Below are positions 1 to 37,546 of a stretch of DNA of 37,546 nucleotides, piece by piece. The translations under genes and the position numbers were made by a program. Under the pieces are notes generated by a model. It saw nothing but the letters and a program-made list of their open reading frames with translations, was not told the DNA's origin and did no database searches. Every line of letters starts with the position of its first letter. The first letter of the stretch is position 1. Where the stretch lies: NCBI GenBank assembly GCA_025057345.1, contig JANWXX010000002.1:1-37546 (forward strand). The letters are read 5' to 3'. Source of the DNA: Polyangiaceae bacterium. Lineage in GTDB: Bacteria > Myxococcota_A > Polyangia > Polyangiales > Polyangiaceae.

Positions 1-669
1 GAGAACGACGAAGTACCCCAGGAACCTTCTACTCCTTCTGCTGCTGCCCCACCTGCCGAAGCTTCCACTGAGGCCTCGACTGGAGCCTCAAATGAGGCCC
101 CAACCGGGGCCTCGACCGAAGCCGCGACGGAGCCTCCGGTCGATCCGATAGCGCAGCCTCAAGCCACAACGGAGCCTCCGGTCGATCCGATAGCGCAGCT
201 CAAGGCCGAGCTTGAAGCAACCAAGGATAGGTATTTGCGCACGGCTGCCGACTTTGACAACTACCGCAAGCGAGCCCGTCGTGATGTCGATGAAGCGGAG
301 AAGAAGGGCAAAGAAACCCTGCTTCGAGAGCTACTTCCCGTCTTCGACAATTTGGAGAGGGCAGCTGCCTCCGCCTCCCAGTCGCCTGCCCAGACACCGG
401 AGGCCCGTGCGATTGCCGAGGGTGTTCGCATGGTGCTCAAGCAGTTCTTCGATACCTTGGAACGTGTCCACATCCGTCGTATTCCCTCCACGGGCACTGC
501 CTTCGATCCCAACCTGCACGAGGCCATCCAGCAGATCGAAACCGCTGACCAGCCCCCGGGGACCGTGGTGGCTGAAGTCCAGGCAGGCTATCAGATGGGA
601 GACCGGCTGATCCGCGCTGCCATGGTCGTTGTCGCCAAGGCTCCTGCTCCGAAGACCGAGAGCAACTGA
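1..669 (+). CDS. grpE: GrpE nucleotide exchange factor for DnaK (5' end outside window)
   Basis: This is the co-chaperone that makes DnaK release ADP in the cytoplasm. The reading frame is open from base 1 to a TGA at 667-669, giving 222 visible residues, so the true start lies upstream. The first 66 or so residues are a low-complexity Pro/Ala/Thr/Glu-rich leader with repeats. The conserved part begins with the coiled-coil segment [20 protein letters not shown] and NYRKRARRD, followed by [11 protein letters not shown]. The C-terminal beta domain carries FDPNLHEAI and the ending [18 protein letters not shown], which are GrpE signatures. A TTG near 235 could serve as a start but would remove part of the conserved coiled coil, so it is unlikely. 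dnaK follows after 29 nt, and the two are probably co-transcribed. Family assignment is firm; only the N-terminus is missing. Confidence 0.95.
127..198 (+). repeat. Tandem 42-nt repeat inside grpE leader
   Basis: A 30-nt unit occurs identically at 127-156 and 169-198, one repeat period being 42 nt. It encodes [10 protein letters not shown] twice. Just upstream, 60-126 holds a looser 24-nt pattern giving EAST/GAS/EAP-type units. The repeats lie in the disordered N-terminal leader of GrpE and keep the reading frame. Confidence 0.9.
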
Positions 670-698
670 ATATCTTCTACTGTACAGGAACACTCACC

Positions 699-2537
699 AT
701 GGGCAAGATCATTGGCATTGATCTGGGGACAACCAACTCATGTGTTGCCTTTCTAGAGAGCGGCACTGCCAGCGTCGGTAACAAGCATGACATCAAGGTG
801 ATCCCCAATCAGGAGGGGGCAAGAACGACTCCTTCCGTGGTGGCATTTACTTCCACAGGGGACAGGCTGGTTGGGCAGATCGCCAAGCGGCAGGCGATTA
901 CCAATCCACAGAACACGATCTACGCAGTGAAGCGATTGATGGGTCGCAAGTTCAAGTCGCCGGACGTGGCCAAGCAAATTGAGCTTGCACCCTATAAAAT
1001 TCTAGAGGCTCCCAACGGCGATGCGTGGGTCCATGCCCAGGGAAGGGATTACGCTCCACCAGAGATTAGCGCCATGGTGCTGGGCAAGATGAAGGAGATT
1101 GCGGAAACCTTCCTGGGAGAAACCGTCACCGATGCGGTGGTGACGGTTCCTGCCTACTTCGACGATGCCCAGCGGCAAGCGACCAAGGATGCCGGGAAGA
1201 TCGCCGGTCTGAACATCCGTCGCATCCTCAACGAACCCACTGCCGCTGCCCTGGCCTACGGCCTGGATCGACACAACGCCGAGCGCATTGCAGTATACGA
1301 CCTCGGGGGCGGAACCTTTGATATCTCCATCCTAGAGATCGCTTCCGGGGTATTCAGCGTCAAAGCGACGGGCGGTGATACCCACTTGGGGGGGGAAGAC
1401 TTCGATGATCGTATCATCGACCTGCTCGCCGACGAGTTCCAGAAGGCCAACGGCATAGATCTGCGTAAGGATCGGATGGCACTCCAACGGCTCAAAGAAG
1501 CTGCTGAGCGGGCCAAGCACGAACTTTCGACCTCTCTTGAAACCGAGATCAACATACCGTTTATCGCAGTTTCCCCTCAGGGGCCCCTCCATATCGAGCG
1601 GACGCTTCGCCGCAGCGAGCTGGACCTACTCACCCAAGATCTCATTGACCGTACCATTGCCGCATGCAACGCAACCTTGGCAGATGCCAAGCTCAAGCCC
1701 GTAGATATTCAGAATGTCATCTTGGTCGGTGGGATGACCCGCATGCCCGCCGTACAGAAGGCAGTGGCCGAGTTCTTCGGCCGTGAGCCCCACAAGGGGG
1801 TCAACCCGGACGAAGTGGTAGCGGTCGGTGCTGCCATCCAGGGAGCCGCGCTCACCGGTCAGATCGACGATGTACTCCTGCTGGATGTCACTCCCCTCTC
1901 CATCGGCGTCGAAACCGGAGGAGGGGTCTTCACCCGGATCATTCACCGGAACACGACCATTCCTACCGAAGCCCGGGAGATCTTCACCACTAGCCTGGAT
2001 AACCAGTCCTTCGTTCCCATCCATGTACTTCAAGGGGAGCGAGACATGGCTGCCGACAACCAAAGCCTTGCGCGCTTTGAGCTTAGGGGGATCCCTCCAG
2101 CCCCTCGTGGTGTCCCCAAGATCCAGGTCACCTTCAAAGTCGACGCCAACGGAATCCTCGATGTAGAGGCCAAGGATCTCGCTACCAACCGGAGCCAGGC
2201 AGTCCGCGTTACCCCCACCAGTGGCCTCGACCAAGAGACCATCCAGCGACTGGTCGCCGAGGCTGCGCGTTTCCGAGAAACCGACAGCTTGCGCAAGGAA
2301 CTAGCCGAGCTTCGCAACCAAGCCGAAACCCTACTCTACACGACGGAACAAGCCCTTGATGGCTATGCTGACCTTGTTGATCAGGACATTCTCACTGCCG
2401 TCAAGAAGGATGCAAATCGTCTCCGAAAGCTCCTCGATAGTGGCGCTGACATTGGTAGCATCCGTGAAGCTTACGCAACCCTTGAAACCGCTGCCTACCG
2501 CATCGCCGAGAGCATGTACGGTTCTGGAGGAGAGTAA
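699..2537 (+). CDS. dnaK: Hsp70 chaperone DnaK
   Basis: ATP-dependent Hsp70 chaperone of the cytoplasm, 612 residues. The ATPase domain opens with [15 protein letters not shown] (phosphate 1) and includes [22 protein letters not shown], split here only for description, then [14 protein letters not shown] (phosphate 2) and [13 protein letters not shown] (adenosine motif). The interdomain linker is canonical ([14 protein letters not shown]), and the beta-sandwich substrate domain follows. The C-terminus stops at YGSGGE, about 25 residues shorter than E. coli DnaK, so the disordered tail with an acidic EEV-like end is absent. It sits between grpE and a glutathione reductase gene that begins 2 nt after its stop, so the three likely form an operon. 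An AGGA ribosome-binding site lies just before the ATG. No CIRCE element is visible, and dnaJ is not in the window. It may be one of several DnaK paralogues. Confidence 0.97.
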
Positions 2538-2539
2538 TC

Positions 2540-3907
2540 TTGAGTGATCTCCTGGATCTTATCGTCCTCGGAGGAGGGTCCGGGGGGGTTCGTGCTGCAC
2601 GCATTGCTGCTGGTTTTGGTGCGCGCGTTGCCCTGATTGAAGCGAAGCGTCTGGGGGGTACCTGCGTCAACGTTGGATGCGTCCCCAAGAAGCTCATGGT
2701 CTACGGCGCTTCGTTCGCCGAACATTTCCGTGAGGCTGCGGGCTTCGGTTGGTCCCTCCCTATGCAACCGCAACACGACTGGGCGGCTCTCGTCGATCGT
2801 CGAGAGGCCGAGATTGCACGGCTCAACCAAGTGTATCGCAACCTTCTGACCTCTTCTGGCGTCCGTATCGTCGAGGGCTTTGGCCGCCTCATCGCTCCAG
2901 ATGCCGTAGCGGTCGGTCGTCTCACCCTCCGCGCAAGGATCATCCTCCTCGCCACCGGAGGGCGCCCCAAGGTACCTGCCATTCCCGGCTGGGAGCTGTA
3001 CTCTACCAGCGACGATTTCTTCGCCCTGCGTGCCTGTCCTCGCCGCGTTGTCATCACCGGAGGAGGTTACGTCGGAGTAGAACTAGCCAGCATCTTTCAG
3101 GCTTTTGGAGCTGAAGTCCATCTCGTCCACAAGGATGCGATGCTCCTCAATGCCTTCGACTCCGACGTTCGGCGCTTTTTCGGGGAGCAGCTCCGGCTTC
3201 ATGGCATCCACATCCATGCAGGCCATACTCTGGAGCGTATCGATCGTCGCGGTGATGATCTGATAGCCACCCTCGACGATGGGACTTCCCTTGCTGCGGA
3301 CCTTCAGCTCGCTGCGGTGGGCCGCGTCCCTGCCACCGAGGGGCTTGGCCTCGAAGAGGTTGGTGTGGAGACATCCCCTTCCGGCGCCATTCTCGTCGAC
3401 GATACCTTTCAGACCACTTGCCCTGGAATCTATGCTGTGGGGGATTGTGTGGGACGGGTTCAGCTTACCCCTGTCGCTCTTGCCGAAGGGATGACCTTTG
3501 CTCGGCGTCTTTTTGGGGGTCAGCCCGAGGCTTGTGTGGATTATGACCTGATCCCCACCGCTGTCTTTGCCACCCCTGAGGTTGCTACCGTCGGCCTCTC
3601 CGAGGATGAGGCCCGGCACCGAGGTGAGCTGTGCGTGATCTTCCGGAGTATCTTCCGGCCGATGAAGAATACCCTTAGCGGTTTGCCCTTCCAGATGATG
3701 GTGAAGCTCGTGGTCTGTGGCAAAACTGACCGGGTGCTAGGCCTTCATGTGGTTGGCCCCGATGCGGGCGAGATTGTGCAGGGGTTTGCTGCTGCCATGC
3801 GCGCAGGCATCACCAAGGCTCAACTGGATGCCACCCTAGGCATCCACCCGACGGCTGCCGAGGAGCTGGTTACTCTGCGCTCCCCAGTGCCTCCGATGCA
3901 TGGGTGA
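2540..3907 (+). CDS. gor: Glutathione-disulfide reductase-like flavoprotein
   Basis: A pyridine nucleotide-disulfide oxidoreductase, 455 residues, closest in pattern to glutathione reductase (reduces GSSG to GSH with FAD). The FAD fingerprint is VLGGGSGG, and the redox pair is GGTCVNVGCVPKK (Cys42, Cys47). The second nucleotide fold is ITGGGYVGVELA, the second FAD motif is GIYAVGD, and the C-terminal active-site motif is GIHPTAAEE. The start is TTG at 2540, chosen because a strong GGAGGAGAG lies 5-13 nt upstream, overlapping the dnaK end. Translation is probably coupled to dnaK, whose stop is 2 nt away. Against E. coli Gor without gaps in this stretch, Ala179 is Gly, Arg198 is Lys and Arg204 is Asn, so the usual NADPH phosphate contacts are changed. 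Mycothione or other disulfide substrates are not excluded. Confidence 0.9.
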   Translation: MSDLLDLIVLGGGSGGVRAARIAAGFGARVALIEAKRLGGTCVNVGCVPKKLMVYGASFAEHFREAAGFGWSLPMQPQHDWAALVDRREAEIARLNQVYRNLLTSSGVRIVEGFGRLIAPDAVAVGRLTLRARIILLATGGRPKVPAIPGWELYSTSDDFFALRACPRRVVITGGGYVGVELASIFQAFGAEVHLVHKDAMLLNAFDSDVRRFFGEQLRLHGIHIHAGHTLERIDRRGDDLIATLDDGTSLAADLQLAAVGRVPATEGLGLEEVGVETSPSGAILVDDTFQTTCPGIYAVGDCVGRVQLTPVALAEGMTFARRLFGGQPEACVDYDLIPTAVFATPEVATVGLSEDEARHRGELCVIFRSIFRPMKNTLSGLPFQMMVKLVVCGKTDRVLGLHVVGPDAGEIVQGFAAAMRAGITKAQLDATLGIHPTAAEELVTLRSPVPPMHG

Positions 3908-4241
3908 ATGTGCTTTCCAACCGCCCCCCTGCCCCTCCGCAGATCGGTGGGGGAGAGCGCAGGGTACAAATGTCGGAGATGTTCGGTGTCTCCTCTGGAG
4001 GTGGGATGGGTGTCTTCTCGGTTGGGACCGATTCCAGAGCGGCAAGGAGTTCTGGATCGGTGATGGGAGGCAAGTCATTTTGTGTATCCGGTTCCAGCTC
4101 CGTGAATTCGGGAGCGGCTACGGTCACCTGCTCCAGACTCTGCCCTCGAGGCAGGGGTGGTGGGTTCATTGCATTTCGATGCTGCATGATCCCTGTCCCT
4201 CTTGAAGCCATTGCTGTAGAGGAACCTATCCCTGTTTGCAA
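3870..4241 (-). CDS. Hypothetical protein downstream of birA
   Basis: An unrecognised 123-residue ORF on the minus strand. Its TTG start lies 6 nt beyond the birA stop, and its 3' end overlaps the end of the convergent gor gene by 38 nt. The middle part is Pro/Glu/Thr-rich (for example ELEPDTQNDLPPITDPELL) and looks like a soluble, perhaps disordered, protein. An internal ATG (Met19 or Met25) could be the real start. No clear ribosome-binding site precedes the TTG. Codon choice resembles neighbouring genes, which is the main support. Without it the 340 nt between gor and birA would hold nothing. Confidence 0.45.
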   Translation of the reverse strand: MQTGIGSSTAMASRGTGIMQHRNAMNPPPLPRGQSLEQVTVAAPEFTELEPDTQNDLPPITDPELLAALESVPTEKTPIPPPEETPNISDICTLRSPPPICGGAGGRLESTFTHASEALGSAE

Positions 4242-4242
4242 T

Positions 4243-4258
4243 AGACTTCAGGAAGTCT
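4243..4258. repeat. Perfect 7-bp inverted repeat at the birA stop
   Basis: AGACTTC and GAAGTCT flank a 2-nt centre and overlap the birA TGA. With a 4-nt loop it would form a 6-bp hairpin, but no T-run follows on either strand. It could be a weak transcription pause or chance. Confidence 0.3.
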
Positions 4259-5042
4259 GTTCCGTTACAAAAGTCACTTCCCCTGCTGAGGCAGCTATCA
4301 TCCCTCCAGGTGCGCGCAACAGCAGGCGCCCCTCCTCGTCGATCCCGCAGGCCACTGTGGATTGCCCTTGCCAGAGAACCTTTCTTCCTGCGGCTCCGTC
4401 GGCAGTACGCAGAGCACCTAGCATCGGGGCAAGGCCATGGCGCACGTATGTATCAATCCTTTGCTGGAGTGAGGCCAGGATCTGGCCAAGGAGGACCGTA
4501 CGGTCGAGAGGTGCTCCGACGATGGCATGGCGCTGGAGAGAGGTCGCTTGGTGCGCAATCTCAGGGGGAAGAGGGGCATCCCTCAGGTTGATCCCGAAGC
4601 CAATCACGATGGATTCTAGATGGGAACCACGGAGGGAGGCTTCCACGAGAATCCCGGCGAGTTTGCGATCCTGGAGGATGAGGTCATTGGGCCATTTGAT
4701 ACGCAGGACTGCGCCAGCGACCCAAGGGGCGAGGGTATCGTAAAGAGCCAGCCCCGTGACCAGAGAGAGAGGCGGGAGCTGGGCAGCCAGCAAAGGAGGG
4801 CGAAGGAGCACAGAAGCCAGGAGGGCAGAGCCAGGAGGGGCCACCCAGGAACGCCCCTGTCGTCCCCGACCCTGGGTCTGGCTATCTGCGACGAAGGTGG
4901 TGCCTTCCGGCGCGCCGGAGGAGGCTGCCTGGCGCGCGAGATCCTGAGTGGAGGAGGTGGAGGTGATGTGATGGACGGTACCAGGCCAAGAGCACCCCGC
5001 AGCGCGAGCGAGGCAAGTTGCTTTCTGCGGGTCAAAGCTCAT
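4248..5042 (-). CDS. birA: Biotin--[biotin carboxyl carrier protein] ligase, catalytic type without HTH
   Basis: Activates biotin with ATP and transfers it to the lysine of biotin carboxyl carrier proteins. The 264 residues contain the adenylate-binding loop GRGRQGRSW (about residues 58-66), the catalytic block KWPNDLIL followed by KLAGILVE, and GFGINLRD. The C-terminal small domain follows (ending GEVTFVTEQTS). There is no N-terminal winged-helix DNA-binding domain, so this is a group I ligase and not a biotin-operon repressor. The start codon overlaps the nadC stop as ATGA (5039-5042), so nadC and birA are translated from one transcript. A small unknown ORF follows downstream. Confidence 0.94.
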   Translation of the reverse strand: MSFDPQKATCLARAAGCSWPGTVHHITSTSSTQDLARQAASSGAPEGTTFVADSQTQGRGRQGRSWVAPPGSALLASVLLRPPLLAAQLPPLSLVTGLALYDTLAPWVAGAVLRIKWPNDLILQDRKLAGILVEASLRGSHLESIVIGFGINLRDAPLPPEIAHQATSLQRHAIVGAPLDRTVLLGQILASLQQRIDTYVRHGLAPMLGALRTADGAAGRKVLWQGQSTVACGIDEEGRLLLRAPGGMIAASAGEVTFVTEQTS

Positions 5043-5887
5043 GGAAGCAAGGCCAGATCGAGGGCAATATCTGCGGCGGGAGCCGAGTGGGTCAACGCAC
5101 CGACGCTAATGACGTCAACACCGGCGGCAGCGAAGGCGGGGAGGGTAGCGAGAGTGACGCCGCCAGAGGCTTCCAAGATGGCTTTGCCCCGGGCACGGCG
5201 TACTGCCTCAGCAACGTATTCCGGGGAGAAATTGTCAAGCATGATGATGTCTGCATTCGCAGCGAGGGCCTGCTCTAGCTGCTCAAGGCTGGCAACCTCG
5301 ACCTCGATGCGGCTGGTATGGGGGGCATGACGGCGAGCTCTCTCCACTGCAGCGAGGATGCCTCCGGCCGCCGTGATATGGTTATCCTTGATCATGACAG
5401 CAGCTCCGAGACTGTCGCGGTGGTTGAAGGCGCCACCGCAACGAACTGCATACCGTTCCAGGACGCGGAGACCTGGGGTGGTTTTCCTGGTATCGGTGAT
5501 GCGGGTGGCACAACCGGGTGGGAGTGCTTCCACGTAGGTGCGAGCCAGGGTAGCGATACCGCTCATCCTTTGGGTCAGGTTAAGAGCACTACGTTCGCCC
5601 ATCAGGATGGCCCTGGCGCTGCCCTGTACCCTCCAGATCATCGTACCGCACCCAACCTTTGTTCCATCGTCCACCAGGGATTCAAAGACCACGGAAGGTT
5701 CCAGACGCTCGAACACCCGTTGGAAGACATCGCCTCCGCAGACCACGAGAGGAGCTCGAGCAACGGCGGTACCTGTAGCGAGGACATGGGCGGGGACGGT
5801 GGACTCCGCGGACAAGTCGCCTGCATGGAGATCCTCGCGGAGGGTTCGGTCGACGATCTCATCCAGCACAGGAGGAGCAATCCACAT
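5039..5887 (-). CDS. nadC: Nicotinate-nucleotide pyrophosphorylase (quinolinate phosphoribosyltransferase)
   Basis: Converts quinolinate and PRPP to nicotinate mononucleotide, CO2 and PPi in de novo NAD synthesis. At 282 residues it has the usual family length. Visible signatures are LREDLHAGDLSAE near the N-terminus, ERSALNLTQRMSGIAT, TRKTTPGLRVLERYAVRCGG with the substrate-binding Arg/Lys, FNHR, IKDNHI, IEVEV, IMLDNFSPE and the phosphate-binding end EASGGV ... ISVGALTHS. It is the first gene of the minus-strand nadC-birA unit and diverges from the radical SAM gene across 86 nt. nadA and nadB are not in the window. Confidence 0.96.
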   Translation of the reverse strand: MWIAPPVLDEIVDRTLREDLHAGDLSAESTVPAHVLATGTAVARAPLVVCGGDVFQRVFERLEPSVVFESLVDDGTKVGCGTMIWRVQGSARAILMGERSALNLTQRMSGIATLARTYVEALPPGCATRITDTRKTTPGLRVLERYAVRCGGAFNHRDSLGAAVMIKDNHITAAGGILAAVERARRHAPHTSRIEVEVASLEQLEQALAANADIIMLDNFSPEYVAEAVRRARGKAILEASGGVTLATLPAFAAAGVDVISVGALTHSAPAADIALDLALLP

Positions 5888-5973
5888 GCCCGGAGCTTAG
5901 AACCAAGGAGCCCGCCGAACCAAGGCAGAACCCTGACTTGCTCTTTGTCCTCCTCCACCACAAGCTTGTCCCG

Positions 5974-7413
5974 ATGCGTTACGAAGGCAAGCTTTACCGC
6001 CCACCGTCGGAGGCGGACGCTTACATCCTACAAGCTACTATTGGTTGCTCGTGGAATCACTGCACCTACTGCGATATGTACCGGGAGAAACGCTTCCGGA
6101 TACGAGATCTCAAAGAGTCGCTGGAGGACATCGACGAGGCCGGGCGCCGCTTTGGTCACTGCGTCAACAAGGTCTTTGTTGCCGATGGAGACGCACTGGT
6201 GATGCCCACCGATCATTGGCTCGCGATCCTAAGGCGTGTACGGGAGCGACTCCCCGGGACGCGGCGAGTCTCCTGCTATGCGATGGCGCGAAACGTACTG
6301 GAAAAAAGCGACACAGAGCTGCTTGCCCTGCGACAAGCGGGGCTCTCGCTGCTCTACATCGGCCCCGAGTCTGGTGATGCTGCGACCCTCAAACAGATTG
6401 CCAAAGGAGACGGGGTAGAGGAACACGTAGAGGCAGCAGCTAGGGCTCACGCTGCAGGAATGGCCATCAGTGTGATTGTACTCCTCGGGATAGGAGGAGA
6501 GCGGGCCGAGGAGCACGCTCGTGCCACAGCAGCACTCATCACCCGTATGGACCCGGAATTCTTCTCCGCGCTCACCGTGACCGTAGTCCCTGGAACCCCC
6601 CTCGCCACCTTGGAGAAACGGGGAAAATTTCGCGTCCCTGCCGTACCATCACTCCTTCGGGAACTGCGCATCATGGTGGAAGAGGCGCAGCCGACAGACG
6701 CCCTCTTTCGCACCAACCATGCTTCCAATTACCTACCGCTCGGGGGTCGCTTGCCCAGGGATCGAGGGAGGATCTGCAGCCTCATCGATGCAGCTCTTGC
6801 AGGACGAATTCCCCTTCGCCCCGAGTATGCCCGGGGGCTGTTAGATACTGGTGGTTGTGAGGATGCCACCCCTCCGGCTCAACGCAGAGGATTCTTGGCA
6901 AAGCGCTGGGCTAGCTCATCGAGGGCTTGCTGGAGCTGGGGCGAAGCGCCCTGGCGAGCCTGTTCGATGAGCTGGGGGGTACTCGGGTCATCGACCATGA
7001 GGAGAGCTGCAGTAGCGCTGCTACGAGGTTCACCGGGTCGAGCGACGAAGAGGTCGACGAGGGCCTTGGCAGCGAGAGCACGGATGGCAGCTTCCTCGCT
7101 CTTATGGGGGGTAGTAGGCATCTTCCATACCCAAGCGGAGCCAACCTCGCCGAGGGCTTTAGCGACGAAACGAGCGGTTTCATCATCGAGAGGACCGAAC
7201 ACTCCACGAGAGGCGTCGGCCAAGGTTTGGGCTGCGGAGAGGCGACGTGCTTCGCCAAGGCCAGCGAGAAGAGGACGCTGGCGAGGACCGGGTTGCTTGG
7301 CAAGAGCGATGAGTTTCTGGAGAGCGGTTTCATCACCCAGGCGACTAATGGCCTCAGAGGTGACACGAAGCACATCGAAATCGGTTTCGTCGGAGTCGAG
7401 GACAGCGAGGTAG
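5974..7413 (+). CDS. Radical SAM protein with CX4CX2C motif; stop codon apparently lost
   Basis: A radical SAM enzyme of unknown substrate, resembling an uncharacterised family whose members begin MRYEG-YRPPSEA. The ATG at 5974 matches that family start; a TTG at 5938 would add 12 residues. The cluster motif is GCSWNHCTYCDMY, with cysteines spaced CX4CX2C and not the usual CX3CX2C. SAM-binding elements follow (VFVADGDAL, LYIGPESGD, VIVLLGIGGE). The family-like part ends near RPEYARGL at about 6840, roughly 290 residues. The frame then stays open for about 190 more codons, antisense to the HEAT-like gene, with Arg/Ala/Ser-rich sequence of no protein character. Removing one T at 6841-6842 would give CTG TAG exactly at the expected end. 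The 5' part is a real gene; the 3' extension is probably an artefact of mutation or a sequencing error. Confidence 0.8.
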   Translation: MRYEGKLYRPPSEADAYILQATIGCSWNHCTYCDMYREKRFRIRDLKESLEDIDEAGRRFGHCVNKVFVADGDALVMPTDHWLAILRRVRERLPGTRRVSCYAMARNVLEKSDTELLALRQAGLSLLYIGPESGDAATLKQIAKGDGVEEHVEAAARAHAAGMAISVIVLLGIGGERAEEHARATAALITRMDPEFFSALTVTVVPGTPLATLEKRGKFRVPAVPSLLRELRIMVEEAQPTDALFRTNHASNYLPLGGRLPRDRGRICSLIDAALAGRIPLRPEYARGLLDTGGCEDATPPAQRRGFLAKRWASSSRACWSWGEAPWRACSMSWGVLGSSTMRRAAVALLRGSPGRATKRSTRALAARARMAASSLLWGVVGIFHTQAEPTSPRALATKRAVSSSRGPNTPREASAKVWAAERRRASPRPARRGRWRGPGCLARAMSFWRAVSSPRRLMASEVTRSTSKSVSSESRTAR

Positions 7414-7823
7414 AGGGGTAGGGAGCGGGCGTCCCGGATCATGCTGGACGCCTCGATCAGAGCGATGCGCCAGCCTCGCCATGCAGTATCGCTGAGGTTG
7501 CCGCGGGGGGGAGATTGGAGGGCAGCGCGTTCCAGCATGGGCAGCAGGGCCTTAGGGCCGAGGCGCTTGAGGAGCGGAGTGATGGGAGCGTAGCGACCGC
7601 GGCGGTTGGCATCGAGTTCGGCGAGGCGGTCAGCGATCTGCTCCACAGCGCGGAAGATTTCAGGGTTGGCCTTACGGGCCTTGGCCACATCTGCAGCGAG
7701 GCTGGCACGGGCGGCGGGGGGGAGCCTGCTGGCATGGACAACAGCCCCATGAGCGCGGGCTTCGTTAGCGGAGAGGCTCAGGAAAGCCATAGCGAGGAGG
7801 AAGGTCTTGAAAGGCGTATGCAT
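6879..7823 (-). CDS. Exported HEAT-like repeat protein
   Basis: A 314-residue protein with a clear signal peptide (MHTPFKTFLLAMAFLSLSANEARA, probable cleavage before HGAVV). The mature part is almost all alpha-helical repeats of HEAT type, with units such as ISRLGDETALQKLIALAK and VAKALGEVGSAW, as seen in scaffold or adaptor proteins. It has no visible catalytic motif. It follows the PAD-like gene by 15 nt, with AGGAG before the ATG, so the two are likely co-transcribed and both exported. Its 3' half is overlapped on the opposite strand by the run-on frame of the radical SAM gene. Its function is not known; a role as partner of the PAD-like protein is only inferred from position. Confidence 0.88.
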   Translation of the reverse strand: MHTPFKTFLLAMAFLSLSANEARAHGAVVHASRLPPAARASLAADVAKARKANPEIFRAVEQIADRLAELDANRRGRYAPITPLLKRLGPKALLPMLERAALQSPPRGNLSDTAWRGWRIALIEASSMIRDARSLPLYLAVLDSDETDFDVLRVTSEAISRLGDETALQKLIALAKQPGPRQRPLLAGLGEARRLSAAQTLADASRGVFGPLDDETARFVAKALGEVGSAWVWKMPTTPHKSEEAAIRALAAKALVDLFVARPGEPRSSATAALLMVDDPSTPQLIEQARQGASPQLQQALDELAQRFAKNPLR

Positions 7824-7838
7824 GAGTCTGCTCCTTAT

Positions 7839-9797
7839 TTAGTAACCGCTCTCCCACCACTTCTCGTCAGGCGAAACTTTGCGAATGGTGTTGGACCCAC
7901 AGTGGACCTCACCGGAGAGGCGGTGGTAGAGGTCCCAGTCCTCGATGTAGTGGACAGTGATACCGAGCTTGGCAAAGGCCTCGGTCATCTGAACCTCGAA
8001 GATATCCTTACCATCGATGACAGGACCGTGAGGCTTGGGAGCACCAAAATCCGTGTCAGAGAGGTAGATGCCGTTAACGGTACCAACCTGGTACGCAAGG
8101 GAATAACCGCTAACATTCTCGTGGAGGAACGGGAGACGGATGATTTCCTCATCGGTGATGCCGGTTTCCTTCTTGAGGATGGCGACTTGGTTGTCGACCT
8201 CGGCAGCGGAGGCAGCGCTCTCAGCCATGATATCGGTGTCTTCAAGTACATCCGCAATAGAGATCTCGGCGGGAATCTCGCCATTTCCTTGAGGATCGAG
8301 CCATTGCTTACCGACGAACATGGTGACGTCACCGTTGCCCTTGGCCACTTGCTCCTCAAGCATCTTCTTGGCCAGGGTGGGGTCATTGACAACCATGGCC
8401 CAGCCACGGGGGGTGTTGGCCTTAACAAAGGAGATGGTTTCGTCCACATGGGCCACAAGGAGCCAAGAGGTATCGACATAGACAGGGGGCTGAACCCGCT
8501 GGGCCTCCATCATCTTAGAGAATTTTTTGTCTGGGTAGAAGCTGGGGATGCTGCCGCGGAGAAGACGACCAAGGGGATAACTCTTATCCCCGAGGGTATA
8601 GGGAGGGATGGTTTCCGTGTTGCCAAAGGAGTCGAGGGTATCCATCGCATCAGGGTGCTTGATGTCGAATTCCTGGATGGCAGCGAAGTCCTTGCCGTGG
8701 AGGGTGTTGAAGACCACGCGACCGGCAGGGCGCAGAGGATTTTTAAGGCTGTTGGGGTTCTTGACGTTGGCTGAGCGATAGGCGACGCGAACCATGTGGG
8801 GGCCCTTGGGCGCCGGCATAACCATATAGCCAGTTTCGAAGTAATCCTGGGTCCACTGGTCGCTGTAGATGTTGGAGTTCTTCAGCTCGAGGACGCCCTG
8901 AGGCACGTTGGAGGCAGCGCTAGCCGTCTTGAGGTCAGCGCGCATGGCAGCAGAACCTGGATCGAACGTGATATTGGCGACGTAGACCCTCTCGGTGGGC
9001 TGAAGGTGGTGGTGCGTGAGGACCGGGGCTACCCGCATACGAACCCGATCCGGGGGAGCATCCTCGATGGGCTGATCCCCCTGGGTAATGGAGAAGTTGA
9101 GGTCGATGAAGCCATCCCAGACTTCCAAGTCCCGAACGATGTCGGTGGCTTCGATAGCTAGCTCGATGCCAGAGCGGATCTCTGCGGTAGAGAGGGTATC
9201 CGTGGCAGGGTGGAAGACGGTGAAGTTGCCAGATCCATCGTTTTTAAAGAGGCGGACGTAGCCGGCCCCCTTTTTGTCTACGGAGAGGCGGCCTACAGCG
9301 CCGTCAGGAGCATCTGCCCAGGGGGCAATACGCAACCGTGCCAAGTCGAGGAGATCGTCCTCACCGTTGATCACGTCATCGGCAGCGTCATGGCACTTGG
9401 GCAGATCGATGTCACTAGATTTGGCGTTGCACTTCTTTTCATCGTCGTCGAGGTTGGCCAGCAAGATGGCGCCGTGGGTTTTGTCCCAAGTGTCTTCGTC
9501 CTTGTCGTCCGCATCGTCATCCAAACGAACGACGCCGTCACGGTTGTTGTCGGCTCGCAGGTCCACCACGGGTTTTGGCTTGGGAGCCTCACCTCCAGTC
9601 CCCCCCTGCGCTTCCCCCGAAGCCCCCCCAGAACCTCCGGACCCGGAATCGCCTCCGCTCCCCCCGGAGCCGGCGGTTCCTCCGGAGGCAGGTAGGGTTG
9701 CCGGTTGGTTGTTGTCGTCCCCACACCCAGGGAAACCAAGCCCCCCTGTAGCTGCACAAATGAGGATTGCAGCCCACAACATCTTGTCGCGTCGCAT
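7839..9797 (-). CDS. Lipoprotein protein-arginine deiminase (PAD_M + PAD_C domains)
   Basis: A 652-residue homologue of calcium-dependent protein-arginine deiminases, which convert peptidyl-arginine to citrulline. A signal peptide ends at Cys25 (GFPGC, a poor but possible lipobox). A Gly/Ser-rich linker spans about residues 37-70. Residues about 79-125 match the PAD middle domain: ADNNRDGVV, then HGAILLANLDDD, rich in calcium-type Asp. The catalytic domain has WTQDYFETGY (Asp318), AHVDE (His450, Asp452) and GEVHCGSNTIR (Cys633), corresponding to Asp350, His471, Asp473 and Cys645 of human PAD4; even the terminal KWW is kept. The N-terminal cupredoxin-like PAD domain is absent, its place taken by the lipoprotein leader. 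The gene heads a unit with the exported HEAT-like protein. Activity and calcium dependence are inferred from residues. Confidence 0.93.
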   Translation of the reverse strand: MRRDKMLWAAILICAATGGLGFPGCGDDNNQPATLPASGGTAGSGGSGGDSGSGGSGGASGEAQGGTGGEAPKPKPVVDLRADNNRDGVVRLDDDADDKDEDTWDKTHGAILLANLDDDEKKCNAKSSDIDLPKCHDAADDVINGEDDLLDLARLRIAPWADAPDGAVGRLSVDKKGAGYVRLFKNDGSGNFTVFHPATDTLSTAEIRSGIELAIEATDIVRDLEVWDGFIDLNFSITQGDQPIEDAPPDRVRMRVAPVLTHHHLQPTERVYVANITFDPGSAAMRADLKTASAASNVPQGVLELKNSNIYSDQWTQDYFETGYMVMPAPKGPHMVRVAYRSANVKNPNSLKNPLRPAGRVVFNTLHGKDFAAIQEFDIKHPDAMDTLDSFGNTETIPPYTLGDKSYPLGRLLRGSIPSFYPDKKFSKMMEAQRVQPPVYVDTSWLLVAHVDETISFVKANTPRGWAMVVNDPTLAKKMLEEQVAKGNGDVTMFVGKQWLDPQGNGEIPAEISIADVLEDTDIMAESAASAAEVDNQVAILKKETGITDEEIIRLPFLHENVSGYSLAYQVGTVNGIYLSDTDFGAPKPHGPVIDGKDIFEVQMTEAFAKLGITVHYIEDWDLYHRLSGEVHCGSNTIRKVSPDEKWWESGY

Positions 9798-10085
9798 CGA
9801 AAAACCACCTGCTTGGAAGGGAAGGGAAGCCCGCTGCGTAGAGGGAGAACACCATGCGCCACGGGTCCTCTCAAGCTACCACGACCCAAAGGTTCGCCAA
9901 GGCTTCATCCGGTGACTTTCTTTTGCGCAGGGCGTCGTCTTGGTCCAAGCTTGCAGGTGACGTGAAAAAGTGCGCCAAGATCGACCAGGATTGCCGCCTG
10001 CAAGGGCTTGGAGTACGTGAGGGCGTCCGGGTCAAGACGACACGAGACGTGCGACACCCTGGCTCTCAGGGAGGAAGGCAAAGCG
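9798..10085. promoter_or_regulatory. Divergent intergenic region between the PAD gene and the DUF350 gene
   Basis: These 288 nt must hold the promoters for the minus-strand PAD unit and the plus-strand DUF350 operon. An AGGTGG ribosome-binding site precedes the PAD ATG, and GGGAGGAAGG precedes the DUF350 ATG. TTGCAGG (9951-9957) and CCTGCAA (9997-10003) form an inverted repeat with a 39-nt spacer that might be a regulator site. No convincing -35/-10 pair was found. Confidence 0.4.
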
Positions 10086-10301
10086 ATGCCTGGCGATCTC
10101 GTCAAGCAGATCATCTCCAGCGTGGTGTTCTCGTTCCTTGGGCTGATTCTCTTTGGAATCAGCTTCCTCATCATCAAACTTATCCTCCCTTTCTCCCTCC
10201 GAAAGGAGATCGAGGAGGACCAAAACACGGCGCTTGGCATCATGATTGGCTCGGTCATCATCGGCTTGTCCATGATCATTTCGGCCGCCATCAAGGGGTA
10301 G
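10086..10301 (+). CDS. DUF350 family small membrane protein
   Basis: A 71-residue integral membrane protein with two hydrophobic segments (about residues 7-32 and 47-68). Between them is a short charged loop with LRKEIEEDQN, the DUF350 (YjfL-like) pattern in which one EDxN-type motif follows the first helix. The ATG at 10086 is chosen because a strong GGGAGGAAGG lies 7 nt or so upstream; an upstream extension would add an unconvincing N-terminus. It is followed 7 nt later by the DUF4178 gene, then a membrane aminopropyltransferase. This gene order is often seen for these families, but the function is unknown. Confidence 0.88.
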   Translation: MPGDLVKQIISSVVFSFLGLILFGISFLIIKLILPFSLRKEIEEDQNTALGIMIGSVIIGLSMIISAAIKG

Positions 10302-10308
10302 CTCTCCG

Positions 10309-11766
10309 ATGAGCATCGCCCAGGGTTCCTGTCCCCAGTGCGGCGCCCCGATGACCTTCGGGGTCGGTGCGTCGATCTCCCAGGTCTGTAAGTACTGCCG
10401 TCACGTTGTTGTCCGTACCGACCGTGATTTCCGCAACATGGGGCGGGTCGCAGACCTAGCCCTCACACCTTCACCGGTCGCCGTAGGCGATCTGGGTACC
10501 GTCGAGGGCAGCGGGATGAGGGTGCTTGGGCGCGTGCAGCTCGACCACGGTGAAGGTCCCTGGGATGAGTGGTACATTGCCTTCAACAACGGGCAATGGG
10601 GCTGGCTCGCTAATGCCCAAGGCAACTGGTACCTGACCGCCGAGGTTCCTCATCCGGGTCCGCTCCCCTTCTTTGACCAGCTTCATCTGGAGCAGGATGT
10701 ACCGTTGGCCCCAGGGATGACCTTCCGTGTCATCGAGCTGAAGCGAGGAACCCTTACCTCCGGTGAGGGCGAGCTCCCCTTTGCGGTCACCCAGGGTCAA
10801 GAGCGCTACTACGCGGACCTCGTAGGCCCCAACGGGGGCTTTGCCACTATCGATTACGGGGATCGCTCGGCTCCACCACAACTTTTCATTGGCAAGCAGC
10901 TTCCTGAGGCAGCGATCCAGATCAAGCCGATGGGGGAGCGGCCCGTCACCGAGATCACGACCGATGCGCTGACCTGTCCCAACTGCGGCGGTCGCGTTCC
11001 GGCGATAGCACCGAACAAGTCCGAACGCCTGGCCTGCCCCTATTGCGGCGCGGTCAGCGAGATCGCTGCCCGGCGGGTCATCGAGATGCAGGAGGCTGCC
11101 CGCATGCGCCCTGACATTCCTCTGGGGACACGGGGCAGCATTCAAGGGCAACAGTACGTGGTTTGTGGTTACGTAGAACGCTCTACCGAGATCGAAGGGG
11201 AGCTATTCACTTGGCAAGAGTATCTGCTCTACGGCCCGGGCCTCGGCTTTCGCTGGCTGGTCAAGGATGAATCCACCTGGATGTGGATCTCCCCTCTCAA
11301 TCTGACTGAGATCGACCTCTCCCGGCTTCCGCATCAGGTTTCTTGGCAGGGCCAGACGTACTCGCTCCGTAACCGTAACCAGGCTACCGTCAGCTACGTT
11401 CTTGGCGAGTTTTACTGGAAGGTCCGCAAGGGCGAAACCGTCGATGCGATGGATTTCCTTGGCCCCGGAGGGAATGTGATTTCCCGCGAGCGGGCTGGGG
11501 ATGAGGTGGCTTGGTCCCTTGGTTCTCCCGTCTCCTGGCCCCAGATTGCCCAAGCATTCCAACTTCCCCTGGAAGGGAGCGGGGGTCAATTCTCTGCCCC
11601 GGGCGGCTCCACCGACGGGGAAGGGGAAACCTCTACAGTTGTCATCATCATCGTTATCGTCCTCATCCTCATCATTCTGTTGGTTCTCTGTGGTAGCTGC
11701 GACGGCAGTGGTGGTGGTGGCGGCGGTGTTTGGATCTCCGGCGGCGGTTCGCGCGGCGGGAAGTGA
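10309..11766 (+). CDS. DUF4178 protein with two zinc ribbons and a C-terminal membrane anchor
   Basis: A 485-residue protein with a duplicated plan. A zinc ribbon (CPQC at 8-11, CKYC at 27-30) is followed by a beta-rich DUF4178 domain with WDEWYIAFNNGQWGWLANAQ. A second ribbon (CPNC and CPYC around residues 224-246) is followed by a second DUF4178 copy with WQEYLLYGPGLGFRWLV. Near the end there is one hydrophobic segment (VVIIIVIVLILIILLVLCG), then a Gly-rich tail ending SGGGSRGGK. It probably sits in the membrane with the domains in the cytoplasm. It lies between the DUF350 protein and a membrane aminopropyltransferase. No reaction is known; a scaffold or ligand-binding role is a guess. Confidence 0.9.
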   Translation: MSIAQGSCPQCGAPMTFGVGASISQVCKYCRHVVVRTDRDFRNMGRVADLALTPSPVAVGDLGTVEGSGMRVLGRVQLDHGEGPWDEWYIAFNNGQWGWLANAQGNWYLTAEVPHPGPLPFFDQLHLEQDVPLAPGMTFRVIELKRGTLTSGEGELPFAVTQGQERYYADLVGPNGGFATIDYGDRSAPPQLFIGKQLPEAAIQIKPMGERPVTEITTDALTCPNCGGRVPAIAPNKSERLACPYCGAVSEIAARRVIEMQEAARMRPDIPLGTRGSIQGQQYVVCGYVERSTEIEGELFTWQEYLLYGPGLGFRWLVKDESTWMWISPLNLTEIDLSRLPHQVSWQGQTYSLRNRNQATVSYVLGEFYWKVRKGETVDAMDFLGPGGNVISRERAGDEVAWSLGSPVSWPQIAQAFQLPLEGSGGQFSAPGGSTDGEGETSTVVIIIVIVLILIILLVLCGSCDGSGGGGGGVWISGGGSRGGK

Positions 11767-11813
11767 TCCATCCCAACTCTCCCTCTCCAAAAAGCCCCTC
11801 TGCCCAGGATCGC

Positions 11814-13286
11814 ATGAGAGCTCTTGGGGCCTCGCTCTCCCTGGTGCTCCCCTTTGCCCTCTGGCACTTGGCCCTCCTCCAGCGAGGGTCTGCTTACCTA
11901 CTCTTTGATCTCGTGGCTCCGAAACCGTGGATTCTTTTTCTCCACCTTCTCTCGCTGGTCCTCGGCGCCTTCCTCACTTTCCCACAACGACGCATTCCTC
12001 CATGGTACCCGCCGCTCCTACTACTGGCCTTCGCTCTTACCTGCACGGCGGCCCTCTTCGGAGCCTTCCTCACCTTCTCCTCATCGACCACCTTCCTCCC
12101 CTTCGTTCTGGGGACCGCCGTCTTGACCGGGTTGCTCCTGGGCGCCTTCCTCGTCACCCATGGTCGTCTCGTCGCCGCCCTGAATTTTGACCGGAGCGCC
12201 TTCTTCGATCTGATCCGTATGGAATCTCTGGCAATACTCCTATTGTTGGCGGTGCTCTACCTACTAGCCGCTGAGCATCTTGGCCAGCTTCGCCTGGGAT
12301 TGCTCCTCGCGTTGGGCTGCGCACTCACAGCGCACCTAACCCTTCGTTTTGCGCCCGCAGGAGCGATGCAAAGCAAGAAAGCCGCCCGTTGGTGTTGTTA
12401 TGGGCTGGCGCTGCTCCAAATAGCTGCAGAGCCGTTGACACCTCTCCGAGAGGTGGGCCTGGCCTCGGACCCGGTGGTGCTGGCTCGCAACACCCCCAGT
12501 GGCCGGTTGACGCTCACCTCGGGGCGAGGAGCCTTCCAGCTCCATGTGGACGGGCTTTTGCGGCTCTCTACCATCGACAGTGCACGACGGCGTGAGGTGA
12601 CTGCACATCCTGCCATGCTAGCAGCACCTCAGAAGCATCGTGTATTGGTGCTAGGCGGAGGAGATGGAGGAGTGGTCCGCGAGGTGCTCCGCTACGAAGA
12701 TGTGCGGGAGGTGACAGTGATTGAGCCGGAAGAAGGCCTCCTTGAGCTGTCTGTCCAACACCCAGTACTGTCCCGAGAGAACGGGGGAGCCCTGAGGTCA
12801 CCCAGGGTAAAGGTGCGTCGGGCCGATCCTGTACAATTCCTTGACGAGGCTGCCCTCTATGACGTCATCCTCGTAGATCTGCTCGACCCGGAAGGGCCTC
12901 GACGCTCGAAGTGGTACACACGTCACTTTTATCAGAGGCTTGGGGAACACTTGGCTCCAGGGGGGATCGGTGTGATTGCCACCAACACCTCGCCTTTTGC
13001 TCAGCGTCAGGCATTCTGGTGCGTGGTGACCACGTTGGAAGCTGCTGGATGGCAGGTTCTGCCTTACCGAGCCCCCCTACCGACGATGGGTTCCTGGGGG
13101 TTTGCACTGATCTCTCGGCAGAAGCTTGTCGCGCCGACCGAAGCTCCTCTACCCCCCGGTCTAGTTTACTTGGACTCCCCTACGCTATCTTCTCTCTTTC
13201 ATTTGGCGCCTGATGAGCAAAGGATCCCCACGGAAGTGAATTTGCTCCACCGGCAGGTGCTCGCCCGCTATCGGGCCATGCACTAG
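11814..13286 (+). CDS. Membrane-bound aminopropyltransferase (spermidine synthase-like)
   Basis: A 490-residue fusion of about six to seven transmembrane helices (residues 1-205) with a spermidine-synthase-type domain. The latter has the nucleotide-binding loop VLVLGGGDGGVVREVLRY, the acidic strand end VTVIEPE, and VILVDLLDPEGP with the catalytic-type Asp, followed by WYTRHFYQRLGEHL. These suggest transfer of an aminopropyl group from decarboxylated SAM to a polyamine, or a related reaction at the membrane. The ATG at 11814 is preferred (AGGA just upstream); a TTG at 11730 would overlap the DUF4178 gene with a polar N-terminus. It is the third gene of the DUF350-DUF4178 unit. No SAM decarboxylase gene is in the window, so the donor is uncertain. 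Confidence 0.88.
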   Translation: MRALGASLSLVLPFALWHLALLQRGSAYLLFDLVAPKPWILFLHLLSLVLGAFLTFPQRRIPPWYPPLLLLAFALTCTAALFGAFLTFSSSTTFLPFVLGTAVLTGLLLGAFLVTHGRLVAALNFDRSAFFDLIRMESLAILLLLAVLYLLAAEHLGQLRLGLLLALGCALTAHLTLRFAPAGAMQSKKAARWCCYGLALLQIAAEPLTPLREVGLASDPVVLARNTPSGRLTLTSGRGAFQLHVDGLLRLSTIDSARRREVTAHPAMLAAPQKHRVLVLGGGDGGVVREVLRYEDVREVTVIEPEEGLLELSVQHPVLSRENGGALRSPRVKVRRADPVQFLDEAALYDVILVDLLDPEGPRRSKWYTRHFYQRLGEHLAPGGIGVIATNTSPFAQRQAFWCVVTTLEAAGWQVLPYRAPLPTMGSWGFALISRQKLVAPTEAPLPPGLVYLDSPTLSSLFHLAPDEQRIPTEVNLLHRQVLARYRAMH

Positions 13287-13289
13287 ACC

Positions 13290-14105
13290 TCAGCGCCGGG
13301 CCGAGATGTAGCCCAAGGAGAGGGAAAGCTGGAAGGGTAGATCATACCAGTAGCGAGCAAGTGCCCGACGGACGTGGTCCACGGCAGCCTCGGGGGAGTT
13401 GGGAGCCAGGGCTGCCAAGTGAGGCTCAAAGAGCAAGCGCATCAGCGGATCATCCAAGAAAGCCTGCCCTGCCGGATACTCTAGCTTGAGCCGATGCAGG
13501 GACACATCCACGTCTTCGAATCCTGCATCCTCCAGGTGTTCGGTGGCCTGCTCGATATTCGGGCGGCCAGCCACCACCGCCTCTACGGCTATCTCCATCG
13601 CCTTATCGCCGCTGGCCTGAGAGAACTCTCGAAGCAAATCCATCAGCTCGGGGTAGGATCCCCGGAGTGGCAGCACCATTAGCAGCTGGCCACCCGGCTT
13701 CAGGAGTCGGGAAGCCTCGCCCACGAGCGCTCCCCAGCTGTCTCCCTGGAGGGCAAGGGAGTGGAGGCTCACGGCATGAGAGAAAGCACCAGTAGGGAGA
13801 TCCGTCGGCAACCTGGAAGGGTAATAAGCGAAGCGCCCCTCGACAGCACCGGCCCCCCGAGAGGCCAGGGCCAGGGCCTCCGGGGAGGCATCGACCCCTA
13901 CCAGCGACGAGGCACCTGCCCGGGCCGCCAACTCCTCGTCATGGAAACCCGTCCTGCATCCGAGGTGTACGACGACCGCGTCATCCTCCAGGGTCATTGG
14001 CTCCAGCAAGCGCTCCTCAAACAGCTCACGGAGCCGAGGTGCCACATGAGTATGGAAGATCATGACATCTTCGGGAGAGAGAGGGGAACCTAGGGCGAGA
14101 GTCAT
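13290..14105 (-). CDS. Class I SAM-dependent methyltransferase
   Basis: A 271-residue Rossmann-fold methyltransferase. Motif I is VVHLGCRTGFHDEELA, the acidic end of strand 2 is LVGVDASPEALALA, and the post-motif region is FSHAVSLHSLAL, then SRLLKPGGQLLMVLPL. The substrate is unknown. The ATG at 14103-14105 is chosen because it overlaps the stop of the upstream HEAT-like gene as ATGA; an ATG 24 nt earlier would also be in frame. It ends 3 nt from the convergent aminopropyltransferase gene. With the HEAT-like gene it forms a two-gene unit. The first glycine-rich loop has Cys-Arg where many relatives have Gly-Thr/Cys-Gly, but the fold is clear. Confidence 0.88.
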   Translation of the reverse strand: MTLALGSPLSPEDVMIFHTHVAPRLRELFEERLLEPMTLEDDAVVVHLGCRTGFHDEELAARAGASSLVGVDASPEALALASRGAGAVEGRFAYYPSRLPTDLPTGAFSHAVSLHSLALQGDSWGALVGEASRLLKPGGQLLMVLPLRGSYPELMDLLREFSQASGDKAMEIAVEAVVAGRPNIEQATEHLEDAGFEDVDVSLHRLKLEYPAGQAFLDDPLMRLLFEPHLAALAPNSPEAAVDHVRRALARYWYDLPFQLSLSLGYISARR

Positions 14106-14830
14106 GCTCCCTCTCGGATCAGATCGCATGCCTCAGTCGCGAGCTGGCCCAGCTCTGCCTGCTCCGTCTCTCCTTCCTCATCTCCAAGCTCGACGATACG
14201 ACGGTCCGAGCGCAGAGCCTCGATGGCCGGGAGTAGCTCTGGATCCCCTCGCTCTACGCATGCTTCCAGAGCAGCCAGCAAGGCCTGAGGGTCTTGCTGC
14301 TGGAGGAAGAGCTGGAGGAGCTTAACGACGCCAGGCTCGGGGATCTCCTGGAGCAAAAAGGGGAGTTCCAGGCGGGCAGCATGATCTTGAGGCAGGCGTT
14401 GGAGCGCTCGTTCGACGCCGAGAGCGACTTCCTTGAAACGGGACAAGGCGAACTCGGAGAGCACTTCTCCAGCGACCTGATGGGCCTCGGCGATCTCGCT
14501 TCCGAGGATATCGATGAGCAGATCCACGGTTTGATCGCCGGTGAACTGGGCAAGTACTTGAGCGCAGGAAACCAGACGCACCGTAGCCTCTCGCTCATCC
14601 CTCTCTTGGAGTGCTCCGATGATGGCACTGGCAATTGCGGTCAGCACGGCTGTCCGGTCGCTACGGCCCAGCTCCTTGTGGAGACGGCGTACGGTGCGCT
14701 CTGCCTCGAAGAGCGCATCGAGCAGCTCGGCGGCGGAGGAGGCGTGGCGAGGGGAAGGGACAGCCGAACGGCGAGCCGCGGAAGGTCGGGGCCCTCGGAA
14801 CTCGGGACGAGGACGGGCGAGCTTGTTCAT
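14102..14830 (-). CDS. HEAT-like helical repeat protein, cytoplasmic
   Basis: A 242-residue protein with an Arg/Pro-rich basic N-terminus (about residues 1-30) and a body of alpha-helical repeats, for example QTVDLLIDILGSEIAEAHQVAG and PGVVKLLQLFLQQQDPQALLAALEA (quoted in parts), ending in an acidic segment ELGDEEGETEQAELG. No signal peptide or catalytic motif is seen. It probably is a scaffold or regulator. Translation of the downstream methyltransferase is coupled by an ATGA overlap. It diverges from the small secreted protein gene over 68 nt. Confidence 0.83.
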   Translation of the reverse strand: MNKLARPRPEFRGPRPSAARRSAVPSPRHASSAAELLDALFEAERTVRRLHKELGRSDRTAVLTAIASAIIGALQERDEREATVRLVSCAQVLAQFTGDQTVDLLIDILGSEIAEAHQVAGEVLSEFALSRFKEVALGVERALQRLPQDHAARLELPFLLQEIPEPGVVKLLQLFLQQQDPQALLAALEACVERGDPELLPAIEALRSDRRIVELGDEEGETEQAELGQLATEACDLIREGA

Positions 14831-14898
14831 GGCCTACCCTCGTAGCAAGCCCTTCTCCTTGCAGGAAGATTCCCATCACGCTACGGGTTTGCGTCGCC

Positions 14899-15117
14899 AT
14901 GACCTCTGCGCTTCGAGCCTGCCTGGCAACGGCGATCCTTGCGGCCCTGGTCGGTGCCTCACCGGAGCGAGATCGGGCGAAGATTGTACGGCTACCTCCA
15001 GCCGCGCCCCCCTATCCCTCGGCCTCGGCAGGTTCGGGTCTGTTGGCAGTCCCTTGTCCTTCCGGTTCGCTTCCAGATGGGGAGGGTTGTGTACCGTTTG
15101 AGCCGAGAAATCGCTGA
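14899..15117 (+). CDS. Small secreted Cys-containing protein
   Basis: A 72-residue ORF with a plausible signal peptide (MTSALRACLATAILAALVGA) and a short mature part that ends in the pattern CPSGSLPDGEGCVPFEP. Such CP-x-G-x-CVP stretches occur in secreted myxobacterial proteins. It lies 5 nt upstream of the DedA-like gene and may be its operon partner. No specific function can be given, and the start is set only by the signal peptide. Confidence 0.55.
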   Translation: MTSALRACLATAILAALVGASPERDRAKIVRLPPAAPPYPSASAGSGLLAVPCPSGSLPDGEGCVPFEPRNR

Positions 15118-15122
15118 GGAGC

Positions 15123-15752
15123 TTGCCTGAACCGAAGATACCCCGTACCACAGCGCTTGTGGATGCATCGCTTGTTCCTCTAACAGATGCGGAACGGAGC
15201 GCGGAGTTGCGGGGGCTACTGCGGCGGGTAGCGGTGGGGTTGTTGGGTTTTTTCCTTGGCGTCCTGGTGCTTGCGCGACTCTTCCGGGAGCCGCTCCGGG
15301 CGCTAGGGGCAACCTTCGTCCACCGCTTCGGCCTTGCTGGGGTTTTCCTGGGAACTTTTGTGGCGGATGCCTTCACCTTCCCCATCCCGCCGCAGTTCTA
15401 CCTCTTGACGGTGATTACCAGCGGGCGGGATCCAGCGGCGCCTGTGCTTTCGGTGCTACTGGCTTCGGTGCTGGCCGGGCTTGCTGGCTATTGTCTGGCA
15501 GGACGGCTTGCAGAGTTGGCAGTACTTCGCCGGCTGTTGGAACACACCCGGGAGCAGGTGGATAGGATCTTCTCTCGTTGGGGCCCCTGGGCCGTCGTCA
15601 TCGCTGGCATCTCACCGCTTCCCTTTTCAGGGCTCTGCTACGCTGCTGGTTTGTATCGCATGCCCCCTCGCCTTTTCGCCATGTTGTTGACACTACGGGT
15701 ACCCCGGTTGCTGATGTATTATGCAGCACTCCGCGCTGGATGGTCCTTGTAA
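15123..15752 (+). CDS. DedA/VTT family membrane protein (YqaA-like)
   Basis: A 209-residue polytopic membrane protein of the VTT/DedA superfamily, whose members move lipids such as undecaprenyl phosphate or affect membrane potential. A polar N-terminus (about 30 residues) is followed by a hydrophobic helix. Then comes GLAGVFLGTFVADAFTFPIPP, a re-entrant-type loop with conserved Pro; residues about 125-175 hold SRWGPWAVVIAGISPLPFSG and the ending RVPRLLMYYAAL. The TTG start at 15123 has AGGAG only 1 nt away, so a downstream GTG near residue 13 is possible. It probably follows the small secreted protein gene in one transcript. Substrate unknown. Confidence 0.82.
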   Translation: MPEPKIPRTTALVDASLVPLTDAERSAELRGLLRRVAVGLLGFFLGVLVLARLFREPLRALGATFVHRFGLAGVFLGTFVADAFTFPIPPQFYLLTVITSGRDPAAPVLSVLLASVLAGLAGYCLAGRLAELAVLRRLLEHTREQVDRIFSRWGPWAVVIAGISPLPFSGLCYAAGLYRMPPRLFAMLLTLRVPRLLMYYAALRAGWSL

Positions 15753-15759
15753 AAAAGGC

Positions 15760-15788
15760 TTTACAAAGCGATGCGTGTCGCGTAGGTT
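15760..15788 (+). promoter_or_regulatory. Probable sigma-70 promoter of tRNA-Leu
   Basis: TTTACA at 15760-15765 and TAGGTT at 15783-15788 are separated by 17 nt and lie 12 nt before the tRNA. A GC-rich discriminator (CGCCCTGCC) follows the -10, as in stringently controlled stable RNA promoters. It begins 8 nt after the DedA gene stop. Confidence 0.55.
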
Positions 15789-15800
15789 CGCCCTGCCTCT

Positions 15801-15881
15801 GCGAAGGTGGCGGAATGGCAGACGCGCTGGATTCAGGTTCCAGTGTCGCGAGACGTGGGGGTTCAAGTCCCCCCCTTCGCA
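15801..15881 (+). tRNA. tRNA-Leu (anticodon CAG)
   Basis: A complete class II tRNA. The acceptor stem is GCGAAGG (15801-15807) pairing with CCTTCGC (15874-15880), with discriminator A at 15881. The anticodon stem is CTGGA/TCCAG around loop TTCAGGT, giving anticodon CAG at 15834-15836, which reads CUG. The long variable arm (15844-15856) is typical of Leu. The T arm is GGGGG-TTCAAGT-CCCCC. The 3' CCA is not encoded (the next bases are CAA), so it must be added by nucleotidyltransferase. Confidence 0.97.
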
Positions 15882-16126
15882 CAACCGGGGATCTTGGCTG
15901 CGGCAACAGGCCATAGCGGTGGCTCCCGCGAGTAGGGCCGAACCCCTAGAAGCAAGTACCCAGGATGCTGCTACATCCTACGAGGAACCCGAAGGGAGCC
16001 ATCTCAGGAACCAACCAAACGGCCCTGTTACTTCCACCGCCCCAGAACCACCATGATGGATTTCCTGTAGGTGGGTCAGGGGCCTTCCGGTTCCCGCGGA
16101 GGGGGGAGATCCGCTACGATGAGGCG

Positions 16127-17335
16127 ATGCGCAGGGTTGCGTTGTTCTTGCCTTGGGTTGCGCTTGGCCTAGGTGCTGCTGGAGTCTGGACGGTGGCCTG
16201 CTCTTCGGGAGGCACTTCCGCTACGGATCTTCCCCCCGGGGCCGGTGGGAAAGGGGGTTCTGGTGGCTCCGGAATCTCCGGACAGAGCGGGAGCGGCGCT
16301 CCAACCGGGGGCATGAGCGGCTCCGGTGGCTCCGAAGGTGACGCGGGGAGCAATGCCTTCGGCGGGAGTGCGGGCACTGTCTCCCTCGATGGGGGGAAGG
16401 ATGCACTGGAAGAAGGCTGTGCCGGCGTAGAGGCCCAGGCAACCCGGGTACCGCTGACGCTCTATGTTGTCTTGGATCGGTCCTCGTCGTCCAGCGGCCT
16501 CAAGTGGGATGCCTCCATCCAAGGACTGGGGGCTTTCCTCAAGGATCCAGCCTCCGCAGGGATCACAGTGGGTCTGGTGACTTTCCCCCGACAACCACTG
16601 CTCAACCCTCAGGAATGTAGCTTCAGCAATTACAAAGAGCCTCAGGTTCCTTTCGCGAAGCTACCCGAGAATGCCCAGCCCATCCTAGATTTCTTGGCGA
16701 CGGTGAAGCCCAATGGGTTTGGTACACCGATTTATCCTGCGCTTGGCGGGGCTTTGGAACGTGCTGCAGTTTCAAAGATGGCCAAACCGGAGGAGAACTT
16801 CGCGGTGCTATTGGTCACGGACGGTGAGCCAGCGCCTCCACCAACCACCTGCAACGGGGTTGATGTGCTCAAAATCGACAACAGCAGCGCTTTGGTTGCA
16901 GATACCCTCGTAAAGTATCAGGTGAAAACTTTCGTCATAGGACTGCCAGGCATCCCCGCCTCGTTTGCGGATGCGCTCGCGAAGAAGGGCGGCACCCAGG
17001 CCATCGTGATTCAGCAGGATGTAGACTTGGAGAAGCAGTTTCAGGGGGCGCTCTCTGCGGTGCTGGGAGAAGGACTCGGCTGCGAGTTTCCCCTGCCTCC
17101 TGACTCAAGCAAGTACGACAAAGATTTGGTCAATGTGAACTACACCAAGGGAGATGGCAGCGGCACCCTGGATCTCAAGCGATCCATGGGCTGCAAAGAC
17201 GGTAGCGGATGGGATTACGACAACGACATCAAGCCCACCAAGCTCGTGCTGTGCGGTACCACCTGCGAGCAAGTGAAGAAGGATGGGCTCGCCAAGATCA
17301 ACGTTGTACTTGGATGTCCGACCCGCATCCAGTGA
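16127..17335 (+). CDS. Lipoprotein with von Willebrand factor A domain
   Basis: A 402-residue putative lipoprotein. The signal peptide ends in VWTVACSS (Cys25 region, a weak lipobox), followed by about 60 residues of Gly/Ser-rich linker. The vWA domain begins at LTLYVVLDRSSSSSG, whose DxSxS (Asp117, Ser119, Ser121) is the metal-ion site, and continues with GITVGLVTFPRQ, FGTPIYPALGGAL (MIDAS Thr) and AVLLVTDGEP (MIDAS Asp). The C-terminal part has paired cysteines (MGCKDGSG, LCGTTCEQV) that could form disulfides outside the inner membrane. It likely binds a protein ligand by its metal site. The ATG at 16127 gives the signal peptide; a longer frame upstream is not protein-like. Its stop overlaps the start of the ABC ATPase gene. 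Confidence 0.9.
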   Translation: MRRVALFLPWVALGLGAAGVWTVACSSGGTSATDLPPGAGGKGGSGGSGISGQSGSGAPTGGMSGSGGSEGDAGSNAFGGSAGTVSLDGGKDALEEGCAGVEAQATRVPLTLYVVLDRSSSSSGLKWDASIQGLGAFLKDPASAGITVGLVTFPRQPLLNPQECSFSNYKEPQVPFAKLPENAQPILDFLATVKPNGFGTPIYPALGGALERAAVSKMAKPEENFAVLLVTDGEPAPPPTTCNGVDVLKIDNSSALVADTLVKYQVKTFVIGLPGIPASFADALAKKGGTQAIVIQQDVDLEKQFQGALSAVLGEGLGCEFPLPPDSSKYDKDLVNVNYTKGDGSGTLDLKRSMGCKDGSGWDYDNDIKPTKLVLCGTTCEQVKKDGLAKINVVLGCPTRIQ

Positions 17336-18330
17336 GCGAGCCACCTACCCTAGATGTTCGGGGTCTGACCGTTGGATTCGACACCGATCGTGGGCTGCTC
17401 CGTGCCGTCGATGACGTGAGCTTTGTACTGCCACGGGGCGGAACACTCGGTCTGGTAGGCGAATCCGGCTCGGGCAAGAGCGTCACTTCCCTGAGCCTTC
17501 TCAACCTGCTCCCCTCCCCTCAGGGTCGCATCCTTGCCGGGAGCATCCGGCTCCAGGGACGTGAGCTGGTGGGCCTGCCGGAACGGGAGTGGCAGAAGAT
17601 CCGGGGTGCTCGCATCGCAACGATCTTCCAGGAGCCCATGACCAGCCTCAATCCGGTCTACTCCGTCGGTGCTCAGATTGTTGAGGCCATACGACTTCAC
17701 CGCGACGTCTCTCGGCGTGAGGCTCGTGCTCGTGCCATCGAGCTACTCCGATGGGTGGGCATCCCAGATCCAACCAGCAGGATCGAAGCTTACCCCCACC
17801 AGCTCTCTGGGGGGATGCGCCAGCGGGTGATGATTGCCATGGCGCTCTCGTGCGAACCTGAAGTGTTGATTGCCGACGAACCGACCACGGCCCTTGACGT
17901 GACCATCCAGGCGCAAATCCTGGAGCTTCTCTGGTCGATGCAGCAAAGGTTTGCCATGAGTGTTCTGCTCATTACCCACGACCTTGGGGTGGTAGCGCAC
18001 CATGTGCAACGGGTCGCAGTGATGTACGCTGGTCGGATTGTGGAGGAAGCACCGGTGGAAGAACTTTTTCGCTTGCCACTGCACCCTTATTCTCGCGGTC
18101 TACTCCGGAGTATTCCTCCCATGGGTACATCGCTTCAGGGGAAGCGACGTCGCCGACTCCCTACCATTGAGGGGGCAGTACCAAGCCTGCTGGATCTACC
18201 GCCAGGTTGCCGCTTTGGTCCACGCTGCGAGCTACACCAGCCTCGTTGTTCTGCAGAGGAACCATCCCTGCGAGAGATCGTTCCCGGACGTCTGGTTCGC
18301 TGTCACTTTGCTGAGGAGTGGGCCTCGTGA
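17332..18330 (+). CDS. Oligopeptide/dipeptide-type ABC transporter ATPase (OppD/DppD-like)
   Basis: A 332-residue ABC ATPase of the peptide/nickel uptake family. Walker A is GESGSGKS, the Q-loop is [15 protein letters not shown], the signature is LSGGMRQR, and Walker B is [14 protein letters not shown]; the switch His is LLITHDLG. The C-terminal oligopeptide-specific extension has [14 protein letters not shown], a Cys pattern seen in OppD/DppD proteins. The start is GTG at 17332, overlapping the vWA stop as GTGA and parallel to the next gene (both begin VSEP); an ATG at 17314 is the alternative, and neither has a clear ribosome-binding site. It is paired with an OppF-like gene, but no permease or binding protein is in the window. 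Confidence 0.93.
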
Positions 18331-19397
18331 GTGAACCAGTCGAGCCATTGCTCCAAGCATTCCATGTTTCCCGCTATTTCCAAGTGGGGGCCGGGCTCTT
18401 CTCGGCAAAGAAGATTCTGCGGGCGGTCGATGATGTCTCCTTGCAGGTGATGCGAGGGGAGACACTAGGGCTCGTAGGGGAGTCTGGGTGCGGCAAGAGC
18501 ACCCTGGGGCGAGTGGTGCTCCGGCTCCTTGAGCCCACCGGTGGGCGCATTGCCTTTGAGGGACAAGATCTCACGCTGCTTAGTTCATCGGAGCTGCGCC
18601 CGCTCCGACGCCGCATGCAAATCATTTTTCAAGATCCGTACTCTTCTCTCAATCCCCGGATGTCCATCCGGGATATTGTGGGCGAGGGGCTGCTGATCCA
18701 CGGCATGGTCAAGAGCCGAAAGGAGCTGGACGAGCGCGTGGCAGCACTACTCGCCAAGGTGGGTCTGAGACCCGAGCACCGAGAGCGGTATCCCCATGAG
18801 TTCAGTGGGGGTCAACGCCAGCGCATCGGCATCGCCCGAGCCCTCGCGGTAGAGCCGTCCTTTTTGGTGTGCGACGAGCCTACCAGCGCCTTGGACGTAT
18901 CGATCCAAGCACAGATTGTCAACCTGCTTCTCGATCTCCAAGAAACCCTGGGGCTCTCCTATTTGCTCATCAGCCACGACCTGAAGATTGTCGAATTTAT
19001 GAGTCATCGGGTCGCGGTCATGTACCTAGGGAAGATCGTCGAGACAGGCCCCACCCCCCAAGTATTCTCTCGACGAGCGCATCCCTATACCCGTGCCCTT
19101 TTCTCTGCACTGCCAGTGCCGGACCCGACACGGCGTACGCTGCGGGTATTGGTGGAGGGCGATCCTCCCAGCCCTTTCGACCCTCCCAAGGGATGTGCAT
19201 ACCACCCTCGTTGCCCCCGTGCTCAACCGGGTCGCTGCGATGTGGAAGCCCCCCACCCCACCGAAGTAGAACCTCGCTCCGGACACTTCGTTGCCTGCTA
19301 TTTCCCCGAAGAATTAGTCATCCTACGGGTAGCTACATGGGTATTGCCTCATCAAGCGGCCGCCCGGTCAAGCATCCTTCCTAACCCCAATAGGTAG
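18327..19397 (+). CDS. Oligopeptide/dipeptide-type ABC transporter ATPase (OppF/DppF-like)
   Basis: A 356-residue partner ATPase. Walker A is GESGCGKST, the Q-loop is [14 protein letters not shown], the signature is [15 protein letters not shown], Walker B is [14 protein letters not shown], and the switch is LLISHDLKI. The C-terminal domain has [15 protein letters not shown]. The GTG at 18327 overlaps the previous stop (GTGA) and has GAGGAG at 18313-18318; a GTG at 18318 would itself lie in that site. The last 25 or so residues (after FVACYFPEE) are an unusual extension relative to typical OppF proteins and run up to a decayed gene, so the 3' end may reflect a deletion junction. It should form a heterodimer with the upstream ATPase. 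Confidence 0.93.
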
Positions 19398-19460
19398 CTA
19401 AGGGGATGCTGGTGGCAGGCTGCTCGACATGCTTTGGCTCATGACCCAGCCCCGAAGTGA

Positions 19461-19810
19461 ATTGCCCGGGCCTTTCTGGGGGACAATACGCTGGTGCCAG
19501 ATCTGGCCGGATGGCAGCGAGAGCGGCTTGAAATGCAACGGCTAGATCCCTCCCTACCCGACGGTGGCGCCAGCCTGGACCTGCGAGGTGCTATTGCCTT
19601 CGACTGAGGCGTTGGATCGGAGGCCGAAGGCAGAAGCTCTGGCGCGCTTTGGGATGGGCTGGTTGTAGTTCGTGGCCCCGAAAGCAAGGACGCTGCAGAG
19701 TAAAACGATGCTGGAGTTTGGATCCTGAGGGTTGGTGGCATGGCGATGCGGAGGTCAAGGCAGCGCCTTGCGAGGTTCTTGTCTGGTCGCTGGCATTGCT
19801 CTGGTGTTGA
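19461..19810 (+). pseudogene. Decayed Uma2-family (DUF820) endonuclease-like gene
   Basis: Three consecutive reading frames together rebuild the C-terminal two-thirds of a Uma2 protein. Frame 1 (from 19461): FLGDNTLVPDLAGWQRERL. Frame 2 (about 19549-19700): YPTVAPAWTCEVLLPSTEAL, then DRRPKAEALARFGMGWL, interrupted by TAG at 19666, then FVAPKARTLQ. Frame 3 (19700-19810): EGWWHGDAEVKAAPCEVL and SLALLW. Intact relatives read VPDLAGWRRER ... WVCEVLSPST ... GDAEVRAEPFEA in one frame. At least two frameshifts and one stop prevent expression. No start or N-terminal third is recognisable. It explains most of the 542 nt without genes between the OppF-like gene and the lipoprotein. Confidence 0.85.
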
Positions 19811-19939
19811 AGCTGAAGGTGTCCGGTACGATCGTGGGGCTCCGAGAGCGACGAACGTACTACTAGGTATGCCCCCATGGCCGCCGACTCGTTGAGCAGG
19901 AAGGATGCGCGGTGGCTCTGGCCTAGCTAGAGTGAACGC

Positions 19940-20497
19940 ATGCGTGGTTTTTCGCTGTTCTATGGGGTGGTGTTGCTGGTAGGGTGTGCCGTGCATCCTC
20001 CGGCACGGTGGGCTGAGGGAGGGGCACCCCTGGTCTTGACTCGTGCTACGTGGGAGCGTCCTCATGGCGTGGTGGTTGATCTGCTCCCGGACGGGCGCGT
20101 ACTTGTGGACGGGGAGCACCTCTGGACACTGGATCGGGCTGGCCGTGTGACGGATGGGGGGAACAACCCAGTCGCCCTCTTGGAAGAAGGTGGCGGCGTC
20201 TGGGGGCCCGAGTATCAACGCATGGGCGGTGTGGGACCCACCAGTGCAGCTCCTCCCGAAAGCGGGTATGCCTGGCTCACGCTAGGGCCAGGCGGGGAGG
20301 TGACTCGCTACAGCGCGGACGGCGAGCCGATGGCTGCCGGGGTCTGGCGGGGTTGCGAGGGGCCTGCCCAACAGACCTGCATGCTGGTGACGCACTTGCT
20401 TACTCTCAAGGAAGGCAAGCCTCCGGGAGTTTCCGGCGTATCGGTGGGTGTTGGGATCGGGGTGGGGATTGGCGTCGGGGTGGGCATCCGGCGCTAA
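19940..20497 (+). CDS. Putative lipoprotein with Gly/Val-rich C-terminus
   Basis: A 185-residue unrecognised protein. The N-terminus (MRGFSLFYGVVLLVGCAV) is a lipoprotein signal with Cys16. The body is beta-rich, with PHGVVVDLLPDGRVLVDGEHLWTLDRAG (seen in parts) and WLTLGPGGEVTRYSADGEP, suggesting repeated short strands. It ends in an alternating GVGIGVGIGVGVGI segment resembling a glycine zipper that could insert in a membrane. It ends 10 nt before the convergent icd gene. It has no clear ribosome-binding site, and no function is offered. Confidence 0.75.
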   Translation: MRGFSLFYGVVLLVGCAVHPPARWAEGGAPLVLTRATWERPHGVVVDLLPDGRVLVDGEHLWTLDRAGRVTDGGNNPVALLEEGGGVWGPEYQRMGGVGPTSAAPPESGYAWLTLGPGGEVTRYSADGEPMAAGVWRGCEGPAQQTCMLVTHLLTLKEGKPPGVSGVSVGVGIGVGIGVGVGIRR

Positions 20498-20507
20498 ATC
20501 TCCCGAT

Positions 20508-21911
<1,404 letters not shown>

Positions 21912-22094
21912 GCGCCAACCTCGCTGGGATGTGGGAGAAAGCCGGGGGAAACCGCCAGGAAAACGTTGCAGCGAAGGCTTCTAGCCGGGGGCTCTCCGGG
22001 GGGCAAGGCTGCTTGGTACTTGACCGGAGCCGACAGACGGTGTTCTTCCCCCCCGCGAGATCCTTCCTCAGGCACACAGAAGAGAGGCATTTCC

Positions 22095-24158
22095 GTGGAT
22101 TCACTCCCGTTGCAAGCGATCAGCACCGGCGCTGCGGCACTGGTGGTGGCGCTGATTCTTTACTTCCGAGTCAAGTCGGCTCCGGAAGGGAACCCGGCGA
22201 TGGCGCGCATCGCCCGTTTCATCCGCGAGGGGGCGATGGCGTTCCTGACCCGCGAGTACAAGGTGCTCGCGATCTACGCGGTGGTGGTAGCAGGATTGAT
22301 GGTATGGCAGCTAGGCGCGATTGCCGCCGTGGCCTTCGTGGCCGGGGCCTTCCTGTCGCTGCTGGCAGGCTTCTTCGGCATGAAGTCAGCAACTTTCGCC
22401 AATGTGCGGACAGCGGAGGCGGCACGGGCCAACGGGAAGCCCGCGGCGTTGGTGCTAGCTTTGGATGGCGGTGCGGTGATGGGCCTGTGTGTGGCAGGTC
22501 TGGGCCTGCTGGGCATGGGGGTGATTTTCGCAGCCTTCCGCGCAGGCGAAGCATTCCATAAGGATTTTGGCACGATCATTCACGCTTTTGCGGTGGGAGC
22601 CAGCAGCATTGCCCTCTTTGCACGCATCGGCGGTGGGATCTACACCAAGGCAGCCGACGTGGGCGCCGACATCGTGGGCAAGGTGGAGGCGAACATCCCC
22701 GAAGATGATCCCCGGAACCCAGGCGTTATCGCCGACAACGTAGGGGACAACGTAGGAGACATCGCGGGCATGGGAGCCGATATTTACGAGAGTTATGTGG
22801 CTGCGGTGGTTTCTGCCATGGCCCTGGGGCTTACCATCCCGGTGGATAAACTCAAGCCTTTGGCGCCTGAGCTAGGGGACACTGAGCTCCGCATGGCAGC
22901 CGTCTCCTTGCCGCTGCTGCTGACCACCATCGGACTTGCCGTGAGCATCGTGGGCATCTTCATCACTCGAACGCTCAAGAACATGCCTCCAGCGATGGTG
23001 CTCCGTATTGCGCTCATCCTCCCCCCCTTCCTCGTAGTGGGGGCAGCGGCAGTCATTCTGCCCATGTTCAAGATCAGCATGGGCGCCGTTGCCACCCTGG
23101 CCGCAGGTGCCGTGGGCGGCGGTGTGATCGGGCTAGTCACCGATTATTACACATCGATGGGGCCCATCCAGAAGATTGCCCAGAGTTCTATCACCGGTCC
23201 TGGCACCAACGTTATTCGAGGTCTTGCCGTGGGCCTAGAGAGCTGTGCCATCCCCCTTGGAACCCTCTGCATTGTCGGTTGGATCTCCAACCATTTTCTT
23301 GGCCTCTATGGGATTGCCCTAGCTGCTGTCGGCATGCTCGCCGGGACCGCCATCGTCATGACCGTCGATGCCTACGGACCCATCGCTGACAACGGCGGTG
23401 GAATCGCTGAGATGAGTGGCCTCGGGAAAGAAGTTCGTGACATCACTGACGAGCTGGATGCCGTAGGGAACACCACCGCTGCTGTCGGGAAGGGTTTCGC
23501 TATCGGTTCTGCTGTCCTTACGGTGGTCGCCCTCTTTGCCGCCTTCAACATGGAGGTCAATCATGTCCGGCACCTCAAGGGCGAGAAGGAGCTTCAGCTC
23601 ATCCTCACGGAGTCCAACGTACTGATGGGCCTCCTCTTTGGTGCCATCCTCCCCTGCGTGGTCGGTGCCACCACCATGACCGCTGTAGGCCGTGCTGCCG
23701 GCGCTATCGTGGAGGAGATCCGTCGCCAGTTCCGGGAGATTCCGGGGCTCCTTGAAGGCAAGGAGGGCGCAGAACCCCAGCCTAAGGTTATCGTCGACAT
23801 TGCTACCGCCGCTGCCATCAAGGAGATGATCCTCCCCGGTGCTGTAGCAGTATTGGCACCGGTTATCCTTGGGTTCGGCTTTGGGGCAGATGTGCTTGCT
23901 GGTGCTCTTGCCGGTGCCCTCGCCGTCGGCGCTACCCTGTCTTTGCTGATGGCCAACGGCGGCGGCGCCTGGGACAATGCCAAGAAGTTCATCGAGAAGG
24001 GTGGCCTCGAAGGCCATAAGAAGGGCTCTGACGCGCACAAGGCAGCCGTCGTTGGCGATACAGTGGGAGACCCCTTCAAGGATACATCCGGCCCCGGGAT
24101 CTCCATCCTCATCAAGGTCATGAGCGTTGTCTCCTTGCTGATCGCCCCACTACTTTAA
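22095..24158 (+). CDS. hppA: Membrane-bound ion-translocating pyrophosphatase, K+-dependent type
   Basis: Couples PPi hydrolysis to H+ (or Na+) pumping across the inner membrane. The 687 residues hold about 16 hydrophobic helices. Catalytic motifs include KAADVGADIVGKVE, EDDPRNPGVIADNVGDNVGD (pyrophosphate/Mg binding) and, near the end, GDTVGDPFKDTSGP. At the diagnostic position GNTTAAVGKGFAIGS carries Ala where K+-independent enzymes have Lys, so the protein belongs to the K+-dependent class. H+ or Na+ choice cannot be settled here. The start is GTG at 22095, with AGAGAGG about 8 nt upstream, giving VDSLPLQAIS before the first helix; the frame is open far upstream but antisense to icd and not credible. 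It can recover energy from biosynthetic PPi. Confidence 0.96.
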   Translation: MDSLPLQAISTGAAALVVALILYFRVKSAPEGNPAMARIARFIREGAMAFLTREYKVLAIYAVVVAGLMVWQLGAIAAVAFVAGAFLSLLAGFFGMKSATFANVRTAEAARANGKPAALVLALDGGAVMGLCVAGLGLLGMGVIFAAFRAGEAFHKDFGTIIHAFAVGASSIALFARIGGGIYTKAADVGADIVGKVEANIPEDDPRNPGVIADNVGDNVGDIAGMGADIYESYVAAVVSAMALGLTIPVDKLKPLAPELGDTELRMAAVSLPLLLTTIGLAVSIVGIFITRTLKNMPPAMVLRIALILPPFLVVGAAAVILPMFKISMGAVATLAAGAVGGGVIGLVTDYYTSMGPIQKIAQSSITGPGTNVIRGLAVGLESCAIPLGTLCIVGWISNHFLGLYGIALAAVGMLAGTAIVMTVDAYGPIADNGGGIAEMSGLGKEVRDITDELDAVGNTTAAVGKGFAIGSAVLTVVALFAAFNMEVNHVRHLKGEKELQLILTESNVLMGLLFGAILPCVVGATTMTAVGRAAGAIVEEIRRQFREIPGLLEGKEGAEPQPKVIVDIATAAAIKEMILPGAVAVLAPVILGFGFGADVLAGALAGALAVGATLSLLMANGGGAWDNAKKFIEKGGLEGHKKGSDAHKAAVVGDTVGDPFKDTSGPGISILIKVMSVVSLLIAPLL

Positions 24159-24160
24159 GG

Positions 24161-24204
24161 GAGCCTGCTGTCCTGTGGTTGGTTCAGGGAGGATCCGCAG
24201 GCTC
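24161..24204. terminator. Inverted repeat between convergent hppA and aldehyde dehydrogenase genes
   Basis: GAGCCTGC (24161-24168) and GCAGGCTC (24197-24204) are perfect 8-bp complements with a 28-nt loop, placed directly after the hppA stop and touching the other gene's stop. There is no T-run. It could be a bidirectional terminator of non-classical form. Confidence 0.35.
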
Positions 24205-25570
24205 AGGCTCCGCGGAGGTGCCAAGCACGAGGGCGCGTGAAGGTGAGAATCCCGTGGGTGGAGAGGGTCAGACCGATACCTGAGCGGCCCACCCCGGACC
24301 AAGGGAGCCGCGGGCTAACCCGATCGCAGCAGTTCCAGTAGACTGAGCCGGCGTTGACCCGAGCAAGGAGGCGTCGGGCTCGGGCCTCATCCCGGGTATA
24401 GACGCCGGCGGTCAGACCGTAGGGGGAGTCATTCATTCGCTCCAATGCTTCGTCATCGCTGGAAACCTTTTGAATACCAATGATGGGACCAAAGCTCTCC
24501 TCCCGCATCAGCGCCATCGTATGATTGACGTCGGCGAACACCGTAGGCTCGAACCAGTTTCCAGGGCGGTCGATGACGTTACCGCCGAGGAGGAGGCGTG
24601 CCCCGCGCTCTCGAGCATCTGCCACTTGAGCTGCCAACACAGCGAGCTGGGAGCGCCGGGTGATAGCCCCGAGGTAGGTGGATTCATCCATGGGATCACC
24701 CAGCTTGAAGGTCTTCACCTCGACCACGAAGGCGTCGACGAAGGCATCGTAAATCGTCTCGTGGACGTAGATGCGCTCGACGGAGCAGCACGACTGCCCG
24801 TTGTTATAAAAGGCCCCATCCGCCAGACTAGCTGCTGCACTCGCCACGTCCACATCCTCGCAGACGTAGGTCGGATCCTTGCCGCCTAGTTCAAGCTGCA
24901 TCTTGATCATCTTCCGACCAGCAACCTCCGCAATCTTGGCTCCAGTCGGATACGATCCGGTGAAGAAGATACCGTCAATGGGTTGCTCCAACAAGGCCGC
25001 CCCCACCTCTCCCCCTCCTGCAAGCAGTGCTACTGCGTCCACCGGAGCCCCTGCCTCGTGGAGCATTGTGACGATGTGCTGCCCGGTGAGCGTGGCAAAC
25101 TCGGAGGGCTTATAGAGAACCGCGTTCCCTGCCGCCAGCGCTGGAAGGAGCACGTTACAGCCGACGAAGTAGGGGTAATTCCAGGCGGAAATGTTGCCAA
25201 TGACCCCGAGCGGATCATGGGTGATCTGCTCCCGGAGCTTGACGCCCTCGTCCAGCACGGTTTCATCGACGAGGGTTTTCTCCGTCGCTTCGAGGAAGAA
25301 GTCGATTCGGGGCAAGAGCCCGTTCAGCTCGTTGCGCGATTGGCGGATCGGTTTTCCGACCTCCAGGGTCAGCGTGCGGGCCAAGTCTTCCAGGCGGTCG
25401 ACGACCAGCCCACGAAAGCGGCGTAGCACCGCGAGGCGCTCTGGGAGCGGAGTCGAGGCCCAGGCGGGCTGTGCAGCCCTGGCGCGGCGGTAGGCTTCCG
25501 CCACCGAGGCAGTGGTGGCCGAGGGGAAATCCTGGATCAAGGTTCCCGTGGCAGGGTTGAAGATCTGCAT
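24203..25570 (-). CDS. Aldehyde dehydrogenase (NAD(P)+)
   Basis: A 455-residue aldehyde dehydrogenase that oxidises an aldehyde to the acid. The cofactor and oxyanion region is ISAWNYPYF, the cofactor loop is FTGSYPTGAKIAE, the catalytic Glu is in LELGGKDP, the catalytic Cys is in NNGQSCCSVERIYV, and the C-terminal motif is REESFGPI. The ATG at 25570 follows GAAGGAGA at a normal distance; the frame upstream of it is antisense-like and rejected. It lies 11 nt after the Fe-type alcohol dehydrogenase gene, so the pair probably oxidises an alcohol stepwise to a carboxylate. Substrate is unknown. The C-terminus (HGILTFTRPRAWHLRGA) is shorter than in 480-residue relatives but complete in its motifs. 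Confidence 0.95.
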   Translation of the reverse strand: MQIFNPATGTLIQDFPSATTASVAEAYRRARAAQPAWASTPLPERLAVLRRFRGLVVDRLEDLARTLTLEVGKPIRQSRNELNGLLPRIDFFLEATEKTLVDETVLDEGVKLREQITHDPLGVIGNISAWNYPYFVGCNVLLPALAAGNAVLYKPSEFATLTGQHIVTMLHEAGAPVDAVALLAGGGEVGAALLEQPIDGIFFTGSYPTGAKIAEVAGRKMIKMQLELGGKDPTYVCEDVDVASAAASLADGAFYNNGQSCCSVERIYVHETIYDAFVDAFVVEVKTFKLGDPMDESTYLGAITRRSQLAVLAAQVADARERGARLLLGGNVIDRPGNWFEPTVFADVNHTMALMREESFGPIIGIQKVSSDDEALERMNDSPYGLTAGVYTRDEARARRLLARVNAGSVYWNCCDRVSPRLPWSGVGRSGIGLTLSTHGILTFTRPRAWHLRGA

Positions 25571-25581
25571 GATGGTCTCCT

Positions 25582-26745
25582 TCAGAGGGCAGCCGCGAAG
25601 ATGGCCTCGAAATCCGCTGGGGTGCAGGGGCGGGGGTTGGTTTGATGGCAAAGGTCGCGGGAGGCCACTTCCACCAGCGCCGGGATATCCTCCCGGGTGA
25701 TCGGGCGTTCTCCTTGGATCTGCCCCAACTTTGCTGGGATACCGATCTGCTCCTTCAGGGTAGTAAGCCAGCCGATGAACGCATTGGCCCTCGCCTCCTC
25801 CGATCCCTCGGAGGCGACCCCAGCCACCCGGCCCAACTCCGCCATCTTTGCCGCAGCAGCCTCCAGGTTGAATCGCATCACATGGTCGATCATCACCCCG
25901 TTGGCGAGACCATGGTGCAGGTCCGCTACGGTAGAGAGGGCATGGGCACAAGCATGCACTGCCCCCAGGTCCTTCTGAAAGGCGATGGCGCCCATCATAG
26001 AGCTCATCAGCATCTCCCCCCGTGCCGTCAGATCCTTTCCGTGATGGACCGCCTGGGGCAGTGCTCTTGCGGCGATCCGGGTGCCTTCGACCGCAATCCC
26101 GTCACAGAGCGGGTGGTAGACCGGACTCAGGTAGGACTCAACGTTGTGGGTGAGAGCATCCATCCCTGTGGCAGCCGTGAGCGCCGGAGGAAGATCGACG
26201 GTTAGCTCCGGGTCGGCAAAAACGACCTTTGCTAGCAGCTTCGGGGAGAAGAGGATTTTCTTGATGCGGGTTTTGTCATCGGACACGACGCTAGAGCGCC
26301 CCACTTCCGAGCCAGTCCCCGCAGTTGTCGGCAGCGCCACCCAGCAAGGGAGCTCCCGGTCCATGGGCCGCACCTGAGGGTGATCCCAAGCGTACTCCAG
26401 GGCCTTACCCGGATGGGTGGCCAACAGTGCTACCGCTTTGGCTATGTCCAGTGCTGCTCCGCCCCCAAAACCGATCACCGAATCGGCATCGTGGGCCCGG
26501 AATGCCTCTGCGCCACGATCTGCCTGGCTGGCCAACGGGTTACCGGTGATATCCGAGAAGATCCCGACTTGGAGGCCAGAAAGCTCACGGAGGAAGGACG
26601 AGAGCAGGGGTAGAGCGGCGATACCCCGATCGGTGACCAGAAGCGGGCGCTGCAAGCCCTGGGAGAGGAGGTAGTCGGCCACCAGCTTGCGGGCGCCGGG
26701 ACCGAAGTGAATCGTGGTTGGGAAGCTAAATCGATCGATCCCCAT
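25582..26745 (-). CDS. Iron-containing alcohol dehydrogenase
   Basis: A 387-residue group III alcohol dehydrogenase (Fe2+ or similar metal, NAD(P)). The NAD-binding motif is SVIGFGGGAALDIAKAVALL, followed by PTTAGTGSEVG. Metal ligands are expected in ATGMDALTHNVESYLS (Asp, His) and in HACAHALSTVADLHHGLANG (two His). It heads the minus-strand pair with the aldehyde dehydrogenase and diverges from the htrA-like gene across 254 nt. Together the two could oxidise a primary alcohol or diol to the acid, or run in reverse in low oxygen. The Met at 26745 gives the normal N-terminus MGIDRFSFPTTIHFGPG. Confidence 0.95.
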   Translation of the reverse strand: MGIDRFSFPTTIHFGPGARKLVADYLLSQGLQRPLLVTDRGIAALPLLSSFLRELSGLQVGIFSDITGNPLASQADRGAEAFRAHDADSVIGFGGGAALDIAKAVALLATHPGKALEYAWDHPQVRPMDRELPCWVALPTTAGTGSEVGRSSVVSDDKTRIKKILFSPKLLAKVVFADPELTVDLPPALTAATGMDALTHNVESYLSPVYHPLCDGIAVEGTRIAARALPQAVHHGKDLTARGEMLMSSMMGAIAFQKDLGAVHACAHALSTVADLHHGLANGVMIDHVMRFNLEAAAAKMAELGRVAGVASEGSEEARANAFIGWLTTLKEQIGIPAKLGQIQGERPITREDIPALVEVASRDLCHQTNPRPCTPADFEAIFAAAL

Positions 26746-26999
26746 GGGCCTTGGAGACGACCCTGTTGCAGAACTCGCCGCAAGGGGGTTCTCGGGCCGA
26801 GGAACCTTTGCAAGGCGGCACTTGGCACGCTAGATGGTGCAGATTCGACCTCGTGAGGACTGTCTCCGCCCTGGCGCGGAGTGAAGCGGATGCTGCTTCC
26901 GCAGCCGAGTGGCCACCCAAGCATCAAGAACGGGCCACTAGGCAAGGAACCTGCTACTGCTGGCTTTCAGGGCAACGATCCGTCAGGCTAGCAGGACGC

Positions 27000-28487
27000 A
27001 TGGAAGCTACAAACAAGCCGTGGACAGGGCAGGCAGAGAGGCGCTGGGCAGGGTGGGTGCTGGCAGGTGCATGGCTCGCTGGGTGCATGGCTCCGGGGAG
27101 AGGGCCACAAACGCCACCCTCGACGGAGGCCATCACAGCATCTGCAGAACCTTGCCGGAACGACGCTCCGCCAGCGCCGCCTCCGGTAAGCACCTTCGTA
27201 GCGCCGCTGGTGAACCCAGTGACGATTCCGACGCCTGTGACCGACGTGGCCGCTCTGGCCCAACGGTTGATGCCGACCGTGGTGAACATCACCACATCCC
27301 ACATCTCCCGGGGGAACCCTCATGAGGGGCTTCCCTTTGGACTACCGTTCCGGGGCTTGGAGCGTCGCTCCAGATCTTTGGGGAGTGGGTTCATCGTGGA
27401 TCCGACGGGCCTGATTGTTACCAACGCCCATGTGGTGGCTGGAGCCGACGATATCCGGGTGCGCTTGGCCGACGATCGAGAATTTGATGCTAAGGTCATC
27501 GGCAAGGATTCCAAGCTGGACCTAGCGCTGCTCAAGCTGGACAATGCCTCGGGCCTGGCGGCAGCGGTCATGGGGGACTCGGACACGCTTCGGGTGGGCG
27601 ACTGGGTGCTGGCGATCGGCAACCCCTTTGGCCTAGGTCATACGGTGACGATCGGGATCACTAGCGCCAAAGGGCGCTCCATCGGAGCAGGGCCCTATGA
27701 TGACTTCATCCAGACCGATGCCTCCATCAACCCTGGGAATTCCGGGGGCCCACTGTTCAACCTCAAAGGAGAGGTAGTGGGCATCCCCACCGCGATACGC
27801 CAGAACGCCCAAGGGATTGGCTTCGCTGTACCAGTCAATGCGCTTAAAGAAGTACTACCCCAGCTCCGGGATAAGGGCAGCGTGAGCCGGGGTAAGCTCG
27901 GTGTACGTATCCAACCCCTGACCAGCGAGCTGGCTCAGGGGCTCGGCCTGGAAAAGCCCCGAGGGGCCTTGGTTTCCAACGTTGAGCCCAACAGTGCGGG
28001 TGCCAAGGCGGGCATTCAACCCGGTGACGTCATCACCCACGTCAACGGCCTAGAGGTCAACCATGCCGATGACCTCCCCCGCATGGTGGCCCGCCACCAG
28101 CCTGGTACGAGGATCAAGATCACTATTTTCCGGGGAGGCAAGGCCTCCCAGTTCGAGGCGGTGCTCGACCCACTTCTGGACGATCCGGAAGAGGATCCCT
28201 CCCCCTCTGGCTCCAGCAAGCCTGGCCCTGAGCCCACCAGCCGTCTTGGAATCCAGATCGACGATGCTCCCGGCGGCAACGGGGCCCGGGTCCGGTTCGT
28301 TTCCCCTACCTCCCTTGCGGCAGGGCAACTCCTCCCTGGAGACATCATCATCGAGATCAACAAGCAGCCGGTCCGTAACGCTGCTGAGGCGATGAAACGC
28401 ACGGAGAATATCGCTCTAGGACAAGTGTTGTTGCTCAAGATCCGACGAGGAAACGACCACCGCTTTGTTGCCATCAAGGTGAAGTGA
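27000..28487 (+). CDS. HtrA/DegP-type serine protease, lipoprotein form with two PDZ domains
   Basis: A 495-residue periplasmic or envelope protease. The N-terminus carries a strong lipobox, WVLAGAWLAGC (Cys29), then a Pro-rich linker. The trypsin-like domain has the triad His144 (VTNAHVVAG), Asp174 (SKLDLALLKL) and Ser248 (NPGNSGGPLF). The first PDZ (about 290-385, GKLGVRIQPL ... GIQPGDVITHVNG) and the second (about 405-490, LGIQIDDAPGG ... LLPGDIIIEINKQ) follow. Most DegP/DegQ proteins are soluble periplasmic and DegS is helix-anchored, so lipidation would be an unusual way of holding it to a membrane. The ATG at 27000 has AGGA upstream. The next gene, a lipoprotein amylase, starts within 3 nt of its stop. 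It may degrade misfolded envelope proteins. Confidence 0.94.
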   Translation: MEATNKPWTGQAERRWAGWVLAGAWLAGCMAPGRGPQTPPSTEAITASAEPCRNDAPPAPPPVSTFVAPLVNPVTIPTPVTDVAALAQRLMPTVVNITTSHISRGNPHEGLPFGLPFRGLERRSRSLGSGFIVDPTGLIVTNAHVVAGADDIRVRLADDREFDAKVIGKDSKLDLALLKLDNASGLAAAVMGDSDTLRVGDWVLAIGNPFGLGHTVTIGITSAKGRSIGAGPYDDFIQTDASINPGNSGGPLFNLKGEVVGIPTAIRQNAQGIGFAVPVNALKEVLPQLRDKGSVSRGKLGVRIQPLTSELAQGLGLEKPRGALVSNVEPNSAGAKAGIQPGDVITHVNGLEVNHADDLPRMVARHQPGTRIKITIFRGGKASQFEAVLDPLLDDPEEDPSPSGSSKPGPEPTSRLGIQIDDAPGGNGARVRFVSPTSLAAGQLLPGDIIIEINKQPVRNAAEAMKRTENIALGQVLLLKIRRGNDHRFVAIKVK

Positions 28488-28489
28488 GC

Positions 28490-30643
28490 ATGGCCTGGTT
28501 CCCCCTGGCGACCGGTCGGGGCGCAGGGGGCCCAGTGGCGCGGGGCCTCCTCCTTGCGCTGACCCTTGCTGCCTGCGCCACGACGCCTCCGACTGGAGAA
28601 GAAGCCCCCGGGAGCTACCCTCGGCGCTCGTGCGAAACTTTTCTGTTTGCCAGGCCGGAGTCCCCAGTGCAGCGTGTTTCGGTCCTAGGGAGTTGGGATG
28701 GCTGGATGCTTCCAGGAACTCCGCTGGAACCACATCCCTACCGACCCGGCTGGTGGGTACTGGGCATTCAGCTCCCTCCTGGAGAGTACGGCTACTTGCT
28801 CCAAGAGGATGGGGTAAGCTTGCTGGATCCGCGCAACCCACTGACAACCTTCCGGGGAAGCGACGAAGTTTCACTGCTCCAGGTGGAGGACTGCAGGGAA
28901 GCATCGGTGGAGATTGAGGAGAGCCGCAGAGCCGTACCGGGAGCGATCCGGCTCTTGGGACGGTACACGGCAGCGGCACAAGGAGGCCCTTTGAAGGAGG
29001 TGACCGCACGGATCAAGGACCGGGTGCTCCGGGTCGAGCGCCTCGACGGAGCCACCGGTATCTTTGAGGTGGCAGGAGAAGGCTTCGCTAGGGGGCGCCA
29101 TACGGTCGAGATCGTAGCAGGGGATGGTGCAGGGCACGAAGCTAGAGCGCGTCCCGGAGTCTGGGTGGAACCTGCAGCAGCTCGGTGGGAGGAAGGGTTG
29201 CTCTACCAGGTAGTGGTGGACCGCTATCGAGGCAACGGTGGAGTAGTCCTTAAGCCTCCGCCGACACCTGGCTCCCGGGCCGGAGGGACGCTTGACGGCC
29301 TCCGGGCGGAGATCGAGCGAGGCACCTTTGAACAGATGGGGGTCACCGCCTTCTGGCTCTCCCCAGCTTACCGCAACCCGGACGGAGCGTTCCCTGGGCG
29401 GGACGGCCAGATGTACGAGGGGTACCACGGCTACTGGCCCCTTAATTCCTGGGGGGTTGATCCGAGGATTGGGGGTGAGGAAGCCCTACGAGCGGTGATC
29501 GATGCGGCCCACCGACGAGGGATGAAGGTGCTGCTGGACGTGGTCCCTAACCACGTCTTCATAGACAACCCACTGTTCCAAGCACGGAAAGGGCAGGGGT
29601 GGTTCCATGAGGTGAATGCTTGCGTCTGTGGGTTCCCCGGGTGCGACTGGGGGACCAACCTCCAGACCTGCTGGTTCACACCGTACTTGCCGGATGTTCG
29701 CTGGCAGAACCAGGAGGCCGCCAGGTTTCAGGTGGAGAACATCCGATGGTGGGTTGAAACCTTCGGGGTCGATGGGGTGCGGGTGGATGCAGTTCCTATG
29801 ATGCCGAGAGCTGCAACACGCCAGATTGCCCGAGCGCTGCGGCAGGGTGCCCCCAAGGATGATCCTCTTTTTGTCCTGGGAGAAGTTTTCACGGGACCAG
29901 GGCCCGACGGGATCGCGCAGATCCGTTATTTTCTTGGGCCACACACCCTCGACAGTGCCTTCGACTTCCCGCTCATGTGGGCACTACGGGATGCAGTAGC
30001 TACGGATCGATCCGGATTCGATACAGTAGAGAAGATCCTGGCGGCGACGGACGAAGCCCTTGAAGGCTCCGGTGCAGTGCGGGCACCGATGCTGGGCAAC
30101 CATGATGTAACCCGGTTCCTTTCGGTAGCGGCGGGGGACGATGGGAACGACCCTTGGGCTGCTCAGCCGCCTCGCCCCTCGAATCCGAATGTGTTTGCGC
30201 GTCACCGCCTTGGCCTTGCCCTAGTACTGACCCTTCCTGGGATGCCGGTGCTCTACTATGGCGACGAGCTGGGGCTGCCAGGGGCCTCCGATCCGGATTG
30301 CCGCCGGGTGATGCCTGCTTACGAAGGGCTCCCTGCAGAAGAAGCTGCCTCGCTCGATCTCACGCGGCGCCTTGGCTCCCTCCGGCGGTGCTCGGCAGCA
30401 CTGCGCCGTGGTACCCGGACACCGCTGCTCGTAAGCCGCGATGGCTACAGCTTCCGAAGAGACGCGGATGGGGAGACTGCAGTGGTGTTGGTTGCCAAGG
30501 GAGAAGGGCCGATCTCTTTTACACTTCCCGCAGGTTCCTTCCGGGATGCCCTCGACCCGACTCACCCGGAGGTAACCGGCTCCCTGGTCGTCGAACCCTT
30601 CACCGCACGGGTCTTGCTCTCGGCCTCGAACGGGTGTTTCTGA
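28490..30643 (+). CDS. Lipoprotein alpha-amylase family (GH13) hydrolase
   Basis: A 717-residue GH13 enzyme with lipobox LTLAAC (Cys29). Residues about 45-130 resemble a glycogen-binding (CBM48/E-set) domain: VQRVSVLGSWDGWMLPGTPL and the following beta pattern. A second beta segment occupies about 135-225. The catalytic barrel has LLDVVPNHV (region I), FGVDGVRVDAV with nucleophile Asp433 (II), LGEVFTG with acid Glu465 (III) and LGNHDVTR with Asp539 (IV); LYYGDELG is also typical. All catalytic residues are present, so it should cleave or transfer alpha-glucans outside the inner membrane. ATG at 28490 is chosen (AAGGTGA 7-13 nt upstream) over GTG 28484. It is in one transcription unit with htrA and the ChrA-like gene. 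Confidence 0.93.
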   Translation: MAWFPLATGRGAGGPVARGLLLALTLAACATTPPTGEEAPGSYPRRSCETFLFARPESPVQRVSVLGSWDGWMLPGTPLEPHPYRPGWWVLGIQLPPGEYGYLLQEDGVSLLDPRNPLTTFRGSDEVSLLQVEDCREASVEIEESRRAVPGAIRLLGRYTAAAQGGPLKEVTARIKDRVLRVERLDGATGIFEVAGEGFARGRHTVEIVAGDGAGHEARARPGVWVEPAAARWEEGLLYQVVVDRYRGNGGVVLKPPPTPGSRAGGTLDGLRAEIERGTFEQMGVTAFWLSPAYRNPDGAFPGRDGQMYEGYHGYWPLNSWGVDPRIGGEEALRAVIDAAHRRGMKVLLDVVPNHVFIDNPLFQARKGQGWFHEVNACVCGFPGCDWGTNLQTCWFTPYLPDVRWQNQEAARFQVENIRWWVETFGVDGVRVDAVPMMPRAATRQIARALRQGAPKDDPLFVLGEVFTGPGPDGIAQIRYFLGPHTLDSAFDFPLMWALRDAVATDRSGFDTVEKILAATDEALEGSGAVRAPMLGNHDVTRFLSVAAGDDGNDPWAAQPPRPSNPNVFARHRLGLALVLTLPGMPVLYYGDELGLPGASDPDCRRVMPAYEGLPAEEAASLDLTRRLGSLRRCSAALRRGTRTPLLVSRDGYSFRRDADGETAVVLVAKGEGPISFTLPAGSFRDALDPTHPEVTGSLVVEPFTARVLLSASNGCF

Positions 30644-30648
30644 GGCGG

Positions 30649-31752
30649 ATGGAGCGATCTTCGCGCCTTGCCTCTTGTTGGGAGCTGGCCCGAGTATTCC
30701 TCTGGCTAGGGCTCACCTCCTTGGGTGGCCCGGCAGCCTATGTAGCATCGATGGAACGAGAGCTGGTGGAGCGCCGCCGCTGGCTGGACCGGGAGGAATT
30801 CTTGGATCTGCTCGGGCTAACTCAACTCCTCCCGGGCTCCAGCTCAACAGAGCTGACCCTCACCATCGGGCAACGGAGGGCAGGAACTGCTGGACTCTTG
30901 GTGGCGGGCGCCTGCTTTGTGCTACCGACCACGCTGCTCATGGGCGTACTAGCTCATGGCTACCTACGCTTCCGTGGGCTCCCCCAGGTGGATGGTTCTT
31001 TTCGGCTGCTCCGATCTGCGGTGCTTGCCGTGGTCACAGACGCCTTGCTCCGCCTTTGGCCGTCAGCGGCGCGACAGCCCCGGCTGGCAGCAATCTTGGG
31101 GTGTGCAGCGGCAGCTTCTCTGCTAGGAGTGGGGGAGCTTCCAGTGATGCTGCTCGGAGGGGCAGTTGCCCTTGGCAGCTTCCGCGGGGTCGCCGGCTTT
31201 ACAGCAGCTCCTCTGCTCTCCGCGGCGACAATTTCCCCCTCCATCGCTGGTCTTTTTGCGTTCTTTCTCCAAGTAGGATCGGTGCTTTATGGCAGCGACT
31301 ACGTGCTTCTAGCCTTCTTGCAGAACGGGCTGGTGGAGGAGCGTGGCTGGCTCACCGAAATTCAGCTCCTCGACGCCATCTCCGTTAGCCAGCTCACCCC
31401 CGGCCCTATGTGCACCACGGCCACCTTCGTCGGCTACTTGATTGGTGGTATCCCTGGGGCCCTGGCAGCAACGGCGGGAATCCTTACCCCCACCTTCGTG
31501 CTGGTCGCCTTGGTGGGGACGCTGCTCCGGGTCCTGCTGCTGCGCCCTTGGTTCCGTCCTTTTTTGGATGGGGTCAATGCGGCTGCTCTAGGGTTGCTGA
31601 TGGCCGTGGTGATACGGCTGGGGGAGGCATCGTGGAAGGAACCTCTGCAGGTGACGGTGGGCCTGATTTCCTTGATTGTGTTGACACGGTGGCAGCTCAA
31701 TAGCGCCTGGGTGATGGGGGGGGCAGCACTTCTCGGCTGGCTCCTCCGATAA
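30649..31752 (+). CDS. chrA: Chromate transporter family (CHR) membrane protein
   Basis: A 367-residue two-domain CHR protein. Each half has a recognisable repeat: N-terminal FLWLGLTSLGGPAAYVASME ... LDLLGLTQLLPGSSSTE, and C-terminal FFLQVGSVLYGSDYVLLAFL ... LLDAISVSQLTPGPMCTTAT. About ten hydrophobic helices are present. CHR proteins export chromate in some bacteria; homologues without a tested substrate are common. It starts 5 nt after the amylase stop with GAGGCGG in between, and the long upstream frame is not used. Nothing in the neighbours suggests metal resistance, so the substrate may be another oxyanion. It is slightly shorter than typical ChrA (about 400). Confidence 0.88.
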   Translation: MERSSRLASCWELARVFLWLGLTSLGGPAAYVASMERELVERRRWLDREEFLDLLGLTQLLPGSSSTELTLTIGQRRAGTAGLLVAGACFVLPTTLLMGVLAHGYLRFRGLPQVDGSFRLLRSAVLAVVTDALLRLWPSAARQPRLAAILGCAAAASLLGVGELPVMLLGGAVALGSFRGVAGFTAAPLLSAATISPSIAGLFAFFLQVGSVLYGSDYVLLAFLQNGLVEERGWLTEIQLLDAISVSQLTPGPMCTTATFVGYLIGGIPGALAATAGILTPTFVLVALVGTLLRVLLLRPWFRPFLDGVNAAALGLLMAVVIRLGEASWKEPLQVTVGLISLIVLTRWQLNSAWVMGGAALLGWLLR

Positions 31753-31779
31753 CAAGCTCCTGTGATTGACTTCACGAAC

Positions 31780-31800
31780 CAACCGTGAAGGGGTTGACGG
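31780..31800 (+). terminator. Hairpin after the ChrA-like gene
   Basis: CTTCACG and CGTGAAG form a perfect 7-bp stem with a 7-nt loop (AACCAAC), 28 nt after the chrA stop. The following bases are GGGTTG, with no T-run, so intrinsic termination is only possible, not shown. Confidence 0.4.
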
Positions 31801-31873
31801 TGAGTGAATCCGGCGCGCGGCAGCGGTACAAGCATCCAGAGACAGCGGTACCCCACCTAGGCAGGATCAGAGA

Positions 31874-32185
31874 GTGCCCTGCTATCTCGAACCTGTAAAA
31901 CCGGAGCGGCTGGCCCCGGTTGGCGTGGGTAGGATCTAGCTCCTAGCTCCCAATCTGAGCGCCCAGCGAGGCCAACGCATCCAGCTGGTCAAGGTCATAC
32001 CCTTCCCCTACTCCGCCGAGGAGCAAGCCATCGTGGTTCGAGAGGGTGAGGGCCTCACAACCAAGTTGACTAGCCAAGTGCTCTAGCTAGAGCTGGATTG
32101 CGGGGCCGGGGAGATCGCTGCGGCGCAGGCGCTGCTCCGGTTGTATGGACGGACATGGGCTTATCGCGAGGGCTCTGCTAGATAA
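31874..32185 (+). pseudogene. Possible gene remnant with two in-frame TAG codons
   Basis: Between chrA and the small gene at 32194 there is no intact gene. One frame reads like protein: PCYLEPVKPERLAPVGVGRI, stop (TAG 31937), then APNLSAQRGQRIQLVKVIPF, PYSAEEQAIVVREGEGLTTK and LTSQVL, stop (TAG 32084), then LELDCGAGEIAAAQALLRLY and GRTWAYREGSAR. The family was not recognised. The acidic/hydrophobic mix and codon use look like former coding sequence. Chance is not excluded, as these 440 nt are otherwise plain intergenic DNA with one hairpin. Confidence 0.35.
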
Positions 32186-32193
32186 AAGCCTTG

Positions 32194-32460
32194 ATGCAGA
32201 TCATGTGGAGTTCAGGCCGGAAAGGGAGCGTAGTAGAGGTGCAAGGGGAGAAAGTGATCCTGCGCTCCGACGTAGCCCTTGCGCCTGGTACACCGACGAC
32301 TTTTTCCTTGGAGGCCTCAGGAGGAGAGGTGTTCCAGGTGAAGGTTCACAGCTGCCGGCGGGAGGGCACTGGGTTTGTTTTGACCGGTCGTCTGATCAAC
32401 CTGACCCGAGAACAGCGAACTTTGCTAGAAGGAGGAAAACTCGGGGACGCTGCCAGCTGA
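32194..32460 (+). CDS. Small PilZ-like or beta-barrel protein, function unknown
   Basis: An 88-residue protein (from the ATG at 32194) with the pattern SSGRKGSVVEVQGEKVILRS, then APGTPTTFSLEASGG, and ending TGRLINLTREQRTLLEG. The beta-strand layout and GRLINLTREQR resemble divergent PilZ-like domains of myxobacteria, but the RxxxR and DxSxxG c-di-GMP motifs are not evident, so nucleotide binding is not claimed. Alternative starts are TTG 32191 and ATG 32203; no good ribosome-binding site is seen for any. It ends 2 nt from the convergent Gly-rich lipoprotein gene. The gene call is likely; the family is only suggested. Confidence 0.6.
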   Translation: MQIMWSSGRKGSVVEVQGEKVILRSDVALAPGTPTTFSLEASGGEVFQVKVHSCRREGTGFVLTGRLINLTREQRTLLEGGKLGDAAS

Positions 32461-32462
32461 GA

Positions 32463-33089
32463 TTACATGCAGAAGAGGCCCGCGATGAGGGTGCCGCAGG
32501 TATTGGTCTCCGGGTCAGCACAGCACTGGTCAGGGCCGGCGCAGCTTCCGTCGGGACAGGCCTGACCGAAACCGGTCCCCGAGCCGCCCTGCCCACTGCC
32601 ACCGGAGCCGCCGCTGTTGCTCCCCCCGACGCTCTGACCGCCACCGGAGCCTCCTTGCCCAAAGGGGTCACCACCGCCACCGAAGGCATCCCCACCACCA
32701 CCAAAAGCATCGCCACCGGAGCCACCGGTGGGATCGCCACCGCCACCGAAGGCACTGCCGCCACTGCCAGCGCTGCCACCTGTCCCCCCGACGCCTGCCC
32801 CTGCCCCCCCGATGCCCGCGCTAGTACCGCCCGAGCCGGAGCTGGTACCTCCAGAACCTGCGGAGGCACCCCCAGAACCGGAGGTGGCACCCACTGCTCC
32901 AGAGGAGCCCGACTGCCCTCCTTTGCCTGCTGCACCACCGCCGCCTCCTTGGCCCCCTGAACCGGTGACCACCGGATCGAGGTCATCTTCTGCGGGAGCA
33001 GAAGCACAGCCGTAGGGGAGGAAGGCCACCACACAGGTAAGAGCGAGGCCCGAGAACAGAGGAAGAAGCGAGGGGCGGTGGTTGGGCAT
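32463..33089 (-). CDS. Gly/Ser-rich lipoprotein with Cys-rich C-terminus
   Basis: A 208-residue putative surface lipoprotein. The signal peptide ends in FLPYGCAS (Cys28). Residues about 43-170 are almost wholly Gly, Ser, Ala and Thr, with repeated GGTSxGSGG and GGGGDAFGGGGDPF units, which would form a flexible stalk. The C-terminal 35 residues have CPDGSCAGPDQCCADPETNTCG and a final FCM (written in parts): seven cysteines that could form a small disulfide knot. Such stalk-plus-knot proteins are common in Sorangium-like myxobacteria. No function is known. It is transcribed away from the membrane SAM-fold protein across about 200 nt. Confidence 0.82.
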   Translation of the reverse strand: MPNHRPSLLPLFSGLALTCVVAFLPYGCASAPAEDDLDPVVTGSGGQGGGGGAAGKGGQSGSSGAVGATSGSGGASAGSGGTSSGSGGTSAGIGGAGAGVGGTGGSAGSGGSAFGGGGDPTGGSGGDAFGGGGDAFGGGGDPFGQGGSGGGQSVGGSNSGGSGGSGQGGSGTGFGQACPDGSCAGPDQCCADPETNTCGTLIAGLFCM

Positions 33090-33288
33090 GGCGTGGTGTT
33101 GTAGGCAGGGGGAGCGAAGAGGAGATACCCCTGCAGTGACCAGAAGTCATACTTCCAGATTTCTGGTTCAGGTGCCATGGCAATCTCCACTCCTGAGATA
33201 AATTTTGCCAACGCACCGTCTCTGGAATTTTGCAGGGAGGGGGCCCAGGCTGGTTTCCCGGGCGGTGCCGGAGTAGCAGCGGGCCACC

Positions 33289-35691
33289 GTGGATAATCCC
33301 CGAGCAAGTGGTTCCGTAGAGGCCCCCCCCTTCCTGCTAGGGCTGTTCCTGGTGACCTCGGCGAGCATGGCGGCGGAAGTACTAGTGACACGCCTGCTCT
33401 CAGTGGTGACCTGGTACTCGCTTGCGTTTCTGGTACTCGCGATGGGGATGTTCGGGCTGACGGTGGGAGCAGTTCGGGTGTACCTGCGCTCGGAGGAGTA
33501 CGTTTCAGAGCGTCTGGCCAGCTCGCTCTCTCGGGATGCGCTGGCGTTCTCGGTGCTACTGCCGCTTAGCTACATCCTCCTGCTGCTGATCCCGCTGCGG
33601 GTGGAGCCGGTGTGGACGACGCCGCTGCTGTTCGTGGTCTTTGCAGCGATAGTAGCACTGCCTTTCGTTCCAGCGGGGCAAGTGGTGGCAGCGGCGGTCA
33701 CGAAGGCACCTTTTCCGACGGGGCGGGTGTATGCGGTAGACTTGGCAGGGGCTGCGCTAGGAGCGCCGCTGGTGCCGGAGTTGCTGGAGCGGACCAACCT
33801 AGGGACAGCGATCTTGCTGATATCGGCGCTAGCAGCGATGGGGGCTCTGGCCTTTGCCCGCTCCGGGGAGGAAGAAGGGGGTGAGCGGTGGGGGCTTCGA
33901 GGAGCGGTGATACTTCTCCTCCTCGCAGGATTGAACCACCACGCGGGGCACCGAGGCTTGGTGACGCTCTGGGCAAAGGGGCGAGCGGAGGAGCGGAGTC
34001 AAGTGGAGGTGGAAACCTGGAACAGCCACTCGCGAGTGCAGGTATCGAAGGTGAGTCGAGGGGCAGCATCCCTGTGGGGCGCGGGGAGCAAGTGCAAGAT
34101 TCCCCAAGTGCGCCAGCGGATGATCCTGATTGATGCGGACGCAGCAACCCCCCTCTACCAGCTGGAGAAGGGCCTCGAGGATCTTGCCTTCTTGGACTGC
34201 GATGTGACCAACATCGTGCACCAGCTTCGTCCCGGCGGGGCCATGGCGATCATCGGGGTGGGGGGCTCGCGAGATCTTCAGGCGGCACTGCGCCATGGCC
34301 ATGATCCGGTGGTCGGGATCGAGCTGAACCGAAGGCTTCTGGAGGTGCTCAAGGGGCCGCTGGGACAGCCCACGGGTATCCCAGGGCATCCCGCGGTGCG
34401 ACTAGTGCATGACGAGGCGCGAAGCTATCTATCGAGAACCAATCAACAATTCCGTGTGATCCAGGCATCCTTGATTGACACTTGGGCGGCAACCGGAGCG
34501 GGGGCCCATGCGCTAGGGGAGAACGGGCTCTACACAGTGGAGGCGTGGCGCACCTTCCTGGATAGGCTGGAGGAAGGTGGCGTGGTCACCATGTCCCGGT
34601 GGGCCAGCGGGGAGACGGTACGGCTGGTGGCCATGGCCATGCAGGCGCTGCTGGAGCGAGGGGTTGCTCGCCCCCGAGATCACATGGCACTGGTGCAAGG
34701 AGGCCCGGTGACCACGCTGGTGGTGGGCAAGCAGCCGCTGACCGAGGAGGATGGGCGCAGGCTCCGGGAGACTGCGGAGGCGAAGGGGTTTCGTGTGATT
34801 TTCGCCCCAGGAACACCTCTCGGACCGGACAAGATGAACGAGGTACTTGGGGCAGCAACGATCGAGGAGCTGCACCGTGCAACGCTGCTGCCGGAGCTCG
34901 ACTACCGGCCCAGCACCGATGATCGACCGTTCTTCTTCAACGTGGTACGTTTGCGAGCCTTTGCCCGGGTGATCAACCCCCAGGCAGGGGGGACCATCGA
35001 GGGCAACCGCATGGCCACCACCACCCTGGTGCTCTCTCTCCTCTCCTCGCTGCTGCTGGCGGTGGTGGCCATTGTGCTTCCACTTTGGCGTAAGGCGAGA
35101 CCTGCAGGCCGAGTAGGGCTGGCTCTAGGGGCAGGACTCCTGTACTTCGCTATGATTGGCGTAGGCTTCATGCTTTGCGAAGTAGGCCTCCTCCAGCGGC
35201 TCTCGCTGGTGCTAGGGCACCCGACCTACAGCCTGATTGTCGTACTTGCCAGCTTGGTAGCCGCTGCTGGAGTGGGCTCGTTGCTAAGCGATCGCCTGCC
35301 CCTCGGGACGGCCCCAGGTTGTTATCTGCTTCCTGTGGTGTTGATGATCGTACTTCTCGGAGTCGGTTGGGGGCTCCCGGCGCTTGCCCCTACAGTCCAG
35401 TCCCTTCCGCTTCGCTCTCGTATCTCCTTCGCAGTTGCCTTCACAGCCAGCTTGGGACTACTGCTAGGGATGGCCTTCCCCACCGGAATGCGCTTGGTAC
35501 GTGCTACCAGCGAGGAGGAAACGCCTTGGCTCTGGGGGATCAACGGCGTTGGCGGCGTCATTGCCAGCAGCAGTGCAGTCATGATCGCCCTGGAATTCGG
35601 CCTCCGAACTCTCTTCTTCGTGTCTGCGTTCTGCTACGCCGCCCTGCTACCGGCGGTGTTTGTGCTCCGCCGGGAGGCCACCGCACGGTGA
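33289..35691 (+). CDS. Polytopic membrane protein with internal spermidine synthase-like domain
   Basis: An 800-residue protein of unknown reaction. About six transmembrane helices (residues 12-215) begin with FLLGLFLVTSASMAAEVLVTRLLS. A soluble Rossmann-like domain (about 230-560) follows, and about seven more helices end the protein. In the soluble part the nucleotide loop is AIIGVGGSRDLQAAL, then VVGIELNRRLLEVL and VIQASLIDTWAATGAGAHAL. The GGGDGG loop and the DxxDP catalytic stretch of true aminopropyltransferases are not kept, so polyamine synthesis is unlikely. The start is GTG at 33289; the only Shine-Dalgarno-like GGAG is 15 nt away. The stop overlaps the start of the glycosyltransferase-like gene as GTGA, so the two are coupled. 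Confidence 0.85.
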   Translation: MDNPRASGSVEAPPFLLGLFLVTSASMAAEVLVTRLLSVVTWYSLAFLVLAMGMFGLTVGAVRVYLRSEEYVSERLASSLSRDALAFSVLLPLSYILLLLIPLRVEPVWTTPLLFVVFAAIVALPFVPAGQVVAAAVTKAPFPTGRVYAVDLAGAALGAPLVPELLERTNLGTAILLISALAAMGALAFARSGEEEGGERWGLRGAVILLLLAGLNHHAGHRGLVTLWAKGRAEERSQVEVETWNSHSRVQVSKVSRGAASLWGAGSKCKIPQVRQRMILIDADAATPLYQLEKGLEDLAFLDCDVTNIVHQLRPGGAMAIIGVGGSRDLQAALRHGHDPVVGIELNRRLLEVLKGPLGQPTGIPGHPAVRLVHDEARSYLSRTNQQFRVIQASLIDTWAATGAGAHALGENGLYTVEAWRTFLDRLEEGGVVTMSRWASGETVRLVAMAMQALLERGVARPRDHMALVQGGPVTTLVVGKQPLTEEDGRRLRETAEAKGFRVIFAPGTPLGPDKMNEVLGAATIEELHRATLLPELDYRPSTDDRPFFFNVVRLRAFARVINPQAGGTIEGNRMATTTLVLSLLSSLLLAVVAIVLPLWRKARPAGRVGLALGAGLLYFAMIGVGFMLCEVGLLQRLSLVLGHPTYSLIVVLASLVAAAGVGSLLSDRLPLGTAPGCYLLPVVLMIVLLGVGWGLPALAPTVQSLPLRSRISFAVAFTASLGLLLGMAFPTGMRLVRATSEEETPWLWGINGVGGVIASSSAVMIALEFGLRTLFFVSAFCYAALLPAVFVLRREATAR

Positions 35692-37546
35692 ATGCCTCAC
35701 CACTTTTCCTACGCATTGCTGGAGGGGTTCTACTCGGCCTCTGGCTCCTGCTCTTTTATCCCTCGCTTCTCGCCATCGGGACCGAACCCTTCGGTCGCGG
35801 CGGGCTCCTGGTGACCACCCTGGCCTTCGGGTTGGCAGCTGCGCTTCCGAAGTCATCCCGGTGGCTTCGAGCCGCTATGCTGCGCCCCTCCGCACTAGCT
35901 TTTGTCGGAGGGGTAGCACTGCTGAGCGCAGGAATCTCCCTTTGGTTTGTTTTCCGGATGCTGGGGGGCAAGGTGCTTGCCCTCGACTGCAGCGTCTACT
36001 TGCTCCAGGCGAGGGCGATGGCTCACGGTACCCTCGGGATCCCCCAGGAGGCTCCGGGCCTCTACCAGTCCTCCCGATTCCTCTTTGAAGGTCCCGACGG
36101 ACTGCTCTACGGAGTATTTCCACCGGGCTATCCTCTCTTCCTCGCCCCCTTCGTCCGCATCGACGCAGCCATGCTGTCGGGCCCTGTCACTGCCGCAGCA
36201 CTGGTCGCCATTCAGTATGCCCTGGCCCGAGCCGCAGGCGAGGACGAATGGACGGCGCGGGCCTCGTTGCTCCTTCCGATCCCCTGCTATGCCCGGGCCA
36301 TCGAAACCGCTGACCTCCTCTCCCACGCCTTCGTTGGGTTGCTTGCGGCGACGGCCCTCACGGCAGTGCTCCGGTGGAAACGCAATCCCTCTCCGGGTTG
36401 GGGGCTGCTAGCCGGTATCTGCCTTGGATGGGCCTTCTGCGCTCGGCTTCTCGACGGACTGGTGCTGGGTGCACTCCTCGTGGCGATGACCATCTGGCTT
36501 ACCTGGACCACCCGGGATCGCCGCCTCCTTACTGCCCTTCTTGCGGCCATGGTTGGTGCAGCACCCTTGGTGGGCCTGGTGCTCGTTCAGCAGAAGGTCG
36601 CCACGGGCCACTGGCTTCGTCCTTCCCAGGCCGAATTCTTCCTCCGCTCCGACCACCCACCTACCTGCCACCGCCTCGGCTTCGGCCAGGATGTCGGCTG
36701 CAAGGTCGAGCACCCCCCGGAGCGCGCCTCCTTCGGACCGGACGGCTACACCTTGGATGACGCCCTGCGGGTCGGGCGCGAGCGCGCTACGGTACTGGGC
36801 AACGATCTGATGGGTTACGGCCCGCTGGTGTTGCTTGGCTTGGTTGCTCTGCTGGTCGCACCCTCGTCGGCGGCCTTTTGGCTCGGCCTATGGTGGGTTG
36901 GACTTACCCTGTCCTACCTGCTCTTTTACTACGGGAATGCTCCCATCTACGGTGCACGGCACCTCTTCCCGGTGGCCCCAGTGGCCTACATCCTTGTCAC
37001 CCGGATGCTTGCCCACTTGCCGTGCAAAGAGCAGGGGCGACTGGACAGAGAGCACCTTGCAGGGGGAACCCTCTTGGCGCTCCTTTTGGTTTCCTCGGTG
37101 ACCCAGATTGAGCGCTGGCGAAGAGCCCAGTGGAACGTCAAGTTGCACCAGGCAGGACGGCCAGACATCCACAGGCAAGCAAGCCAGGTCCGCGATGCCA
37201 TCGTGATTTCAGCGGATCACTTTGGGATCATCGCAGCTCTTGATCCCTGGCGTGATCGGGGGCTGCGCCACGTGGGCCACGACGACCGCGCCGGACAGAT
37301 CGAATTGCGCCGTGCCCACCCGACCTGGAAGGTCTTTGCCGCGACTCCCCAGGGCCTTGTTCCCCTCAACCTACCCCCACTGACCCCGGGCCTCCACATT
37401 GAGCTAGAACTGGCCTGGCCCTCCCGGATCTGGCCCGCTGGGCTTGCCTTCAAGCGTGTGGAAACGGAAAAATCTGTTCACCAAGAGTCTAGCGGCGGCG
37501 AAGCCCTCGGTATCCACGCCGCTGCTGAGGGGGCCTCTGCCGAGCT
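35688..37546 (+). CDS. Polytopic glycosyltransferase-like (GT-C type) membrane protein, 3' end outside window
   Basis: The frame is open from GTG 35688 to the window end, at least 619 residues, with no stop. GGGAGG lies about 10 nt before the GTG, which overlaps the previous stop (GTGA). About ten hydrophobic helices are seen between residues 8 and 470. After the second or third helix a loop has ALDCSVYLLQARAMAHGTL (Asp100), then YGVFPPGYPLFLAPF, as in GT-C transferases that use lipid-linked sugars (ArnT/PMT-like), where an Asp in the first periplasmic loop is catalytic. A second periplasmic region has SDHPPTCHRLGF. The C-terminal soluble tail becomes Ala/Glu/Ser-rich near the edge. The donor and acceptor are unknown. 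It is translationally coupled to the 800-residue membrane protein. Confidence 0.85.
   Translation, partial: MNASPLFLRIAGGVLLGLWLLLFYPSLLAIGTEPFGRGGLLVTTLAFGLAAALPKSSRWLRAAMLRPSALAFVGGVALLSAGISLWFVFRMLGGKVLALDCSVYLLQARAMAHGTLGIPQEAPGLYQSSRFLFEGPDGLLYGVFPPGYPLFLAPFVRIDAAMLSGPVTAAALVAIQYALARAAGEDEWTARASLLLPIPCYARAIETADLLSHAFVGLLAATALTAVLRWKRNPSPGWGLLAGICLGWAFCARLLDGLVLGALLVAMTIWLTWTTRDRRLLTALLAAMVGAAPLVGLVLVQQKVATGHWLRPSQAEFFLRSDHPPTCHRLGFGQDVGCKVEHPPERASFGPDGYTLDDALRVGRERATVLGNDLMGYGPLVLLGLVALLVAPSSAAFWLGLWWVGLTLSYLLFYYGNAPIYGARHLFPVAPVAYILVTRMLAHLPCKEQGRLDREHLAGGTLLALLLVSSVTQIERWRRAQWNVKLHQAGRPDIHRQASQVRDAIVISADHFGIIAALDPWRDRGLRHVGHDDRAGQIELRRAHPTWKVFAATPQGLVPLNLPPLTPGLHIELELAWPSRIWPAGLAFKRVETEKSVHQESSGGEALGIHAAAEGASAE

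Follow-up and report, generated by a model that had tools for sequence, protein, structure and literature searches.

A PAD gene and the gene downstream of it

The window analysed here is a 37,546-nucleotide stretch from a Polyangiaceae bacterium and forms part of a 5.0 Mb draft genome. Its reverse strand carries a coding sequence for 652 amino acids plus a stop codon (7839-9797, (-)), which begins with an ATG at 9797 and is preceded by the Shine-Dalgarno sequence AGGTGG, read directly in the sequence (9805-9810, (-)). A first-pass annotation had described the product as a peptidylarginine deiminase (PAD) with a PAD_M calcium-binding middle domain, a full catalytic set (Asp318, His450/Asp452, and Cys633), and a lipoprotein signal, and all of these claims held up. 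Both Pfam models gave significant matches in the HMM check. The catalytic PAD model (PF03068) matched residues 250-649 (7851-9050, (-)) with 305 bits (cut-off 25, E 7e-91), while PAD_M matched residues 78-187 (9237-9566, (-)) with 25.7 bits (E 1e-5), barely exceeding its curated cut-off of 24.8. The same Pfam scan yielded neither a PAD_N nor a PPAD-type match in this protein. The assignment of the catalytic domain also has a whole-genome match behind it, and a phmmer search of the PDB matched the window PAD to human PADI1/2/3/4 with E-values from 1e-46 to 1e-40. Asp318, His450, Asp452, and Cys633 align with PADI2 D351, H471, D473, and C647, and this tetrad is invariant across 12 relatives. Compared with its nearest relative (73% identical), the gene has a dN/dS of ~0.18 and substitutions mostly at third codon positions, indicating purifying selection on a real gene rather than a chance reading frame. 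The AlphaFold2 model of the PAD was poor (mean pLDDT 56.5); a Foldseek search with this model nonetheless ranked PADs at the top (E 8.5e-30), at a TM score of only about 0.4. By its sequence, the product is a genuine peptidylarginine deiminase, a relative of the human enzymes that convert protein arginine to citrulline, and it is predicted to be catalytically active and calcium-dependent. Two other contexts for the gene were tried and rejected: a role in anti-phage defence, as the PADLOC search gave no match for the window PAD, and carriage by phages or viruses, as there was no match among the phages and viral contigs searched.

The first 25 residues constitute a predicted lipoprotein signal peptide (MRRDKMLWAAILICAATGGLGFPGC; 9723-9797, (-)) with the lipobox FPGC at residues 22-25, in which Cys25 is the predicted site of lipidation. 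A fixed lipobox rule passed by this protein was likewise passed by 84 of 127 PAD open frames; of the other long open frames at these loci, only 13 of 569 passed it, and several of the PAD frames failing the rule have an obvious lipobox by eye. No lipobox Cys was seen in three actinobacterial PADs. The signal is followed by a Gly/Ser-rich linker (residues 26-77; 9567-9722, (-)). The linker of the PAD is not special, as a similar Gly/Ser-rich one occurs in a second ORF of the window that resembles a lipoprotein gene (15965-17335, (+); start near 16127) and is followed immediately by two genes for oligopeptide-type ABC transporter ATPases. In lipoproteins of M. xanthus, Lys at position +2 signals the inner membrane and Ala at +7 the extracellular matrix (PMC3222651). 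The predicted mature N-terminus of the PAD, CGDDNNQ, has neither, and therefore the outer membrane is our default guess and the most likely location, by analogy across genera.

Directly downstream, on the same strand, is a gene encoding a 314-residue protein (6879-7823, (-)). The 15-base gap between the PAD stop and the start of this gene (7824-7838, (-)) contains the Shine-Dalgarno sequence AAGGAG and no terminator-like site on the PAD/HEAT strand. Like the PAD gene, the downstream gene is under purifying selection, and its product carries a predicted Sec signal. The AlphaFold2 model is a confident, all-helical solenoid (pLDDT 89.8), and Foldseek linked it weakly to alphaRep (E about 4e-4); a profile search with the family ranked alphaRep HEAT-like structures first. 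The Pfam HEAT_2 model is found in 28 of 32 family members, although the window protein itself falls under the curated cut-off. Judged from its predicted structure and family profile, the product is of the HEAT-repeat type. Neither it nor the PAD receives a name from NCBIfam. Two features of the surrounding sequence should also be noted. A radical SAM ORF (5938-7413, (+)) overlaps the HEAT gene by >500 bases on the opposite strand; its Pfam match covers residues 34-192 only and its true end may be earlier, owing to a frameshift or an assembly error. Genes of the nicotinate-nucleotide pyrophosphorylase and biotin/lipoate ligase types (4248-5887) lie close to the PAD-HEAT pair of the window, and two Polyangium genomes (L036 and L038) have such genes in the vicinity of their own pair, in a different orientation.

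Calcium sites and the class of the window PAD

Cummings et al. (2021) distinguished two types of PAD (PMC8826395): those of animals and cyanobacteria have three domains, whereas those of fungi, Actinobacteria, and Proteobacteria have two, carry a triple-His linker, and lack calcium site 2. To place the window PAD, its residues were mapped onto PADI2, with the assignment of PADI2 residues to calcium sites taken from that study and from general knowledge of PAD2 structure papers. All of the PAD_M ligands could be mapped: PADI2 N154, D156, E158, D166, D169, D177, and D180 correspond to N, D, D, D, D, D, and D. The side chains of calcium site 1 (PADI2 Q350, E354, and E412) are likewise retained, whereas calcium site 2 is lost, with E352, D370, and S371 of PADI2 replaced by Y319, V338, and A339. 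Calcium control of the window PAD may therefore differ. A triple-His motif, which reads THHHLQ (His at residues 262-264; 9006-9014, (-)), is the mark of the two-domain fungal/actinobacterial class (PMC8826395). The calcium-switch residue departs from the published two-domain scheme, in which Asp389 is replaced by Gly in fungal and actinobacterial PADs (PMC8826395): the window protein retains an Asp (its D370), as do 38 of 49 PADs of the same myxobacterial group (group a, see below).

The first-pass annotation had also called the protein animal-type, with an N-terminal cupredoxin domain that had been replaced and KWW as its last residues, and it had proposed a tree with cyanobacterial and vertebrate PADs. 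These claims fared less well. The window PAD does share the catalytic tetrad, the PAD_M ligands, calcium site 1, the calcium-switch Asp389, and a KWW near the C-terminus with animal/cyanobacterial PADs (human PADI1-4 and PADI6), but the protein ends in KWWESGY, and it differs from them in its triple-His linker, loss of site 2, lack of PAD_N, lipoprotein export, and side of the tree. Since PAD_N is missing throughout the two-domain class, nothing was swapped out in this protein. In a FastTree phylogeny of about 126 sequences, which covered myxobacterial, actinobacterial, and human PADs, the window PAD fell together with most myxobacterial groups (a, b, and d) and the PADs of Streptomyces and Embleya, apart from human PADI1/2; the latter clustered with the remaining myxobacterial group, c (support 0.96). 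The proposed vertebrate kinship thus failed in the tree. Given THHHLQ, the absence of PAD_N and calcium site 2, and the position on the Streptomyces side, we conclude that motifs and tree rule out an animal-type PAD. Relative to the two-domain PADs (PMC8826395), with which it has in common PAD_M plus PAD_C without PAD_N, the triple-His linker, and the missing site 2, the window PAD adds the Asp389 equivalent, a lipoprotein signal, and an exported HEAT gene directly 3' of its own.

PAD groups and HEAT pairing across Myxococcota

PADs were found in 34 of 97 relatives and, across the phylum, in 94 of the 379 Myxococcota genomes sampled, or about a quarter. On the basis of their motifs, we assigned the PADs of myxobacteria to four groups: a (HHH-type, including the window PAD), b (PW..FGN linker and altered calcium site 1), c (intact calcium site 2 and an NHHLQ linker), and d (the mixed remainder); the labels are heuristic, but they agree well with the tree. 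In group c (L090, L087, L097, and about 36 other loci), calcium site 2 (E352, D370, and S371) is combined with an HH linker, even though this site has been described as exclusive to the animal/cyanobacterial clade (PMC8826395). Group b PADs (e.g. L063, L067, and L027) have calcium site 1 changed by E354Q, F408H, L411H, and E412D and have lost the equivalent of PADI2 R373, with an Arg at 374 instead; their metal or substrate preference may differ from that of other PADs. One draft genome (G041) encodes PADs of both group b and group c (L066 and L068), which runs against a published remark that both PAD types never share a species, although contamination or a binning error may explain it. Plasmid searches matched PADs only in Streptomyces and Embleya, where three related PADs (L042, L043, and L044) are encoded on large linear plasmids and have no HEAT gene next to them.

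Among catalytically intact Myxococcota PADs with enough downstream sequence, 114 of 119 have a HEAT gene directly downstream, a count that leaves out two degenerate PADs and is drawn mostly from interrelated draft genomes with start codons chosen by rule. For groups a, b, and d, the partner belongs to the same family as the window HEAT protein (family 1). Where 300 or more bases follow an intact PAD of these groups, a family-1 gene comes directly after it in 79 of 81 cases; in G012 and G053, which account for the other two, the HEAT gene is upstream of the PAD. The two genes most often overlap by 4 bases at the stop/start junction, as in 44 of the 79 pairs. Our first tally implied that the HEAT partner was confined to these three groups, a reading we dropped once a second exported HEAT family was found directly downstream of 35 of 38 group c PADs. 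The two families are distantly similar (hhalign probability 94-97), bearing in mind that HEAT repeats resemble one another generally. At four group c loci (L144, L145, L146, and L148), the HEAT partner itself seems to bear a lipobox Cys and thus may be lipidated too. Because the pairing occurs in both main PAD lineages, it may date back to the beginnings of the PAD family in Myxococcota.

The association also holds when viewed from the side of the HEAT protein. All 43 family-1 matches scoring >78 bits in the 97 relatives are in PAD genomes, with 41 sharing the contig of the PAD and the other two lying on broken contigs. In the phylum sample, family 1 is present in 56 of 94 PAD genomes vs 0 of 285 PAD-less genomes, barring three weak generic repeats (Fisher p about 6e-42, a test that ignores genome relatedness). 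PAD and HEAT distance matrices are correlated with r = 0.81, compared to a maximum of 0.28 in 1000 permutations, and where a genome has two cassettes, each HEAT protein tracks its own PAD type. No HEAT gene was present at L135 and L132, two PAD-like frames that have no catalytic residues. Our models also found no HEAT neighbour beside three actinobacterial PADs and, since these manage without one, HEAT is not required by every PAD. Within the open-access literature, we found no link between PADs and HEAT proteins in an operon, which is weak evidence of novelty; the pairing points to a previously undescribed two-part citrullination module.

A proposed envelope module and its alternatives

Starting from the gene pair, its near-universal occurrence among the PADs of the phylum, the intact catalytic residues and most of the calcium ligands, and the export signals on both proteins, we propose a two-gene envelope citrullination module composed of a tethered lipoprotein PAD and a dedicated exported HEAT partner, a reading that we regard as moderately probable. 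The PAD would be exported and lipidated on Cys25, with the flexible linker as its tether, most likely at the outer membrane, where envelope calcium would feed it. The HEAT protein would be cotranscribed with the PAD and, once exported, would reside on the same side of the membrane as the enzyme. HEAT solenoids are usually protein-binding, and for this reason the likeliest role of the partner would be substrate presentation or control of activity: the solenoid most likely binds the PAD and then presents substrates to it or gates it. However, gene linkage alone does not reveal whether the HEAT protein activates the PAD, serves it as an adaptor, inhibits it, or is its substrate. As targets of the PAD, the first-pass annotation had suggested proteins of prey, of neighbours, or of the cell's own surface, and the analysis turned up nothing in favour of any of them.

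An inhibitory role is unlikely in our estimation, even if it is the strongest of the competing explanations. The HEAT protein would then be a dedicated inhibitor that protects the cell's own envelope from a calcium-exposed PAD, perhaps in conjunction with lipoprotein delivery to neighbours in the manner of SitA/SitI. Orphan immunity genes are frequent in toxin systems, whereas no PAD-free family-1 HEAT genes were found in the sampled genomes. SitA toxins are myxobacterial outer-membrane lipoproteins whose immunity genes are located directly downstream (PMC5562445), and this gene order is matched by the PAD-HEAT pair, the partner of which is exported as well. However, SitA toxins act in the cytoplasm (PMC5562445), and the PAD-HEAT pair is not polymorphic but inherited as a unit, with a conserved catalytic PAD domain. 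Thus, none of the polymorphic toxin domain, cytoplasmic immunity protein, and orphan immunity genes that characterize SitAI was found for PAD-HEAT.

Less probable still is that the HEAT protein serves as the main substrate of the PAD, with citrullinated arginines switching the binding surface of the solenoid. Several of its arginines are well conserved (R75 and R248 at >90%, and R133, R193, and R194 at about 85%). Conserved arginines of helical repeats are commonly structural, however, and it also speaks against a substrate that different PAD groups are served by two only distantly similar HEAT families. We consider it highly improbable that the substrates of the PAD are small guanidino compounds, such as free arginine and agmatine, or nutrient peptides, with the HEAT pairing existing for some other purpose. 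The catalytic residues alone do not reveal substrate choice, and the R373 equivalent is the one lost in group b; yet the window PAD has W315 and R341 where PADI2 has W348 and R373, residues that in animal PADs touch the peptide substrate, and arginine-catabolism genes are absent from the neighbours scanned.

Returning to the envelope citrullination module, its broadest formulation is a phylum-wide myxobacterial extracytoplasmic system in which a lipoprotein PAD and an obligate exported HEAT solenoid, which would select targets or control activity, operate in the calcium-rich envelope; we consider the chances of this formulation to be about even. The PPAD of Porphyromonas gingivalis offers a likeness, being an extracytoplasmic bacterial enzyme that citrullinates proteins, and to our knowledge there is almost no known biology of bacterial protein citrullination outside Porphyromonas. 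PPAD itself belongs to a family phyletically distinct from PADs of the window type, and a 2021 survey recorded PADs in just 0.43% of proteobacterial species (PMC8826395). With a PAD in about a quarter of the sampled Myxococcota, nearly always together with an exported partner, this phylum provides a testable handle on bacterial citrullination. In addition, calcium features held to be exclusive to animal and cyanobacterial PADs occur in Myxococcota too and, given these shared features and the clustering of human PADs with one myxobacterial type, Myxococcota belong in the analysis of the origin of animal PADs.
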